From: Nesterenkonia sphaerica
GTDB taxonomy: Bacteria; Actinomycetota; Actinomycetes; Actinomycetales; Micrococcaceae
Reading direction: 5' to 3'
Length of the DNA stretch: 64,000 nt
NCBI RefSeq assembly: GCF_005771565.1
Contig: NZ_VAWA01000007.1
Location: 62,001 to 126,000, forward strand
Shown here one piece after another: positions 1 to 64,000 of the stretch. Position 1 is the first letter of the stretch. Each line of letters opens with the position of its first letter. Below the pieces are notes generated by a model. The model was not told where the DNA came from. It was given only the letters and a program-made list of their open reading frames with translations, and ran no database searches. Position numbers and translations under genes: made by a program.

Positions 1-1724
1 GCACCGATAACACCCAGAATGTGCAGCCGTGCCTCGCGGGCCTGCTTCAGAGCAGCCGTCAGCACGCTGGCGGGGATGCCGTCGAGCTTGGTGTCGAGCT
101 GGATGGCGGTGATGAACTCAGAGGTGCCAGCGACTTTGAAGTCCATATCGCCGAACGCGTCTTCGGCGCCAAGGATGTCGGTCAGCGCGGCGTAACGAGT
201 CTCGCCGTCGACCTCATCTGAGACCAACCCCATGGCGATTCCCGCCACCGGTGCCCGCAGCGGCACACCAGCGTTGAGCAGGCTCAGCGTGGAGGCGCAG
301 ACGGAGCCCATGGAGGTGGACCCGTTGGATCCCAGGGCTTCCGAGACCTGCCGGATGGCGTAGGGGAACTCCTCACGGGTGGGCAGCACCGGAACTATCG
401 CGCGCTCTGCCAGGGCGCCGTGGCCGATCTCCCGGCGCTTGGGGGAGCCCACACGCCCGGTCTCGCCCACGGAGTAAGGCGGGAAGTTGTAGTTGTGCAT
501 GTAGCGCTTCTTGGTCTCCGGGGAGAGACTGTCGATGCTCTGCTCCAGCTTCAGCATGTTCAGCGTGGTGACGCCCATGATCTGGGTTTCGCCGCGTTCG
601 AAGATCGCCGAACCGTGGACTCGGGGCAGCACCTCCACCTCGGCGGTGAGCTGACGAATGTCGGCCAGGCCGCGCCCGTCGATGCGCACCTGGTCCCGCA
701 GGATGCGCTGGCGGATAACCTGCTTGGTCACCGATGACAGGGCCTTGCCGACTTCACCTGCGCGACCCTCGAAATCCTTGCCTTCACCGGCGAGCTGCTC
801 CACCAGTTCGGCTTTGAGCTCGGCGTCCGCGACTTCACGCTGCTGCTTGTCGGCGATCTGGTAGATGTTGGCCAGCTTGTCCTCAGCGGCGGTCTTGACT
901 GCTTGGAAGACATCATCCTGGTAGTCCTCAAAGATCGGCACCTCGACCGGCTGCTTGCCGGCCCGGGAGGCCAGATCAGCCTGCGCCTCGCAGAGCACTT
1001 TGATGAACGGCTTGGCCGCCTCAAGACCCTCGGCCACGATCTCCTCGGTGGGAGCGGTGCGACCCTGGTCCTTGATCAGCTTCCACGAGTCGTCGGTAGC
1101 CTCAGCCTCGACCATCATCACCGCGATGTCATCGCCGACCACCCGACCGGCCACCACCATGTCGAACACGGCGGTCTCCAGCTGAGAGTGCTTGGGGAAG
1201 GCCACCCACTGGGCGCCGTCGCCATTGTCGATCAGCGCAACGCGGACACCACCGATCGGCCCGGAGAAGGGCAGACCGGAGAGCTGGGTGGACATGGAGG
1301 CGGCGTTGATGGCCACCACGTCGTAAAGGTCGTCGGGGTTGATCGAGAGCACGGTCTCGACCACCTGGACCTCATTGCGAATGCCCTTGGTGAAGGCCGG
1401 CCGCAAGGGGCGGTCGATCAGCCGAGCGGTCAGGATTGCATCCGTGGAGGGGCGTCCCTCACGGCGGAAGAAGCTGCCGGGAATCCGCCCGGCGGCGTAC
1501 ATGCGCTCCTCGACGTCGACGGTCAGCGGGAAGAAGTCGAAGCCCTCGCGGGGGGATTTGCCGACCGTGGTGGCCGAGAGCAGCGTGGTTTCCTCATCGA
1601 GGGTGACCAGTGCAGAACCGGCGGCCTGCTTGGCCAGCCGTCCGGTCTCGAAGCGGATAGTAGATGTGCCGAACTTGCCGTTGTCAATGACGGCTTCAGC
1701 AGTGTGAACCTCAGGTCCCTGCAT
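1..1724 (-). CDS. pnp: polynucleotide phosphorylase (3' part beyond window edge)
   Basis: Phosphorolytic 3'-5' exoribonuclease and RNA-tailing enzyme of the mRNA decay machinery; actinobacterial members are also annotated as guanosine pentaphosphate synthetases. The reading frame has no stop before the left edge, so only the N-terminal ~574 residues are visible, covering the first RNase PH domain (start [12 protein letters not shown]), the helical linker and most of the second RNase PH domain. The KH and S1 RNA-binding domains lie outside the window. The ATG at 1724 is preceded by AAAGGA at a good distance. rpsO lies 322 bases upstream on the same strand, the widespread rpsO-pnp arrangement. 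The assignment is firm; only the 3' end is unknown. Confidence 0.96.
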
Positions 1725-1987
1725 AGGGGTGTGTCCTTTCATGTTGCGGTGAGGGAGAAGATCCCTCGGTTGGCGTGGGAGATGTACTCCCCTTATGAGC
1801 GGGCCAACACAGCGCGCTGAGATGCTCAGTGCAGTTACGAGCCGAACCTGAGCAAGGCGGTCATCGATCGAAGCCCACGGGTGCGGGTGCCCTCACGCAC
1901 TCCCGTAAGCCACTACCGAGGACCGGACCATGCGTCGTCGTCGGTTCGTCAGCTGTATCGGCTTCCGCCAGTCTCTCATACAACGAT

Positions 1988-2011
1988 GGACGGCCCCGCA
2001 AGGAGCCGCCC
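1988..2011 (-). terminator. hairpin between rpsO and pnp
   Basis: A 10-base-pair stem (two G-U pairs in the RNA) with a TTGC loop on the minus strand: GGGCGGCTCC pairs with GGGGCCGTCC. It lies 36 bases after the rpsO stop and is not followed by a clear T-run. It may be a terminator or attenuator, or an RNase processing hairpin like the one known between these genes in enterobacteria. The rest of 1725-2046 shows no gene that I can support. Confidence 0.5.
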
Positions 2012-2046
2012 ATCACTGTGCTTGGTGTCGGTGCTTGACCGAAGTA

Positions 2047-2313
2047 TCAGCGGATACCGAGTCGCTTCTTCAGCTCACGGAACCGCGTGATGTCTTTGCG
2101 CTCGAGGTACTTCAGCAAACGACGACGACGCCCGACCAGGATCATCAGCCCCCGGCGGGTGTGGTGATCCTGCTTGTGCTCCTTGAGGTGCTCGGTGAGG
2201 TCGGAGATCCGACGGGTCAGAACTGCGACCTGAACCTCTGGGGAACCGGTGTCGCCCTCGTGGGTGGCGTACTCCTCGATGATCTGCTGCTTGACAGCGG
2301 GATCCAAAGCCAT
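2047..2313 (-). CDS. rpsO: 30S ribosomal protein S15
   Basis: Primary 16S rRNA-binding protein of the small subunit platform. The 88-residue product has the usual length and the family core ([18 protein letters not shown], then the TGSPEVQVA segment, then [17 protein letters not shown]). The ATG at 2313 has AAGGAGCTTTACC directly upstream, a strong ribosome-binding site. In most actinobacteria this gene follows ribF or a nearby gene; here the stop of the soxA-soxG fusion lies only 130 bases upstream on the same strand, so readthrough from the methylamine operon into rpsO is possible unless a promoter lies in 2314-2443, where I see no convincing one. Confidence 0.97.
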
Positions 2314-2443
2314 GGTAAAGCTCCTTGTATGTGGTGCCGCGTTCAGGAATCCGGTCTCACCCGGCGCTGGCCACCGCGGACTGCAGCACAGCGACTTACC
2401 AGCCTACCTCACCAGTGCCGCAAGTGCCGCACCAGTCAGACCT

Positions 2444-5400
2444 TCACCGGCGAATGACCGACCCGGAGGCAGGATAACCGGTCTCCGCGACCCCGTGACT
2501 GCGCCCGGCATCCAGCAGCGTGGCGTGCAGGTAGCGGCCGGAGGAACGCTCACAGTGAAGGAGGTACCGCCGGCGCCCGCCTTCCTCGTCGTGCCGGATA
2601 AGGTCAGTCACCACGCCCGCCACATTGGTGCGCAGGGCCGCTCCGTCGGGGACCATGTCATCGGCGAGGTCGATGGCGCACACGGCGGCCAACAGCTCAG
2701 CGGCAGACTCTCCGCTGAGCTGAAACAGGGCTCGCCCGTGCGTAAGGTCCACGATTGAGGTGAGCTCCTCCGCATCCTGGAGGATCTCGCTGAGCTCGTT
2801 CAGGGCTGCGGCTCGTTCCCCCGGCTCAGCGAGCACCATCCATTCCCCGGGGCCTGAGCCCACCACCAGGAGCCGATCGCCCCAAGGCCGCGCCTGCCCG
2901 AAAGCCGCGGGCATCCGGTCAGCTGTGACACCGTCGGGGGCTGCACGCACGCTGATCTTCACCAGTGGAGTCACGTCCGCCAGGGTCAGAGGCGCCATGC
3001 TCTGCTCGGTCGAGACTTCCCATCCGGCGATGCTGGTCTTTGGCCCCGGTGCTGGTACTGAGCCCCGAGCCACGGGGTCTGCCCACCTCTCCGGTGCTTC
3101 GGGCCCGGTGTCATTGTTCAACCGGGTCCCCTCGGGGTCCACATGCGCCAGCTGCGGCATCACGGTTCCCTGTACGATCCGGCCGTCGGCCAGACGGATA
3201 TCCAGCACGGTGCCCGGGTCGCTGAGGGCACGCTCCACCTGGCCCAGACAAATGGAGCGGTTCAACGTCGGCGAATACCGACTGGAAGTGATCCGGCCAC
3301 CAATCCTTCCCGTAGGGAACAGGACTTGGGCGGCTTCCTCCGGCACGACGCCGGGATCCACGGGTTGAATGGCCACCAGGCGGTGGCCTGAGCCCTGCTC
3401 GTGCTGCCAGACCAACTCCGGCTTTCCTGCGAAGTCGGGCTTGTCCAGCTTTACGGCCCAGTCCAGCCCGGCGCTGTATGCCTTGGTCAGCCCGTCGGTG
3501 TCCTGACCGACAATCAGATGCCCCTTCTCCAAACGCAGCACCCGCTGCGCCTCAACTCCGAAAGGTGTGACTCCCAGGTCCTCTCCGGCGCTCAGCAGCG
3601 CCTCCCACACGTGAAGCCCGTATGAAGCCGGCACGTGGATCTCATAAGAGAGCTCCCCGGTGAACCCGATCCGCCAGAGGATGGACTCGTCCACCCCGGC
3701 CACCCGGCCGGTGCGCACCCGCATATAGCCGAACTCCTCCGCAGAGAGATCCACCCCTTCAGTCAGCCGCGACACCAACCGGCGGGAATGCGGCCCGGCC
3801 ACATTGATGCTGGTGTAGGCGGTCGTGACCGGAGTGACGTGCACCTGCCAGTCCGGGTGCATGGTCTGCAACCACTCCTCCACCCACTCCCACACCGCGC
3901 CGGCCCCTGAGGAAGTCGTGCTCATCACGTAGTGCTCCTCACCCAGGCGAGCGGTGACGCCGTCGTCGAAGACCACCCCGTCCTCGGCGCACATCACTCC
4001 ATAACGCACCCGGCCGATGGCCAGCCGCGACCACTTGTTCACGTAGAGCTGGTTGAGCAGCTTGGGCACGTCTGGGCCGCGGAGGTCCAGCTTGCCGATA
4101 GGGGTGACGTCGATGATGCCGACTCCCCGCCGCACCGCCTTCACTTCCGCCACGGGGTCCCCGTAGTGCTCCGGCCGGATCCATTGGCCAGCGACCAGCG
4201 GCACCGCTCCATGGGAGGCGTGCCAGGGCTGCAGCTCCGAGTACCGCACCGGATCGTAGTTCCGGCCAGCCAGGGCGCCCAGCGTGACGGAAGTGTACAT
4301 AGGCCGCCACGTGGTGGCACCGGTCTCCGCAATGGTCTTCCCGGTGGTCGACGCAATGACGGCCAGGGCGTTGACCAACTCGAACTTCCCCTGCGTGGGC
4401 CCCATCGTCACCGTGGTGTAGCGCTTGACCAGTTCGGAGCTCTCATAACCTTCCCGGACTGCGGACTCCAGATCCCGGGAGGTGACGTCTTCGGAAAAGT
4501 CCACCATGCCGTGGGTGGTGGAGCGGAACAGCTCCGGATGCTCGGGCACCGGCAGGGGGGCCACCGGGCCGGGGCTGCTGGGAGACTCATTCTCGGTGGC
4601 GGGCACACCAGTGGGGGTGGCCGCCACGGCGGCGCGACGCTTCCGCAGAGCGTGCTGAGCAGCCTGGATTCCCACTGCAGCGCCGTGCTGGTGGAGCTGC
4701 TCCGCATCGCCGTCTCCCACCAACCCCCCGGTGCTGTAGACCCCTGCTTGAGGCTGTGCGCTGGAGAGGAACCGGGCCGCTTGGGGAACGTACTCCGGTG
4801 CAGCCCCGGACATGTTCAACAGCGCCGTCGGTGCGGTCCAGCCGGTGGCGGTGACGAGCAGGTCTGCCTCGATCCTGGTGCCATCGGTGAGTTCGACCTG
4901 CTGCAGTGTCTTCCGTCCTCTGGCCCGGCGCACATTCCCGCCGGTGCGGGCATCCACCACGCGTGCCACCTCGATTCCCGCCCGCTCCAGGTGCGCCACG
5001 GCGGCATCGCCCTCAGGATTCGCAGTAAGCACCACCGCTCGTTCGCCCGGGGCCACCGCGTGCAAGGCGATGAGTCGGCGTGCAGCGCTGGAGAGCATCA
5101 CGCCGGGCAGATCATTGCCGGAAAAGATGTAGGGCCGTTCGATAAGTCCGGCGGCGACCACCAAGCTCCCTGTCCGTGTCTTCAGAATCCGCTCCGGCTC
5201 CCCCGGGGCGGGCTCGCGCTGAATCACCGCGCACCAGTTGCCGTCGTAACGAGCGGCGACGGTGGCATTGGTCAGCACGTGGATCCCCTCCGCCTTGCGG
5301 ACCTGGTCGGCTAACTCGGCCGCGCCGGCGGAATTGGCCCATCGGAGGTGTCCGCCCAGCTGGTGCTCCTCTTCCACCAGCATCACCCGCGCACCGGCTT

Positions 5401-5980
5401 GCGCTGCGGCCAGCGCAGCGGCCATGCCCGCGGGGCCGCCGCCGGCGACGAGCACGTCCGTGTGGGCGTAGCGCTTTTCGTACCTCTCACCGCGTGCCGA
5501 CTGGTCCACTCTGCCTGCGTGCACGAACTGGCGCAGCACTTTCTCATACGTCGGCCACAGTCGGCGTGGCCACATGAACGTCTTGTAGTAGAAGCCCGGT
5601 GCCAGGAAACGTCCGCCCAGCTGGGTCACGGCTTTCAGATCAAGGTGCAGCGAGGGCCAGGTGTTCTGTGAGGTCACGCCCATGCCCTCCCGGAGCAGGC
5701 GGTGGGCGGCGCGCACATTGGGCTCGTCGTCGACTTGGAGCATGCAGTGGGGGTCGTGCATGGTCGCGCTGAGTATTCCGCGCAGCCGGTGGTATTTGAA
5801 ACTCCGTGAGAAGACCTGCTCCCCCGCTGCGGCCAGGGCCGAGATGATGGAATCGCCTTCGTAGCCGCTGAGCCGCCGTCCGTTCCACAGGAACTGCAGC
5901 GTCCGGTCTCGGTCTATCACTTCGCCGGGTTGTGGGGGCAGGCGCCGCGGCTGCTGACCGGTCCGCTGGGTGGAGGTCAT
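2444..5980 (-). CDS. sarcosine oxidase-type alpha+gamma fusion; probable N-methylglutamate dehydrogenase MgdC-MgdD
   Basis: Large flavoprotein subunit of the heterotetrameric sarcosine oxidase family. Visible parts in order: a 2Fe-2S-ferredoxin-like domain (about 20-110) that keeps only one cysteine (C79), so no cluster is expected; an FAD/NAD-binding domain opening with AGGGPAG (179-185); a folate-binding GcvT-type domain (roughly 590-970); and a C-terminal ~198-residue segment (about 981-1178) resembling the separate gamma subunit SoxG/MgdD. Family alpha subunits are normally about 950-1000 residues, so this is an alpha-gamma fusion. No separate gamma gene is nearby. It overlaps soxD by ATGA. 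Because gmaS and mgsABC lie next door, N-methylglutamate is a better substrate guess than sarcosine: oxidation would give glutamate and methylene-tetrahydrofolate or formaldehyde. Confidence 0.88.
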   Translation of the reverse strand: MTSTQRTGQQPRRLPPQPGEVIDRDRTLQFLWNGRRLSGYEGDSIISALAAAGEQVFSRSFKYHRLRGILSATMHDPHCMLQVDDEPNVRAAHRLLREGMGVTSQNTWPSLHLDLKAVTQLGGRFLAPGFYYKTFMWPRRLWPTYEKVLRQFVHAGRVDQSARGERYEKRYAHTDVLVAGGGPAGMAAALAAAQAGARVMLVEEEHQLGGHLRWANSAGAAELADQVRKAEGIHVLTNATVAARYDGNWCAVIQREPAPGEPERILKTRTGSLVVAAGLIERPYIFSGNDLPGVMLSSAARRLIALHAVAPGERAVVLTANPEGDAAVAHLERAGIEVARVVDARTGGNVRRARGRKTLQQVELTDGTRIEADLLVTATGWTAPTALLNMSGAAPEYVPQAARFLSSAQPQAGVYSTGGLVGDGDAEQLHQHGAAVGIQAAQHALRKRRAAVAATPTGVPATENESPSSPGPVAPLPVPEHPELFRSTTHGMVDFSEDVTSRDLESAVREGYESSELVKRYTTVTMGPTQGKFELVNALAVIASTTGKTIAETGATTWRPMYTSVTLGALAGRNYDPVRYSELQPWHASHGAVPLVAGQWIRPEHYGDPVAEVKAVRRGVGIIDVTPIGKLDLRGPDVPKLLNQLYVNKWSRLAIGRVRYGVMCAEDGVVFDDGVTARLGEEHYVMSTTSSGAGAVWEWVEEWLQTMHPDWQVHVTPVTTAYTSINVAGPHSRRLVSRLTEGVDLSAEEFGYMRVRTGRVAGVDESILWRIGFTGELSYEIHVPASYGLHVWEALLSAGEDLGVTPFGVEAQRVLRLEKGHLIVGQDTDGLTKAYSAGLDWAVKLDKPDFAGKPELVWQHEQGSGHRLVAIQPVDPGVVPEEAAQVLFPTGRIGGRITSSRYSPTLNRSICLGQVERALSDPGTVLDIRLADGRIVQGTVMPQLAHVDPEGTRLNNDTGPEAPERWADPVARGSVPAPGPKTSIAGWEVSTEQSMAPLTLADVTPLVKISVRAAPDGVTADRMPAAFGQARPWGDRLLVVGSGPGEWMVLAEPGERAAALNELSEILQDAEELTSIVDLTHGRALFQLSGESAAELLAAVCAIDLADDMVPDGAALRTNVAGVVTDLIRHDEEGGRRRYLLHCERSSGRYLHATLLDAGRSHGVAETGYPASGSVIRR

Positions 5981-6225
5981 GGGTGCTCTCCCGGTTGCGT
6001 GGCGTTGGTGTAGGTGTCACGGGTGATGCTGATGAAGCGCCGGCACCCGGCGGAGTGGTACCACCTCTCCTCCACCGGTCCGCAGGGGTTTTCCTGAAGA
6101 TACAGATAGCGGTGCCACTGCTCCACCGAGGCCGGCTCCACCTCCGGACGTGGGGAGTGCGGACCGTGATGACGGAATTCGGTCACGTTGCGCGGCCCGC
6201 ACCAAGGGCAAGGGAGCTGCATCAT
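5977..6225 (-). CDS. sarcosine oxidase-type delta subunit; probable MgdB
   Basis: Small zinc-binding subunit of the heterotetrameric sarcosine oxidase / N-methylglutamate dehydrogenase complex. The 82-residue product starts MMQLPCPWCGPR, with the family's first cysteine pair (C-P-W-C), and has a later HSAGCRRF segment that supplies further zinc ligands. I chose ATG 6225 over longer frames because AAGGAGGT lies seven bases upstream and because the family begins exactly here. The stop overlaps the start of the alpha-gamma gene by four bases (ATGA), which indicates translational coupling. It lies 55 bases after soxB. Confidence 0.9.
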   Translation of the reverse strand: MMQLPCPWCGPRNVTEFRHHGPHSPRPEVEPASVEQWHRYLYLQENPCGPVEERWYHSAGCRRFISITRDTYTNATQPGEHP

Positions 6226-6280
6226 CTCAGGGACCTCCTTGGGAGTAGGTGGTGACGCCGGGCCTGGCGCCGCGATGTGA

Positions 6281-7615
6281 TCAATGGCCCACCGCCGCCG
6301 CGCCTTTCTCACCGACGAGCCGGCCCGAACGGAAGCGATCGAGCCCGAAGTGGGCGATGATCTGCGGGGTGCGGCCGGTGCTGATGCACTCAGCCATAGC
6401 TTCTCCGGCCACGGGTCCGGCCTTGAAGCCATAGGTGCCCCAGCCCACATCCACGAAGAAGCCTTCCACCGAGGTTGGCCCCATGATGGGCGAGTAGTCG
6501 GGGGTCATGTCACAGAGCCCGGCCCATTGGCGCAGCAGCCGCATCTTGGACAAGCCCGGCATCAGTTTCAGCACATTGGAGGCCAGTCCTTCAACGAACT
6601 CGAGGGACCCGCGCACCGAATAGGAGGTAAAGGGGTCCACGCTGGCGCCGAAGACCAGTTCTCCGCGGTCGGTCTGGCTGACGTAGACGTGCAGAGTTCC
6701 GGAGACCACCACGGTGTCGAGAAAAGGTTTGACGGGTTCGGTCACCGCGGCTTGCAGCGGGGAGGTGGTCACCGGCATCTCAACTCCGGCCATCTCAGAG
6801 ATCAGTGTTGCCCAGCCAGCGGTGCAGTTGACCACCGTCCCGGTGGCAATGTCCCCGCGCGTGGTGCGGACCCCCGTGACGCGGCCGTGACGGACGTCAA
6901 TACCGGTCACCTCGGTCTCCTGGTGCAGGTGCACCCCTAGACCTGCTGCCGCTCGGGCGTATCCCCAGACCACGGCGTCGTGCCGGATGATCCCCCCAGG
7001 GGGGTGATAGAGAGCCCCCAGGATGGGATACCTCGCCTGGGCAGAGGTGTCCATGCTGGGTACGAGCTTCTTGATCTCCTCCGGACCAATCACCTCGGAG
7101 TCGACCCCTTGGACCTTGTTCACCTCAGCCCGCCAGCGCATGGTTCTCAGCCCGCCGTCGTTATGCGCCAGAGTCAGGTGTCCACGCTGGGAAAACATCA
7201 CGTTGAAATTCAGCTCGCTGGCCAGGTTTTCGTACAGCTTCAGCGAACGGTCGTAGAACCTGACTCCTTCGGGGGTCAGATAGTTGGATCTCACGATTGC
7301 TGTGTTGCGGCCGGATCCGCCCCCGCCCAGATATCCCTTGTCCAGCACGGCGATATTCCGCACACCGTGATAAGCCGCCAAGTAATAGGCGGTTGCCAGC
7401 CCGTGGAGCCCCCCACCGATGATGACGACGTCGTAGCGGGGCTTCAGATCGTGGTGTCTCCAGACCTTCGGCCAGTCTGCCTTCGTCAGGCCTTTGGACA
7501 GCAGGCGCCCCGCGGAGTATCGAGGCTGGGGCGCTCGACGCGTCCGTCTGCGAGATGTCCTGCCTGAACCAGGGCGATTTGAATGACGACTCTGCACCGC
7601 GCCCCCGCTTTCCAC
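6281..7615 (-). CDS. sarcosine oxidase-type beta subunit; probable MgdA
   Basis: Flavin subunit that oxidises the secondary amine. Residues 62-90 form a Rossmann FAD site (YDVVIIGGGLHGLATAYYLA), followed by RSNYL, and RHDAV near 211-215 contains the histidine (H212) that carries covalent FMN in characterised heterotetrameric sarcosine oxidases. The frame can start at GTG 7615 (444 residues) or GTG 7597. The PRYSAGRLLSKG stretch near residue 31 resembles the true N-terminus of related proteins, but there is no start codon closer to it, so the first ~30 residues are uncertain. First gene of the minus-strand operon soxB-soxD-soxA/G and divergent from gmaS. Substrate preference cannot be read from sequence; context favours N-methylglutamate. 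Confidence 0.88.
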   Translation of the reverse strand: MESGGAVQSRHSNRPGSGRTSRRRTRRAPQPRYSAGRLLSKGLTKADWPKVWRHHDLKPRYDVVIIGGGLHGLATAYYLAAYHGVRNIAVLDKGYLGGGGSGRNTAIVRSNYLTPEGVRFYDRSLKLYENLASELNFNVMFSQRGHLTLAHNDGGLRTMRWRAEVNKVQGVDSEVIGPEEIKKLVPSMDTSAQARYPILGALYHPPGGIIRHDAVVWGYARAAAGLGVHLHQETEVTGIDVRHGRVTGVRTTRGDIATGTVVNCTAGWATLISEMAGVEMPVTTSPLQAAVTEPVKPFLDTVVVSGTLHVYVSQTDRGELVFGASVDPFTSYSVRGSLEFVEGLASNVLKLMPGLSKMRLLRQWAGLCDMTPDYSPIMGPTSVEGFFVDVGWGTYGFKAGPVAGEAMAECISTGRTPQIIAHFGLDRFRSGRLVGEKGAAAVGH

Positions 7616-7664
7616 TGCGAACTCTCTAGCCTTATTTTAATTTTTGTTCACATAATTGTCGCAT

Positions 7665-7751
7665 TTTTAGATCAGCTCACTGAGCCTGCTGGCAGGAGAC
7701 AGAATCGCTTTCAGCAGCCGAAGAAAAAGATGCAGTTGTATTGATCTAAAA
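7665..7751. promoter_or_regulatory. separated inverted repeat on the soxB side
   Basis: TTTTAGATCA at 7665-7674 and its exact reverse complement TGATCTAAAA at 7742-7751, 67 bases apart. The arms are too far apart for a simple RNA hairpin to be the obvious role; paired protein-binding sites with looping are more plausible. They lie 50-136 bases upstream of the soxB start. Confidence 0.4.
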
Positions 7752-7872
7752 TTGCACAGGCGTCCCTTAATTAAGTGGGCAGATGCGGCCACTACAAGAA
7801 CAGAAAGAATCTAGCCCCGCTGTGATGCAGTGACTAACCCCCAAAGGTAGACAAAATAGAACCATGGGCCTA

Positions 7873-7885
7873 CTTGACTGTCAAG
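7873..7885. promoter_or_regulatory. 13-base perfect palindrome, probable operator
   Basis: CTTGAC-T-GTCAAG, six-base arms around one base. The same TTGAC/GTCAA half-sites recur at 8000-8004, 8022-8026 and 8045-8049, on the gmaS side. A compact palindrome in a divergent promoter region is typical of a dimeric repressor site. Confidence 0.5.
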
Positions 7886-7999
7886 GGTGCGCTGCTCGCT
7901 CCACACCGTAGAAATTTCCGCGGAAATTGCGGGGTCCGGGCGGACGAGACGCATTCGCCGAACCGCATCAGAACCGCTAAACATTAGTCGCCTGAGCTA

Positions 8000-8026
8000 T
8001 TGACACTATAGCCGCGACAATGTCAA
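8000..8026. promoter_or_regulatory. TTGACA/TGTCAA inverted repeat upstream of gmaS
   Basis: TTGACA at 8000-8005 and TGTCAA at 8021-8026, 15 bases between the arms. The left arm equals a consensus -35 hexamer, but I see no good -10 at 16-18 bases, so it may be operator rather than promoter, or both. Confidence 0.45.
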
Positions 8027-8123
8027 GCTGAAATGGCGGAGAACGTCAACCGTCCGCAAGCGAGTGGTTCTTGTTCTCGGCTTCCTATCCTCCCGTCACT
8101 GCGATTTGGAGAGAGGGCGCACC

Positions 8124-9521
8124 GTGACAATTGCCCCGGATTCAAAAGACACCGTCAAAAAAGTTCTCGATGAAAATAATGTAGAATTCATTTTCGCCTC
8201 ATTCACGGAAGTCCGCGGGAAATCCAGTGCGAAGCTGGTGCCCGCTTCACAGCTGGACAATCTCTTCTCTTCTGGGGCGGGGTTCGCCGGCTACGCCGCT
8301 GGGGAGATTGGTCAGGGCCCGCACAGCCCGGACATCGAGGTCGTGCCAGATCCTGGGACTCTCCGTGTGGTCCCCTGGCAATCGGGCCTGGCGCATATCA
8401 TCGGTGACGCCCGCGTCGACGGTGAGGAGTGGCCTTACTGCCCCCGGACCATACTGCGCAAGCAGACCGAACGGGCCCGAGACCTCGGCTATGTGTTCAA
8501 AGTCGGATTTGAGGCTGAGTTCACGCTGGTCGACTTTGATGAGCAGGGGAAGCTGATGGTGGCTGACCGGCTCGACAACTGGCCCAAGCCCTGTTACGAC
8601 GTCAAGGGGCTGACTCGCCAGTACGATTTCGTCACCCGCCTGTCCAAGTACGTGACGGATCTGGGCTGGGAGAACTATGCGGTGGATCATGAAGATGCCA
8701 ATGGTCAGTTCGAATGCAATGTGACCTTCTCCGACGCCATGGAGACGGCGGATCGCGCGGTCTTCTTCCGCTACATGACTGAAACGGTCGCTCAGGAATA
8801 CGGAGTCATCGCGACCTTCATGCCCAAGCCCTTTACACACAACACCGGCAACGGCTTCCACTACACCATGAGCCTGTGGGACGCCGAACGGGACGTCAAC
8901 CTCTTCGCTGACCCCGATGATCCGCGCGGCCTGGGCCTGTCGAGGCTCGGATACCAGTTCGCCGCCGGCATCCTGGCCCACGCCCCCGGTTATATGGCGA
9001 TGGTCAACCCGACGGTGAACTCCTACAAACGGATGAAAGCCGGCACGGAGTCAGTGCGGACGTGGGTGCCGGTAGCGGTCACCTACGGAGGAAACAACCG
9101 GACTCAGATGCTGCGCGTGGCTCGCACCGGCGCCATTGAGGATCGCACACCGGACTTCTCGGGAAGCCCGTACCTGGGGTTCACCGCTGCGCTGGCTGCC
9201 GGCTTGGATGGAATCGAGCGCGGGCTGGACCCCGGCGAGCCCAACACCAGCAACCTCTACGACGTCCCCCCGCAGGTTCTCGAAGAGCGCGGCATTCAAA
9301 TGCTGCCGCACAACCTCATGGAATCCGTCCATCACCTGCGGCAGGACGATGTGCTTCGCCAAGCATTCGGAAGAGTGCCGGTAGACGGCACCTACGGCGA
9401 ACCGACGGACAAGACCGAGGACTTCGTGGACTATTACGCCCGAATGAAGATGGACGAATATCACGACATCGCGGACATGGTCACCGATCACGAGGTCCGC
9501 CGCTACCTGCAGTTCCCCTGA
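8124..9521 (+). CDS. gmaS: gamma-glutamylmethylamide synthetase (glutamine synthetase family)
   Basis: First enzyme of the N-methylglutamate pathway: methylamine + glutamate + ATP gives gamma-glutamylmethylamide. The 465-residue product is a glutamine-synthetase-fold ligase with the metal-binding GFEAEF motif (128-133), the NGFHY motif near 243-247, NPTVNSYKR (295-303) and the ATP/glutamate-binding NNRTQMLR (324-331), all in the order of the family. I chose GTG 8124 because GGAGAGAGG lies just upstream and homologues begin near here; an upstream frame reaches 8064. Sequence alone does not separate GmaS from a type III glutamine synthetase (GlnT). The mgsABC genes downstream make GmaS the best reading. 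First gene of the plus-strand operon. Confidence 0.87.
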   Translation: MTIAPDSKDTVKKVLDENNVEFIFASFTEVRGKSSAKLVPASQLDNLFSSGAGFAGYAAGEIGQGPHSPDIEVVPDPGTLRVVPWQSGLAHIIGDARVDGEEWPYCPRTILRKQTERARDLGYVFKVGFEAEFTLVDFDEQGKLMVADRLDNWPKPCYDVKGLTRQYDFVTRLSKYVTDLGWENYAVDHEDANGQFECNVTFSDAMETADRAVFFRYMTETVAQEYGVIATFMPKPFTHNTGNGFHYTMSLWDAERDVNLFADPDDPRGLGLSRLGYQFAAGILAHAPGYMAMVNPTVNSYKRMKAGTESVRTWVPVAVTYGGNNRTQMLRVARTGAIEDRTPDFSGSPYLGFTAALAAGLDGIERGLDPGEPNTSNLYDVPPQVLEERGIQMLPHNLMESVHHLRQDDVLRQAFGRVPVDGTYGEPTDKTEDFVDYYARMKMDEYHDIADMVTDHEVRRYLQFP

Positions 9522-9561
9522 GCGACGGGTGCGCCACACCCTTGACCCTAGGACGGCCGAT

Positions 9562-10707
9562 ATGTTGAAACGCTCCCTTCTCACCACCTTGTTGGTCTGT
9601 CTGGCGTTGGTGATTCACCCCGCCGCAGCTCACGCCGCGGAGCTGGGTGAAGAGACCACCCACCTGTTTCAGTACCACCGGGGACAGGACGTGCTGTTCA
9701 TGCTCATGCTCGTGGCGTTCCTGATGCTGTTCATCCGACGCTACGAGTGGGGCGTTGCGCTGGCCACGCTCCTGGTCCTGTCCGTCAGCTGGCCGCTGTA
9801 CCTGATCGGCCACACCCAGGTCCTCGGCCATGACCTCAACATCGAGGCCATCATCCTGGCGCTGTTCGCCTCGATCACTCTGGTGATCGCCATCGGGGTC
9901 TTTCTGGGTCACATCTCCACTATCCATTACTTGTTGGCCGGGGCGCTGTTCGTTCCGGCCTATATGTTCAACGAATGGTTCCTCTTTGACTTCCTCGACG
10001 GCGTCTACGACGCCGGAGGGTCGGTGCTGGTCCACATGTTCGCCGCTTACTGGGGCTGGGGGGTCATCCTGGCGCTGCGCAACAAGCGGGTCAGCGACGA
10101 GCCGATGAAGACCAGCGTGCACAGTGTGTCCTTCGTGTGGCTGGCCAGCATGCTGCTCTTTGTTCTGTGGCCTTCGTTCGTCACCGCCCTGCTGCCCCCC
10201 GAAGACATCATCCCGGGAATGATCAATACCTACCTGGCGCTGATGGCGGCCACCTTGGCCACCTACGTGCTGCTCTACCTGCTCAAGCGCACAATCGACC
10301 CGCTGATCTTCACCTACGCCATCCTGGCTGGAGGCGTGGCGATCGGCGCCACCGTAGACCTGGCCAATCCGTGGCAGGCCTGGCTGATCGGGCTGGTGGG
10401 TGGAATCGCCTCCACCCTGTCCTTCATCTACATCAACGACTGGCTGTGCCGGAAGACCGGGGTGCTGGACACCATGGGCGTCCAGAATCTGCACGGCATC
10501 CCGGGAATCGTCGGCGGCTTGGCCCCGATCCTCATCGTCGGCGCCGGCCTGAGTCAGCTGGGCGCGGTGGCCGGGACCTTTGTCATCGCATTGGCTACCG
10601 GAGTCGTCACCGGGCTGATCCTGCGACTGTTCAAACCCCCGGCTATCATGCTCGACGATGCGGAGTCCTTCCCCATCGATACCATGCGAGCCACCGATCC
10701 CGCGTGA
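9562..10707 (+). CDS. Rh/Amt-family ammonium or methylammonium channel (Rh-like)
   Basis: Integral membrane channel with about eleven hydrophobic segments after an N-terminal signal-like segment ending AAAHA. Both pore histidines of the Amt/Rh superfamily are recognisable, in YDAGGSVLVHMFAAYWG and in GVQNLHGIPG. The surrounding residues resemble eukaryotic and bacterial Rh proteins (HTFGAYFG and HNLHGMPG types) more than AmtB. ATG 9562 is preceded by AGGA at eight bases; GTG 9529 is possible but less likely. It lies 40 bases after gmaS and 53 bases before mgsA in the same direction, so uptake of methylammonium or ammonium, or release of ammonia, for this pathway is the natural inference. 381 residues. 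Confidence 0.85.
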   Translation: MLKRSLLTTLLVCLALVIHPAAAHAAELGEETTHLFQYHRGQDVLFMLMLVAFLMLFIRRYEWGVALATLLVLSVSWPLYLIGHTQVLGHDLNIEAIILALFASITLVIAIGVFLGHISTIHYLLAGALFVPAYMFNEWFLFDFLDGVYDAGGSVLVHMFAAYWGWGVILALRNKRVSDEPMKTSVHSVSFVWLASMLLFVLWPSFVTALLPPEDIIPGMINTYLALMAATLATYVLLYLLKRTIDPLIFTYAILAGGVAIGATVDLANPWQAWLIGLVGGIASTLSFIYINDWLCRKTGVLDTMGVQNLHGIPGIVGGLAPILIVGAGLSQLGAVAGTFVIALATGVVTGLILRLFKPPAIMLDDAESFPIDTMRATDPA

Positions 10708-10760
10708 GAACCGATATGGTCCTATGACCACCGACCACTGCAACAAAGGAGGCTCGTTCC

Positions 10761-11654
10761 ATGTGCGGGATCATCGGTCTTCACCTCAGGGACCCTGTGT
10801 TGTACGAACGTCTCGGCCCGCTCATGGCTGAGATGCTCCAAGGCATAGTGGTCCGGGGGCCGGACTCGGCCGGTGTCGCCATCTACGGAGACAAGTCCCG
10901 GTGCCCTGCGGGACAGGCCGCGGTGTCGCTGCTGAATGCGCCTGAGGGCTTGGCGGATGCTGTGGCCAGAGAGCTTCCCGGAGTCGAGGAGGTGCATACA
11001 GAACTGGTCGGTGAGACGACAGTGCTCACCGCAGCCACGTCGCCGGAGCTGCTGTCCGCAGCGGTCGCCGCCGTCTCTCCCGAAAGCCGCGTGGTGGGCA
11101 TGGGGGAAGACATGGTGATCTACAAAGGCATTGGAAACCCCAATGAGCTGGCGCGGACCTACCGGCTGCAGGAGGCCCGAGGCTGGCAGGGCATCGCCCA
11201 CACCCGAATGGCCACGGAGTCTGCAATCAACGCCGAAGGGTGCCATCCGTTCTCCGTGGGTGTCGGAGTGAGCTTGGTGCACAACGGCTCGTTCTCAAAT
11301 TACGCCTCGATCCGGCGCGAGCTGGAGGCGGAGGGCATCACCTTCGACTCCCACAACGACACCGAGGTCGGGGCCCGGTTTGTCGCCTCGCGGCTGGCGA
11401 AGGGCGACGACCTCTCCACTGCACTGACGGCACTGAGAAAGAAATTCGACGGTTTCTACACCTTGCTGGTGACCACGGAAAAAGGCTTCGCGGTGGCGCG
11501 CGACGAGTTCGCCTGCAAGCCGGCGATCATCGCCGAACACCCTCGATGGGTCGCCATGGCCTCGGAGTTCCAAGCTCTGGCCATGCTGCCAGGCATCGAC
11601 GAGGCTCATGTTTTCGAACCGCTACCAGGACGGGTATACGCATGGAGTCGCTGA
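10761..11654 (+). CDS. mgsA: N-methylglutamate synthase subunit A (class II glutamine amidotransferase domain)
   Basis: Ntn-type amidotransferase subunit that hydrolyses the gamma-glutamyl bond and channels the amine to MgsC. The catalytic cysteine follows the initiator methionine (MCGIIGLH). RGPDSAG (32-38), AHTRMATES (146-154) and HNGSFSN (174-180) match the substrate-binding segments of PurF and GltB amidotransferase domains. The 297-residue length equals a free-standing GATase_2 domain. ATG 10761 has AAAGGAGG upstream. It overlaps mgsB by 13 bases. The three-gene set that splits glutamate synthase into amidotransferase, beta-helix and FMN subunits is diagnostic for N-methylglutamate synthase or closely related GlxBCD-type enzymes. 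Confidence 0.88.
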   Translation: MCGIIGLHLRDPVLYERLGPLMAEMLQGIVVRGPDSAGVAIYGDKSRCPAGQAAVSLLNAPEGLADAVARELPGVEEVHTELVGETTVLTAATSPELLSAAVAAVSPESRVVGMGEDMVIYKGIGNPNELARTYRLQEARGWQGIAHTRMATESAINAEGCHPFSVGVGVSLVHNGSFSNYASIRRELEAEGITFDSHNDTEVGARFVASRLAKGDDLSTALTALRKKFDGFYTLLVTTEKGFAVARDEFACKPAIIAEHPRWVAMASEFQALAMLPGIDEAHVFEPLPGRVYAWSR

Positions 11655-12352
11655 ACGACGGGACCGCGGAGTTCGACCTCGCGGTGCGGAGCGTGCGGGA
11701 GCTGAACGCAGAGTTGCACGCTCCGAGCGTCGAACGGTACGTGGTCAGGCATCCCCGGGGCGCCCATGCGGTGGCGGCCGGGGTCAACCGCCCCCTTCAG
11801 GTGCGCATCGACGGTGACGTCGGCTATTACTGTGCCGGGATGAACCAGGAGGGGCTGATCACAGTCGATGGGTCTGCCGGCCCCGGGGTGGCGGAGAACA
11901 TGATGTCCGGAGTGGTGCGCATCCGAGGCAACGCCTCCCAGTCCGCTGGCGCGACTGCTCATGGCGGACTGCTGATCATCGAGGGAAATGCTTCCACCCG
12001 CTGTGGAATCTCCCTCAAAGGGGGAGACATCGTCGTCGGCGGCGAGATGGGAGCCATGGGGGCCTTCATGGCGCAGGCCGGGCGGATCGTGGTCTGCGGT
12101 GACGCCGGGGATGGCTTGGGCGACTCCATCTATGAGGCCCAGATCTACATCCGCGGAAGCGTCGGGACCCTGGGTGCCGACTGCGTGGAGAAGGAGATGC
12201 GCGCCGCTGACCGAAAGTCCCTCCAAGACCTGCTGGTGCAAGCCGGTATGACATCACAGGCAGAGGATGCGTCCTACCTGGACGGATTCCGCCGCTACGG
12301 CTCAGCACGCACGTTGTATCACTTCACCCACGACCATGCCGGGAGTTACTGA
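11642..12352 (+). CDS. mgsB: N-methylglutamate synthase subunit B (GXGXG beta-helix domain)
   Basis: Structural subunit equivalent to the C-terminal GXGXG domain of glutamate synthase. The 236-residue product shows the repeated glycine-rich turns of that right-handed beta-helix, for instance SGVVRIRGNASQ, GGLLIIEGNAS, KGGDIVVGGEMG and GRIVVCGDAGDG. I start at ATG 11642, since the longer frame upstream is only a shadow of mgsA. It overlaps the 3' end of mgsA by 13 bases and its stop overlaps the mgsC start (TGATG), so the three subunits are translationally coupled and probably made in equal amounts. Confidence 0.88.
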   Translation: MESLNDGTAEFDLAVRSVRELNAELHAPSVERYVVRHPRGAHAVAAGVNRPLQVRIDGDVGYYCAGMNQEGLITVDGSAGPGVAENMMSGVVRIRGNASQSAGATAHGGLLIIEGNASTRCGISLKGGDIVVGGEMGAMGAFMAQAGRIVVCGDAGDGLGDSIYEAQIYIRGSVGTLGADCVEKEMRAADRKSLQDLLVQAGMTSQAEDASYLDGFRRYGSARTLYHFTHDHAGSY

Positions 12353-13686
12353 TGCGAAGCCCTGAAGACCGTGGCCTCCGTGAGTCCGCTACTTTTGACC
12401 GCGCAGCCATCACAGCCATTCAGGCCGCCGCAGCCACCGGTGTGTACGATATCCGCGGCTGGGGGGCCAAGCGACGCGTCCCGCACTTTGACGACCTGCT
12501 GTTCCTCGGATCCTCCATGTCCCGGTATCCCCTGGAGGGATACCGGGAGCGGTGCGACACAGACGTAGTCCTCGGAGATCTCCACGGTGCTGAGCCCATC
12601 CACATCAAGATTCCGGTGACAATCGCCGGGATGAGCTTCGGCGCACTCTCCGCCCAGGCCAAGGAGGCCCTGGGCCGGGGCGCCTCGAAGGTCGGCACCG
12701 CCACCACCACCGGTGACGGAGGCATGACAGAGGAGGAACGGGGTCACTCAGACAAACTGATCTACCAGCTCCTGCCCAGCCGCTACGGGATGAACCCGGA
12801 CCATCTGCGAGCTGCCGATGCTCTGGAAGTGGTGCTGGGCCAAGGAGCCAAGCCCGGTGGCGGTGGGATGCTGCTGGGACAGAAGATCTCTGAACGCGTC
12901 GCCGAGATGCGTACGCTGCCGGCGGGAATCGACCAGCGCAGCGCCTGCCGTCACCCCGATTGGACCGGACCGGACGACCTCACGATCAAGATCAACGAAC
13001 TGCGCGAGATCACCGACTGGACGAAGCCCATCTTTGTGAAGATCGGCGCTTCCCGGCCGTATTATGACGTGAAACTGGCAGTCGCCGCCGGTGCTGACGT
13101 GGTGGTGCTCGACGGTATGCAGGGCGGGACGGCGGCGACCCAGGAAGTCTTCATCGAACACGTCGGCATTCCCATTCTGGCGGCACTTCCGCAGGCGGTT
13201 CAGGCCTTGCAGGAGCTGGGGATGCACCGCAGAGTGCAGTTGGTCGCCTCAGGGGGAATCCGGCATGGTGCTGACGTCGCGAAAGCACTCGCCATGGGCG
13301 CCGATGCGGTCTCCATCGGCACGGCCGCACTGATCGCCCTGGGGGACAATGATCCCAAGTACGCTGAGGAATACGAGAAGCTCGGCTCAGCCGCTGGGTA
13401 TTACGACGATTTCCAGGATGGCCGTGACCCGGCGGGCATCACCACCCAGGATCCTTATCTGGCGGCGCGGCTTGACCCGGTGGAGGCCGGTGACAGGCTG
13501 GCCAATTATCTCAGGGTGCTCACCCTGGAGGCGCAGACTCTGGCCAGAGCCTGCGGCAAGTCTCACCTGCTGAATCTTGAGCCCGAAGACATGGTCTCAC
13601 TCACGGTGGAGGCGGCTGCGATGTCTCGCATTCCTCTGGCGGGGACATCATGGATCCCCGGTGCCGAAACCCGCGGCGCTGAATGA
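12352..13686 (+). CDS. mgsC: N-methylglutamate synthase subunit C (FMN-binding glutamate synthase domain)
   Basis: Catalytic FMN subunit, homologous to the FMN-binding domain of glutamate synthase, that forms N-methylglutamate. Recognisable: GGMLLGQKIS, the KIGASRPYYDV strand, DGMQGGTAATQ and the phosphate-binding VASGGIRHGADVAKALAMGADAVSIG region cut into its usual pieces. The three cysteines that hold the 3Fe-4S cluster in classical glutamate synthase are absent; the matching stretch reads YYDDFQDGRDPAGITTQDP, as in the stand-alone GlxD/MgsC family. 444 residues, normal for the family. Last gene of the plus-strand operon; it ends 19 bases from the convergent methyltransferase gene. Confidence 0.88.
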   Translation: MRSPEDRGLRESATFDRAAITAIQAAAATGVYDIRGWGAKRRVPHFDDLLFLGSSMSRYPLEGYRERCDTDVVLGDLHGAEPIHIKIPVTIAGMSFGALSAQAKEALGRGASKVGTATTTGDGGMTEEERGHSDKLIYQLLPSRYGMNPDHLRAADALEVVLGQGAKPGGGGMLLGQKISERVAEMRTLPAGIDQRSACRHPDWTGPDDLTIKINELREITDWTKPIFVKIGASRPYYDVKLAVAAGADVVVLDGMQGGTAATQEVFIEHVGIPILAALPQAVQALQELGMHRRVQLVASGGIRHGADVAKALAMGADAVSIGTAALIALGDNDPKYAEEYEKLGSAAGYYDDFQDGRDPAGITTQDPYLAARLDPVEAGDRLANYLRVLTLEAQTLARACGKSHLLNLEPEDMVSLTVEAAAMSRIPLAGTSWIPGAETRGAE

Positions 13687-13705
13687 TCCGGTCCGCTTGC
13701 GGATC

Positions 13706-14569
13706 TCATCTGCGCCGGGCCGTGTGCAGCACCGTGATCTGCGGCAGCACCACCTCATGGTCCGCCTCCAGACCCAGTTCACCGAACAGGAATTCCTCCA
13801 GATTGGTCCGCCGAGTGGCCCGACTGGCAGGCGAGGCCGAGAGCCAGGAGCTCAGCGTGGTGGCGTAGCGGAAAATCTCGCTCACACTCAGAGTGCGGCT
13901 CCACCGGTATTCGACGCTGTGGATGGGCATGAAGTACACCGGGTCCAGCCGGGGCTGCCACCCCGCACGGTAGACATCCCCGGCGCGCATGATGCGGGTC
14001 AGCCTGTGCACGGTGGGGTCAGCGGTGTCCAGGTAGTTCCACAACAGTGCCAGGGACCCACCGGGACTCAGCAGCCGGAACGCTTCGTCCTGAGCCGCAG
14101 CCGGGTCGAACCAGTGCCAGGCCTGGGCTGCCACCACCAGATCTGCACAGTCATCGGGCAGACCGCTGCATTCATAGGAGGCGCAGTGCCCCTGCACCCA
14201 GGAACGGTTTCCGGCCACGGCACGCGAGCTCTCCAGAAGAATGTCCAGCATGGGAACGCTGGGCTCCACGGCATGCACATGCGCTCCGGCCTCCAGCAGC
14301 TGCCGGGTGAGAATTCCCGTGCCAGCGCCGAACTCCACGACACTGGGCAGCTGGTGAGTACCGCCCTCTGCTGGCTGCGCCGGCCGGACCTGACTCAGCG
14401 TCTGCGTCACGGCGCGAGCGGGGTAACGGGGGCGCAATGCATCGTACTCGGCGGCTTCGGCGGCAGTCTGCTGCTCTGCGAAAGAGCCGCCCAACTGGTG
14501 GCGCCGCTGCGCTGAGACAATCTGCGGCTGCGCGTCGGACCGCCGTTTCGGTCGGTTCGGCGGCATCAT
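13706..14569 (-). CDS. class I SAM-dependent methyltransferase
   Basis: 287-residue methyltransferase of the Rossmann type. Motif I, the SAM-binding EFGAGTGIL, is at 79-87; the acidic residue ending strand two follows in HAVEPS, and VVAAQAWHWFDP fits the post-motif region of the Methyltransf_11/25 families. The substrate is unknown. Its ATG overlaps the ribF stop by four bases (ATGA), so it is cotranscribed with the core genes rather than with the methylamine genes, which converge on it from the other side. The insertion boundary of the island therefore lies probably in 13687-13705. Confidence 0.8.
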   Translation of the reverse strand: MMPPNRPKRRSDAQPQIVSAQRRHQLGGSFAEQQTAAEAAEYDALRPRYPARAVTQTLSQVRPAQPAEGGTHQLPSVVEFGAGTGILTRQLLEAGAHVHAVEPSVPMLDILLESSRAVAGNRSWVQGHCASYECSGLPDDCADLVVAAQAWHWFDPAAAQDEAFRLLSPGGSLALLWNYLDTADPTVHRLTRIMRAGDVYRAGWQPRLDPVYFMPIHSVEYRWSRTLSVSEIFRYATTLSSWLSASPASRATRRTNLEEFLFGELGLEADHEVVLPQITVLHTARRR

Positions 14570-15594
14570 TCTGCGCGCAGTGCGCTGACCGGAGTGGCTC
14601 TGCCACTGGCGGCGAGGACTCTGCGGGTGTCCTCGACGTCCTTATGCATCTGCTCGACCAGCTTCTCGACACCTTCATAGGCCACCATGCCGCGAAGCCG
14701 GTCGACGAACTCGACACGGAGCCGTTGGCCGTACAGGTCGAAATCCTCCACCTGCTCGTCCGCTCGGTCCAGGATATGTGCTTCGACGACCCGCATGAGT
14801 CCGTCGAAGGTGGGATTGGAGCCCACAGAGATTGCCGCTGGCCACCGGTGGTGGTGGGCATCGGTGACCCATCCGGCGTAGACACCATCGGCTGGCACCA
14901 TGCCTTCGGCCTCTTGGGAGAGGTTGGCTGTGGGGAAGCCGAGCTCGCGACCCCGCGCTTCACCGTGGACGACTTCTCCCACCACGGCGTGCGCACGGCC
15001 CAGCATCCCGGCAGCTGCGGCGACGTCGCCCTGCTGCAGTCCTGCCCGGATGGCGGTGGAGGAGCAGCGCCGTGGTGCCCCGGTCCCGACTCCGGACCCG
15101 GTCTGACTCTCCACTGGGAAGTCGTCGACTCCGATGACCTCAAACCCGTACGCCTTTCCCAGGCCCACCATGGTGGAGAAGTCCCCCTGATTATGGCGCC
15201 CGAAACGCACGTCATGCCCGATGACCACCGCCACCGGGTTCAGCGCTTCCACAAAATAGCGCCGGATGAAGTCTTCTGCGGTGTGCCCGGCCAACTCTGG
15301 GGTGTAGTTGAGCACCACGGCGGCGTCTACTCCACTGGAGCGCAGCCGGTCGAGTTTCTCCCCCAGGCCGGTGAGCAGCTGAGGTGCCGATTCAGGTCGG
15401 TGTACCAGCGCCGGGTGCGGGTCGAAGGTCAGCGCTACGGCGGCTGCGCCACGGCGGCGTGCGGTTTGGTTCAGCTGCGCGAGCACGTGCTGGTGTCCGC
15501 GGTGCACACCGTCAAAGTTTCCGATGGTGAGCACAGTGGGCCCCAGATCGGGGGGCACTTCATCAAGCCCGTAGTAGATACGCACGGCGTCCAT
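14566..15594 (-). CDS. ribF: bifunctional riboflavin kinase / FMN adenylyltransferase
   Basis: Makes FMN and FAD from riboflavin. The N-terminal nucleotidyltransferase domain has TIGNFDGVHRGHQ (about 22-34), and the C-terminal kinase domain has the GRELGFPTANL motif and later GVYAG. 342 residues, usual for the family. It sits in the conserved order infB-rbfA-truB-ribF, separated from truB by two small membrane proteins. In most actinobacteria rpsO follows close by; here the methylamine island intervenes. The flavin-dependent island enzymes depend on its products, but the adjacency is probably an accident of the insertion site. Confidence 0.95.
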   Translation of the reverse strand: MDAVRIYYGLDEVPPDLGPTVLTIGNFDGVHRGHQHVLAQLNQTARRRGAAAVALTFDPHPALVHRPESAPQLLTGLGEKLDRLRSSGVDAAVVLNYTPELAGHTAEDFIRRYFVEALNPVAVVIGHDVRFGRHNQGDFSTMVGLGKAYGFEVIGVDDFPVESQTGSGVGTGAPRRCSSTAIRAGLQQGDVAAAAGMLGRAHAVVGEVVHGEARGRELGFPTANLSQEAEGMVPADGVYAGWVTDAHHHRWPAAISVGSNPTFDGLMRVVEAHILDRADEQVEDFDLYGQRLRVEFVDRLRGMVAYEGVEKLVEQMHKDVEDTRRVLAASGRATPVSALRAE

Positions 15595-15595
15595 C

Positions 15596-16054
15596 CTACG
15601 GCCGGTGACGGAGGAGCCAGAAAAGCCCCACGAACGGCAGAATCAGCGGAATGAACCCGTAGTCCCGGCCGAAGCCTCCCCAGACAGTGGCCACCTCGAA
15701 CAGTTCCGGCTGCACCAGGGTCCATGCACCGACCCCGATCACCCCGGCCATCTCGATGAGCACCGCCGCCAGGGCCACCGACCAGGCGGTGGGCGAGGTA
15801 CGGGCTAGGGCCAGAGTGGCCACCACGTAGACCGCAGCGGCAAACGCCGACAGTGTCAGCGCCAGGGGCGCATCGACGAACTGCACTTTTCCCTCCTGCG
15901 GGAAGGGAGCGATCTGGTAGAACGCGCGGGCAAAGGCACTGACCGCAAAGATCCCGTAGGCAGTAATGATCAGAGTGCCCACACCCCGGTTGCGGGGAGT
16001 CTTGGACGGCGTCTTCTCCGCGCCGGCACCAGCGCCTAGAGTGCGGTTCCCCAC
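15596..16054 (-). CDS. small four-helix membrane protein, function unknown
   Basis: 152 residues with a basic, polar N-terminus (about 25 residues) followed by four hydrophobic segments and a short LLRHRP tail. I do not recognise a characterised family. Small membrane proteins of this sort recur between truB and ribF in actinobacteria. The start overlaps the end of the 121-residue gene by 19 bases and the stop lies one base before ribF, so it is part of the truB-ribF transcript. Confidence 0.72.
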   Translation of the reverse strand: MGNRTLGAGAGAEKTPSKTPRNRGVGTLIITAYGIFAVSAFARAFYQIAPFPQEGKVQFVDAPLALTLSAFAAAVYVVATLALARTSPTAWSVALAAVLIEMAGVIGVGAWTLVQPELFEVATVWGGFGRDYGFIPLILPFVGLFWLLRHRP

Positions 16055-16401
16055 CAGATCTCCTCCATACGGTAGACCATGACAAACACCACGAGTCCGA
16101 CGAAGCTCATCACCAGATTAGACCACCGGGTCTTATCCACCATGGCCCAGACGAAGACACCCACCGGCAGCATCAGGGCAGTGATGATGTAGCCCCAGAA
16201 CTCCCAGGATTCACCGGTGATCGGGGCGCCCATCACTTGGCGGATCCCGGCGTAGATCCCGTAGACAATAAGGTACAGCTCAATGGCGGCCAGACTGATA
16301 ATCGCCGAATCCGCAGGGTGCGCCCGCACTGCGGTCATCGTCCAGCAGATCAGCGTCGACAGGGCACAGATGACCGTGCCAAGAAGGAACATGACAGTCA
16401 C
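16036..16401 (-). CDS. small membrane protein, function unknown
   Basis: 121 residues with four predicted membrane segments (about 2-22, 36-58, 68-86 and 95-112) and very short loops; it ends VYRMEEIWWGTAL. No catalytic motif is visible and I cannot name a family. It overlaps the truB stop by ATGA and the following membrane-protein gene by 19 bases. Such tight packing suggests the two small proteins are coexpressed and may form a membrane complex, but that is inference. Confidence 0.72.
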   Translation of the reverse strand: MTVMFLLGTVICALSTLICWTMTAVRAHPADSAIISLAAIELYLIVYGIYAGIRQVMGAPITGESWEFWGYIITALMLPVGVFVWAMVDKTRWSNLVMSFVGLVVFVMVYRMEEIWWGTAL

Positions 16402-17372
16402 AGCGCGAAGACCAGCTCAGGTTTGGCCTGCCACGGCTCGGCTCCGGCTGCGGCTGCGGCGGCCTCGGCAGCATCCGGCGACGACGAGGCACCCTGCTTG
16501 GCAGGGATATTCTGCAGCAGCGCCACCAGCTCCCCATCGGGAGCGAAGGCAGCGGTGAGCTCAGCGGAGGCACTGGCAGTGATGCGCCGACCGTGGCGCA
16601 GGTGCTCCGCATCCGCGGCGGTCACTGCCCGAGAGGGAAACAGCTGCGCGGCCGCTTCGGCGAGACTGATGTAGCCGAAGTCCTCGGCAAGCTGCCCCAA
16701 CGTCAGGCACTGCTCAACTCGGTACGGTCCCACCGCGGTCCGGCGCAGCGCCGTGAGATGCCCACCGGTTTCCAGCAGTTCGCCGAGGTCACGGGCCAGG
16801 GCCCGGACGTAGGTGCCCGAGGAGACCGTCACCTCAATGTCCACGTCCATCAGTCGGCCGCCCTCCACCCGGCGAATCTCCCTGATGGTGAAGTCATGAA
16901 CCGTCACCGGGCGTGAGGCCAATTCCACTTTTTCTCCGGCCCGGGCGCGGTCGTAGGCGCGCCGACCGTCGACTTTGATCGCACTGACGGTACTGGGAAC
17001 CTGCATGATCTCACCAGTGAGCTTGGCGGCTGCGCCGCTGATGCGCTCCGGGGTCAGCGCGTTGGCGAATCGGGTGGAGACCGTCTCGCCTTCGGCGTCG
17101 TCGGTGGTGGTGCTCTGCCCCAAACGGACCGTGGCAGTATAGGTCTTGTTCACCCCGACGATGTGGGTCAGCAGTCGCGTGGCGCGATTGATGCCGACCA
17201 CCAGGACGCCGGTGGCCATCGGGTCCAATGTTCCCGCGTGGCCGACCTTGCGTGTTCCGGCAAGTTTCCTCAGCCGCCCGACGACGTCGTGGCTGGTCCA
17301 GCCGTCCGGCTTGTCCACCAGGACAAGACCGGAACCGACTTCCAGCTCTTCAGGACGTTGCTTCTTAGCCAC
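16398..17372 (-). CDS. truB: tRNA pseudouridine(55) synthase
   Basis: Converts U55 of the tRNA T-loop to pseudouridine. The product of 324 residues starts at GTG 17372 with VLVDKPDGWTSHDVV and carries the catalytic aspartate in GHAGTLDPMATG (about 45-56), then the actinobacterial C-terminal TruB domain. It lies 18 bases after rbfA, in the standard infB-rbfA-truB order, and overlaps the next gene by four bases. Confidence 0.95.
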   Translation of the reverse strand: MAKKQRPEELEVGSGLVLVDKPDGWTSHDVVGRLRKLAGTRKVGHAGTLDPMATGVLVVGINRATRLLTHIVGVNKTYTATVRLGQSTTTDDAEGETVSTRFANALTPERISGAAAKLTGEIMQVPSTVSAIKVDGRRAYDRARAGEKVELASRPVTVHDFTIREIRRVEGGRLMDVDIEVTVSSGTYVRALARDLGELLETGGHLTALRRTAVGPYRVEQCLTLGQLAEDFGYISLAEAAAQLFPSRAVTAADAEHLRHGRRITASASAELTAAFAPDGELVALLQNIPAKQGASSSPDAAEAAAAAAGAEPWQAKPELVFAL

Positions 17373-17390
17373 TGTTGGTGGTGGCTCTGC

Positions 17391-17861
17391 TCAGCGGTCT
17401 TCCGGGGAGGGACGATCGCCTGGGGCGTTCGCCTCTCCGGCGTCGGCCTCGGACCGGTAGGGAGACTCGTTGACCGGCTCAGCACCTTGCCGCAGTGCCC
17501 GCACCTGTTCGTCCTGTTCGCGGGCCTTGCGCAGAAGGTCCTCCAGGTGGGCCGCCGACTCGGGGATCTCGTCAGCGGTGAATTCCAGGGTGGGGGTGAG
17601 CCGGATGCTCAGCTGCCGGCCGACCTCGTATCGCAGCACCCCGCGGCTGGCCCACAGCAGCTCCACGGCGCCCTGCTTGGTCTCTTCGTCCTGAGCCAGG
17701 ACCGTGTAGTACAGCGTGGCGTGCTGCAGATCGTTGGTGACCCTGGCGTCGGTAATGGTGATCATCTCCGCCCGGTCGTCCTTCACCCGGGTGCGCAGGG
17801 CCTCAGCCACAATCACCTTGATGCGGGATGCCAGGCGCGAGGCGCGTGCTGGATCTGCCAT
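17391..17861 (-). CDS. rbfA: ribosome-binding factor A
   Basis: KH-fold factor for maturation of the 5' end of 16S rRNA in the 30S subunit. 156 residues starting MADPARASRLASRI, with the family's ITITDARVTNDLQHATLYYTV strand-helix core, and a polar, acidic C-terminal tail of about 45 residues. ATG 17861 is preceded by AAGGAGGT, whereas longer frames lack a site. It lies 88 bases after infB. Confidence 0.95.
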   Translation of the reverse strand: MADPARASRLASRIKVIVAEALRTRVKDDRAEMITITDARVTNDLQHATLYYTVLAQDEETKQGAVELLWASRGVLRYEVGRQLSIRLTPTLEFTADEIPESAAHLEDLLRKAREQDEQVRALRQGAEPVNESPYRSEADAGEANAPGDRPSPEDR

Positions 17862-17893
17862 TGATACCTCCTTGGCTGTGCTGTGAGCCTTGC

Positions 17894-17927
17894 GGCCGGC
17901 CACCGGGTTCCCACCCTGTGACCGGCC
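17894..17927 (-). promoter_or_regulatory. hairpin between infB and rbfA
   Basis: A GC-rich stem on the minus strand with arms GGCCGGTCAC and GTGGCCGGCC (one mismatch), enclosing a smaller GGGT/ACCC stem. There is no T-run, so it may slow polymerase or protect an RNA end rather than terminate. Confidence 0.35.
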
Positions 17928-17949
17928 GAAACGCTGCCAGCGTGCGGTG

Positions 17950-20712
17950 TTAGGTGCGCGGGATCTCGCGCATCTCCCAGGTTTCGATGATGTCGCCCTC
18001 TTTGAGGTCGTTGAAGCTGCCCAGTCCGATACCACATTCGAATCCTTCGCGGACCTCGGTGGCGTCGTCCTTGAACCGGCGCAGCGACTCGATGGCGAGG
18101 TTGTCGCCGACCACGCTGCCGTCGCGAACCAGCCGGGCCTTGGCGTTGCGGCGGATGATTCCGGAACGCACGATGGACCCGGCGATGCTGCCGAACTTCG
18201 ACGAGCGGAAGACCTCACGGATCTCGGCAGTGCCGAGCTGGACCTCTTCGTACTCCGGCTTCAGCATGCCCTTCAGCGCAGCCTCGATGTCGTCAATGGC
18301 CGAGTAGATCACCGAGTAGAAACGCATGTCCACGCCTTCGCGGTCGGCCAAGCTGGTGACGCGTTCTGCTGGGCGGACGTTGAAGCCGATGATGACCGCG
18401 TTGTCCACGGTGGCGAGGTTGACGTCGTTCTGCGTGATGGCTCCGACGCCGCGGTGGATGACTCGGAGCTGCACATCGGCTCCAACGTCGATCTTCAGCA
18501 GCGCATCTTCCAGGGCCTCCACGGCACCGGAGACGTCTCCCTTGAGGATGAGGTTGAGGGTGTCGATCTTGCCCTCGGCCACAGCCTGGTCGAAGTCCTC
18601 CAGCGTGATGCGCTTCCGGCGCTTGGCCAGCAGGGCGTTGCGCTCGGCTGCCTCACGCTTCTCCGCGATCTGCCGGGCAGTGCGGTCGTCGTTGGTGACC
18701 AGGAAGCTGTCACCGGCACGCGGGACGGTGGACAGGCCGAGCACCTGGACCGGACGCGAAGGAGTCGCCTCCTCCACGGCTTCTCCCGTGTCGTCGAACA
18801 TCGCACGTACACGGCCGAACCCTGTGCCGGCGACCATGTTGTCGCCCACCCGAAGGGTGCCCGACTGCACCAGCACTGTGGCCACGGCGCCGCGTCCCTT
18901 GTCCAGGTTCGCTTCGATGGCCACACCGCGTGCGGCCTTCTTCGGATTCGCAGTGAGCTCGAGGGCGGCGTCGGCGGTGAGCAGGACCGCTTCCAGCAGC
19001 TCGTCGATGTTGGTGTTCTGGATCGCGGAGACGTCGACGAACATCACGTCGCCGCCGTACTCTTCGGGGATCAGCTCGTACTCGGTGAGCTGGCCGCGGA
19101 TCTTGTCCGGCGCCGCGCCCTCCTTGTCGATCTTGTTGACCGCGACGACCACCGGGACGCCAGCAGCCTTGGCGTGGTTGAGCGCCTCCACCGTCTGCGG
19201 CATCACGCCGTCGTCGGCGGCGACCACCAGCACCGCGATATCGGTGACCTTCGCACCTCGGGCACGCATGGCGGTGAAGGCCTCGTGACCGGGGGTGTCG
19301 ATGAATGTCAGCGAACGCTGCTGGCCCTCGTGGGGAACTTCCACCTGGTAGGCACCGATGTGCTGGGTGATGCCTCCGGCCTCACCTTCGGTGACTTTGG
19401 AGGACCGGATGGCGTCGAGCAGTCGGGTCTTGCCGTGGTCGACGTGACCCATCACGGTCACCACGGGGGCGCGGGTTTCCAGGTCCTCTGCAGACTCGCC
19501 GGCCTCTTCTGCGTCGAGGTCGATGTCGAAGGACTCCAACAGCTCGCGGTCCTCGTCCTCCGGGGAGACGATCTCCACTTTGTAGCCGAGCTCCTCGCCC
19601 AGCAGGTGGAAGGTCTCCTCGTCCAGTGACTGGTTCGCCGTGGCCATCTCCCCGAGCTTCATCATCACGGTGATCAGGGCTGCCGGCTCGGCATTGATCT
19701 TCTCGGCGAAGTCACCCAGGGAGGAGCCGCGGCGCAGCCTGACGACGGTGGTGCCGTCACCCTTGGGGACGCGCACTCCGCCGATCTCGCGGGTGTGCTT
19801 CTGCTCGAGCTCCTGACGCTTCGCCCGCTTTGACTTGCGGGCCTTGGACTTGGATCCACCGCGGCCGAAGGCGCCGGCGGCACCGCCGCGGCCCCGACCC
19901 CCGCCACGTCCGCGTGGTGGCCCGCCTCCTGGAGGGCCGCCTGGGGCGCTGCCCCGGCTCGGGGCAGGCGACTGCCCCGGCATCATGGAGGGTTTTGGTG
20001 CTCCCGGACGGGGAGGTGCTCCCGCGGAGCGGCTGCCTTCTGCACCTGCCGGACGCGGCGCCCCGGGGCGGGCACCCGGCCGTGGTGGCCCACCGCGTTC
20101 ACCGCCGCGCATACCCTGGCGAGGCGCGAAGGGGTTGTTGCCCGGACGGGGGCCACCGGGACGCGGACCTCCACCTCCGGGGCGGGGGCCAGCGGGACGG
20201 GCGCTCTCACGCTCTGATGCCAGGCCGAAGGGGTTGTTCCCACCGCTGCGCGGCTTCGGGCCACCTGGTTTGGCACCGGAGGGTTTGGGCGCACCCGGCT
20301 TGGGTCCGGGGGTAGGCGGTTTGGGTGCACCCGGCTTGGGCGCAGCGGAGGCTTCTTTCGGAGCCTCGGGCTTCTCCGGAGACGGCTTGGGAGCCTCGCG
20401 TGCGGGCTCGGCCGGTGCGGGCTCCACCGCCTGGGGCTCGGCTGGTTCCGGCTGGGCGGCGTCGGGCTTTTTTGCCGGGCCAGGTTTGGCGCTGCGCGGC
20501 GCGGCAGGCTTCTTCGGCGCGGGCTTGGCAGCAGGCTTCTCGGCAGGCGTTTCCGCCTTGGGGAAGGCGGCTCGCAGCTTTTTCGCCACGGGGGGCTCGA
20601 CAGTTGAGGACGGGGACTTGACGAACTCGCCCATCTCCTGGAGCTTTGCTAATGCTTCTTTTGACGAGACGCCAATCTCTTTGGCGATCTCATGTACGCG
20701 GGCCTTGGCCAC
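17950..20712 (-). CDS. infB: translation initiation factor IF-2
   Basis: GTPase that places initiator tRNA on the 30S subunit. The 920-residue product starts at GTG 20712 ([16 protein letters not shown]). An IF2_N module comes first, then about 270 residues rich in Pro, Ala, Lys and Gly typical of actinobacteria, a second IF2_N module, and the GTPase domain with [20 protein letters not shown] and NKIDK, followed by the beta-barrel and initiator-tRNA-binding C domains. The low-complexity N-terminus produces long spurious frames on the other strand. Confidence 0.97.
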
Positions 20713-20851
20713 TGTTCTCCTTCTCTGGCCCGCGCGACGCCCCGCCGGCCAAGCGGGGCTTGACGTCAGCGGTTCATCGAATCAGGCCGTTTAGCGTGAT
20801 TGATTTCCGACTGGGAATGGTGCTCATGATGGGGAGCTCATCCGTCGGTGC

Positions 20852-21139
20852 TCATCGGGTGTTCATCTCTTTCCAACCCGCCTTCTTCGCTGTGGTCAAC
20901 CGTTCGATGTCTTCGAACGCGAGCTGTGCTGTATCGACCGGCTTCCGGAATGCCCGATTGAAGGCTCTTCGCTTCAGCGCGATCTCGAAACATTGTCGAC
21001 TGCGGTGCAGCCACGCCCCTCGGCCTGGCCGCTTCCGCTCGGCATCCAGGGTTACCTGGTCACCGTCGAGCACGAAACGTACTGCACTGTCCTGCTCAGT
21101 CTGCGATCGGCAGCCGATGCACGTCCTGATTGGGACCAT
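20852..21139 (-). CDS. YlxR family RNA-binding protein (DUF448)
   Basis: 95 residues, opening MVPIRTCIGCR, the hallmark of the YlxR family; GRGAWLH and RAFNRAFR follow at the expected places. In Firmicutes, YlxR (RnpM) binds and modulates RNase P; in actinobacteria its role is untested. It lies 39 bases after nusA and 139 bases before infB. A TAGACT element sits three bases upstream of the ATG, which may be a promoter. Confidence 0.88.
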   Translation of the reverse strand: MVPIRTCIGCRSQTEQDSAVRFVLDGDQVTLDAERKRPGRGAWLHRSRQCFEIALKRRAFNRAFRKPVDTAQLAFEDIERLTTAKKAGWKEMNTR

Positions 21140-21178
21140 AAGAGTCTATCAGTGCGGTCAAGAGCCTGCGGCCGAGCC

Positions 21179-22147
21179 TCAGGCCGCCGAATCCGAGACG
21201 ATGTCGATCCGCCAGCCGGTCAGCTTGGCGGCCAGCCGGGCGTTCTGCCCCTCTTTTCCGATCGCCAGCGACAGCTGGTACTCCGGAACCACCACTCGCG
21301 CCGATCGTGCCACCTCGTCCAGAATGGTGACCGAACTCACTTTGGCCGGAGACAGCGCATTGGCGATGAGGCGAGCGGGATCGTCGCTGTGGTCGATGAT
21401 GTCAATCTTTTCATCGTTGAGCTCGTTCATCACCGCGCGCACCCGCGAACCCATGGCCCCGATGCACGCACCCTTGGCGTTGATTCCGGACTGCGTGGCG
21501 CGCACCGCAATCTTGGTCCGGTGACCGGCCTCGCGCGCAATCGAGGTGATCTCCACAGACCCGTCTGCGATCTCCGGGACCTCGTGGGAGAAGAGTTTCT
21601 TGACCAGGCCTGGGTGAGACCGAGACAGGGTGATCTGCGGGCCCTTGAATCCGCGGTGGACATCCACCACGAAGGCTCGCAGCCGGGACCCGTGCACATA
21701 GGACTCGCCGGGGACGTGCTCCTGGGCTGGGAGGTCAGCCTCCACACCGCCGATGTCCACCTTGACGGTGTGCGGATTGCGGTCCTGCTGCACGATGCCG
21801 GAGACCAGCTCTCCTTCTTTGGACTTGAACTCGCCGATGACGCCCTCGTCTTCGGCATCACGAATCCGCTGCATGATCACTTGGCGGGCCGTGGAGGCCG
21901 CCACCCGCCCAAAGTTCTTCGGGGTGTCGTCGAACTCCCCGATGACCTGGCCGTGCTCATCGGTTTCTTTGGCCAGGATCGTCACGTGCCCGGTTTTCTG
22001 GTCGATCTCGGCGCGGGCGTGCTGCAGCGCTCCGGGGCTCTTGTGATAAGCGAGCACCAAAGCCTGCTCAATGGCTGGCATCAGCCGTTCGAGAGGAATG
22101 TCACGCTCTTGCACCAGCATGCGCAGGGCGCTCATATCGATATCCAC
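21179..22147 (-). CDS. nusA: transcription termination/antitermination protein NusA
   Basis: RNA polymerase-binding elongation factor. 322 residues: an N-terminal domain ([15 protein letters not shown]), an S1 domain beginning near [12 protein letters not shown], and KH domains with [18 protein letters not shown] split into GxxG loops, ending with [25 protein letters not shown] 22147 is preceded by GGAGGCACAA. It follows rimP, from which it is separated by 22 bases, as usual. Confidence 0.95.
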
Positions 22148-22169
22148 TTGTGCCTCCGGTCCACCTTCT

Positions 22170-22760
22170 TCAGTCTTTGTGAGAAAACTCTACCTGGACC
22201 CGCGCCCGGGTGATGGATGCGAAGCTGATATGGATCTCGGGTCCCACCTTGGGCTTCATGCCTTTCTTCGGTGCGGGGATGAGCTCCGTCACGACGATGC
22301 CCTCCTGGTCCACCTCGATCAGCCGGGCGGTGAGTGCGGCATCTGCGGCGGAGGGATCCTGAGCGGTTCTCTGAATCTCCAGCAGCCGTCCGATGTTCCT
22401 GCGGAAGTGGCGAGGCTCTGTCAGGGGCCTGGTGGCGCCGGGGCTGGTGACCTCCAGATCGTATGTGTCCAGGGCTGCCAGGGGCGCGGCGTCGTCGTTC
22501 TGCTCAGCCTGGTCCAGCACCACGGAGAGCGCTTCAGAGATCGCAGCAATGGTGTCCAGGTCAACAGTGTCGGTTCCTTCTGCAAAGTCCACGGAGACTT
22601 CCAGCACCGTGCGCGGACCACTGGTGGTCAGCGCCACCTGCTCCACGCAGAGGCCGTGCGCCTTCACCGTGGGCTCGATCATGGTGGCCAGCTGCTCGGC
22701 GCGGGGGTCGGAAAAGCGTTGGTCTGCGGAGGTGCGCGGTGGGACTGCCATACCTCCCAT
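22170..22760 (-). CDS. rimP: ribosome maturation factor RimP
   Basis: 30S assembly factor. About 196 residues with the N-terminal RimP core ([23 protein letters not shown], then VLEVSVDF and [14 protein letters not shown]) and the C-terminal SH3-like part with [20 protein letters not shown] 22760 and ATG 22751 are both possible; GGAGGT directly abuts the second, too close to serve it, so the first is preferred. The gene is divergent from proS with about 40 bases between starts. Confidence 0.9.
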
Positions 22761-22789
22761 TCTGCCAAACAACTGAAGCTGGGCCCGAC

Positions 22790-22795
22790 TAGACT
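22790..22795 (+). promoter_or_regulatory. TAGACT -10 element of proS, leaderless
   Basis: TAGACT ends seven bases before ATG 22803, so transcription should begin at or next to the start codon. There is no ribosome-binding site upstream of the gene, which agrees with a leaderless mRNA and decides between ATG 22797 and ATG 22803. Confidence 0.55.
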
Positions 22796-22802
22796 CATGC
22801 TC

Positions 22803-24635
22803 ATGACCACACGCCTGTCCCACCTTTTCCTGCGCACCTTGCGCGACAACCCCGTTGATGCCGAAGTGGCCAGCCACCGGCTGCTGGTCCGTGCCGGGTA
22901 CATCCGCCGGGCCGCTCCCGGGATCTACTCCTGGCTGCCGCTGGGCCTGAAGGTGCTGCGTCGGCTGGAGCAGATTGTGCGCGAGGAGATGGACGCCATC
23001 GGGGCCCAGGAGGTGCACTTCCCGGCCCTGCTGCCCAAGGAGCCCTACGAGACCTCCGGGCGCTGGAAGACATACGGGGACGGCATCTTTGTGCTGGGGG
23101 ACCGAAAGTCCGAGCAGGTGGAGCCCCGAGTGCGCCGGCCCAACTATCTGTTGGCGCCGACCCACGAGGAGATGTTCACCTTGCTGGTGAAGGACCTGTA
23201 CAGCTCATACAAGGACCTACCGGTGAATCTGTATCAGATCCAGACGAAGTACCGGGATGAGGCGCGTCCGCGTGCGGGGCTGCTGCGCGGCCGGGAGTTC
23301 GTGATGAAGGATTCCTACTCCTTCTGCGTCACCGATGAGGATCAGCGCGCCGCCTATGATGCGCACCGCGAAGCCTACGTGCGGATTTTTCAGCGGCTGG
23401 GCCTGCCGGCGGTCCCCGTCTCTGCGGACAACGGAACCATGGGCGGTTCGGCCTCTGAGGAGTTCCTGTTCCCCTGTGATATCGGTGAAGACACGTTCGT
23501 CGAGTCTCCCGGGGGGTACCGGGCCAATGTGGAGGCCGTCACCAGCGTGCCGCCGGAACCCGTGCCGTACGACGACGCCCCCGCCGCCGTGGTGCACCAC
23601 ACTCCTGGCACAGACACCATTCAGACCTTGGTGGACGCGGCGAATGCGCACCAGCCGCGGCAGGACCGCGCCTGGACCGCTGCTGACACGCTGAAGAACG
23701 TGGTGGTCGTGGTAATCACCCCAGAGGGTGAGCGCCGGGTGACCATCATCGCCGTCCCCGGCGACCGCGAGGTGGATCTCAAGCGGGCTGAAGCCACAAT
23801 CGGCAGCACCCTGGGCATCGAGGGGGAGGTCTCCGTGGAGGCGGCCGAGGCGCAGGATTTCGCTCGGCACCCGGAGCTGGTGGCCGGGTACATCGGACCC
23901 GGGATGAGCCTCGAATCGGCACACCTGGGCAGGGAGTCCGCCACGGGGATCCCGTATCTGGCCGATCCGCGGATCGTGTCCGGTACTCGGTGGATCACCG
24001 GAGCCAACAAGCCGGACCACCACGTCTTCGGTCTGGTCGCCGGCCGCGACTTCACCTGGGACGCCACCATCGAGTCAGTGGTGGTGCGCGACGGCGACCC
24101 CGCACCTGACGGGTCCGGGCCGCTGAGCACCCGCCGCGGTATCGAGCTGGGGCACATTTTTATGCTCGGGCGATTCTTTTCTGAGGTGCTGGGGCTGAAG
24201 GTGCTTGATGAGAACGGCAAGCAGTCCACTGTGGCCATGGGGTCCTACGGGTTCGGCGTCACCCGAGCACTGGCAGCGCTGGTGGAGGCCAACCATGACG
24301 AGAAGGGGATCATTTGGCCAGCCGCAGTGGCCCCGGCTGACATCCATCTGGTGGCCACCGGCAAAGGGTCGGAGGTCTTCGAGGTTGCGGAGGAGCTGGC
24401 GCACCAGCTGGAGGCTGCGGGACTGTCCGTGATCTACGACGATCGCCCCAAGGTCTCCCCCGGTGTGAAGTTCGGCGACGCCGAGCTGGTGGGCGTTCCT
24501 ACGATTGTGGTGGTCGGCCGTGGCCTGGCCGAGGGCAACGTAGAGGTCAAGGACCGCCGCAGCGGTCAGGCGGAGAACGTAGCCCTGGACCAGGCGGTGG
24601 GGCATCTGGTGGAACGGGCCGCCTCGCTGATCTGA
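22803..24635 (+). CDS. proS: proline--tRNA ligase
   Basis: Charges tRNA-Pro. The 610-residue class II synthetase begins [17 protein letters not shown] and shows motif 1 ([24 protein letters not shown]), motif 2 around [25 protein letters not shown] and motif 3 near [14 protein letters not shown], with the editing-type insertion between motifs 2 and 3 (bacterial long form) and a C-terminal anticodon-binding domain. The frame is open well upstream, but the family start and a TAGACT element place initiation at ATG 22803; ATG 22797 is the alternative. Confidence 0.96.
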
Positions 24636-24656
24636 GCCTCACTCCCCCCTTGCCGA

Positions 24657-24726
24657 GTTTTACCCTGCCTCGACGGGACGACCCTGCGCTATAGCGCTGG
24701 GGGTAACCGCGGAGGCAGGGTAAAAC
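24657..24726. repeat. compound palindrome upstream of the AbiEi/DUF559-type gene
   Basis: Outer arms GTTTTACCCTGCCTC (24657-24671) and GAGGCAGGGTAAAAC (24712-24726) match perfectly over 15 bases. Inside them is a second palindrome, 24681-24704, of the form ACCC-TG-CGCTATAGCG-CTG-GGGGT. It could end proS transcription, but the nested design and a related element on the far side of the next gene (25982-26043) fit a repeated extragenic palindrome. Confidence 0.65.
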
Positions 24727-24813
24727 GTGTGGAAGCCCGCGACTCGTCACCAGGTTTTCCACAAACACCTGCAAAAAGCACCACAGACCACCAAATTGCG
24801 TCATTCTGAAGTG

Positions 24814-25956
24814 ATGACAGTCGCAACACAGACGGCAGCTCGCAGCCGAATGCTCCAGCTACATCATGGTGCTGATGACAGCACGGCCGACCGCCTCCGG
24901 AATCAGGTCAACAGTGCCAAGCTGGTCAGGGTGCGCCGCGGCTGCTTCCTGGCGGCTCCGGCGTGGCTGCGCAGCCCGCCGTGGGAAAGGCATCTGATCA
25001 CATGCCTCGCCGTGGGCATGACTACCCCTGGGGTGATCTTCTGCCGCGAGACTGCGCTGGCCCTGCACGGGGTGCCGCTGCTGCGGACACCTCAGGCGGT
25101 CCACCTGCGTACTCACAGCAACAGCCAGTCCGGGAGGCGGCGCTCGGCTGCGATCACCGGGGCGGCGCCACGGGCAGCGCTAGTCAAGATCTGGCAGGCG
25201 ACGTTCGGAGAAGATCCGGCGGGCCAGGGGTGGCTGCGCCGATTCACCGGCGTGGACACCAAGCGCGTCCAATACCCGCGCCCACTGCGCGCCGGGGTGC
25301 GCAGCGGGCTGGACCCCCGGGCCGAAGCAGCCTATCAGCGAGCGGTAAAGCACCTGGAGCCCCCGCTGCTGACCCATGTGCATCCCCCCGCGGTGCAGCT
25401 GCGTACCGAGTCGTTGGCTCTGAGCGTGGTAGACACCGTATGCCATGCAGAGTTCGCCGCCGCCGTGGTGATCCTCGATGCCGTGCTCGCCGGGCGCCAC
25501 ACCGGCCCCATGGTGGAGTCGGATGCGTTGGAATCATGGCTGCCCTGTGCGCCCAGCGCGCGGGCGCAGGACCGTTGGGAACGCGCGCTGGCGTTCGCCG
25601 ATCCGCTGGCTGAATCTGCCGGGGAGTCACTGTCACGGGTGCGGATTGCTCAAGCGGGGTTCCAGGTGCCGAGGCTGCAGTACACCATCACCGTCGCGGA
25701 CGGAAAGCGGTACCGGACGGACTTCTATTGGCCTGAGGCGAAGATTGTCGGGGAGTTCGACGGCGCTATGAAGTACACCCGTGCCCGCGCCTTGCAGGGA
25801 GCGGAGCCGGCCGAGGTGGTGGTGCAGGAGAAGAACCGCGAGCGCCGCATCGAACAGCAGGGTTACCGGGTAGTGCGGTGGGACTGGAATGATCTGCGCT
25901 CCCCCGATGCGCTGCGCCGCATCCTCAGCGACTACGGTGTCCCCCGCGCCAGATGA
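24814..25956 (+). CDS. AbiEi-type N-terminal domain plus DUF559/Vsr-like nuclease domain protein
   Basis: 380 residues. The N-terminal ~110 residues resemble the winged-helix and SAV-type region of AbiEi-family antitoxins (RLRNQVNSAKLVRVRRGCFLA, then CRETALALHGVP). The C-terminal ~100 residues resemble the PD-(D/E)XK fold of DUF559/Vsr-like proteins: RTDFYWPEAKIVGEFDGAMKY holds the Asp and the Glu-x-Asp, and QEKNRERRIEQQGYRVVRWDW the final part. No toxin gene lies next to it. Such stand-alone proteins are common in actinobacteria and have no proven function; a nuclease or DNA-binding defence role is possible. ATG 24814 lacks a strong ribosome-binding site. Palindromes of one family flank the gene on both sides. 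Confidence 0.72.
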   Translation: MTVATQTAARSRMLQLHHGADDSTADRLRNQVNSAKLVRVRRGCFLAAPAWLRSPPWERHLITCLAVGMTTPGVIFCRETALALHGVPLLRTPQAVHLRTHSNSQSGRRRSAAITGAAPRAALVKIWQATFGEDPAGQGWLRRFTGVDTKRVQYPRPLRAGVRSGLDPRAEAAYQRAVKHLEPPLLTHVHPPAVQLRTESLALSVVDTVCHAEFAAAVVILDAVLAGRHTGPMVESDALESWLPCAPSARAQDRWERALAFADPLAESAGESLSRVRIAQAGFQVPRLQYTITVADGKRYRTDFYWPEAKIVGEFDGAMKYTRARALQGAEPAEVVVQEKNRERRIEQQGYRVVRWDWNDLRSPDALRRILSDYGVPRAR

Positions 25957-25981
25957 TCTGACCCCGGCCTTCCGGCACCAC

Positions 25982-26043
25982 ACCCCGCTACAGCGGTGGG
26001 TCAAACGAATAGGGGCGGGTCAAACGAACAGCGGTGGGTAAAT
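25982..26043. repeat. palindrome and short direct repeats downstream of the AbiEi/DUF559-type gene
   Basis: ACCCCGCTACAGCGGTGGGT (25982-26001) is a near-palindrome whose CGCTAYAGCG core equals that of the element at 24681-24704. It is followed by three copies of a GGGTCAAACGAA-like word (25998-26009, 26018-26029 and, as GGGTAAATCGG, 26036-26046), and CAGCGGTGGGT occurs twice (25991-26001, 26029-26039). The rest of the gap to 26119 shows nothing else. Confidence 0.6.
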
Positions 26044-26119
26044 CGGTCTGGGGTAGGAGCGGATTCAGGTAGCACCCGCCTGGGGCAGTGCCGCAGATGA
26101 CAGTCACTGCAGGACTCGG

Positions 26120-26980
26120 TCAGTCAGACTCCGACGCGTCCTCATCCGGGTCCTGGTCCCCGCCCTCATCCTCATCCTCGTCGTCTGGCTCGGGCTCAGG
26201 TTCGGGTTCGGGTTCGGGAGCTAGGATCTCCTCCTCGACCACCGCGGAGAGCACCGCCGCGGCCCGGGCCTCCAGCTCGACCAGCGCCTCTTCCTGATCG
26301 GCCTCCGAGTCCTCGGGCTCCGACGCAAGCACAGCGTGCGCACCGTGGCGCAGCAGCACGGTCAGCTCACGCTGCACGGTCTCCGGAGCTTCCATCACTG
26401 TGCGGACGGCCAGCCCCTCCTCAGCCCCGGTGCGCAGCCGCAGCTCCGTCACCGTGGTCTCCGCCTCCACTTCCTCTGTGCCGAGATCCCGAGTGACGGT
26501 GTGCTCGTGGCAGCCCTCCACTCCTTCACGTTCAGACTCCACATACTCCTGGGCGGATTCGGCATCTGTGAAGGTGTAGACCACCGTGCGGGATTCATCC
26601 ATCTCCGCCAATACACCCAGCGCACCAGGGGGCACCGGCAGGGCGGACGCGGTGACGTAGGTCTTGCAGTCTGTTGGCTCGACTCTCAGCCGCTGCAATT
26701 CGCGGTTGAGGTCCCGCAGGGTGGGCCACCAGTCATCGGTGTCGGTGATGGTCGCCCGGCCCAGGGAATCCTCCAGGGCCTGCTGCATCTCCTCGTGGCT
26801 CAGCTGCTGCCCCCGGGGATCAGGCGCGGCCGCCTGTGCTTCGGCCATCGAACCGTCCAGCGGTCCTCCGCCCAGCGGGGAGTCGTCCGCCTCCACCTCC
26901 GCCGCACAGCCAGCGAGCGCGAGGACAGAGAGCGGCAAGGCTGCCAGCGCGGCAGGGCCCCATCGGCGTGCACGTTTCAT
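26120..26980 (-). CDS. lipoprotein with acidic C-terminal tail, function unknown
   Basis: 286 residues with a lipoprotein signal peptide: positively charged start MKRARR, a hydrophobic stretch and the lipobox LAGC (C25), so it should be anchored on the outer face of the membrane. The middle part has two cysteines that could pair and a region PTDCKTYVTAS to VESEREGVEGCHEH that resembles actinobacterial lipoproteins of unknown role. The last ~30 residues are Glu-Pro repeats and Asp/Glu runs. The gene runs next to the OmpA-family lipoprotein gene in the same direction; a shared envelope role is inference. Confidence 0.75.
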   Translation of the reverse strand: MKRARRWGPAALAALPLSVLALAGCAAEVEADDSPLGGGPLDGSMAEAQAAAPDPRGQQLSHEEMQQALEDSLGRATITDTDDWWPTLRDLNRELQRLRVEPTDCKTYVTASALPVPPGALGVLAEMDESRTVVYTFTDAESAQEYVESEREGVEGCHEHTVTRDLGTEEVEAETTVTELRLRTGAEEGLAVRTVMEAPETVQRELTVLLRHGAHAVLASEPEDSEADQEEALVELEARAAAVLSAVVEEEILAPEPEPEPEPEPDDEDEDEGGDQDPDEDASESD

Positions 26981-27084
26981 CGGATCTAGTATGTGCGCGG
27001 ACTGTCCTTCCGCGCGGCCGCACGCGCCGGGCAGCGATGCACTCGCATGGGTGAGGTCTTCAGCTGGACGTGCCAGATCACCGC

Positions 27085-28452
27085 TCAGCTTTCAGGCTCA
27101 GAATCCTCCAACTCGTAGTCAGCGCCGGATTCGTCCTGGTCAGTCGACTTCACGGTGATCACCACCCGGCGATTGAGCTGCCGGCCCTCCTCGGTCCTAT
27201 TGTCTGCTCGCGGATAGTCTTCGCCCAGCCCTTCGACGGTGATGAGCTCCTCGTCGACCCCAGCGTTGCCTATCAGCCATTCGGCCACAGATCGCGCCCG
27301 CAGCTCAGAGAGCTGGCGGTTGTCGTCGTAGCTCGACGTCGGAAGATCGTCAGTATGGCCCTCCACCTCGATGAGGTAGTCGTCCGCACGATCTGCAATG
27401 TCCGCCGCAACGGCTTCCAGCTCAGGCTCCGCGTCGGATCGAATGCGGTATTCGTCGCTGTCGAAGAGGACATCGCCCTCGGTGACGTAAGAAACCGCGT
27501 TGTCATCGTCGATGCGCTCGGTGTTCTCGCTGCCCTCCAACCGGTAGGTCTCCAAGGTCTCTGTCGGGACCACCACCGTGGGCAGGTGCATGGTCTCAGA
27601 AGAATATGTCGGCAGCGTCATGGTGGGCGTTCTCACCCCGTCAATGTTTTCCGACCATCGCGTCTCCGACCACTGAGTTTCCGACCACTGCGTCTCCGAC
27701 CAGCGGGTCTCAGACCACCGGGTGACACTCCAGACGATGTCGCCGGGCTGCAGATCGCCCTCCTCGTCCTGGCAGATCTCCTCCGCACGCACACGATCGA
27801 TCTCGACGGCGGCGACTTCTACAGCCTCCTGTCCCATTTCCTCGAGGACAGTGCCGTCGGGCAGCTCTACAGCCGGTAAGGCACGTTCAGGCAGGACATA
27901 TCCGGGGATGAATGCGCGGGAGATTTCCACCGCTGGCAGACATCCCCCCGGCGCTGAATATTCGATGATGCATCCTGCCTGACCGACTCGTTCGGGAATG
28001 ACGATTGCGGGGGCTCCAGGTACTTCAAGAGTCCCGCCCTCAAACTGCACCGTCTCCGTCTCCACCCCCGGAAACGTCTTCTCACTGATGACGACGTCCT
28101 CGAGCCAGGTCACGGCAGCGCTGCTGTCCTGTTCAGCCTCGGTGCATTCCTCGAACTCCACCGGCTCATCAACGTCGGCGACCAGCACGTCCTCATCCGG
28201 GTGAAGCCCCTCAGACTCTTCGGCGTCCGGCTCCGGAGACTCTTCCGGGGGCCGTTCCTCGGTGGGCTCAGCGGCGGCGGTTTCGCCCTCTTCAACGCTG
28301 GCTGTGCTTTCGGCGCTTTCGGGGGCGCAGGCTGTCAACGCGAGGACCGCAACTACCGCCGGAAGGGAAAGCCGGCGTCGATCGACGAGGCCTCCTCGAG
28401 CATTCCTCGCCCGGGCCAGCACACCGTCGGCCTGATCGCCAGTCCCCCTCAT
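27085..28452 (-). CDS. OmpA-family lipoprotein with a Trp-Ser-Glu-Thr pentad repeat
   Basis: 455 residues. A lipobox (LTAC, about residue 42) follows a long basic N-terminus. The C-terminal ~120 residues form an OmpA/MotB-type peptidoglycan-binding domain: DVLFDSDEYRIRSDAEPELE, VEGHTDDLPTSSYDDNRQLSELRA and NRRVVITV. Between them lies a striking run of pentads of the form W-S-E-T-R/Q, six units around 27646-27735. The start ATG 28452 fits a leaderless promoter: TAGACT ends seven bases upstream. A role in cell-wall attachment follows from the domain; the function of the repeat is unknown. Confidence 0.8.
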   Translation of the reverse strand: MRGTGDQADGVLARARNARGGLVDRRRLSLPAVVAVLALTACAPESAESTASVEEGETAAAEPTEERPPEESPEPDAEESEGLHPDEDVLVADVDEPVEFEECTEAEQDSSAAVTWLEDVVISEKTFPGVETETVQFEGGTLEVPGAPAIVIPERVGQAGCIIEYSAPGGCLPAVEISRAFIPGYVLPERALPAVELPDGTVLEEMGQEAVEVAAVEIDRVRAEEICQDEEGDLQPGDIVWSVTRWSETRWSETQWSETQWSETRWSENIDGVRTPTMTLPTYSSETMHLPTVVVPTETLETYRLEGSENTERIDDDNAVSYVTEGDVLFDSDEYRIRSDAEPELEAVAADIADRADDYLIEVEGHTDDLPTSSYDDNRQLSELRARSVAEWLIGNAGVDEELITVEGLGEDYPRADNRTEEGRQLNRRVVITVKSTDQDESGADYELEDSEPES

Positions 28453-28459
28453 GAGTGCA

Positions 28460-28465
28460 AGTCTA
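28460..28465 (-). promoter_or_regulatory. TAGACT -10 element of the OmpA-family gene, leaderless
   Basis: TAGACT on the minus strand within TATAGACT, seven bases before ATG 28452, the same spacing as at proS. No ribosome-binding site precedes the ATG. Confidence 0.5.
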
Positions 28466-28512
28466 TAGTGTGCTGACAGAGCCACGGCAGGTCAGGCCCG
28501 GAGCTGTGCGCA

Positions 28513-29421
28513 CTAGAACAGGACCGTGGAATAGGTGCCGGCGTGCTGGAACCCGACCCGTTCGTAGGCGCGGACTGCCGGGGTGTTGTAGGCGTTGACG
28601 TACAGGCTCACGCGGGGCGCAAGGCGGAGCCCGTAATTGACCACGGCAGCCATCCCTGGAGCGGCCATGCCGCGTCCCCGCCACCGGGGATTGACCCATA
28701 CGCCTTGGACCTGCACAGCCTGCGGGGTGACGGACCCAAACTCTGCTTTGAAGGTGATCTGCCGGGTCTCCGAGTCCACCGCAATCAAGGAGTGGCCGGC
28801 GTGGATGAGGCCGCGAATCCGGTCCCGGTATTGGCTGGCCCCGTGGTCGTAGGGTGAAAACCCCAGCTCCTCGGTGAACATGGCGGCACACGCCTGCTCG
28901 ACGGCGTCGAACTCCTCCGGACGGGACCGCCGCACCCCGGGCAGCGGGGACATCTGCGGCTCTTGGTACATCACCATCAGCGGCTGATCCGCGCGGACCT
29001 CACGGTGGTTGGACCATCCAGTGGCTTCAAAGAGAGCAAGAACCGCCTCGGAACGCCCGTAGATGGAAGACACGCGGCGGCGCAGCGCACTGGCTGCGCG
29101 GCCGAATTGCTCAGCCGATGCGGGATCAGCGCCGACCGGAATGATGTTGGACCCCAGCCAGCAGGCCGAGGCCAGGGGCCGGTCGGTGCCCTCCCTAGGT
29201 TCCGCGTCTATCCCCAGCAGCATGGCGCCCTGCCGCCCTTTCCCGAGCCCCGCCGTTCCGCGATGCTGCAGGGCCGCGGCGACGGAGGTGTTCCCGACGG
29301 GGTCGTTATCCAGCAGATCGTGCAGAGCCCGCGTGTCATCACCGGTCAGCACACGGACTCGCCCACCGGTGGCGCGGGAGATCTTCCCCTCGGGGCTAGC
29401 TGACGGAGACCACAGGGGCAC
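28513..29421 (-). CDS. GNAT family N-acetyltransferase
   Basis: About 302 residues. The C-terminal half has the GNAT acetyl-CoA-binding region ([27 protein letters not shown], the R/Q-x-x-G-x-G/A loop) followed by [20 protein letters not shown], the usual last strand. The N-terminal half resembles the DUF4081 domain that precedes GNAT domains in actinobacteria. Such genes commonly follow ispG. The start is uncertain: GTG 29421, preceded by GAGAGGAC, overlaps the end of ispG by 26 bases, and a later GTG is possible. The substrate is unknown. Confidence 0.8.
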
Positions 29422-30571
29422 CGGACTGAGCGTCCTCTCCCTCAGCACTGAGGTCCATCTGTTCAGCCAGCCGGTTCGCCTCTTCAATCAGCGTCTCCAC
29501 GATCTGGTCCTCCGGGACGGTCTTGATGACCTCGCCCTTCACGAAGATCTGGCCCTTGCCGTTGCCGGAGGCCACGCCCAGGTCAGCGTCGCGGGCCTCC
29601 CCCGGCCCATTGACCACGCAACCCATGACTGCCACCCGCAGCGGGTGCTCCATGCCTTCGAGGCCCGCGGTGACTTCATCGGCCAGGGTGTAGACATCCA
29701 CCTGAGCTCGTCCGCAGGAGGGGCAGGAGACAATCTCCAGCTTCCGCGGCCGCAGGTTCAGCGATTCCAGCAGCTGGTTGCCGACCTTGACCTCTTCGGC
29801 GGGCGGGGCTGAGAGGGAGACCCGGATCGTGTCCCCGATGCCCTGTGACAGCAGCGCGCCGAACGCCGTCGCGGACTTGATGGTCCCTTGGAAGGCGGGC
29901 CCGGCTTCAGTGACGCCCAAGTGCAGCGGCCAGTCCCCACGCTCGGCCAGCATCTGGTAGGCCTGAACCATAATGACCGGGTCACTGTGCTTGACCGAAA
30001 TCTTGAAGTCGTGGAAGTCATGCTCCTCGAAAAGGCTGGCCTCCCACACCGCAGACTCCACGAGCGCCTCAGGGGTCGCTTTGCCGTATTTGTCCATCAG
30101 CCGCTTGTCCAGCGACCCCGCATTGACTCCGATGCGCAGGCTGACCCCGTGGTCCTTGGCCATCTTGGCGATCTCGCCGACCTGATCGTCGAACTTCCGG
30201 ATGTTGCCCGGGTTGACCCGCACCGCGCCGCAACCGGCCTCGATCGCAGCGTAGACATACTTGGGCTGAAAGTGGATGTCCGCGATCACCGGAATCTGCG
30301 ATTTCATCGCGATGATCGGCAGCGCCTGTGCGTCCTTGTCAGTGGGGCACGCCACCCGCACAATGTCACACCCGGAGGCAGTGAGTTCTGCGATCTGCTG
30401 CAGGGTGGCGTTGATGTCATGGGTCTTGGTGGTGGTCATCGACTGCACCGATATCGGGTGGTCACTGCCGACCCCCACATCGCCGACCATGAAATTCCGG
30501 GTCTTCCGCCGCGGGGCCAGGACGGGGGGCTCTTCCTTCACCGTGGGCATGCCGAGATTAATCGCGTTCAC
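29396..30571 (-). CDS. ispG: (E)-4-hydroxy-3-methylbut-2-enyl-diphosphate synthase
   Basis: 4Fe-4S enzyme of the MEP isoprenoid pathway that converts MEcPP to HMBPP. 391 residues, starting at GTG 30571 (VNAINLGMP), the typical N-terminus. Motifs: [28 protein letters not shown], the cluster cysteines in CPSCGR and [10 protein letters not shown]. dxr, another MEP enzyme, and the rseP-like gene lie upstream on the same strand, the usual actinobacterial dxr-rseP-ispG order, here interrupted by an oppositely oriented gluconokinase gene. Confidence 0.95.
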
Positions 30572-30683
30572 CCCTCCATGGTACCGATGACGACGACGCC
30601 TGCTCGCCTGGGAGCCCCAACTTCTCCCCTGGCTTACCCGGCGGTGAAATACTGAACACGGCACTGACTCTCTGGGAGGACAT

Positions 30684-31193
30684 GTGAGGCCGATTGTGGT
30701 GATGGGCGTCTCCGGCTGCGGGAAATCAACCGTGGGGGCGCTGCTGGCGCAGCGTTTGGGCGGGCGTTTCATCGACGCCGACGACTTGCACACTCCGGGT
30801 GCGCGAGCTGCGATGGCCGCCGGCACCGCGCTGACAGATCGGGACCGCGAACCCTGGCTGGTACGGGTGGGGCAGCGCATGGCCGAAGTAGAGCCGGACC
30901 GCGCAGTGGTGGTGGCGTGCTCCGCCCTGAAGCGCAGCTACCGAGATCTGCTCCGGCAGCAGGCAGGCGAGGTGTGGTTTGTGCACCTGCACGGCAGCAG
31001 TCAGCTGCTGCAGTCGCGACTGGCCGCCCGCACCGGTCATTTCATGCCGCCCGCACTGTTGGCCTCACAGCTGGCTACGCTGGAGCCGCTGCAGCCCGGC
31101 GAGTGCGGGATCACCCTCAATGTCGACCAGCCGTGTGAGGCCCTGGTCGACGCCGCTGTGGAGTGGACTACTCAAACAGGCGTATCGGATTGA
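30684..31193 (+). CDS. gluconokinase
   Basis: Phosphorylates gluconate to 6-phosphogluconate for the pentose phosphate or Entner-Doudoroff routes. 169 residues, standard for the GntK family, with P-loop GVSGCGKST (8-16), [10 protein letters not shown] for substrate binding and [17 protein letters not shown] 30684 has GGGAGGA upstream. It is divergent from ispG and its last 26 bases overlap the 3' end of the rseP-like gene on the other strand. No gluconate transporter or regulator accompanies it. Confidence 0.88.
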
Positions 31194-32658
31194 TGATGTC
31201 TGCCAATATGAGCAGCAGCCCCATGCTGATCAGCAGCACGGCTACCACATAGGTCAGGGGCAGCAGCTTCGAAATGTCGAATGGCCCCGGGTCCGGGCGC
31301 CGCAGCAGCTTTGCCAGTCTCCGGCGCAGCGCTTCATACAGGGCCCCGGCCACATGCCCGCCGTCCAGGGGAAGCAGCGGGATGAGGTTGAACACCATCA
31401 GCGCCACGTTGACCCCGGCCACCAGCGACATCAGCGTGGCGAATCTGGACTCCCAGGGGATCTGGTCCTGGGCGGAGATTTCTCCGGCCACGCGCCCGAC
31501 ACCCACCACGGACATCGGCCCCTCCGGGTCGCGTTCAGCGGCGGTGAAGGTGGAGACTCCGACCTCGTACATGCGCTGTGGCAGGGTGAGCACCACGTGC
31601 CCGACCGCCTTGGTCTGCTCATAGACGATCGGTCCCGCCTCCCAGGGCGGCTGCCGCTGCACCTCAGTCAGGGACACCACCCCGATGAATCCCACCGGCT
31701 CGGTCACCAGGGAACCATCAGCCTCCCGCTCAGGGGCGCCCATCCGGCCCTCCACCGGACGTTCGGTGAGAATCGGGGTGACCTCCGTGGTGCGCTCTTC
31801 TCCGTCGCGGAGATAGACCACCTGGCTGGGGGTCCCCGCAGCGTCTCGGATCAGCGGTGTGAGGTCGTCCCACTCATCGATCGGCGTACCTGCGAAGGCG
31901 ACGATCTCATCCCCGGGTTCCAGACCGGCCTCGTAGGCGGGGCCGGCCGGGTCAGCATCTGTGCACTCCCGCTCGTCGAGCCACTCCGCTGCCTCCTGCG
32001 CCTCCACTGTGGTGATGCACTCGAACACGTCGGCGACCTCTGTGGTGGCGGTGTTCATGCCGTGGAGCGACACCGTTCCGGCGGTCAGCAGCAGCGCCAG
32101 AATGCCGTTCATGGCCGGGCCGCCGAGCATGATGATGACTTTCTTCCAGGTGGCCAGCTTGAAGAACATCCGCTGCTCGTCCCCGGGGCGCAGCTCTTCG
32201 GCGGCGACCTCGCGTGCCTCCTGGGACATCTGCTGGAAGATGCCCGTGGAGTGGGAGATCACCGTCTTGCGCTCCTGGGGCACCCGCTCTGCCGCAGCGC
32301 TGCGTTCCACCGGCGGAGCGACGTACTGGGCACCGATGTGCTGAAGGTAGGGATCGGCCGGGCCGGCGTCGTGCTCTTCTTCCTCCTCCGTGCCTGCCGC
32401 GGCGTCGTGCTGCTGCTCCGGCGGTGGATACATCCCGATCATGGCCACGTAGCCGCCCAGCGGCACCGCCTTGATGCCGTACTCCGTTTCACCCCTGACC
32501 TTGGACCACAGGGTGGGGCCGAAACCAACCATGTACTGGGTGACGCGGACGTTGAAGAGTTTGGCCGGCAGCAGATGCCCCACCTCGTGCAGGGCGATGG
32601 AGGCGATGATGCCGATCGCCATGATCAGCACGCCGGCCGACATCAGCAGAGCAGTCAT
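31168..32658 (-). CDS. RIP metalloprotease, RseP/Rip1-like (M50 family)
   Basis: Membrane-embedded site-2 protease that cuts anti-sigma factors and other membrane proteins. 496 residues. The zinc motif HEVGH (24-28) lies in the first membrane segment, the LDGGH motif in the C-terminal segments, and a PDZ-like domain (PAYEAGLEPGDEIVAFAGTPIDEWDDL) between. About 80 acidic residues follow GGYVAMIG, including a run of five Glu, so the protein is longer than Rip1 from Mycobacterium. The start overlaps the dxr stop by ATGA. Confidence 0.92.
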   Translation of the reverse strand: MTALLMSAGVLIMAIGIIASIALHEVGHLLPAKLFNVRVTQYMVGFGPTLWSKVRGETEYGIKAVPLGGYVAMIGMYPPPEQQHDAAAGTEEEEEHDAGPADPYLQHIGAQYVAPPVERSAAAERVPQERKTVISHSTGIFQQMSQEAREVAAEELRPGDEQRMFFKLATWKKVIIMLGGPAMNGILALLLTAGTVSLHGMNTATTEVADVFECITTVEAQEAAEWLDERECTDADPAGPAYEAGLEPGDEIVAFAGTPIDEWDDLTPLIRDAAGTPSQVVYLRDGEERTTEVTPILTERPVEGRMGAPEREADGSLVTEPVGFIGVVSLTEVQRQPPWEAGPIVYEQTKAVGHVVLTLPQRMYEVGVSTFTAAERDPEGPMSVVGVGRVAGEISAQDQIPWESRFATLMSLVAGVNVALMVFNLIPLLPLDGGHVAGALYEALRRRLAKLLRRPDPGPFDISKLLPLTYVVAVLLISMGLLLILADIINPIRLFE

Positions 32659-33911
32659 CGCACAGCACCCGACGACGCCGTCCGCGGCCGGGCGATCAGC
32701 GCTTCGGCGCTCTGCCGGGCCCACTCCTCCGCACCCAGAACAGCCTCGAGATCCGCCTCCGCCTCAGGGACTCCGCTGTGCTCGCTGAGGACCCGCTCCA
32801 CGGTGTCCAAGATCCCCGGGAACGCCAACCGGCCGGCGTGAAATGCTGCGACAGCCTGCTCATTGGCGGCGTTGTAGACCGCCATGTGGGTCGCCGAGCT
32901 GGCGGCGGCCTGTTTCGCCAGCTCGACTGCGGGGAAGGCATTGTGGTCCAAGGGTTCGAACTCCCAGCTCATCGGCCGAGACCAGTCCATGGGGTGGTCA
33001 ACCTGCCGCAGCCGCTCCGGCCAGCTCAGTCCCAGAGCGATCGGCACCAACATCCGTGGCGGGCCAGCCTGGGCCATGGTCGAACCGTCGTGGAACTCCA
33101 CCAGTGAATGGATGTACTGCTGGGGGTGTATGACAGTGGTGATGCGTTCCAGCGGCACATCGAATAACAGGTGAGCCTCCACCACCTCCAGGGCCTTGTT
33201 CACCATAGTGGCCGAATTGGTGGTCACCATCAGCCCCATGGCGAAGTTCGGGTGGTTCAGCGCCTGCTCCGGGGTCACCGAAGCCAGCTGGTGTGCCTGC
33301 CACCCGCGGAACGGACCTCCGGAGGCGGTGAGGATCAGCTTCGCCACCTCTGTCTCACCGGAGAGCTCCTGCTGACCCGGAGCCAGTACCGCACACATGC
33401 CCCGCTGGTGCCGGCCCGAGGCCAGCGCCTGGGCCAACGCGGAGTGCTCCGAGTCCACCGGGACCACCTGGCCCGGCCGCTGCATAGCTTGATGCACCAG
33501 TGCGCCGCCGACCACCAGGGACTCCTTGTTTGCCAGAGCCAGGGTGGCGCCGGTGCCCAATGCCGCAATCGTGGGCTGCAGTCCGATCGAGCCGGTGATG
33601 GCATTGAGCACCACATCGGCGCCGGAGTGCTCAGCGATCTGCTCAGCGGCGCTGTGCCCGGAAATCAGCTCGGTGCCCACATCGGTGAGCTGGTCAGCCA
33701 AGGACGGGGCGGCGTCGTCGTCCCGGATGCCCACAATCTCGGGCCGGAAGGTGCGTGCCTGCTCCGCCAGAAGGGCAGCGTTGGTGCCAGCACAGAGAGC
33801 GACGACGCGGAATGACTCCGGGTGCGCGGCAATGACTTCCAGCGCCTGAATACCGATGGAACCGGTGGAGCCCAGGATGGCGACGCGGCGGGGAGAGGAC
33901 ATGCGCCCCAT
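32655..33911 (-). CDS. dxr: 1-deoxy-D-xylulose-5-phosphate reductoisomerase
   Basis: Second enzyme of the MEP pathway; makes 2-C-methyl-D-erythritol 4-phosphate with NADPH. About 418 residues with the NADPH site ILGSTGSIGIQALEVI, NKESLVVGG, the metal and substrate-binding PVDSEHSA, and LTASGGPFRGW. Two starts, ATG 33911 and ATG 33902, differ by three residues. It is coupled to the rseP-like gene downstream by a four-base overlap. Confidence 0.95.
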   Translation of the reverse strand: MGRMSSPRRVAILGSTGSIGIQALEVIAAHPESFRVVALCAGTNAALLAEQARTFRPEIVGIRDDDAAPSLADQLTDVGTELISGHSAAEQIAEHSGADVVLNAITGSIGLQPTIAALGTGATLALANKESLVVGGALVHQAMQRPGQVVPVDSEHSALAQALASGRHQRGMCAVLAPGQQELSGETEVAKLILTASGGPFRGWQAHQLASVTPEQALNHPNFAMGLMVTTNSATMVNKALEVVEAHLLFDVPLERITTVIHPQQYIHSLVEFHDGSTMAQAGPPRMLVPIALGLSWPERLRQVDHPMDWSRPMSWEFEPLDHNAFPAVELAKQAAASSATHMAVYNAANEQAVAAFHAGRLAFPGILDTVERVLSEHSGVPEAEADLEAVLGAEEWARQSAEALIARPRTASSGAVR

Positions 33912-34100
33912 TATCCCGCCTTGTCCACCGGTGCCCAACTCGCCGGGCTGCGGCCAGCACCCGGACCGTAGCGCAGGCAGGGCGCATGCGCTGGCGGGGA
34001 TGGGAGTCTGCTCCCGTGAGCCGGAACACTGTGAGCAGGTAGGCTGGGGGCAACCCACTTTCAGATGTCTCGGCCACAAGCCGATGTGAAGGAGCCTTCC

Positions 34101-34574
34101 ATGGAGATTACGCTGCGCGATGTGCAGGCAGAGGACTTGGACCAGTTCTTCGCCTTTCAGCAGGACGCCGACGCGGCGCATATGGCCGGTTTCGCACCGA
34201 CTAACCCCAAGGACCGCACGATTTTCGACCACCATTGGGCTGAGCTTCTCAACGACAAGAACTCATTGGTGCGCACCATTGATGTTGACGGTCAGGCGGC
34301 TGGTTCCATTGCGGTGTTCCGCGACGGCGACATCCATGAGGTGATGTTCTGGACCGATAAGCAGTTCTGGGGCAACGGTGTGACGACCACCGCGTTCGAC
34401 CTGTTCCTGGACGAGTTCACCAAGCGGCCGCTGCGCGCGCGGGTAGTCACCGACAATATGGGCAGCCTGAAGATCCTGGAGTCGCGCGGGTTCACAGAGA
34501 TAGGAGAAGAGCAGGTCTTCTCCAACGCGCGCGCTCAGGTGGTGACAGAGAAGCTCTTCGAGCTCAAGGACTGA
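34101..34574 (+). CDS. GNAT family N-acetyltransferase (RimJ/RimL-like)
   Basis: 157 residues: MEITLRDVQAEDLDQFFAFQQD, a middle AAGSIAVFRDGDIHEVMFWTDKQFWGNGVTTTAF containing the acetyl-CoA-binding loop, and RARVVTDNMGSLKILESRGFTEIG at the end, as in the Acetyltransf_3 (RimJ/RimL) group. ATG 34101 has AAGGAGCC upstream. It is divergent from dxr and stands alone on the plus strand. The acceptor substrate cannot be read from the sequence. Confidence 0.85.
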   Translation: MEITLRDVQAEDLDQFFAFQQDADAAHMAGFAPTNPKDRTIFDHHWAELLNDKNSLVRTIDVDGQAAGSIAVFRDGDIHEVMFWTDKQFWGNGVTTTAFDLFLDEFTKRPLRARVVTDNMGSLKILESRGFTEIGEEQVFSNARAQVVTEKLFELKD

Positions 34575-34657
34575 TCCGCGCCGCCGGTGAGCATGTCCGG
34601 CCAGCGTCCCGCTGCAGGGGGTTACCGGTGCGGGGCGGGCTGCTGCAGGAACTGGAT

Positions 34658-34751
34658 GGTGCGGCGCTGCCGCCGGGGTGGCTAGGTGCAGAACTGCCGC
34701 TGGCTGGTCAACGTGTCTCTGGGTGCAACGCTGCCGCTGGCGGGTACTGGG
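34658..34751. repeat. imperfect direct repeats in a 329-base intergenic gap
   Basis: Copies of a 20-base word of the type GGTGCAACGCTGCCGCTGGC at 34658-34677, 34685-34704 and 34732-34751. Downstream, GTGCAACAT (34769-34777) has inverted partners ATGTTGCA at 34811-34818 and ATGTTGC at 34894-34900. The whole gap 34575-34903 has no supported gene; the short open frames in it lack a ribosome-binding site and a recognisable product. Confidence 0.45.
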
Positions 34752-34903
34752 GCTGCCCGGTGCAACATTGGAGGGGATACTTGTGGCCTCCGGCGGGGAA
34801 ATCCCACCGTATGTTGCATCTCAGGCGTATTTTTTGCCCGTCGCGGGAGAACCGATGGGAGACACCGCTCGCGCAGCGCAGCTGTCCCACCGAATGTTGC
34901 GGA

Positions 34904-35464
34904 TCAGCCCACTGAGGCCATGATCTCTGTCATGCGGTCCAGGAAAGCATCCACCTGAGCCTCATCGTACGCGTCCTCGGCGGTGGCCGTAGGGAAGGTG
35001 ATGGTGCGGATTTCGTCCACACTCATGGGGTTCTCCCCATCGAGGTACTTCTCCAGCTCACGGCACAGGCGGTCCACCTCACTCTGCCGGTACCCCACGG
35101 TGCTCTCCCCGGCAGGGGTGCGGAACCGCTGACCATCGGGGCGTTCCATCCGGCGGCGCAGCGGCTGGGACCGGTGGTGGAGCTGTTCGTACCACGCGTC
35201 CTCACCGTACTGCTCGATGTAGCGGTCACGCTCTGCACCGGCGAAGGCGTCCTCGAGGCGGTCCAGTGCGGAGTCGACCTCGGCCGGGTCGTATCCGCCC
35301 GGCCCCATGGTGAAGCTCGCTTGGCGGATCTCGGCCAGGGGCATGCCTCGGCCGGAGTCATAGGCCTCTCGGGCGCGAGCCATGAACTGGTCAACTTCGG
35401 CGCGGTCGTACCCCTGATCGTTGTCCTCCAGCAGAGTGAACAGTGGTGCGGAAGTGGTAGACAT
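34904..35464 (-). CDS. DivIVA-domain protein
   Basis: 186 residues containing three repeats of a short DivIVA-type motif: Q/Y-G-Y-D-R-A-E-V-D-Q-F near the N-terminus, GGYDPAEVDSALDRLEDAF in the middle and YRQSEVDRLCRELEKYL plus YDEAQVDAFLDRM toward the end. Proteins with these repeats are widespread in actinobacteria and usually follow cdsA, as here (two bases after it). The role may involve the cell pole or membrane curvature, but no function is proven for this branch. It starts at ATG 35464; longer frames overlap cdsA. Confidence 0.82.
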   Translation of the reverse strand: MSTTSAPLFTLLEDNDQGYDRAEVDQFMARAREAYDSGRGMPLAEIRQASFTMGPGGYDPAEVDSALDRLEDAFAGAERDRYIEQYGEDAWYEQLHHRSQPLRRRMERPDGQRFRTPAGESTVGYRQSEVDRLCRELEKYLDGENPMSVDEIRTITFPTATAEDAYDEAQVDAFLDRMTEIMASVG

Positions 35465-35466
35465 AG

Positions 35467-36372
35467 CTATAAGCCTAACGGCAGTCCGACTGAGTCGCCG
35501 GTCAACGCCACGATCACGAAGTACGCGGTGGGCATGGCGAAGACCAGCGAGTCCAATCGGTCCATCACGCCCCCGTGGCCGGGCAGTACGTGGGACATGT
35601 CTTTGATGGCCAGTTCGCGTTTGACCATGGATTCGCTGAAGTCTCCGGCGGTTGCCGCCACTACTACCGCTGCGGCCAACAGTGCTCCCACGTAGAGCGG
35701 CTCGTCGAAGATCAGCCATGAGGCGAGCACCCCGACCAGGATGGCACCGCCCATAGAGCCTGCGAAGCCTTCCCAGGATTTCTTGGGCGAGACCTTGGGT
35801 GCCATCGGGTGCTTGCCGAAGAACACTCCTACGGCGTAGCCGAAGGTGTCATTGGAGACCACAAGGAGAACCACCACCACGAGCCGCCACTCACCCTGGT
35901 CGACTTGGATCAGCAGCAGGGCAAAGGAGATCAGGAACGGTACCCAGCAGGCGACGAAGAGGGAGGCCACAATGCTGCGGCCGGGATCGGGCACCCGCCA
36001 CAGCGCTGCGCCCACCAGCACCGCAACTCCGGTGATCATCAGTGCCAGAGTCAGCGCCTCGACACCGCCCCAGTAGGCGGCTGCCGGCATGGCTGCCGCC
36101 CCCAGGTAGAGCGGCAATTTTGGGATGCGCAGCCGGGGCGTATCTCTGACCTGATGCGCCTCGAGGGCGCGGGCGACCTCCCAGACGCCCAGGCAGAGCA
36201 CCACCACCCAGACTGCAATCAAGAGGGGTTGGAACCAGAAGATGCCGAAGACTGCCGGTACCAGCAGCAGCGCCCCGGTGACGATGGCTGCGGGAAGGTT
36301 GCGCCCGGCCTTGACTCGACGCGCTGATTCAGCAGCCGCGGGGGGCGGAGAGTCGTGTGGCGGCGTCGTCAT
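35467..36372 (-). CDS. cdsA: phosphatidate cytidylyltransferase
   Basis: Makes CDP-diacylglycerol, the precursor of all phospholipids. 301 residues with about eight membrane segments and the family signature SMVKRELAIKDMSHVLPGHGGVMDRLDS in its usual place, shown here only as key pieces: KRELAIKD, HGGVMDR. ATG 36372 or the adjacent GTG 36375 starts the protein. It lies seven bases after frr, in the conserved rpsB-tsf-pyrH-frr-cdsA order. Confidence 0.95.
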   Translation of the reverse strand: MTTPPHDSPPPAAAESARRVKAGRNLPAAIVTGALLLVPAVFGIFWFQPLLIAVWVVVLCLGVWEVARALEAHQVRDTPRLRIPKLPLYLGAAAMPAAAYWGGVEALTLALMITGVAVLVGAALWRVPDPGRSIVASLFVACWVPFLISFALLLIQVDQGEWRLVVVVLLVVSNDTFGYAVGVFFGKHPMAPKVSPKKSWEGFAGSMGGAILVGVLASWLIFDEPLYVGALLAAAVVVAATAGDFSESMVKRELAIKDMSHVLPGHGGVMDRLDSLVFAMPTAYFVIVALTGDSVGLPLGL

Positions 36373-36379
36373 CACATGC

Positions 36380-36937
36380 TCAGACTTCGAGCAGCTCCGC
36401 CTCTTTGCGCTTGATCATTTCGTCAATGCGTTCGGTGTACTGCCGGGTCAGCCCGTCGAGCTCCTTGAGGGCGCGGTCGCCGTCGTCTTCGCCGATCTCG
36501 CCGTCCTTGACCGCCTTGTCGATGGCGTCCTTGGCTTTGCGGCGCGCGTTGCGGACCGAGACTTTGTGGTCTTCACCCTTGGACTTGACCAGCTTGACGT
36601 ACTCTCGGCGACGTTCCTCGGTGAGGTCCGGCATGGTGATGCGAATCTGCTTACCGTCGTTGGACGGGTTCGCGCCGATCTCGGAGTCGGACAGGGCCTT
36701 TTCAATCTCTCGCATCGCCGAGACGTCATAGGGGGTGATGAGAATGGTGCGGGCGTCCGGGGTGGTGAAGGAGGCCAGCTGCTGCAGCGGAGTCGGTGCG
36801 CCGTAGTAGTCCACCAGCACCTTCGAGTACAGCGAAGGGTTGGCCCGGCCGGTGCGCACAGTCGCGAAGTCTTCGGATGTGGCGTCCACGGCCCGCTGCA
36901 TCAGCTCGTCGGCTTCGAGCAGGGTCTCTTCAGTCAC
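36380..36937 (-). CDS. frr: ribosome recycling factor
   Basis: Splits post-termination ribosomes with EF-G. 185 residues, the usual length; TVRTGRANPSL, ILITPYDVSAMREIEKAL and ARRKAKDAIDK are clear. GTG 36937 has AAGGAGAG upstream. The 58-base gap to pyrH carries a TAGACT element, so frr probably has its own promoter. Confidence 0.96.
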   Translation of the reverse strand: MTEETLLEADELMQRAVDATSEDFATVRTGRANPSLYSKVLVDYYGAPTPLQQLASFTTPDARTILITPYDVSAMREIEKALSDSEIGANPSNDGKQIRITMPDLTEERRREYVKLVKSKGEDHKVSVRNARRKAKDAIDKAVKDGEIGEDDGDRALKELDGLTRQYTERIDEMIKRKEAELLEV

Positions 36938-36971
36938 AGGTCTCTCCTTGGGCTCTAGGGTCTTGCATCAC

Positions 36972-36977
36972 AGTCTA
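36972..36977 (-). promoter_or_regulatory. TAGACT -10 element upstream of frr
   Basis: TAGACT in GATAGACTGTGATG on the minus strand, 35 bases before the frr start codon. Here, unlike at proS, a ribosome-binding site follows, so the mRNA would have a short leader. Confidence 0.45.
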
Positions 36978-36995
36978 TCGGTCGGAAGGGAATCG

Positions 36996-37715
36996 TCAGG
37001 GAGTGACCAGTGTCCCTATCTCTTCGCCCAGCAGCGCGCGCGTGACGTTGCCTTCGCCCTCCATCCCGAAGACCCTCATGTCCAGACCATTGTCATTGCA
37101 CATGGTCATAGCGGTCTGGTCCATCACGCGGATATTGCGGTGCAGGGCCTCGGTGTAGGTCAGCCGGTCAAGCTTCTGAGCCTGCGCGTCCTTCTGCGGA
37201 TCGGCGGTATAAACCCCGTCCACGCCGGACTTGCCCATCAGCACCATGTCCGCCCCGACTTCCAGTGCGCGCTGGGCGCAGACGGTATCGGTGGAGAAGA
37301 AAGGCATGCCGGCTCCGGCGCCGAAGATCACCACCCGGCTCTTCTCCATGTGCCGGATCGCCTTCAGCGGGATGTAGGGCTCTGCTACCTGCGCCATGCC
37401 GATGGCGGTCTGCACGCGGGTAGGCTGACCGGACTGTTCCAAGAAGTCCTGCAGAGCCAAGGCGTTCATCACTGTGCCGAGCATGCCGATGTAGTCGGCC
37501 CGGGAACGGTCCATCCCCGCACGGGAGAGTTCCGCTCCGCGGAAGAAGTTGCCTCCGCCCACCACGACGGCGACCTCAACCTGGTCGTAGACTGCGGCAA
37601 TCTGTTCAGCGATTCCCCGCACGGTGGCGGGGTCGACGCCGACGGCACCGCCGCCGAAGACCTCCCCGGAGAGTTTCAGCAGCACGCGACGGCGCCGGGT
37701 TACGTTCTCGGCCAT
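36996..37715 (-). CDS. pyrH: UMP kinase
   Basis: Phosphorylates UMP to UDP. 239 residues of the amino-acid-kinase fold: [15 protein letters not shown] at the start, [29 protein letters not shown] and the end region [21 protein letters not shown] 37715 has AAAGGA upstream. It follows tsf, from which a strong terminator separates it, so a separate promoter or partial readthrough is likely. Confidence 0.96.
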
Positions 37716-37735
37716 CAGATTCCTTTCAGGGCAGA

Positions 37736-37777
37736 CAAAAAGGGGGCGCCATCCGGATGAGATGGCCACCCCCTTTT
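37736..37777 (-). terminator. strong intrinsic terminator between tsf and pyrH
   Basis: On the minus strand, AAAAGGGGGTGGCCATC pairs with GATGGCGCCCCCTTTTT (one internal mismatch) around a seven-base loop, and the second arm ends in a T-run. It lies 58 bases after the tsf stop. Confidence 0.85.
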
Positions 37778-37835
37778 CGGTTGGTCAGACGTTAGGGACA
37801 AGTCTAACCGTTACGGCGGGTTCAGTGCCCTGTGC

Positions 37836-38678
37836 TCAGGAGCTCCCCACGCGGAAACGTGCGAAGGCAAGCGCGTTGGTGCCGGCCTGCTCCAGGACCT
37901 TCGCGACAGAGACCTTGGGGTCCTTCGCGAACGGCTGGTCGACCAAGACGTGCTCCTTGAAGTAGGCGTTGGTGCGCCCTTCGATGATCTTCGGCATTGC
38001 CTGCTCGGGCTTGTTCTCGGCCCGGGCGGTTTCCTCTGCGATCCGACGCTCGTTGGCCACCGTCTCTGCAGGCACCTCATCCCGAGTCAGGTATGACGGG
38101 GAGAAGGCAGCTGCGTGGACGGCCACATCGTGAGCTGCGGTCTGGGCTTCCGGAGTGTCCGAATCCACAGCCACCAGCACGCCCACCTGCGCGGGGAGGT
38201 CCTTGGAGGTCTTGTGGAGGTAGGCGTCGACGTAGGAGCCGGTCACCTTGGCCAGACGGCGGACCACAATCTTCTCGCCCAGGATGGCCCCGCCTTCCTC
38301 GGTGACGTAGTCGCTGACCTTGCGACCATCGATGTCAGCCTCCAGCAGCGCCTCTGCGGAGTCGACGCCGTGGCTCACGGCTGCTTCGAGGACTTTCTCA
38401 GCCAGGCCGATGAACTTGTCAGACTTGGCCACGAAGTCGGTCTCGGCGTTGATCTCCAGCAGGTAGCCGGTGCCGTCGACGACTTTGGCAAGCACGATGC
38501 CCTCGGCGGCTGAGCGTCCTTCACGCTTGGCCGCGCCCTTGAGCCCCTTGATCCGGATGGCTTCGATGGCTTTATCGACGTCGCCGTCGGCTTCATCGAG
38601 CGCCTTCTTCACGTCCATCATGCCTGCGCCGGTACGTTCGCGCAGGGCCTTGATATCAGCAGCGGTGTAATTCGCCAT
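37836..38678 (-). CDS. tsf: elongation factor Ts
   Basis: Nucleotide exchange factor of EF-Tu. 280 residues starting MANYTAADIKALRERTGAGMMDVKKAL, with the TDFVAKSDKF core motif and the two-lobed C-terminal region. It is preceded by rpsB by 35 bases. Confidence 0.97.
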   Translation of the reverse strand: MANYTAADIKALRERTGAGMMDVKKALDEADGDVDKAIEAIRIKGLKGAAKREGRSAAEGIVLAKVVDGTGYLLEINAETDFVAKSDKFIGLAEKVLEAAVSHGVDSAEALLEADIDGRKVSDYVTEEGGAILGEKIVVRRLAKVTGSYVDAYLHKTSKDLPAQVGVLVAVDSDTPEAQTAAHDVAVHAAAFSPSYLTRDEVPAETVANERRIAEETARAENKPEQAMPKIIEGRTNAYFKEHVLVDQPFAKDPKVSVAKVLEQAGTNALAFARFRVGSS

Positions 38679-38713
38679 TAGTGTCTGTGTCCTCTCAGAT
38701 CAGAGTAAGTAGA

Positions 38714-39640
38714 TCAGCTGTCGGAGGTCTTCGCAGCGGCCTCGCCGGCGTCAGCGTTGACAGGCACTTCAGCTTCGCCCGTCTCGTCCTCAGCAGCAGC
38801 GTCACTGTCGGTGCGCGGAGCAGCCTGGTCAGGCTCCTGCTCAGCGACGGTGGCAGCCGAGTTCTGCTCTGCGGCGTGCTTCTCCAGCAGCTCACGCTCC
38901 CACTCGGCCATCGGCTCAGCTGCCGCGCCGGAGCCGCCTCCGCGGCGCTCCTCGCGCGCAATCAGACCGTCGGCCACAGCGTCAGCCACCACGCGGGTGA
39001 GCAGGTCCACGGAGCGGATGGCGTCGTCGTTGCCCGGAATCGGGTAGTCGACCTCGTCCGGATCGCAGTTGGTGTCCAGGATCGCAATGACCGGTATGCC
39101 CAGTTTCTGCGCCTCGTCCACGGCCAGGTGCTCTTTGTTGGTGTCCACGACCCACATTGCAGAGGGAGTCTTGGTCATGTTGCGGATACCGCCGAGGTTG
39201 GCCTGCAGCTTGTCCAGCTCACGGCGCAGCAGCAACAGTTCCTTCTTGGTGTGGCCGGAGCCGGCGACGTCCTCGAAGTCGATCTCTTCCAGCTCCTTCA
39301 TACGCTGAACGCGCTTGGAGACGGTCTGGAAGTTGGTGAGCATACCGCCGAGCCAACGGTGGTTGACGTAGGGCTGGCCCACCCGGGTGGCCTGCTCGGC
39401 GATGGCTTCCTGGCCCTGCTTCTTGGTGCCGACGAACAGGATGCTGCCGCCGTGGGCGACAGTCTGCTTGACGAACTCGTAGGCACGGTCGATGTAGCTC
39501 AGTGACTGCTGGAGGTCAACGATGTAGATGCCGTTGCGCTCGGTGAAGATGTAGCGCTTCATCTTGGGGTTCCAGCGGCGGGTCTGGTGGCCGAAGTGCA
39601 CACCGGAGTCGAGCAGCTGACGCATAGTTACGACAGGCAT
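38714..39640 (-). CDS. rpsB: 30S ribosomal protein S2
   Basis: 308 residues: [27 protein letters not shown], the coiled-coil region, [20 protein letters not shown] and the C-terminal acidic, Ala/Glu-rich tail of about 80 residues that is longer than in E. coli but common in actinobacteria. ATG 39640 has AAAGGA upstream. Confidence 0.97.
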
Positions 39641-40030
39641 GATGTCCTTTCACTGCCGGGCTTTTCACACAGCGCGCTGTGCAGCACCGGCTCATTTTTT
39701 GTCGGTTGCAAAATTGCTCGGTTCTCCCGAGCTCCTAGCGCGGTCAGAGGTGTGACCTCATACTCCCGGACACGCCAAGTGCCGCTTCCATGAGCGGCTT
39801 GTCGTGGACCGAAGGGAGCATCCTCACCCAGACTGCAAGTGAGCTTCCCGCGCGCGTAGTCAGCCTTCCGGTGGGCACCACGAAGTGCACACAGTCAAGC
39901 TGCTGGTTGTAGTCTAGCGCGGGCCCAGAGTTTTCCCCAACTGGCAGCTCGGCTGCTCCACTCCGCTGAGTCCTGCACAGGCGTGCGCTTCGAGACTGCG
40001 GCGTTCGGTGCTGCGGCTGACCCTGGTGAT
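39641..40030. promoter_or_regulatory. divergent gap between rpsB and the M23 peptidase gene
   Basis: 390 bases without a supported gene. On the minus strand the rpsB leader contains the 14-base palindrome CACAGCGCGCTGTG (39668-39681) between GCCGG and CCGGC arms, preceding the ribosome-binding site. An S2- or growth-related control element is possible. I recognise no promoter for the peptidase gene with confidence. Confidence 0.4.
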
Positions 40031-40612
40031 ATGTCCCCTGAACAGCCTGCGACGGCGCCGGCGCTCTTTCCGCACTCGGGACGGCCAGTCCTGTGGTGGC
40101 CCCGTCCGCACCAGTTGCTAGTGATGCTCCTGCTCGCTCTGGCCGTCCTGGGGATGCCGCCTGCCTCGGCGGAGAATCGGCCTGCACAGTGGCTTCCTCC
40201 GGTGGAGGGAGAGGTGGTAGAGGAGTTTGCCGCTCCCCCGGCTCCCTGGGCAGCCGGCCACCGCGGAGTGGACTTGGCCGCTCCATCCGGCAGTGAGATT
40301 CGGGCACCGGCTCACGGTGTGGTGAGCTTCTCCGGCCTCGTGGTCAACCGCGAGGTTCTCTCCATCAACCACGGTTCGGGATACGTCAGCTCTTTCGAAC
40401 CGGTGGAGTCCGAGCTCGAGCCCGGAGACCCGGTCTCCACAGGCGAGACCGTGGCCCGCCTGGGCACCTACGACGACGGCACCCATCACTGCGCCGAACC
40501 CTGCCTGCACTGGGGTGTGCGACTGCACGGTGAATACATCAACCCTCTGCTGCTCACCGGTGAGGTCGAACCCTCCGTCCTGCTACCTCTACATGAGTCG
40601 GAGGAGCGCTGA
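40031..40612 (+). CDS. M23 family metallopeptidase, secreted
   Basis: 193 residues. A signal peptide-like N-terminus ends near PPASA. The LytM domain follows: HRGVDLAAPSGSEIRAPAHGVV with its zinc-binding His/Asp, INHGSGYVSSFEPV, and the final CLHWGVRLHG with the catalytic H-x-H-type pair (LHWG). Acts on cell-wall peptides in this family. ATG 40031 is chosen over 39983, where the extra residues have no family counterpart. An M23 gene upstream of rpsB is typical of actinobacteria. Confidence 0.85.
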   Translation: MSPEQPATAPALFPHSGRPVLWWPRPHQLLVMLLLALAVLGMPPASAENRPAQWLPPVEGEVVEEFAAPPAPWAAGHRGVDLAAPSGSEIRAPAHGVVSFSGLVVNREVLSINHGSGYVSSFEPVESELEPGDPVSTGETVARLGTYDDGTHHCAEPCLHWGVRLHGEYINPLLLTGEVEPSVLLPLHESEER

Positions 40613-40698
40613 TGGCAGCCCATTAGGGAACACTTCACAAAGTTACGGTCCGATATCGAAGACCCATGCAGGTAAGGGCTGGCACGGACGGCAACCGG

Positions 40699-41436
40699 TC
40701 ACACAACCCCTGAGCCGCCCAGTAACAGCCCCACTACGTAGGTGGTTCCGAGCGCAAGAGCTCCACCGACCACCAGGCGCAGAGCCGCTCTGACCCGCGA
40801 ACTACCGCCTACCTGCGCTGAGGTCAGTCCCGTCAACCCCAATGCCACCAGCACCGCGAGGAAGGTCACCGGTACCCGCCACGCCTCGGGTGGCAGCAGA
40901 ATCGCGAGCAATGGCAGGAGCCCACCGACCGTGAAGGCTGCGGCCGATGCCGCCGCGGCATGCCAAGGGCTCACGACATCCTCCTGATCAATATTCAGCT
41001 CCGCTGAGAGGTGAGCTGCTAATGCGTCGTGCTCTGTAAGCTCGAGGGCAACCTGTCGGGCCGTCTTCCTGCTGAGACCTCGAGCGCGGTAGAGGTCGGT
41101 AAGCTCCTGGAGTTCCTCCTCGGGCAACTCCTCGAGCTCACTCCGTTCCTTCGCGATAAGCGCCCGTTCACTGTCGCTCTGACTGCTCACCGATACGTAC
41201 TCCCCCAGCGCCATCGAGACCGCACCACCCACCAGCCCCGCGACGCCTGCAGTCAGAACAGGGCCTGTGGCTGTCGACGCCCCAGCGACACCGACGACAA
41301 TCGCCGCCACAGAAACGATGCCGTCATTAGCGCCCAACACACTGGCACGAAGCCAGTTCAAGCGTGTCGCAAGACCTGACCGGTGAGGTTCGGCAGGATG
41401 TCCGCCTGGAATCGGCGCAGAAGCCATTCGCCTCAT
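40699..41436 (-). CDS. VIT1/CCC1-family iron/manganese transporter
   Basis: 245 residues with four or five membrane segments: RLNWLRASVLGANDGIVSVAAIVVGVAGA, then GLVGGAVSMALGEYVSVSSQSDSERA, the metal-binding cytosolic helices rich in Glu (ELEELPEEELQELTDLYRARG), and a C-terminal membrane pair. Probably moves Fe2+ or Mn2+ out of the cytosol, as known for VIT family members. ATG 41436 with AGGTG upstream is preferred over GTG 41481, whose codon lies inside a tandem repeat. Confidence 0.88.
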   Translation of the reverse strand: MRRMASAPIPGGHPAEPHRSGLATRLNWLRASVLGANDGIVSVAAIVVGVAGASTATGPVLTAGVAGLVGGAVSMALGEYVSVSSQSDSERALIAKERSELEELPEEELQELTDLYRARGLSRKTARQVALELTEHDALAAHLSAELNIDQEDVVSPWHAAAASAAAFTVGGLLPLLAILLPPEAWRVPVTFLAVLVALGLTGLTSAQVGGSSRVRAALRLVVGGALALGTTYVVGLLLGGSGVV

Positions 41437-41475
41437 GTCATCACCTGATCCGTTCTTGCTCAGTGATCCTGGTTG

Positions 41476-41535
41476 TATCACTCACCGCACAGGGTGCCTC
41501 TAACATATCACTCACCGCACAGGGTGCCTCTAACA
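41476..41535. repeat. two perfect 30-base tandem copies upstream of the VIT gene
   Basis: The 30 bases 41476-41505 (beginning TATCACTCACCGCAC) recur exactly at 41506-41535. They lie just upstream of the probable VIT start, so they could affect its promoter or be a recent slippage duplication. Confidence 0.85.
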
Positions 41536-41881
41536 CATCCCAAGTGTCTGCCCGAGCACTCGAAAGCGCGGTCGACCTCTTCACATCCCAGCATCCTTGA
41601 CCTGTTCACGCTAGAGCCCAAGGGCCTAAGAGTTGCGTCACGAATGAGGTGACACCGGACTCGAACCCTCCGACGTACTGCCACTGCCATCACGACGCGT
41701 CCACCGCCTACTGCCCGGTGAACTCAAACACGTCGTTCAGCCCCTGCTAAGTGACGATTGATAACAATGTGGACCGGGAGATCCTCTCGCGTCCAATATC
41801 AACACGGTGAAAAAGCCGGCATTGTCAGGGTTCTGACCAACCAGAGCGACAGGGCCCTTGATCTCGAAAGGAGCCACTCTT
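41536..41881. other. intergenic gap with no supported gene
   Basis: 346 bases between the VIT gene and the DUF2267 gene. It holds the promoter of at least the DUF2267 gene; TTGATAACAAT near 41758-41768 is AT-rich enough to be part of it. I see no coding frame, no full tRNA and no clear terminator here. Confidence 0.5.
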
Positions 41882-42262
41882 ATGCGCTATGACGAGTTCA
41901 TCAAGACCGTGAGCGAACGCGACGGTCACGACGACCGCGAAATAGCTGTCCAGACGACCGAAGTTGTCCTGGCTGACTTGGGCCAGCGTCTGAAGGGCGG
42001 TGAGGCTGACAACCTTGCGGCCCAGCTCCCCGAAGAACTCAAGGGGCCCCTCACAGAGCATGCGGCAACTGAGCCTGTTGTCGATGACGTGGATGATTTT
42101 CTGCGCCGGGTCGCAACTCACTTAGGCGCGGGGGTCGACCCGGAACAGGCCCGGCACCACGTCGCAGCAGTGTTCGCGACTCTGAGCGAAGCCGTATCTG
42201 AAGGCGAAATCCAGAACCTGCGCTCTCAGCTGCCGGCTGGTTTCGGTCCGCTTTTCAAGTAA
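41882..42262 (+). CDS. DUF2267 protein
   Basis: 126 residues: MRYDEFIKTVSERDG, then VVLADLGQRLKGGEADNLAAQLPEELKGPL, and a second similar half, DFLRRVATHLG and AVFATLSEAVSEGEIQNLRSQLP, so the protein is an internal duplication typical of DUF2267. AAAGGAG precedes ATG 41882. Function is unknown; DUF2267 genes are often stress-induced. A strong bidirectional terminator follows. Confidence 0.85.
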   Translation: MRYDEFIKTVSERDGHDDREIAVQTTEVVLADLGQRLKGGEADNLAAQLPEELKGPLTEHAATEPVVDDVDDFLRRVATHLGAGVDPEQARHHVAAVFATLSEAVSEGEIQNLRSQLPAGFGPLFK

Positions 42263-42441
42263 GGAGCAGTCTGAGCACCAGAAAGACCCACGGCTTCCCG
42301 CGGGATCCCCGCGGCGGGGAGGAGAAAACGTGCTAGTGCGGCGATCTCTCGCCTTGCCTTCCGCCTTGCCTTCGGGGTGCGGCGAGTCGGTCTTCGCGCC
42401 CCATAGGGACATACACGCCTGGTGAATACAGCGAAAATGTA

Positions 42442-42481
42442 GAAATGCCCCTCGGACACATTTGCGTCCGAGGGGCATTTC
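42442..42481. terminator. bidirectional terminator, 16-base perfect stem
   Basis: GAAATGCCCCTCGGAC (42442-42457) and its exact complement GTCCGAGGGGCATTTC (42466-42481) with an eight-base loop. It lies between the convergent DUF2267 and SRPBCC genes and would stop both. Confidence 0.85.
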
Positions 42482-42543
42482 AGTGCCTTCGATGAAGTTG
42501 GCGGAGCTTAAACGCCGGGGCCTAGCCCTTCAGGAGGTGCCCC

Positions 42544-43074
42544 TCAGGAGATGCGGGGTACGCCTCCGCCTTGGGTTCCATCCACCGGGGGCGTGGAGGC
42601 CGGGGTGCCGGTCTCGGACCCGTGGCCGATCTTGCCTCTCCAAGCACCCGTGGAGTAGCCCTCGGACTCGATCAGCTCCTTAAAGTTCTCTAGGTCCTTT
42701 TCAGCCCGGTTGTCCACCACGTTGAGCGTGTCGCCTACCTTCTCGACCCAGTTGTCGGGCTCGTACTCCAGTTCAAGGCGCACTTCAGTCTTCCCGGGTC
42801 CTGCTTCCTTGAAGGTCACCACGCCGGAATTGACAGCACCTTCTGTGGCCGCCCAGGCGATCTTCTGGTCAGGCACCTGCTCCAGGATCTCCGCCTTCCA
42901 CTGCCGGCGCACACCACCGATCTCCGCGACCCATTCCAGGCGCTTGTCATCAAGCTGGTGAACAGCGGTGACGCCGTTCATGAAGTGGGGGAATTCCTCG
43001 AACTGAGTCCACTGGTTGTAGGCGGTGGACTCAGGGACCTCGATTACCACGGTCTTTTCAACTTTGGTCGTCAT
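42544..43074 (-). CDS. SRPBCC family protein
   Basis: 176 residues of the START/polyketide-cyclase fold: TVVIEVPESTAYNQWTQFEEFPHFMNGV at the N-terminus, WKAEILEQVPDQKIAWAATEG, GKTEVRLELEYEPDNWVEKVGD and the C-terminal helix DLENFKELIES. A Gly/Pro-rich tail follows. The ligand is unknown. It stands between two terminators or promoters and has no partner; frequent companions in actinobacteria are stress-response genes. Confidence 0.85.
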   Translation of the reverse strand: MTTKVEKTVVIEVPESTAYNQWTQFEEFPHFMNGVTAVHQLDDKRLEWVAEIGGVRRQWKAEILEQVPDQKIAWAATEGAVNSGVVTFKEAGPGKTEVRLELEYEPDNWVEKVGDTLNVVDNRAEKDLENFKELIESEGYSTGAWRGKIGHGSETGTPASTPPVDGTQGGGVPRIS

Positions 43075-43306
43075 GACATCTCCTCATCTCGGGATTATCT
43101 GTCAACGCGAGGTCACGACCCGCGATACGGGCGACTATACATACTCGCCAGTAGACCTAATAGGGGGGTATCGCTGGGTATTTTCTGTTAAGAGTCTGAA
43201 CGCTCTGAAGGGGTGGCACCCGCCATACTGCTCCACTTCACAGGTCTCGCGCGGTGCGGAAGACTGCACATCAGACCGGAGTGACCCTCACCAAGGAGGT
43301 TTGAAC

Positions 43307-44749
43307 ATGGACGAGCTGTTAGAAATGAGCGCCGTGGAACTCGTGACCCGCCTGCGTGACAGGGAGGTCTCCTCCCGTGAAGTGGTCCACGCGCACCTGG
43401 AACATATTGAAGGGGTCAACCCAGCCATCAACGCCGTGGTGACCGTTGAGGCAGAGGCGGCGCTCGTGGCTGCAAGCCGCGCGGACGAACTCATCGTTTC
43501 CGAAGGCCCGGCCGGACCTCTTCATGGTCTGCCGATGACCCACAAAGACACTCATCGCACGCAAGGAATGCGGACCACACAAGGGTCCCTGGTATTCCAG
43601 AACGAGATCCCGAAAGAGGACGATCTCATCATCAGCCGACTCCGTCAGGCGGGGGTCATCTCCACCGGAAAGACCAATGTCCCGGAGTTCGGCGCCGGAT
43701 CGCACACTTTCAACGAGGTCTTCGGCACCACGACCAACCCCTATGCCACTGATCGCAGCGCTGGTGGGTCCAGCGGCGGCGTCGCTGCGGCAATTGCCGC
43801 GGGAATTCAGCCCTTGGGTGAAGGGAGCGACATGGGCGGTTCGCTGCGCATCCCCGCATCGTTCTGCAACCTCACAGGCTTCCGCCCCTCCTACGGAGTC
43901 ATTCCAGCCCCGTCGCCGGTGGATGCGTGGCAGTGGCTCGGGCGCACCGGACCGATGGCGCGCACGGTGGCCGACATTGCCCTGTTCATGTCAGCCGTGG
44001 CGGGGCCCGCCCCCGAGCAGCCCCTGCCCGCTCCGGTACAGGCCGGCTCCTTCGCCGGTCCACTGACCGGCGATCTGGCCGGAGTGCGCATTGGCTGGTC
44101 TCCTGACTTCGGTCTTGGAATCCCCGTGGAACGCGATGTGCTGGAGGTGCTGGAGGCGCAGCTGAGTATTTTCGAGGAGATGGGCGCCACAGTGGAGGAG
44201 GCATCCATCGACTTTTCTGAGGCAGACACCGTCTTCACCACCACCCGGGCGATGACCTTCGCCGCCGGATTGGGAGACCTTGTGCGCCAACACCGAAGCC
44301 TGATCAAACCTGAGGTGGTCTGGAACGTGGAGCAGGGATGGGCGCTGACAGCGCAGGACTGGATTGACGCCACTGCGGCTGCCACCCGCTTACAGGACCA
44401 CGTGCGGGCATTCTTCGCCACATTCGACCTGTTTCTCAGTCCCGCTGCCCAGGTGCTCCCCTTCGACGCCTCCCTCCGCTACCCCACCGAAATTGAGGGC
44501 CAGCGGCTGCAGACGTACTTGGACTGGATGCGTTCAGCGTGTGTGCTCTCGGCGACGTCGCTGCCGGTACTCAGCCTGCCGGGCGGCTTCACCGCCGACG
44601 GACTCCCCGTGGGTTTCCAATTGGCAGCCAACCACTACCACGACGTGCAATTATTGCGCTACGGCAAGGCCTTCGAAGAGCGGAACTCTGCCGGCGCACG
44701 ACGGCCGAGGATGCTCAGCACGGGCACTGACTCCCAGGACCCAACGTGA
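43307..44749 (+). CDS. amidase (amidase signature family)
   Basis: 480 residues with the Ser-cisSer-Lys triad of the family: K80 in MTHKDTH, S156 in GGSSGG and S179 in DMGGSLRIPA. It hydrolyses an amide bond of unknown substrate. ATG 43307 has AAGGAGG upstream, whereas the frame remains open to 43025. Eight bases separate it from the FUSC-type gene, so both are likely cotranscribed; a catabolic amide plus an exporter is one possible reading. Confidence 0.88.
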   Translation: MDELLEMSAVELVTRLRDREVSSREVVHAHLEHIEGVNPAINAVVTVEAEAALVAASRADELIVSEGPAGPLHGLPMTHKDTHRTQGMRTTQGSLVFQNEIPKEDDLIISRLRQAGVISTGKTNVPEFGAGSHTFNEVFGTTTNPYATDRSAGGSSGGVAAAIAAGIQPLGEGSDMGGSLRIPASFCNLTGFRPSYGVIPAPSPVDAWQWLGRTGPMARTVADIALFMSAVAGPAPEQPLPAPVQAGSFAGPLTGDLAGVRIGWSPDFGLGIPVERDVLEVLEAQLSIFEEMGATVEEASIDFSEADTVFTTTRAMTFAAGLGDLVRQHRSLIKPEVVWNVEQGWALTAQDWIDATAAATRLQDHVRAFFATFDLFLSPAAQVLPFDASLRYPTEIEGQRLQTYLDWMRSACVLSATSLPVLSLPGGFTADGLPVGFQLAANHYHDVQLLRYGKAFEERNSAGARRPRMLSTGTDSQDPT

Positions 44750-44756
44750 GGTGAGG

Positions 44757-45944
44757 ATGAGAGAAACAGACGCGAGCGGCCTTGATCCGGAGTCCGAAGA
44801 CGGCAGCGGCGTGGGCCCGGTGCTGCGGGACAAAGCTCGGCGTGCCCGGGAGGTAGTGCGGCGCCCAGAATTCCTCACCGACGTGCTGCAGATTCTCAAG
44901 ACAGTGGTGGCAGGGACGGGTGCGTGGTGGTTTTCCGTCAGCGTACTGGAGTCGGAACTGGCGTTTCTGGCACCGTGGACTGCGCTGCTGACCGTCCATG
45001 CCACGGTCCACCGGTCGCTCTCGCATGGAGTCCAGACCACGGTCGCCTCGAGCGTCGGGGTGGGAATGTCCTTCGTCATTGGGTACTTCCTGGGCGTGAG
45101 CCTGTGGACTTTTGCGCTGGCGCTGTTTGTCGGCGTGGCGGCTGCCCGGATCTCCTGGATCCGCGATGAAGGAGTAGCGATCGCGACGACGGCCATCTTT
45201 GTGCTGGGCAGCGGATTCGGTGAACAAGCCCCTTTGCTGGATGACCGGATCCTTGAAGTCGCAGTGGGGGTCGCCGCCGGAGTCCTGGTCAATATGCTCA
45301 TTGTGCCGCCCCTGGGTGACAAACAGGCCAGCCGGTACGTGGACAGCCTGAACGAACGTATGGGTGGGGTCCTGGTCAATATGGCCAATGAGTTCTCGGA
45401 TTCGTGGGATACCGACAGGGCCGAGGCGTGGTTCAAGGAGACGGAGTCGATGAGCCAGGAGCTCAATTCGGCCTGGGCGGTGGTGCGCTTCGCCCGGGAA
45501 TCGCGCCGAGCCAACCCGCGGGGCCGCCGCGCAAGAAAGAAGCTTCACCGCAGCGGGTGGAATGCGGAGGAAGCCAGTTACGAGGACATCCTTGAGCGGA
45601 CCGACGAAGGGATCTCGCATCTTCGCCATTTGGCTCGCTCACTGCGGGAGGCCTCATACTCCGACGGCCAGTGGGACGACCGTTTCCGTGTCCGGTGGGC
45701 GCGGATCGTGGGAGATGTGGGCCGGTCCATCGCAGACCCGGACAAAGAGGTGGCCCCGCTGCACGAGGACTTGATGGTGCTCTCGGCCGATTTAGCCGCC
45801 GACGACGGCCTGCCAAGTGATTCGTGGCCGACTTACGGTTCGCTGATAGCCAGTATTCGCCATATCGTGCTCGTGGTTGACGACGTCGCCTCCGCCCGCA
45901 AGGCCCGCGAGAGCCAGTCCGATAACCCCAAGGTCTCCAGCTGA
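44757..45944 (+). CDS. FUSC / aromatic acid exporter-like membrane protein
   Basis: 395 residues. The first ~55 are polar; four to six hydrophobic segments follow between about 60 and 185 (LAFLAPWTALLTVHATVHRSLSHG, then VASSVGVGMSFVIGYFLGV); the C-terminal ~190 residues are soluble and helical. This layout equals half of a FUSC/ArAE-type transporter. ATG 44757 is preceded by GAGGTGAGG. Substrate unknown. Confidence 0.8.
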   Translation: MRETDASGLDPESEDGSGVGPVLRDKARRAREVVRRPEFLTDVLQILKTVVAGTGAWWFSVSVLESELAFLAPWTALLTVHATVHRSLSHGVQTTVASSVGVGMSFVIGYFLGVSLWTFALALFVGVAAARISWIRDEGVAIATTAIFVLGSGFGEQAPLLDDRILEVAVGVAAGVLVNMLIVPPLGDKQASRYVDSLNERMGGVLVNMANEFSDSWDTDRAEAWFKETESMSQELNSAWAVVRFARESRRANPRGRRARKKLHRSGWNAEEASYEDILERTDEGISHLRHLARSLREASYSDGQWDDRFRVRWARIVGDVGRSIADPDKEVAPLHEDLMVLSADLAADDGLPSDSWPTYGSLIASIRHIVLVVDDVASARKARESQSDNPKVSS

Positions 45945-45976
45945 AGATCCCATAACGGCACCGGCTGCGCCAAGAG

Positions 45977-46050
45977 TAGGGGGTGCGGGACTTGAACCCG
46001 CGACCAAAGGATTATGAGTCCTCTGCTCTAACCAACTGAGCTAACCCCCC
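45977..46050 (-). tRNA. tRNA with CAU anticodon, probably tRNA-Ile2 (or elongator tRNA-Met)
   Basis: 74 bases; acceptor GGGGGGT pairs with ACCCCCT, discriminator A; D arm GCTCAGTTGGTTAGAGC; anticodon loop CTCATAA (anticodon CAU) on an AGGA/TCCT stem; T arm CGGGTTCAAGTCCCG. The 3' CCA is not encoded (CTC follows). The TTTGGTC variable region and GC-rich acceptor resemble tRNA-Ile2, whose C34 is modified to lysidine, but elongator Met cannot be excluded by eye. Confidence 0.85.
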
Positions 46051-46132
46051 GTGGCCGCTGATGAGGTGCACCGGCAGCCGCTCTATCCTAACCGAGACCC
46101 ACGGCGTCCATGAGCGAAATGGAACCGGCCCG

Positions 46133-46540
46133 TCACTGGCTAAGCTCGATCCGCACCGAAGCCCGCGCCCGCGGATGCTCATCCGCGGCAATCTCCAGGG
46201 CACGCAGACCGTGCCCTTCGGGGAGCGCCTGTGCCACCTGCAGGGCCACATGCTGGCAGATGACCTCGGTAGTGGAGATCTTGTCCGTGAAGCTCGGATG
46301 TTCGTCCAAATTCCGGTAGCGCAAGCCGTCCAACACCTCAGCCAACAGGGAGGTGGCTTGGCCGATATCGATCACGACCCCGTGCTCGTCGAGACCCTCA
46401 CGCTCAAAGGTGGCGGTGATCGCCAAAGTTGCCCCGTGCATCCGTTGGGCGGGACCAAAGAACTCGCCAGGCAGCGAATGCGCGATCATCACGTGGTCGT
46501 CCACAGAGATGCGAAACACGGGAGTGTGGGCTGAAATCAT
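46133..46540 (-). CDS. PTPS-like protein (6-carboxytetrahydropterin synthase family), altered zinc motif
   Basis: 135 residues of the tunnelling fold: HGATLAITATF, VIDIGQATSLLAEVL and YRNLDEHPSF...STTEVICQHVA correspond to the family's core. In canonical members the HGHNY motif supplies two zinc-binding His; here it reads HGAT, so the second ligand (A37) is missing, and the usual catalytic Cys before it is absent. The gene overlaps the dehydrogenase gene by four bases. So it belongs to an actinobacterial subfamily of unknown substrate rather than QueD proper. Confidence 0.8.
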   Translation of the reverse strand: MISAHTPVFRISVDDHVMIAHSLPGEFFGPAQRMHGATLAITATFEREGLDEHGVVIDIGQATSLLAEVLDGLRYRNLDEHPSFTDKISTTEVICQHVALQVAQALPEGHGLRALEIAADEHPRARASVRIELSQ

Positions 46541-47541
46541 GGGGCTCCTTCAGGCTCAGACTGGCGGTAAGTCACCGCGTGCAGCAGCTGGTTTCGGGTC
46601 CAGTCTGCCTTACGGGAAAAATCTTCGAAGACGCCGGGGAGCTCATCCAAGGCAGAGACCCCGGTGATCAGTGCGTCAAAGCGGGAGTCCAACAGGTGCA
46701 GTGCAGCAGCAAGGCGCTGCCTGCGCGTGCGTCGGAGCCGCTTGGGCGCGGCCACCTCGCCGACCTGCGCGCCAATGATGCGCAATCGACGGGCGTGAAA
46801 GTCCGCCCCCAGTGGGACCGCGGGCTCGCGAGTGCCGTACCAGGACATCTCCACCACCGCAGCGTCGTCACCGGCGAGCTCTAGTGCCCGGCGTAGTCCC
46901 GCATCCGCAGCGGAGGTGTGGAACACCGCGTCGTTGTCCCCGGCCGCGTCCTGCGGCGCGACCGTCTCAAGCCCCAGCCCAGCGGCTAGGGCTCGGCGCG
47001 CGGGGTCAATCTCGACCAGCTGCAGCCGCGCCGGGCTGACCTGAGCCAGCAGCAATGCAGTCACCAGGCCCACCAGCCCGGCCCCCACCACTGCCACTCG
47101 GTCCCCCACGGTGGTCTGGGCCTCCCACACCGCGTTGAGTCCCACCTCGGCAATGCCTGCAAGCAGTGCCCGCTCGCTGGGCATGCTTTCTGGCACCACA
47201 TGGCAGGCCTCCGCCGGCACGACCGCATGGGATCGGTGGCCGGTGAGGGAGAAGACACGCTTGTCCAGCAGCTCCTCCGGACCTTGGCGAACCACCCCCA
47301 CGTTGAGATACCCGTGCGAGACCGGGTACGGAAGCTGTCCCAATTGGTGAGGTGCGGCCATCAGCGCAGTCACCGCAGCAGGCACTTCACCGCGGTAGAT
47401 CAGCGTCTCTGTCCCGGGGGAAATTCCCGAGCGCAGCGTCTCAATCAGCACCTCGGAGGGACCGGGCTCAGGCGCAGGCACCTCACGCACCCGTGCACAG
47501 CCGGGTGCTTCGATCCACAGTTCACGGGCGCTGAGCGTCAT
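46537..47541 (-). CDS. zinc-type medium-chain dehydrogenase (MDR family), BchC-like
   Basis: 334 residues. The nucleotide-binding loop VGAGLVG is at 152-158. The N-terminal part has SGISPGTETLIYRGEVP, like BchC and related dehydrogenases, where the catalytic zinc Cys of classic alcohol dehydrogenases is replaced, so metal-dependence is doubtful. It is coupled to the PTPS-like gene (ATGA) and divergent from a glycosyltransferase gene at 57 bases. The three likely act together, possibly on a pterin-derived or other heterocyclic compound. Confidence 0.8.
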   Translation of the reverse strand: MTLSARELWIEAPGCARVREVPAPEPGPSEVLIETLRSGISPGTETLIYRGEVPAAVTALMAAPHQLGQLPYPVSHGYLNVGVVRQGPEELLDKRVFSLTGHRSHAVVPAEACHVVPESMPSERALLAGIAEVGLNAVWEAQTTVGDRVAVVGAGLVGLVTALLLAQVSPARLQLVEIDPARRALAAGLGLETVAPQDAAGDNDAVFHTSAADAGLRRALELAGDDAAVVEMSWYGTREPAVPLGADFHARRLRIIGAQVGEVAAPKRLRRTRRQRLAAALHLLDSRFDALITGVSALDELPGVFEDFSRKADWTRNQLLHAVTYRQSEPEGAP

Positions 47542-47597
47542 CGTTCCTATCCTCGCACGCGGAACGGAGCAGCCCGGGGAGGTGACAGACTGAAGAT

Positions 47598-48716
47598 ATG
47601 AGGCTCTTCATCGACTGCCGCTATGTGCGCCCGGAGGTCCATGACGGGATTTCCCGGTACACCGCATCCTTGGTCAGAGCCGCCGCTGGCAGCGCCGATA
47701 TCACCATGCTTATTCATGACCCAGCGCAGCTCAAGCAGCTGCCTGAGCTGCCGCATCTGCGCATCAGCTCCCCCACCGGGCCGCGCGAGCCCTGGGTGGC
47801 TCGGCAGATCAACCCCCACCGTCCCGACGTCGTGTTCTCCCCTATGCAGACCATGGGCAGCGTGGGCCGCAAGTACCGGCTCATCCTCACCCTTCATGAC
47901 CTCATCTACTATCAACACCGGACGCCACCGCAGAACCTGCCGGCGCCGGTGCGGCTGGGATGGCGGCTGTACCACCTCAGCTATGTGCCGCAACGGCTGG
48001 CACTGAACCGGGCCGACGCCGTCGCCACCGTCTCGCAGACCACGGCCGAGCTCATCAGCACTTACCAGCTCACAAGACGCCCAGTGCACCTGATCCCCAA
48101 TGCGCCCCAGGAAGTGCAGCGGGCTCGTGATCCCCAGCGACCTCCTGAGAAGGAGCTCGTGTACATGGGATCGTTCATGGGGTATAAGAATGTGCCGGGG
48201 CTGATCGCGGGCCTGAACGAACTTCCCGAGTACCGGCTGCACCTGTGCTCTCCGGTGACTCCCACGCAGCGTGCCCAGCTGTCATCCATGGCGCAGCGGC
48301 CCGGCCAGCTGGTATTCCACAATGGGATCTCTGAGGCTGACTACCACCAGCTGCTGCAGCGAGCCACGGCATTGGTCACCCTTTCCAGGGCGGAGGGGTT
48401 CTGTCTCCCAGTGGTGGAAGCTTTCTCACACGGGACACCGGTGATCACCTCAGACTTGGCCATCTTCGGTGAGGTGATTGGCTCGGCGGTCGAGACCTGC
48501 GCTGGGCAGATTATCGGTGCCGATGCGCCGGAGCAGCTGACGGCTGCGGTGCGAGCCCTGGAGGATCCCCTGACGTTCGCCGCCGCCAGCCAAGCAGCGC
48601 GGGCGCGCAGCCAGGAGTACTCCTGGGCCGCCTCCGCCGCCCAACTGCTTGCACTGGCCGAATCGCTGACAGGCTCCGAAGCCCCACCCGGAGCGGACTA
48701 CCACCCAAACTGGTAG
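47598..48716 (+). CDS. glycosyltransferase family 4
   Basis: 372 residues of GT-B fold: the N-terminal domain with RLFIDCRYVRPEVHDGISRYT, a middle with LILTLHDLIYYQHRTPP, and the C-terminal donor-binding domain with KELVYMGSFMGYKNVPGL and the SRAEGFCLPVVEAF motif whose two Glu residues (about 264 and 272) bind the nucleotide sugar. Acceptor unknown. Its 3' end overlaps the convergent glycosyltransferase gene by 19 bases. Confidence 0.88.
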   Translation: MRLFIDCRYVRPEVHDGISRYTASLVRAAAGSADITMLIHDPAQLKQLPELPHLRISSPTGPREPWVARQINPHRPDVVFSPMQTMGSVGRKYRLILTLHDLIYYQHRTPPQNLPAPVRLGWRLYHLSYVPQRLALNRADAVATVSQTTAELISTYQLTRRPVHLIPNAPQEVQRARDPQRPPEKELVYMGSFMGYKNVPGLIAGLNELPEYRLHLCSPVTPTQRAQLSSMAQRPGQLVFHNGISEADYHQLLQRATALVTLSRAEGFCLPVVEAFSHGTPVITSDLAIFGEVIGSAVETCAGQIIGADAPEQLTAAVRALEDPLTFAAASQAARARSQEYSWAASAAQLLALAESLTGSEAPPGADYHPNW

Positions 48717-49894
48717 GTCTCGGTCCAGTTCGCGCCATAGTACAGCGCCTCGTAGGCGGCCATCGTCTCACCGATAGCGTGCTGCTCCGCCTTCTCCCGA
48801 CTCACCTTCCCCATCGTGGCCCGCTGCTGCGGGGAGGCACGGAAGATCCGGTTGAGCTGCTGGGCAAGGTGATCGCTGTTGAACGGCTCGAAGAGGTACC
48901 CGTTCTCTCCTTCGGCCACCAGGTGCGGCAGCGCTAAGGCATCGGCCAGAACAACTGGTTTGGCCGCACTCATCGCTTCCAGGGAGACCAGGGACTGCAG
49001 CTCGGATGTGCCTGGCTGGCAGAACACATCGGCGGCGATGTAGGCCTCGCGGAGCTGAGCGTCGTCCACGTGACCTCTGAAGGTGATGCGGTCCTCGATG
49101 CCCAGCTGGGCGGTCTGGTCGCGGAGCTTGTCGCGCTGGTCCCCGTCGCCGACGATTTCCGCGCAGACGCCCAGCTCGGGGTCAGTCTTGGCCACCGCAT
49201 CAATGAGCACATCGACGTTCTTCTCGACGGCGAGCCGGCCCACAAAAAGCACCGTCGGCTGGGCCCGCCTGGGAATCTCCTCGCCGGGCCGGGGACTGTA
49301 GTAGTCGACGTCGATGCCGTTGGAGAGCGGGAGCACATGTTCTAACCCCGCCTTGGCGCGCATCGTGTCGGCGGCCAGTGGTGTAGGCGTGGTCACCACG
49401 GAGGCGCGGCCCATCAGCCTGCCCATGTCGCGCCAGGAGTTACGGGCCACAATGCGCTTGAACCAGCGGGGGAACGGGAGGAACGGGTCGAGGTTCTCCG
49501 GCATGAAGTGGTTGGTGGCCACAGTCCGGACCCGGGCTGCGTCTGCGGCGAGGATGGCGGCCTTGCCGATCATGTAGTGGCACTGAACATGCACCACATC
49601 CGGCTGAATCTGGGCGATGAGCCTGCGCATGGCGGGCTCGACCAGCAGCGGCAGGCACAGCCGGTGGTATTCGTGGGTGGGTGCTTTGAAGGACCTGAAC
49701 CGGTGGACAGTTGCTTCCGCGCGGTGCTCCACCACGTCTGGGCCGGGCACCGGCCGGGCGGCCGCAATGTGCACCTCGTGGCCCCTGGCCGTCATATGTC
49801 TGGCCAGTCGATACCCGAAGATGGCTGCCCCGTTGACATCTGGTGGGTAAGTGTCTGCAGCAATGAGAACGGTCAGTGGCTTTCGGGTGCTCAC
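48698..49894 (-). CDS. glycosyltransferase family 4
   Basis: 398 residues. The N-terminal PPDVNGAAIFGYRLARHMTARGHEVHI and VVHVQCHYMIGKAAI, and the C-terminal VLFVGRLAVEKNVDVLIDA, CQPGTSELQSLVSLEAMSAAKPVV, resemble bacterial glycolipid-forming transferases such as diacylglycerol alpha-glucosyl- and mannosyltransferases. The adjacent CDP-alcohol phosphatidyltransferase gene, overlapping by four bases, supports a membrane-lipid acceptor. Confidence 0.87.
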   Translation of the reverse strand: MSTRKPLTVLIAADTYPPDVNGAAIFGYRLARHMTARGHEVHIAAARPVPGPDVVEHRAEATVHRFRSFKAPTHEYHRLCLPLLVEPAMRRLIAQIQPDVVHVQCHYMIGKAAILAADAARVRTVATNHFMPENLDPFLPFPRWFKRIVARNSWRDMGRLMGRASVVTTPTPLAADTMRAKAGLEHVLPLSNGIDVDYYSPRPGEEIPRRAQPTVLFVGRLAVEKNVDVLIDAVAKTDPELGVCAEIVGDGDQRDKLRDQTAQLGIEDRITFRGHVDDAQLREAYIAADVFCQPGTSELQSLVSLEAMSAAKPVVLADALALPHLVAEGENGYLFEPFNSDHLAQQLNRIFRASPQQRATMGKVSREKAEQHAIGETMAAYEALYYGANWTETYQFGW

Positions 49895-50661
49895 TCTGTG
49901 TCGGCCTTCCGGCGGGATCGTTGAGCTCTGGCCTCCAGATCTGCTGGCGAGGCGGGTGGCTGTGTCTTCGCTTCACCTGGGAGCGGCCCGCGTGCCGAAG
50001 CGGCCGCACCAGTCCTGGCCCAGGTGGCGCGCCGCCACGGGTTGATGTCTGCTGCGCGCAGCCTGCGGAATTTGCCGAGTGCTTGGACAAGGTAGTCCGT
50101 GGAGGCAATGATGTGCATCACCGCTGCAGCGAGTAGGAACGACTCGGCGACCACTGGAAAGAGCGCGCCGAGGTTATCCGAGACCTCCGGCACTTCCACC
50201 AGCAACAGCACCGGCAAGCTGATCATCAGGCACGCGGTACGGACTCTGCCCATAGCGGAGACGGGCAGCTCGGGCGAACCTGCGAAGAGCAGTGCCGAAG
50301 CGGCCAACAGGACCAGATCTGGGATAAGGATGGCCCAGATGAGCCACACCGGAGCAATTCCGGCTTGGACCACGGTAAGGGTGACGACGATCATGGCAAG
50401 CCGGTCGGCCAGCGGATCCAGCCACCGGCCTACGGTGGACATTTGGTCGAAGAACCGTGCGATGAAGCCATCGAGCCAGTCAGTGGCACCCAGCACCACC
50501 AAGATCCAGAAGGCGGACAGGTGCTCATCCTCGCTGATGAGATAGACGAAGACCGGGATGAGGAGGAAGCGCAGAACGGTCACCACATTCGGAACAGTCC
50601 AGAAAGTGTCCCTGACCGTGTACTCGAAACCCTTCCGGGTCCCAGCACCAAATATCCTCAC
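49891..50661 (-). CDS. CDP-alcohol phosphatidyltransferase
   Basis: 256 residues with the family signature D-x2-D-G-x2-A-R-x8-G-x3-D-x3-D: D61, D64, G65, A68, R69, then G78, D82 and D86 in DWLDGFIARF and VGRWLDPLAD. Five or six membrane segments follow. Such enzymes use CDP-diacylglycerol to make phosphatidylglycerophosphate, phosphatidylinositol phosphate or similar lipids; the alcohol is unknown. A basic, Pro-rich tail of about 55 residues ends the protein. It overlaps the GT4 gene start by ATGA. Confidence 0.9.
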   Translation of the reverse strand: MRIFGAGTRKGFEYTVRDTFWTVPNVVTVLRFLLIPVFVYLISEDEHLSAFWILVVLGATDWLDGFIARFFDQMSTVGRWLDPLADRLAMIVVTLTVVQAGIAPVWLIWAILIPDLVLLAASALLFAGSPELPVSAMGRVRTACLMISLPVLLLVEVPEVSDNLGALFPVVAESFLLAAAVMHIIASTDYLVQALGKFRRLRAADINPWRRATWARTGAAASARGPLPGEAKTQPPASPADLEARAQRSRRKADTE

Positions 50662-50670
50662 CGAACTCAG

Positions 50671-51489
50671 CTATTTCTTGATCAGCTCACGCAGAAACGC
50701 TCCTGCGGCAGCGGTGGAGCCAGCGGCGACAGCCAACGGCTTCCAACGCTCTGCCAGGAAATCTTTGGCATTGCGAGCCTCGTGATGTGGACCAGGCTGC
50801 GGAGGTGTGTGCGCCGGGTCGGAGGAAGCCAGCGGAGCTCGCTCGCCAGCGAGGGGTTCTGCCGCGGAGTCCGTCTTGGAGAAACGCTTCCGCAACTGAT
50901 CCTGCAGACCGGCAATGTGGTCACGGCGCAGGGCGGTCCTGCGCAGCAGCTCGGTGTAAGTAGGCTGCTGCGGCTTGCCTTCACCCGGAGTCTTTTTCTG
51001 CGCGGCCGCGCGGCGCTTGGCTTCCTCCTTGGCCCGGCGACGCTCCTGGTCCGCACGATCCAAAGATTTCGGATCGAAGTCGGAGCCCTCTCTGGCCACG
51101 CCCATGTCCAGCCGGAACCCGCGGATGGCGTCATTCGGAGCAAGAGGTTGGGCACCCTTGAACTTCGCCAGTCCGATCAGTGCAAAGAGCAGTGCAATAA
51201 GCAGGAATGCACCGGCAACGATGAGTGCTGCCAGCCAGAGCGCAAGCCCCGCGGCATAGAGACCGCCGATAGCGGCGACGATCAACGCAACCACCAGAAA
51301 GGTGAGGAACACCAGTCCCACCGCCATCAGTGCGGCCGCGATGCCGGCGGCGATCCCCTTAGCCTTCATCTGAGCGATGGCCAGGGAGATTTCATCGTTG
51401 ATCTGTTTCGGTCCCAGCCGAACGAGAACTTTGGCGACGTCGAGCAGGGAAGGTTTCGATGCCGCGTTCTGAGTGTTCTGCTGCGCCAC
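50671..51489 (-). CDS. actinobacterial holin-like / YqjE-family membrane protein
   Basis: 272 residues with a short N-terminal amphipathic region, two strong adjacent membrane segments (GIAAGIAAALMAVGLVFLTFLVVAL and LALWLAALIVAGAFLLIALLFALIGL) and a long, charged cytoplasmic tail with RADQERRRAKEEAKRRAAAQ. It fits the Phage_holin_3_6 (YqjE-like) group found in actinobacterial chromosomes; no phage genes are near. GTG 51489 has GGAGG seven bases upstream, better than the upstream start at 51534. Confidence 0.75.
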   Translation of the reverse strand: MAQQNTQNAASKPSLLDVAKVLVRLGPKQINDEISLAIAQMKAKGIAAGIAAALMAVGLVFLTFLVVALIVAAIGGLYAAGLALWLAALIVAGAFLLIALLFALIGLAKFKGAQPLAPNDAIRGFRLDMGVAREGSDFDPKSLDRADQERRRAKEEAKRRAAAQKKTPGEGKPQQPTYTELLRRTALRRDHIAGLQDQLRKRFSKTDSAAEPLAGERAPLASSDPAHTPPQPGPHHEARNAKDFLAERWKPLAVAAGSTAAAGAFLRELIKK

Positions 51490-51588
51490 GACAGCGCCTC
51501 CATCCGTGGTTGAGAAGCGTATATTCAGGTCCAAACTACCACCTGCACCCCCGGGGAGGCGCCCAGGTCAGGGCTTTCGTACTGGCAC

Positions 51589-51594
51589 TAGACT
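51589..51594 (+). promoter_or_regulatory. TAGACT -10 element, leaderless TM2-domain gene
   Basis: TAGACT ends seven bases before ATG 51601, so transcription should start at the A of the start codon. There is no ribosome-binding site. Confidence 0.55.
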
Positions 51595-51600
51595 TGAAGT

Positions 51601-52047
51601 ATGCCCGCGGACTACGACCTCGACGAGCTCTACGCCAACACCTACACCGAGCAGGACCGGCGTGCCTTCGAGACCCAGCCCGAATCTTCCAAGAAATTCC
51701 TGGTCGCGTGGTCGCTGGCGCTGTTCTTGGGACCAATCGGTGCGCAGCGGTACTACCTGGGATACCTGCCCACCGCAGTGCTTAAGACCAGTATGTTCTG
51801 TGCGGGCGTTGTGCTGATGATCCTGGGGCTGCCCAATGCGGGCCTGCCCCTGGTGGGAGTCGTCGGCGCGTGGACGATTGTGGACCTCTTCCTGCTGCTG
51901 TCAGGCACCATGCGGGACCGAGCCGACCACCGGTTGCAGGGCTTCACTCGGTTCGGAGGCATCTGCGCTGCGGCTACCGTATTGGTCCTTGTCGGCTGGC
52001 TGATCGTCGCGCTCGTCATCGGCACCAGCTCTGGGGTAGCTGGGTAA
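51601..52047 (+). CDS. TM2-domain membrane protein
   Basis: 148 residues: an N-terminal acidic 30-residue stretch, then the TM2 signature KKFLVAWSLALFLGPIGAQRYYLGY with its GPxGxxRFYLG-type turn, a second segment with G-x-W-x-x-D (GAWTIVDLFLL) and a third membrane segment. Function unknown. The leaderless promoter decides the start. Confidence 0.85.
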   Translation: MPADYDLDELYANTYTEQDRRAFETQPESSKKFLVAWSLALFLGPIGAQRYYLGYLPTAVLKTSMFCAGVVLMILGLPNAGLPLVGVVGAWTIVDLFLLLSGTMRDRADHRLQGFTRFGGICAAATVLVLVGWLIVALVIGTSSGVAG

Positions 52048-52917
52048 CTAGCCCTCGGGGTCGATCTTGCCCAGCGCCGTCTTCTTCTCGGCTTGGAACT
52101 GGTCTTCAATCCGCCCATAGGCCCAGTAGGCGGAGAGGGACATCCCTTTGCGCGCCATCCCCCAGTCCTGAACAAGCAGCTTCCGGATACGCTTCATCTG
52201 CTCGCGTTCGCCATGAATAAAGACCTGGACATCCCCCTCCGGCAACTCCAGTGTCAGAAGGCGGTCCGTCAGCAGAGTGGACTCCGGAGTGAAATCACCT
52301 CCGCGGTGGAGCCACTGCACCTCAACACCCGTCGGAGCCGTCAGTGGCACCTCTTCTGAGGCGTCACGGACTTCAATCACGGCGACGCCGCGGGCCTCCT
52401 CAGCCATCCCCTCCAACGCGGCAGCGATTGCCGGCAGGGCTGCCTCATCACCGGCGAGGAGGTGAAAGTCGGCCTCTGGCCTGGGTGTGTAGCCGACCCC
52501 GGGGCCGAAGAAGCTGATCCGGTCCCCCGGCTGCGCCGCCGCGGCCCAGGGTCCGGCGACTCCCTCGTCTCCGTGGATGACGAAATCCACCCAAATGTGC
52601 TGGTGGCCCCAGTCAATGTGCCGGATGGTGTAAGTCCGCTGCACCGGCATCTGCTCTGCGGGAAGCCTCTCGCGCAGTTCCTCCATGTCATAGGGCCGCT
52701 CCAGCCCCAGCGCCGGATCGGCGAACAGCAGCTTGATGTACTGGTCCGTGCCGTCCTTGAATTCGATCGCCTCAAACTGGTCGCCTCCGAGGACCACCCG
52801 CACCATATGCGGAGTGAGTTGCTCGGTGCGGATCACTTCCAACACTGACTGAACGCGGCGCTTTCGCCCCTTCGTGGGACCCGAGGAAGAGGGGGAGGCA
52901 TTGGCCTGATTGGGCAT
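52048..52917 (-). CDS. siderophore-interacting protein (FAD-binding ferric reductase)
   Basis: 289 residues of the SIP family: the FAD-binding domain with MPVQRTYTIRHIDW (the R-x-Y-[ST] motif), and the C-terminal NAD(P)H-binding domain with FHLLAGDEAALPAIAAALE and GEREQMKRIRKLLVQDWGM. It reduces Fe(III)-siderophores in the cytosol. No siderophore transporter is next to it. ATG 52917 is the family-like start; the upstream frame to 53052 has no counterpart. Confidence 0.9.
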   Translation of the reverse strand: MPNQANASPSSSGPTKGRKRRVQSVLEVIRTEQLTPHMVRVVLGGDQFEAIEFKDGTDQYIKLLFADPALGLERPYDMEELRERLPAEQMPVQRTYTIRHIDWGHQHIWVDFVIHGDEGVAGPWAAAAQPGDRISFFGPGVGYTPRPEADFHLLAGDEAALPAIAAALEGMAEEARGVAVIEVRDASEEVPLTAPTGVEVQWLHRGGDFTPESTLLTDRLLTLELPEGDVQVFIHGEREQMKRIRKLLVQDWGMARKGMSLSAYWAYGRIEDQFQAEKKTALGKIDPEG

Positions 52918-53254
52918 ATCCACCACACTACAAGAACGCTGGTGCGGACCTGGTGCTCGGATCGGCGAACTGAACATGGGCTGGCAGTTCCGGAATAGTG
53001 TCATGAATTTGCCGTTTGGGGCTTTCACCTGTCGGAGGCGCTGTGATTGCATAACTCGGTGGTTACGATCCGATCACGGCGTACAAAGCGACGAGGTCGG
53101 CAGCACTGACCCGGGTCTCTCCTAGGAGAAGCCAAAGCGGAGGAGCGCATGCTCTTTGGCTGCGGCTTTTGAATTCGGACCCATACGTCAGGGCTTGCCC
53201 CACCAGGGGGTCGCAATCACGTGTCATTATCCCGACAGAAAAGGTGAAAACCGG
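52918..53254 (+). promoter_or_regulatory. long gap with structured leader of the acidic repeat protein
   Basis: 337 bases without a supported gene. Close to the repeat-protein gene it contains the palindrome TCTCCTAGGAGA (53118-53129) and a larger hairpin, GCCAAAG (53131-53137) with CTTTGGC (53154-53160), enclosing GAGC/GCTC. A long 5' leader with such structure suggests RNA-level control. I could not match it to a riboswitch class. Confidence 0.45.
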
Positions 53255-54070
53255 ATGAACGTCAGGCACAGGATTCTCACGACAAGCGCGGTCACTGCCC
53301 TAGGGTTGACCGCAGGCATCGGCTCCGCAGTGGCCCAGCCAGCAGAGGTCACCGAGCCTCCAGGTGAGGCTATCTCGGTCAGCGCCCACGAGAAGGAGCA
53401 GGGCGAAAGCAACCGAGATGCGGCCCACGCTCACGCACCGGGCCAGCAGAAGAGCGACGACGATGCCCCCGTCGAGGAAACCGAAGACGACGAGGCGCCC
53501 GCCGAGGACACCGAGGATGAGGCGCCCGCCGAGGACACCGACGCAATCGTCGACGACGCCGAAGACGAGGCACCCGTCGAAGACACCGACGCAATCGTCG
53601 ACGACGCCGAAGACGAGGCACCCGTCGAAGACACCGACGCAATCGTCGACGACGCCGAAGACGAGGCACCCGTCGAAGACACCGACGCAATCGTCGACGA
53701 CGCCGAAGACGAGGCACCCGTCGAAGACACCGACGCAATCGTCGACGACGCCGAAGACGAGGCACCCGTCGAAGACACCGACGCAATCGTCGACGACGCC
53801 GAAGACGAGGCACCCGTCGAAGACACCGACGCAATCGTCGACGACGCCGAAGACGAGGCACCCGTCGAAGACACCGACGCAGTCCTTGACGAGGCCGACA
53901 CGGTCCTCGATGAGGCTGACACGGTTCTCGAGGACGCTGAGGCCGACATCCTCAGCGCTCTGGAAGAGATCGGTGCCCTGCTGGATTCCATCGACGCCCC
54001 AGTCGAGGATGACGCAGACGCTGAGACCGAGACCACGGTCGAAGCAGAAGGCGACGTCACTGTCGAGTGA
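53255..54070 (+). CDS. secreted acidic protein with 16-residue tandem repeats
   Basis: 271 residues. A signal peptide (MNVRHRILTTSAVTALGLTAG, ending GSAVAQ) precedes a very acidic mature protein. The centre has a 16-residue repeat, DEAPVEDTDAIVDDAE, in six identical copies plus a degenerate one on each side (about residues 88-209). The C-terminal part is also acidic (DILSALEEIGALLDSID is a helix). Calcium or cation binding, or a spacer at the surface, is possible; no anchoring motif is seen. AAAGGTG precedes ATG 53255. Confidence 0.82.
   Translation: MNVRHRILTTSAVTALGLTAGIGSAVAQPAEVTEPPGEAISVSAHEKEQGESNRDAAHAHAPGQQKSDDDAPVEETEDDEAPAEDTEDEAPAEDTDAIVDDAEDEAPVEDTDAIVDDAEDEAPVEDTDAIVDDAEDEAPVEDTDAIVDDAEDEAPVEDTDAIVDDAEDEAPVEDTDAIVDDAEDEAPVEDTDAIVDDAEDEAPVEDTDAVLDEADTVLDEADTVLEDAEADILSALEEIGALLDSIDAPVEDDADAETETTVEAEGDVTVE
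53516..53881 (+). repeat. 48-base in-frame tandem repeat array
   Basis: Six copies of a 48-base unit, identical by eye, start at 53564, 53612, 53660, 53708, 53756 and 53804; a degenerate copy precedes (53516-53563) and a partial copy follows (53852-53881). Unit length is a multiple of three, so copy-number changes would not break the frame. Identity at wobble positions points to recent expansion. Confidence 0.93.
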
Positions 54071-54086
54071 CACCAGTCTTGAAGCT

Positions 54087-54123
54087 CAATGGCCCGGCAC
54101 CCCAACTGGGGGCCGGGCCATTG
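54087..54123 (+). terminator. intrinsic hairpin after the repeat-protein gene
   Basis: CAATGGCCCGG pairs with CCGGGCCATTG over 11 bases, with an inner CCCC/GGGG stem. It lies 17 bases after the stop codon. There is only a weak T-run downstream. Confidence 0.7.
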
Positions 54124-54214
54124 GCCTCTTAAGGGCCTATAAAAAGGGTGTGCGCCGCGCCCTCAACGACTCCTCTTCTGCGCAGGCAGGGCACCCAACC
54201 TCGACTCTTACAAA

Positions 54215-54235
54215 CTTGAGCGTCTTTGACTCACA
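54215..54235 (+). promoter_or_regulatory. HAIR-like HspR operator upstream of hsp20
   Basis: CTTGAGC-N7-ACTCACA resembles the HspR inverted repeat CTTGAGT-N7-ACTCAAG, with the same seven-base spacer and 11 of 14 positions conserved. It lies 110 bases before the hsp20 start. HspR itself is not in the window. Confidence 0.5.
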
Positions 54236-54344
54236 TTTGGGAATAACTCGCCGCGCGGGACCGTTGAGTCTCCATGACAGTGCCGCAGTGGCACAGTCCA
54301 CCGTTGTAGGTGATGAGTTGCTTCCCGAAAGGAGCTGATTACTG

Positions 54345-54830
54345 ATGATCAACTCAACGTTTACCCGCCTTGATCCCTTCGCTCTGGTGGACGACTTCCT
54401 CCGCCAGTCCCGCATGCCGCAGTTCGACGACGAACAGCGCCGCTCCGGCTTTGTGCCACCGGTAGATGCACGCCGGGAGGGTGAAGACTTAGTCGCAAGC
54501 GTCGACCTACCCGGGGTTGACCCAGAGAAAGACATCTCGGTGGAACTGTCCAACGGAGGGCGCACGCTGACCGTCTCCGGCGAGCGGAAAGTCCGGCATG
54601 AGGCCGAAGGATTCCGCGAGGTCCGCTACGGCAGCTTCTCCCGCACTATGCATCTTCCGGAAGCTGTCCAGGACAGCGCCATCTCCGCCGATTACGAATC
54701 CGGGGTGCTCACTGTTCGCGTGGCAGGTGTCTACGCCGAAGAGCGCCCACAGCGGATCCGCGTCACGTCAAACGCGGGCTCCCAGCAGGTGGGCACTGGA
54801 GGGCAGGAGGCCAAAGAGATCCACCAGTAG
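54345..54830 (+). CDS. Hsp20/alpha-crystallin family small heat-shock protein
   Basis: 161 residues with the alpha-crystallin domain: PVDARREGEDLVASVDLPGVDPEKDISVELSNGGRTLTVSGER, FREVRYGSFSRTMHLPEAVQ and ADYESGVLTVRVAGV, given here in pieces. ATP-independent holdase. ATG 54345 has AAAGGAG upstream. A possible HspR site precedes and a strong terminator follows. Confidence 0.92.
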   Translation: MINSTFTRLDPFALVDDFLRQSRMPQFDDEQRRSGFVPPVDARREGEDLVASVDLPGVDPEKDISVELSNGGRTLTVSGERKVRHEAEGFREVRYGSFSRTMHLPEAVQDSAISADYESGVLTVRVAGVYAEERPQRIRVTSNAGSQQVGTGGQEAKEIHQ

Positions 54831-54860
54831 GGCTGCTGCGCCGAGCAGACACGGAAGCAA

Positions 54861-54894
54861 CAGTAAGGGCCGCTCCTTCCGGCGGCCCTTACTG
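54861..54894. terminator. bidirectional terminator between hsp20 and purU
   Basis: CAGTAAGGGCCGC (54861-54873) and its exact complement GCGGCCCTTACTG (54882-54894) with an eight-base loop, followed by CTCTTT on the plus strand. It serves both convergent genes. Confidence 0.88.
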
Positions 54895-54898
54895 CTCT

Positions 54899-55774
54899 TT
54901 AACCCTGAAAGACGATGGTGGTGGCTCCGTGCCGGATGACCCGGTCCTCACAGTGCCATTTCACCGCTCTGGAGAGGACCGCGCGCTCCACGTCCGCACC
55001 GAATCGGGTGAGCTGGGCGACGTCGTCGGCGTGCGAGACCCGGATCACATCCTGCTCGATGATGGGCCCCTCATCCAGGTCTTCGGTGACATAGTGTGCG
55101 GTGGCACCGATAAGCTTCACGCCGCGATCCTTGGCCTTCTGATAGGGACCCGCGCCGATGAACGCGGGGAGAAAGCTGTGGTGAATATTGATCACCGGCA
55201 CTCCGACCTGATCCAGAAATTCCGGCGAGAGTATCTGCATGTAGCGGGCCAGCACCACCAGATCGACCTTGCCGTGCAGCAGGTTGAGGTGCTCGGACTC
55301 GGCGGCCGCTTTGTTCTCGCGATCCACCGGCACATGGTGGAATTCGATACCGAAGCGCTGCACGTCAGCTTCCAGGTCCGGGTGGTTCGACACCACCATG
55401 GCGATGTCCATAGGCAGGTCCCCACGGCGGTGGCGCCACAACAAGTCAAGCAGGCAGTGGTCCGTCTTAGAGGCGAAGATCGCCACGCGCTTCGGCTCAG
55501 CAGCCGCCGTGAGCTCAAGCTGCATGGAGAAGCGTGGCACAAGCCGCTCTTCAAGCTGTCGCTGCACCTGGTGACGGCGGCGGGCAAAGTCCGGAAGGTG
55601 GAAGACTGTGCGCTGGAAGAATTGACCATCCTCCACCCCGGTGGAGTACTGGTCAAGGGTGATGATGTTGCCACCGAGGTCGGCGATCAGTTCCGAGACT
55701 GCGGCCACGATCCCATGCTGGTCCGGGCAGGAGATCACCAATCGGGCGATATCGGGGTGCTGCTCAGTGTTCAC
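54899..55774 (-). CDS. purU: formyltetrahydrofolate deformylase
   Basis: Hydrolyses 10-formyl-tetrahydrofolate to formate and tetrahydrofolate. 291 residues: an N-terminal ACT domain (ISCPDQHGIVAAVSELIADLGGNIITLDQYST) and a C-terminal formyltransferase-like domain with the hallmark Asn/His/Asp residues in NIHHSFLPAFIGAGPYQ and THYVTEDLDEGPII-type sequence (AHYVTEDLDEGPI). It could connect C1 units from the methylamine pathway to formate, but it lies about 40 kb away, so that is inference. Confidence 0.93.
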   Translation of the reverse strand: MNTEQHPDIARLVISCPDQHGIVAAVSELIADLGGNIITLDQYSTGVEDGQFFQRTVFHLPDFARRRHQVQRQLEERLVPRFSMQLELTAAAEPKRVAIFASKTDHCLLDLLWRHRRGDLPMDIAMVVSNHPDLEADVQRFGIEFHHVPVDRENKAAAESEHLNLLHGKVDLVVLARYMQILSPEFLDQVGVPVINIHHSFLPAFIGAGPYQKAKDRGVKLIGATAHYVTEDLDEGPIIEQDVIRVSHADDVAQLTRFGADVERAVLSRAVKWHCEDRVIRHGATTIVFQG

Positions 55775-55850
55775 CGGGACCTCCGAGCTCGTGCTGCCAG
55801 CGAAACCAAAATGCCCCCCGCCTGAGGGGCAGAGGGCTCTTGGTGCTTGG

Positions 55851-55922
55851 CTCCCCCGGCTGGACTCGAACCAGCAACCACCCGATTAACAGTCGGGTGC
55901 TCTGCCATTGAGCTACGGAGGA
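55851..55922 (-). tRNA. tRNA-Asn (anticodon GUU)
   Basis: 72 bases: acceptor TCCTCCG with CGGGGGA, discriminator G, encoded CCA at 55848-55850; D arm GCTCAATGGCAGAGC; anticodon stem CCCGA/TCGGG with loop CTGTTAA; T arm GCTGGTTCGAGTCCAGC. Confidence 0.93.
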
Positions 55923-56002
55923 ATGGACCTGGAAATTCTAGCAGGCCCGGCAGTCCCATGGAAAATCGGCCACTGCTGTGGTCCCCCTTATAGGATGGGG
56001 GC

Positions 56003-56572
56003 GTGACTGACCTCCACCGCATCACCGTGTTCACCGGCGGGGCATCGGGCCACGATCTGGCGTACCAGCAGCATGTGCGCACCCTGGGGGCCGAGCTGGC
56101 CAAGGGCGCTATCGGACTGGTCTACGGCGGCGGAAAAGTGGGGCTGATGGGACAGATCGCGGATGCCGCCTTGGAGGCCCGCGGCGAAGTCATCGGGGTC
56201 ATCCCCGATGTCCTGATGGAGCGGGAAGTTGCCCACCGCGACCTGACGTACCTGGAGATCGTGCCCGACATGCACTTCCGCAAGGCCCGGCTCGGCGAAC
56301 TCGGTGACGCGTTTGTGGCACTGCCCGGCGGGATGGGCACTCTGGAGGAACTCTTTGAGGTGTGGACCTGGCAGTATCTGGGGATTCACGCCAAGCCGGT
56401 GGCGCTGTACAACATCAAGGGGTTCTGGAACCCGCTGTTGACCATGATCGACCACCAGGTCGCCGAAGGCTTCATCGCCGGGTGGCGGCGCGACGCCCTG
56501 GTCATCGCAGACACCCCGGGGGATCTGATTACCCAGCTGCGTGCCTGGCGTCCGCCGGTACAGGACCGGTGA
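56003..56572 (+). CDS. LOG-family (TIGR00730) nucleotide phosphoribohydrolase
   Basis: 189 residues with the family motif PGGMGTLEE (108-116) and the nucleotide-binding YGGGKVGLMG (41-50). LOG enzymes release a base from a nucleoside 5'-monophosphate, as in cytokinin activation; in bacteria the substrate is often AMP or a modified one. GTG 56003 has GGATGGGGGC upstream. Confidence 0.9.
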   Translation: MTDLHRITVFTGGASGHDLAYQQHVRTLGAELAKGAIGLVYGGGKVGLMGQIADAALEARGEVIGVIPDVLMEREVAHRDLTYLEIVPDMHFRKARLGELGDAFVALPGGMGTLEELFEVWTWQYLGIHAKPVALYNIKGFWNPLLTMIDHQVAEGFIAGWRRDALVIADTPGDLITQLRAWRPPVQDR

Positions 56573-56597
56573 GCCCGGGTTCAGTGATTGACCGGGC

Positions 56598-57290
56598 TCA
56601 GGGGTTGACCGGCTGGATCGTCAACTCACTGATGGCCGACGCAGCCTCATTCTCCACCGCTAGGCGAGCAGTCTTGGCCACCGCCTCCGGAGAGATGAAA
56701 CGGGCGCCGTCGTACTGTGTGTTTCCCAATGCGGTCTGCAGCGCCACCTGCATATCAGTGTCCACCTGCCCGGGATGCAGTGATGTGACCCGGATCTTGC
56801 CGCGCTCCTCCTCACGCAGAGCATCGGTGAAGGCTCGGAGCGCGAACTTGGAGCCGGAGTACAGCGCGCCGTTGGCGCGCGAGCGGTAGCCGGCCCCGGA
56901 GTTGATGGCCACCACGTGACCGGAGGCGGCCCGCAGCGCAGGCAGAGCCAGACGCGTCAGCTCCGCTACGGCGAACACATTGAGCTCAAACATGTCCCGC
57001 CAGTGCTGCGGTGAGGACTCAGCCACCGGGGAGAGCCAGGCCACGCCCGCTGAATGGACCAATACGTCCAACTGGTCCACCCCTGTGGTATCCCATGCCT
57101 CCCGCACGGCTTGAGCGTCGGTGAGGTCCGCCAGGAACGGCGCCGCATTTGGCAGCGCTGAGACCACCTCCTGCACCCGTTCTGGGTTGGTGCCGCCGAC
57201 CAGCACCCTGTAGTCGGGGGCCAGCTCCTGGGCGATCGCCCTCCCGATGCCGCGCGAACCACCTGTGATCAGTGCAACCTTTTCAGCCAT
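56598..57290 (-). CDS. short-chain dehydrogenase/reductase
   Basis: 230 residues: NAD(P)-binding TGGSRGIG (9-16), NSGAGYRS with S131, and the catalytic Y144-x3-K148 in ALYSGSKFA. Classical SDR, substrate unknown. ATG 57290 with AGGGTG upstream is preferred over GTG 57299. It is convergent with the LOG gene and divergent from the GNAT gene by 60 bases. Confidence 0.9.
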   Translation of the reverse strand: MAEKVALITGGSRGIGRAIAQELAPDYRVLVGGTNPERVQEVVSALPNAAPFLADLTDAQAVREAWDTTGVDQLDVLVHSAGVAWLSPVAESSPQHWRDMFELNVFAVAELTRLALPALRAASGHVVAINSGAGYRSRANGALYSGSKFALRAFTDALREEERGKIRVTSLHPGQVDTDMQVALQTALGNTQYDGARFISPEAVAKTARLAVENEAASAISELTIQPVNP

Positions 57291-57350
57291 GCCAGACACC
57301 CTATCGCCCCCACCCCATGCCGTTCAGTGGCAGGACGATACAGTGGGTTC

Positions 57351-58121
57351 ATGACCTCCCCAGACAACTCCCCCGCCGAACAGCTGACGCTCAGCTCCGG
57401 GCTGATCGTTCGTCAACTCAGCAATTACGGGGAGCTGAAGCAGGCTTGCCAACTCTACCGCGGGGTCTTCGGTTACACGGGCGAAGACGAGTCGCTCAAT
57501 CCGCGCATGCTGAGCTCACTGCTGCGTCACTCGGGTTCGGTAGTCGGAGCAGTTGATCCTTCCGGAACCGTGTTGGCCTTTGCCTACGGGTGGGCTGCAG
57601 TCGATACCGGCGAGGACCCGCACATCTATCACTTTTCACAGGCCGCAGTGGTCTCTTCTGTGCTGCAGGGACAGGGTGTGGGCCGGTCTCTGAAGAGGGT
57701 TCAAGCGGCCATGGCGGACCGGTCGGGTGCGCAGCGGATGCGGTGGACCTATGACCCGCTTCTGGCCCGGAACGCTCACTTTAATCTGGACGTGCTCGGC
57801 GCCCGCGGACGCTGGTACACCCCCGACGCGCAGGGCTTGCCAGGCACCGATCGCGTCACCGTGGAGTGGCGCTTCGCCGACGACGTCGAAGCCTCGCCGC
57901 AGACTGCCGCAGAGGCCCACACCCCCCACGTACCGGTGGGTCAGGTGCACACTGACGCTAGCGGAACCCACCTAGGGGTCCCCGCCGCGAAACCGGTGGA
58001 CCCCGACCTCGCCGCCCGGCTGCGCCAACAGATCCGTGAGATGTTCGAGGAGGGCTTTGCTGCCATCTCCTGCTTCCGCACCGACCCACACACTGCCGTC
58101 TACACCTTTGTGAAGGACTGA
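57351..58121 (+). CDS. GNAT-fold protein of the COG3375 type, probably N-succinyltransferase or related
   Basis: 256 residues: NYGELKQACQLYRGVFGYTG at the N-terminus, IYHFSQAAVVSSVLQGQGVGRSLKRVQ with the acyl-CoA loop Q-G-x-G-V-G, and MRWTYDPLLARNAHFNLDVLGARGRWY. COG3375 proteins are encoded next to OSBS/NSAR genes, as here (three bases apart). In Geobacillus such a pair with a desuccinylase converts D- to L-amino acids. Confidence 0.83.
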   Translation: MTSPDNSPAEQLTLSSGLIVRQLSNYGELKQACQLYRGVFGYTGEDESLNPRMLSSLLRHSGSVVGAVDPSGTVLAFAYGWAAVDTGEDPHIYHFSQAAVVSSVLQGQGVGRSLKRVQAAMADRSGAQRMRWTYDPLLARNAHFNLDVLGARGRWYTPDAQGLPGTDRVTVEWRFADDVEASPQTAAEAHTPHVPVGQVHTDASGTHLGVPAAKPVDPDLAARLRQQIREMFEEGFAAISCFRTDPHTAVYTFVKD

Positions 58122-58124
58122 TTC

Positions 58125-59240
58125 ATGCGCATCGTCAACGCGGCGCTCCATGATGTGGAGTTGCCTCTGGTCCACTCGTTCGAGACCTCCAGCCACCGCA
58201 AGTCCTCACTGAGACATCTTCTGGTGGAACTCACCGACGAGTCCGGCGCCACAGGGTGGGGAGAGATTGCCTCACCGGCGGGGCCCTACTATGCGTCTGA
58301 AACCACGACCATCGCCTGGCACACCTCGACTCAGTACCTCCTGCCCGCAGTGCTGGGCGCCCAATGGGACCACCCGGATCAGGTCACGGAGCTGTTCTCC
58401 AAGGTCCGCGGGCACTGGTTCGCCAAGGCCGGTGTCGACATCGCGGCGTGGACGCTGTACGCCGACCAGATCCAGCAGCCGCTGGCGCAGGCACTGGGCG
58501 GGAGCCGCAGCACAGTGGTGGCGGGGGTGTCCCTGGGCATCGAGCCGAGCATCGACGCGCTGCTGGAGCAGGTCGCTACCCACGTGGAATCGGGCTATCC
58601 CCGAGTGAAGCTGAAGATCGCCCCGGGCTGGGACGTGGAACCGGTCCGGGCGGTGCGTGGAGCCTATCCCGACCTCGACGTTCATGTGGATGCCAACGGT
58701 GCATACCCTGGCGATGCAGAGGCCTTCGAGGTTTTCCGCGCCTTGGACCAGCACCGTCTGACGATGATCGAACAACCCTTTGCCCCACGGAATTTCCTCG
58801 ACTCCGCGCGCCTCCAGGCGGAGCTGGAGACGCCCGTATGTCTGGACGAATCAGTAGAGACATTGGACGACCTGCGGACGGCTCTGCAGCTCCGGGCCGG
58901 CGGGGTGCTGAACATCAAGGTCTCCCGCATGGGTGGGCTCAGCGCCGCTCGGGCAGCTCACGACCTTGCTCAGGAGGCCGGCTGGCCGGTCTGGTGCGGC
59001 GGGATGCACGAGTTCGGCATCGGCCGGCTGGCCAATGTGGCGATCTCCTCCCTGCCCGGGTTCACTCTGCCCTCGGACGTGTCTGCAAGTTCGAAGTACT
59101 ACGCCGAGGACATTATTGACCCGGCCGTCAGCGCCGACCACGGAGTGGTCACCGTCCCCACGGTCCCGGGACTGGGTGCTGCGGTGCGCACCGACCTGAT
59201 CGCAGCCCACGCGGCACGGACCGAGACCTTCACTGCTTAG
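58125..59240 (+). CDS. OSBS / N-succinylamino acid racemase (enolase superfamily)
   Basis: 371 residues. Catalytic residues of the MLE subgroup are all visible: K162-x-K164 (VKLKI), D189 (DANGAY), E216 (IEQP), D241 (CLDES) and K265 (IKVSR). Length and sequence fit o-succinylbenzoate synthase as well as N-acylamino acid racemase; the GNAT partner favours racemase activity. No menaquinone genes adjoin. It starts three bases after the GNAT stop. Confidence 0.87.
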   Translation: MRIVNAALHDVELPLVHSFETSSHRKSSLRHLLVELTDESGATGWGEIASPAGPYYASETTTIAWHTSTQYLLPAVLGAQWDHPDQVTELFSKVRGHWFAKAGVDIAAWTLYADQIQQPLAQALGGSRSTVVAGVSLGIEPSIDALLEQVATHVESGYPRVKLKIAPGWDVEPVRAVRGAYPDLDVHVDANGAYPGDAEAFEVFRALDQHRLTMIEQPFAPRNFLDSARLQAELETPVCLDESVETLDDLRTALQLRAGGVLNIKVSRMGGLSAARAAHDLAQEAGWPVWCGGMHEFGIGRLANVAISSLPGFTLPSDVSASSKYYAEDIIDPAVSADHGVVTVPTVPGLGAAVRTDLIAAHAARTETFTA

Positions 59241-59246
59241 CCTCGC

Positions 59247-61439
59247 TCACTGCGAGGCGGCGGTGCCCTCACTCAGGTCGATGTGCACTTCCTCAGCGGA
59301 ATCCATGTCAGCCTTGTAGCCGCGCGCACGGAGCACAGCCTGAATGGCGACGCCGGCTGCCACGACCCCCAGGCCTACGCCAGAGATAATCACGTCGGGG
59401 TAGATCAGCATGATCCCGCCGACGACCAGCAGCGTCCGATCCAGCACCCGGCCTCGGGCGATGAGGTAGCCCGCCAAACCTGAGGACACACCGATCATTC
59501 CCAGAATCACGGTGCCGAGGGCCAGCATCAGCTCGGTGAACGTGCCTTCCAGCAGCAGCGCCGGCTCCAAAATGAAGGCGTAGGGGATGAGGAAGCCCGC
59601 CACCGCCATGCGCAGCGCGCTGACGCCGGCCCGCATCGGATTGGCTCCAGCGATACCCGCACCCGCGAAGGCCGCAAGACACACTGGTGGCGTGACATCG
59701 GCCAGAATGCCGAAGAAGAAGACGAACATATGCGCCGCGATGAGCGGGACGTCAAAGTTCTGATAGAGGATCGGCGCGGCGACGGTTGCCGTCACCACGT
59801 AGTTCGCCGTGGTCGGCAGGCCCATGCCAAGGATGATGCAGGCGACCATCACCATGACAAGCACCAGCAAGAAGTTTCCGCCGGCGAGATTCACCAGGCC
59901 GGCGCCCAATTGGCCGCCGAGTCCGGTGGAGGTCACCGTTCCGGCGACCATTCCTGCAGTGGCACAGGCCGCAATGACCGGCAGCGCCGTCCGAGCACCT
60001 GCGACCAGCATCTGGGCCACCACGTAGACCAGAGCCAGCAGCAGCTTCCCAGTTTCGGTCACGGGGCTCTTGCCGTCTTTGGTCGCTTCACTGAGTACGG
60101 GAATCAGGTGGTCGAAGACCGCCCGGAGCAGGCTCAGTGCCAGTGCGGTACCGATTCCGAAGAGCGCGGCCCGCATGGGGCTGGCCCCGCCTAAGAGGGT
60201 GCTGATGATCACGACCAGCGGCAGCAGCATGTCGATGCGAGTAATGATGGACTTCCAGCTGGGCAGCTCCGCGGGCGGGATGCCCTTGAGCTCGTTGCGC
60301 TTAGCCTCAAAGTGCACCGAGAGGAACGCCCCGGTGAAGTAGAGGGCAGCCGGGATGATCGCGATCACGATCAGCTCGTTGTACTCCAGTCCCGAGATGT
60401 TCTGCGCCATGATGAACGCAGCTGCGCCCATGATGGGCGGGACCATTTGGCCACCTGTGGAGGCTGTTGCCTCCGTCGCGGCGGCCACGTGCGGCTTGAA
60501 ACCTGCTCGCTTCATAATCGGGATGGTGAAGGAGCCGGAGGCCACGGTATTGGCCACTGAGGATCCGGACACCATGCCCTGGAGGCCGGAGGCGGCTACC
60601 GCAGCCTTGGCCGGGCCGCCGCTGAACCGTCCGGCAGCCCGGAAAGCGAGATCGTTGAAGAACTGACCGATGTTCGTGCGAAGCAGCACCACGGCAAAGA
60701 AGAGGAAGAGGAAGATGAACTCGGAGGAGACCCGGATGGGGGTGCCGAACACACCCTGGTTCGCCGAGAGGAACATGTTGGTGGCGAACTCGCTCCAGTC
60801 CTGCCCGCGATGACCCCAGTCCCCTGGCATGCGGGCCCCAGTGGCGAAGAGGGCGTAGGCAATAGCCACACCGGCCACCACCACGATGGGGGTGCCGACG
60901 CAGCGCCGGCTCGCTTCCAGCACGAGGAGGACGCCGAGCGTAGCCACCAGGATGTCGGTGTCGCTGTAACCCAGGATCGCGACCTGGTTCGAGACCAGGT
61001 ACTCGTAGTTGAAGAAGATGTAGAAGCTGCAGACGGTGGCCACCGCTGCGAGCACGACGTCGTACCACGGCACGCCACGGTGCCGTCCGGTGAGCACATC
61101 GACCACTTTGTTGCCGGTGGGCTCGACGTGCAGCAGCCGCTTCGACGCGGGATAGAGCAGGAAGGTCAGTGCCAGGGCACCGGCCACGTGCAGGGAGCCG
61201 TGCATCCACGCGTTGTACGGCCGCTCGAAAGCGGCATACAGATGGTAGACGGTGAAGACGATGGCCACGCCGCCGACGATCCAGCCCCACCAACCGAGGT
61301 CGGTGCGGAATCGGCTGGAGATGTCATGCGCGCGCAGGACCTCTTCAGCCTTCTGCTGAGCCGCAGCCCCGGAGGCGGCATCCTCAGTCTGGGAGGATGC
61401 CGACCCCCGGGGTTGCTCGGCTGCGGCAGAGTGGGTCAC
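59247..61439 (-). CDS. TRAP transporter permease, fused DctQ-DctM type (TAXI class)
   Basis: 730 residues with about 17 membrane segments. The first part holds a DctQ-like four-helix unit and the rest the DctM large permease: GLQGMVSGSSVANTVASGSFTIPIMKRAG and MGLPTTANYVV are typical of TAXI-TRAP fused permeases. Imports an organic acid using a sodium or proton gradient. It overlaps the binding-protein gene by ATGA and is convergent with the racemase gene. Confidence 0.9.
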   Translation of the reverse strand: MTHSAAAEQPRGSASSQTEDAASGAAAQQKAEEVLRAHDISSRFRTDLGWWGWIVGGVAIVFTVYHLYAAFERPYNAWMHGSLHVAGALALTFLLYPASKRLLHVEPTGNKVVDVLTGRHRGVPWYDVVLAAVATVCSFYIFFNYEYLVSNQVAILGYSDTDILVATLGVLLVLEASRRCVGTPIVVVAGVAIAYALFATGARMPGDWGHRGQDWSEFATNMFLSANQGVFGTPIRVSSEFIFLFLFFAVVLLRTNIGQFFNDLAFRAAGRFSGGPAKAAVAASGLQGMVSGSSVANTVASGSFTIPIMKRAGFKPHVAAATEATASTGGQMVPPIMGAAAFIMAQNISGLEYNELIVIAIIPAALYFTGAFLSVHFEAKRNELKGIPPAELPSWKSIITRIDMLLPLVVIISTLLGGASPMRAALFGIGTALALSLLRAVFDHLIPVLSEATKDGKSPVTETGKLLLALVYVVAQMLVAGARTALPVIAACATAGMVAGTVTSTGLGGQLGAGLVNLAGGNFLLVLVMVMVACIILGMGLPTTANYVVTATVAAPILYQNFDVPLIAAHMFVFFFGILADVTPPVCLAAFAGAGIAGANPMRAGVSALRMAVAGFLIPYAFILEPALLLEGTFTELMLALGTVILGMIGVSSGLAGYLIARGRVLDRTLLVVGGIMLIYPDVIISGVGLGVVAAGVAIQAVLRARGYKADMDSAEEVHIDLSEGTAASQ

Positions 61440-62446
61440 GGCAGGTCGATGCCCTGCTCGTCGTAGTACCGCTCAGCGCCGGGGTGCAGCGGAATGTCGC
61501 CCAGGCCCAGCAGCGCCTCGTCGGTGCTGATGTTCTCGCCGACATCCAGGGTGATGCTGTCGGCGTTGTCGAACAGCGCAGCGGTGATGTCGTAGGCCAA
61601 GTCCTCGCTCACCTGGGTGGTGGATGCGGCCAAGGCTGCGAAGACCGACAGGGTGGTGACGTCCTCGTCGAGGAAGTCGTAGGTGTCGGCCTCAATGGCG
61701 TAGGTGTCGAACAGACCGCCTTCGGCGATCTCCTCGGCATCGGCCTCATCCAAGGACAGCAGCGTCACATCGGTGGTCGCAGCCAGCGACGTCAGAGCCG
61801 CCACCGGAGGACCGGCGACGAACATGGAGGCGTCGATCTGGTCATCGCCGAGCATCTCGGTGGAAGCCCCGAAGTCGGTGACTTCAGGGGTGTAGTCGAT
61901 TTCGTAGTACTCGAGGATCGCATCGGAGATGGCGCGAGTGCCGGAGCCGGCGTCGCCCACGGCAATGGTCATGCCGTCCAGATCTTCAATGGACTCGACC
62001 CCGGCGTCCTCACGCACCACAATGTGCATAGCCTCGGGGTACAGGTTGGCAATCCAGCCCACATTGTCGATCGCAATGCCGTCGAGGTCCTCGAGCTCAC
62101 CGTTAATGGCCTCGGCCGCGGTGTCGTTCTGAGTCAGAGCCAGCTGAGACTGCTCGTTGTAGATACGGCCCAGGTTCTCCCCGGATCCTCCGGACTCCAC
62201 GTAGTTGACTGATGCCTCAGTTTCGGCGGAGAAGATTTCGGAAAGTTCACCACCGAGGGGGTAGTAGGTGCCGCCAGTGCCACCGGTGGTGAATTCAAGG
62301 TCCGTGATGAAGTCGTCTTCGCTGCCGACCTCGACCTCGCCCTCTTCACCATTGCCGTTCTCATCACCGTTGTCATCGCCACAGGCAGCGAGAGCGGTCA
62401 TCGCGGCCACGGCAGTCATTGCTGCGGCTGTTCGACGGATAGTCAT
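61436..62446 (-). CDS. TAXI-family TRAP solute-binding lipoprotein
   Basis: 336 residues. Lipobox LAAC after MTIRRTAAAMTAVAAMTA, an acidic linker, then the TAXI core FTTGGTGGTYYPLGGELSEIF, VGWIANLYPEAMHIVVRED and AVGDAGSGTRAISDAILEYY. Captures the substrate, perhaps a dicarboxylate, glutamate or glutamine type compound, and hands it to the fused permease. ATG 62446 has CAGGAGGACC upstream. Confidence 0.9.
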   Translation of the reverse strand: MTIRRTAAAMTAVAAMTALAACGDDNGDENGNGEEGEVEVGSEDDFITDLEFTTGGTGGTYYPLGGELSEIFSAETEASVNYVESGGSGENLGRIYNEQSQLALTQNDTAAEAINGELEDLDGIAIDNVGWIANLYPEAMHIVVREDAGVESIEDLDGMTIAVGDAGSGTRAISDAILEYYEIDYTPEVTDFGASTEMLGDDQIDASMFVAGPPVAALTSLAATTDVTLLSLDEADAEEIAEGGLFDTYAIEADTYDFLDEDVTTLSVFAALAASTTQVSEDLAYDITAALFDNADSITLDVGENISTDEALLGLGDIPLHPGAERYYDEQGIDLP

Positions 62447-62668
62447 TGGTCCTCCTGGTAAAAAATGATTCATGGTGCGACCGTGCTGGTTCACCTGGAC
62501 ACAAGCTTACGTCGAGGATGTCCCCAGCCGACCCCGTGCAGATCACACTAGAGCAGGTCAGCAGCATTGGGCCAGTCCACCAGTGGGCTGCAACACAACC
62601 GTAACCTTCCTGCTTCTCGGGAGGGTGACTGACACCCCGAACGGGTGAGCATACGTAGGATGGGGGCC

Positions 62669-63622
62669 ATGACTTCTTCAGCTCGTACTGCTTCCGGACA
62701 TGGATTGGCGACGATCGCCGCCAACGGCAATGTCTTGGACACCTGGTTCCCCTCCCCCGCGCTGGCTCCGCTGGCGGAGAACGACGACGCCGCACTCACC
62801 CGTCAGCTCGAGGCGGCGGAGTCCGAGGACGCTGACCGTGGGGTGAAGGTCCGGGCAGTCTCGGTGGAGTCGGACCTCGACGCGGAGGTCACCGGCCCCT
62901 CCGATGCGTGGCTGCGCCTCCATCTGCTCTCACACCGGCTCTGTGCGCCGAACTCCATCAACTTGAATGGCATTTTTGGGCACCTCACCAATGTGGTGTG
63001 GACCAACTTCGGCCCCTGCAGCGTCGAGGGTTTCGAACGCACTCGGCTGAAGCTGCGCAGCCGAGGTCATGTGACGGTGTATTCGATCGATAAGTTCCCC
63101 CGGCTGGTCGACTATGTGACCCCCTCGGGCGTGCGGATCGCCGACGCCGACCGCGTGCGGCTGGGTGCGCACCTGGCGGAGGGCACCACCGTGATGCATG
63201 AAGGGTTCGTCAACTTCAACGCAGGCACGCTGGGCACATCCATGGTCGAGGGCCGGATCTCTGCTGGCGTGGTCGTCGGCGATGGCACAGACGTGGGGGG
63301 AAGCGCCTCCATCATGGGCACTCTCTCAGGCGGCGGGAAGGAGAAGATCTCGCTGGGTGAGCGGGTGCTGCTCGGGGCCAATTCCGGGGTGGGCATCTCG
63401 CTGGGCGACGACTGTGTGGTGGAGGCCGGGCTCTACGTCACCGCGGGCACCAAGGTGACGGTGCTGGACGGCGAGGGCGGGGTCAGCGGAACGGCGAAGG
63501 GCTCGGAGCTCTCCGGGTCCAGCGGACTGCTGTTCCTCCGGGACTCGGTGACCGGCCAGGTGCAGGCCCGCCCGCGCAAGGGCCAGAAGGTGGAGCTCAA
63601 CGCCGCTCTGCACGCCAACTGA
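62669..63622 (+). CDS. dapD: 2,3,4,5-tetrahydropyridine-2,6-dicarboxylate N-succinyltransferase
   Basis: Lysine/diaminopimelate biosynthesis enzyme. 317 residues of the actinobacterial, longer Dap[46 protein letters not shown] and the left-handed beta-helix hexapeptide repeats with [21 protein letters not shown] 62669 has AGGATGGGGG upstream. Confidence 0.94.
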
Positions 63623-63631
63623 GGGCGCACC

Positions 63632-64000
63632 GTGAGTCCCGTCCGCAGACGCCGCACCACGGTGATCACACGCCCGATGGCCCGTCGCCGTCGGCGCCGC
63701 CGTGCACTGTTGGCGCTCGGAGTCACCACTGCGCTCGTGGCAGGAGCCGCCTACGGCACCTGGCGTTACATAGAGGAGAACGAGTTTCTCTTGGATGAGC
63801 GGTGCGCGGTGACCGTGGGTGACAGAGACTATGAGCTCAGTCCCACCCAGACTCGCAATGCGGCGCTGCTGGCAGTGACTGCGGTGAATCAGGGGCTTCC
63901 GCCGGAGGCAGGAGTCGATGCCTTAGCGATGTCGCTGCAGGAGACTGAGTTGAGCATTCGCGATTCCGGTGAGGAGCGCGGATCTGAGGCCCTGTTCGCC
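63632..64000 (+). CDS. membrane-anchored protein (3' end beyond window), actinobacterial lytic-enzyme-like
   Basis: At least 123 residues. A basic N-terminus (runs of Arg), one membrane segment (LLALGVTTALVAGAAYG), then a soluble part: YELSPTQTRNAALLAVTAVNQGLPPEAGVDALAMSLQETELSIR. That part resembles actinobacterial proteins often annotated, without evidence, as heavy-metal transporters, and it may be a lysozyme-like hydrolase. GTG 63632 has GAGGG upstream. Confidence 0.7.
   Translation, partial: MSPVRRRRTTVITRPMARRRRRRRALLALGVTTALVAGAAYGTWRYIEENEFLLDERCAVTVGDRDYELSPTQTRNAALLAVTAVNQGLPPEAGVDALAMSLQETELSIRDSGEERGSEALFA

Follow-up and report, generated by a model that had tools for sequence, protein, structure and literature searches.

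The substrates of Rh proteins are still debated. The window analyzed here, a stretch of 64,000 nucleotides from Nesterenkonia sphaerica, contains an open reading frame that a preliminary description, made from the sequence alone, had read as an Rh-type channel rather than AmtB, placed between gmaS and mgsA. This locus therefore raises the question of which family the protein belongs to, whether its position among methylamine genes is more than a local arrangement, and what the channel would carry. The features concerned are as follows (positions in the window).

2050–2319, minus strand: rpsO, housekeeping gene, left boundary of the block, outside the cluster
2444–5980, minus strand: mgdC and mgdD fused, SoxA-like plus SoxG-like, one 1178-aa open reading frame
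5977–6450, minus strand: mgdB, SoxD-like subunit; the first ~78 codons of the open reading frame overlap mgdA and are probably untranslated
6281–7615, minus strand: mgdA, SoxB-like subunit of N-methylglutamate dehydrogenase, by homology
8064–9521, plus strand: gmaS-type synthetase (NCBIfam TIGR03105), putative gamma-glutamylmethylamide synthetase by context; probable start GTG 8124
9562–10707, plus strand: Rh-type channel, 381 aa; ATG 9562, stop 10707; signal-peptide-like N terminus; H158/H311, F102/F206, D150
10761–11654, plus strand: mgsA, glutamine-amidotransferase-like subunit of N-methylglutamate synthase, by homology
11651–12352, plus strand: mgsB, GXGXG subunit, by homology; start approximate
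12352–13686, plus strand: mgsC, FMN-binding glutamate-synthase-like subunit, by homology
13706–14569, minus strand: SAM-methyltransferase next to ribF, right boundary, chromosomal backbone, outside the cluster

Results

The channel is an Rh protein

The reading frame and its two motifs are present as first described, VHMFAAYWG containing H158 and NLHGIPG containing H311. In the alignment, these residues correspond to the twin His, F102 and F206 to the Phe gate, and D150 to the conserved Asp. The protein matches Pfam PF00909 (E 6.8e-29), but scores only 66.5 bits against the NCBIfam 'amt' model, whose cut-off is 343.3. Among PDB sequences (phmmer), it is nearer to Nitrosomonas europaea Rh50 (NeRh50; 2e-63), human RhCG (7e-40), and RhAG (1e-39) than to Amt, for which there was a single match (1.6e-5). 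Its AlphaFold2 model (pLDDT 89.9, pTM 0.87) has an Rh fold: the top Foldseek ranks are three NeRh50 structures (for 3b9w, rmsd 1.4 Å and TM 0.91 by target), followed by human Rh proteins (the RhAG-RhCE complex and RhCG) and then by Amts at TM ~0.75. NeRh50 (3b9w, 3bhs) shares the fold, the twin His, the Phe gate, and the conserved Asp with the window Rh, although the two are only 38% identical and NeRh50 falls in the sister group.

In a maximum-likelihood tree, run as the phylogenetic check that the preliminary description had proposed, Rh and Amt proteins separate at 100/100, with the window protein among Rh and outside Amt. This placement, together with the amt score below cut-off, rules out an AmtB identity, and the initial assignment to the Rh type holds. 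Within Rh, a 34-row clade (100/99), sister to canonical Rh at 97/80, groups the window Rh with Citricoccus and methanogen Rh proteins. RhCG and the Amts form long branches, leaving the root within Rh unsure, but the grouping of the window Rh with its actinobacterial, Peptococcaceae, and archaeal relatives is independent of them. The clade is distinct and was named Rh50_prok_meth by Matassi (2017; PMC5209957), who lists as members Citricoccus sp. CH26A, Acetohalobium arabaticum, three methanogens, and Trichomonas vaginalis.

A complete NMG cluster has been inserted into the chromosome

The gmaS-type synthetase, Rh, mgsA, mgsB, and mgsC follow each other on the plus strand, and mgdA, mgdB, and mgdCD are divergent on the minus strand. 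As initially proposed, Rh lies between gmaS and mgsA, 40 nt downstream of the former and 53 nt upstream of the latter; AAAGGAGG stands ahead of mgsA. By homology, gmaS, mgsABC, and mgdABCD constitute a full N-methylglutamate (NMG) set, and no transporter other than Rh was recognized among the genes of the block. The mgdC-mgdD fusion is a single open reading frame in Nesterenkonia natronophila (L015) and in L016, and two overlapping frames in Pseudonocardia (L017).

This cluster of ~11 kb (2320–13705) interrupts a conserved ribF-methyltransferase-rpsO order. The site is empty in 23 of 29 congener loci, where RibF and rpsO flank the methyltransferase at a distance of 0.94–1.44 kb from each other; in the remaining six, the short flank examined shows no rpsO. 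N. natronophila carries the same insertion in the methyltransferase-rpsO interval, with RibF and rpsO 12.3 kb apart. The methylamine cluster is thus an acquired block, one without GC contrast (0.64, against 0.64 and 0.65 in its surroundings). The methyltransferase at 13706–14569 was considered as a cluster member and ruled out, as it adjoins ribF in congeners without Rh.

NCBIfam names the GmaS family (TIGR03105) type III glutamate--ammonia ligase, and we therefore infer from its genomic company that the synthetase at 8064–9521 would be a GmaS acting on methylamine. The family name could also be taken literally, with the gmaS-type gene as a glutamine synthetase and Rh as a second ammonium inlet in general ammonium scavenging, and Rh50 proteins do complement ammonium transport in yeast (PMC10433425). 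We regard this as highly improbable, since complete mgsABC and mgdABCD genes adjoin the synthetase, the genome encodes a canonical Amt elsewhere, and the archaeal members of the clade adjoin MtmB and not a glutamine synthetase (see below).

Rh proteins are rare in the genus and the phylum

The preliminary description had called bacterial Rh proteins rare, and the survey bears this out. A close homologue is missing from all 29 congeners searched (only two weak Amt-level matches), and Rh is found in 3 of 396 genomes sampled across the phylum, the genome of the window included, the other two being canonical. A scan of genomes from 84,980 species gave 273 relatives. Among the best 80 of these 273, only seven exceed the canonical Rh50 background of 35–42% identity to the window Rh: those of N. 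natronophila (91%), Citricoccus sp. CH26A (76%), and Pseudonocardia parietis (76%), a Peptococcaceae MAG (58%), and three archaeal contigs (43–47%). Within the order around the Methanomassiliicoccales contig, 31 of 147 genomes carry a clade Rh. Searching the class of the Peptococcaceae MAG yielded no further member, viral contigs gave no relative, and plasmids gave two distant partial matches only. Acetohalobium and Methanosalsum, both clade members according to Matassi, are absent from the loci retrieved.

The clade is linked to monomethylamine genes in two unrelated pathways

Methylamine genes adjoin Rh at 35/35 sampled clade loci, so that the proposed link to methylamine handling proves stronger than one operon could make it and extends over two unrelated pathways. 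The four actinobacterial loci contain gmaS/mgs/mgd genes, with gmaS immediately upstream of Rh. Because the mgs and mgd genes are rearranged in Pseudonocardia and the gmaS-Rh adjacency is kept, we conclude that the gmaS-Rh pair is a stable unit. In the Peptococcaceae MAG, pylB and pylD precede Rh; after it come mtbB, flanked by two corrinoid protein genes, and then mtmB. The wider region of this MAG (L018:6938-21122) holds pylS (C-terminal part), pylB, pylD, pylC, mtbB, mtmB, and Rh in one pyrrolysine-dependent block. In 30 archaeal clade loci, mtmB and/or mtmC of the pyrrolysine-dependent pathway stands beside Rh, similar to the methyltransferase neighbors described for methanogen members by Matassi (2017; PMC5209957). 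With TAG read through, five MtmB proteins from four of these loci give PF05369 matches of 1.6e-219 or better.

In contrast, mtmB, gmaS, mgs, and mgd genes are missing from all 73 canonical Rh50 loci, whose flanks total 14.3 kb in the median and reach at least 3 kb on both sides in 48 of them; at one, L077, a weak match to a corrinoid protein lies 3 kb away. Across the methanogen order (n = 147), MtmB is present in all 31 Rh-bearing genomes and Rh in none of the 49 genomes lacking MtmB, a co-occurrence with a hypergeometric probability of 5e-7 when shared ancestry is ignored. The remaining 67 genomes have MtmB without Rh, which indicates that the clade Rh is not essential for methylamine use. 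Because the linkage passes down by descent, the 35 loci do not count as independent events; on the tree, it amounts to one origin plus at least one pathway change. Its weight lies in its persistence over a deep clade and through that change of pathway.

Amt proteins take the place of Rh beside gmaS in other Actinobacteria

Among 16 other actinobacterial mgsC loci, five have an AmtB-type protein adjoining gmaS, in the place of Rh, and at three others a divergent Amt lies in the vicinity. Marine methylamine gene neighborhoods are likewise drawn with amtB in a published account (PMC5520151). These amtB genes resemble the window Rh in encoding a channel of the Amt/Mep/Rh superfamily next to gmaS, but they are of the AmtB type, and in our tree, built with other Amts, Rh is split from Amt at 100/100. 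An Amt/Rh partner of gmaS is therefore a recurring theme, for which Rh is an uncommon substitute.

The five loci with AmtB-type amt, gmaS, and mgsABC (L201–L205) also contain a DAO-family protein with only 27–30% identity to MgdA and may encode a variant amine pathway. The divergent Amts near gmaS/mgs (L209:11961-13415, L213:6610-8082, L216:6190-7635) match PF00909, fall below the NCBIfam amt cut-off where scanned, and have Ala at AmtB F103 and Phe at W212.

Pore residues distinguish the clade from canonical Rh

Five residues are fixed in the 34 clade members (I110, A171, T262, Y263, and M312 in AmtB numbering), at positions where 76/76 canonical Rh proteins have A110, G171, A262, N263, and C312. 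The outer gate Phe is conserved as F in the same 76 and in six Amts, whereas 30 clade members have I or V instead; only the four actinobacterial members keep it as F. The five pore-region changes and the loss of the outer Phe might retune the pore for methylamine. That the Phe-gate change is missing from the four actinobacterial members speaks against the methylamine reading. AmtB with F107 changed to Ala or Leu is still a fully active transporter (PMC6856177). Two arguments on the AmtB W148 position were dropped: two alignments place different residues there, and a Phe at this position, considered as a mark of gmaS-linked AmtBs, is shared by a Pseudonocardia Amt encoded elsewhere in the genome (L095).

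Discussion

A likely methylamine inlet

We consider it likely that the window Rh acts as an inlet for methylammonium/methylamine, with GmaS trapping downstream of it and Mgs/Mgd further on; we infer both substrate and direction. In this scheme, the Rh channel would admit methylammonium/methylamine into the cell, GmaS would trap it at once as gamma-glutamylmethylamide at the expense of ATP, and through MgsABC and MgdABCD, whose chemistry is predicted, the nitrogen would end up in glutamate and the methyl group in the one-carbon pool. The channel alone may concentrate little, and trapping by GmaS would then drive import, much as glutamine synthetase traps methylammonium entering through AmtB. 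By the same logic, other clade members would feed MtmB in methylotrophic methanogens and in the Peptococcaceae bacterium. Support comes from Rh being the only transporter recognized in the inserted block, and from Amt-family proteins holding the same position by gmaS in other Actinobacteria. In yeast, NeRh50 conducts methylamine in both directions, and N. europaea takes up less methylamine when the protein is lost (PMC10794816). Because NeRh50 conduction is bidirectional, the sequence does not fix the direction of transport.

The opposite direction has in fact been suggested, with Rh venting ammonium released by methylamine demethylation: Borrel (2014; PMC4153887) suggested ammonium export for ammonium transporters near Methanomassiliicoccales monomethylamine genes, and Matassi (2017; PMC5209957) for the clade Rh. 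Ammonia is a direct product of MtmB, and Rh channels conduct both ways (PMC4153887, PMC5209957). When methylamine serves as carbon or energy source, moreover, nitrogen must be shed. In the NMG route, nitrogen ends in glutamate. An ammonia vent would thus fit MtmB but the NMG route poorly, as no clustered NMG enzyme is expected to release ammonia. Furthermore, the gmaS-Rh adjacency outlasts the mgs/mgd rearrangement in Pseudonocardia, linking the channel to the step that traps the substrate. Since the two unrelated pathways share monomethylamine, we favor a methylamine inlet and regard ammonium export as unlikely.

The channel might instead carry another solute, either CO2, whose conduction has been proposed for some Rh proteins (PMC10433425), or a larger amine. 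The pore could be more open in most members, which lack the outer Phe of the gate. We give this reading very little likelihood, because the common neighbors of the clade are enzymes of monomethylamine; among the methylamine genes searched for, the dimethylamine gene mtbB occurs at one clade locus only (L018).

For the clade as a whole, the gene linkage suggests that it probably carries methylamine rather than ammonia alone; a separate Amt is present in 6/7 clade-carrier genomes checked. The fuller proposal, that methylamine and not ammonia is the physiological substrate of the clade, serving both NMG enzymes and pyrrolysine-dependent monomethylamine methyltransferases through a retuned pore, is one we put forward tentatively, as somewhat less probable than its converse.

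Relation to earlier work

The clade itself, the membership of Citricoccus, and the methyltransferase neighbors in methanogens were already known (Matassi, 2017). The role considered in that paper is ammonia export, homeostasis, or a gas channel; methylammonium is not mentioned, and neither, in the accessible part, is the Citricoccus gmaS (PMC5209957). In the literature searched, subscription papers excepted, we found no published gmaS-Rh link or methylamine-import reading. As far as we found, the gmaS/mgs/mgd link in four Actinobacteria and the clade-wide association with two pathways are new, and so are the difference from canonical Rh50 loci, the unoccupied site in congeners, the marker residues, and the proposal of import.

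The MtbP and MttP permeases of methanogens are, like the window Rh, encoded by transport genes within methylamine clusters; they differ in being assigned to other amines, dimethylamine and trimethylamine (PMC5688252). The same account places permeases in the dimethylamine and trimethylamine clusters and for monomethylamine lists only a low-homology candidate elsewhere (PMC5688252). The clade described here would point to a way for monomethylamine to enter methylotrophic methanogens. It also supplies natural variants of the Phe gate and, with its link to a single amine across two unrelated pathways, provides a clean test of substrate choice in the Rh family.
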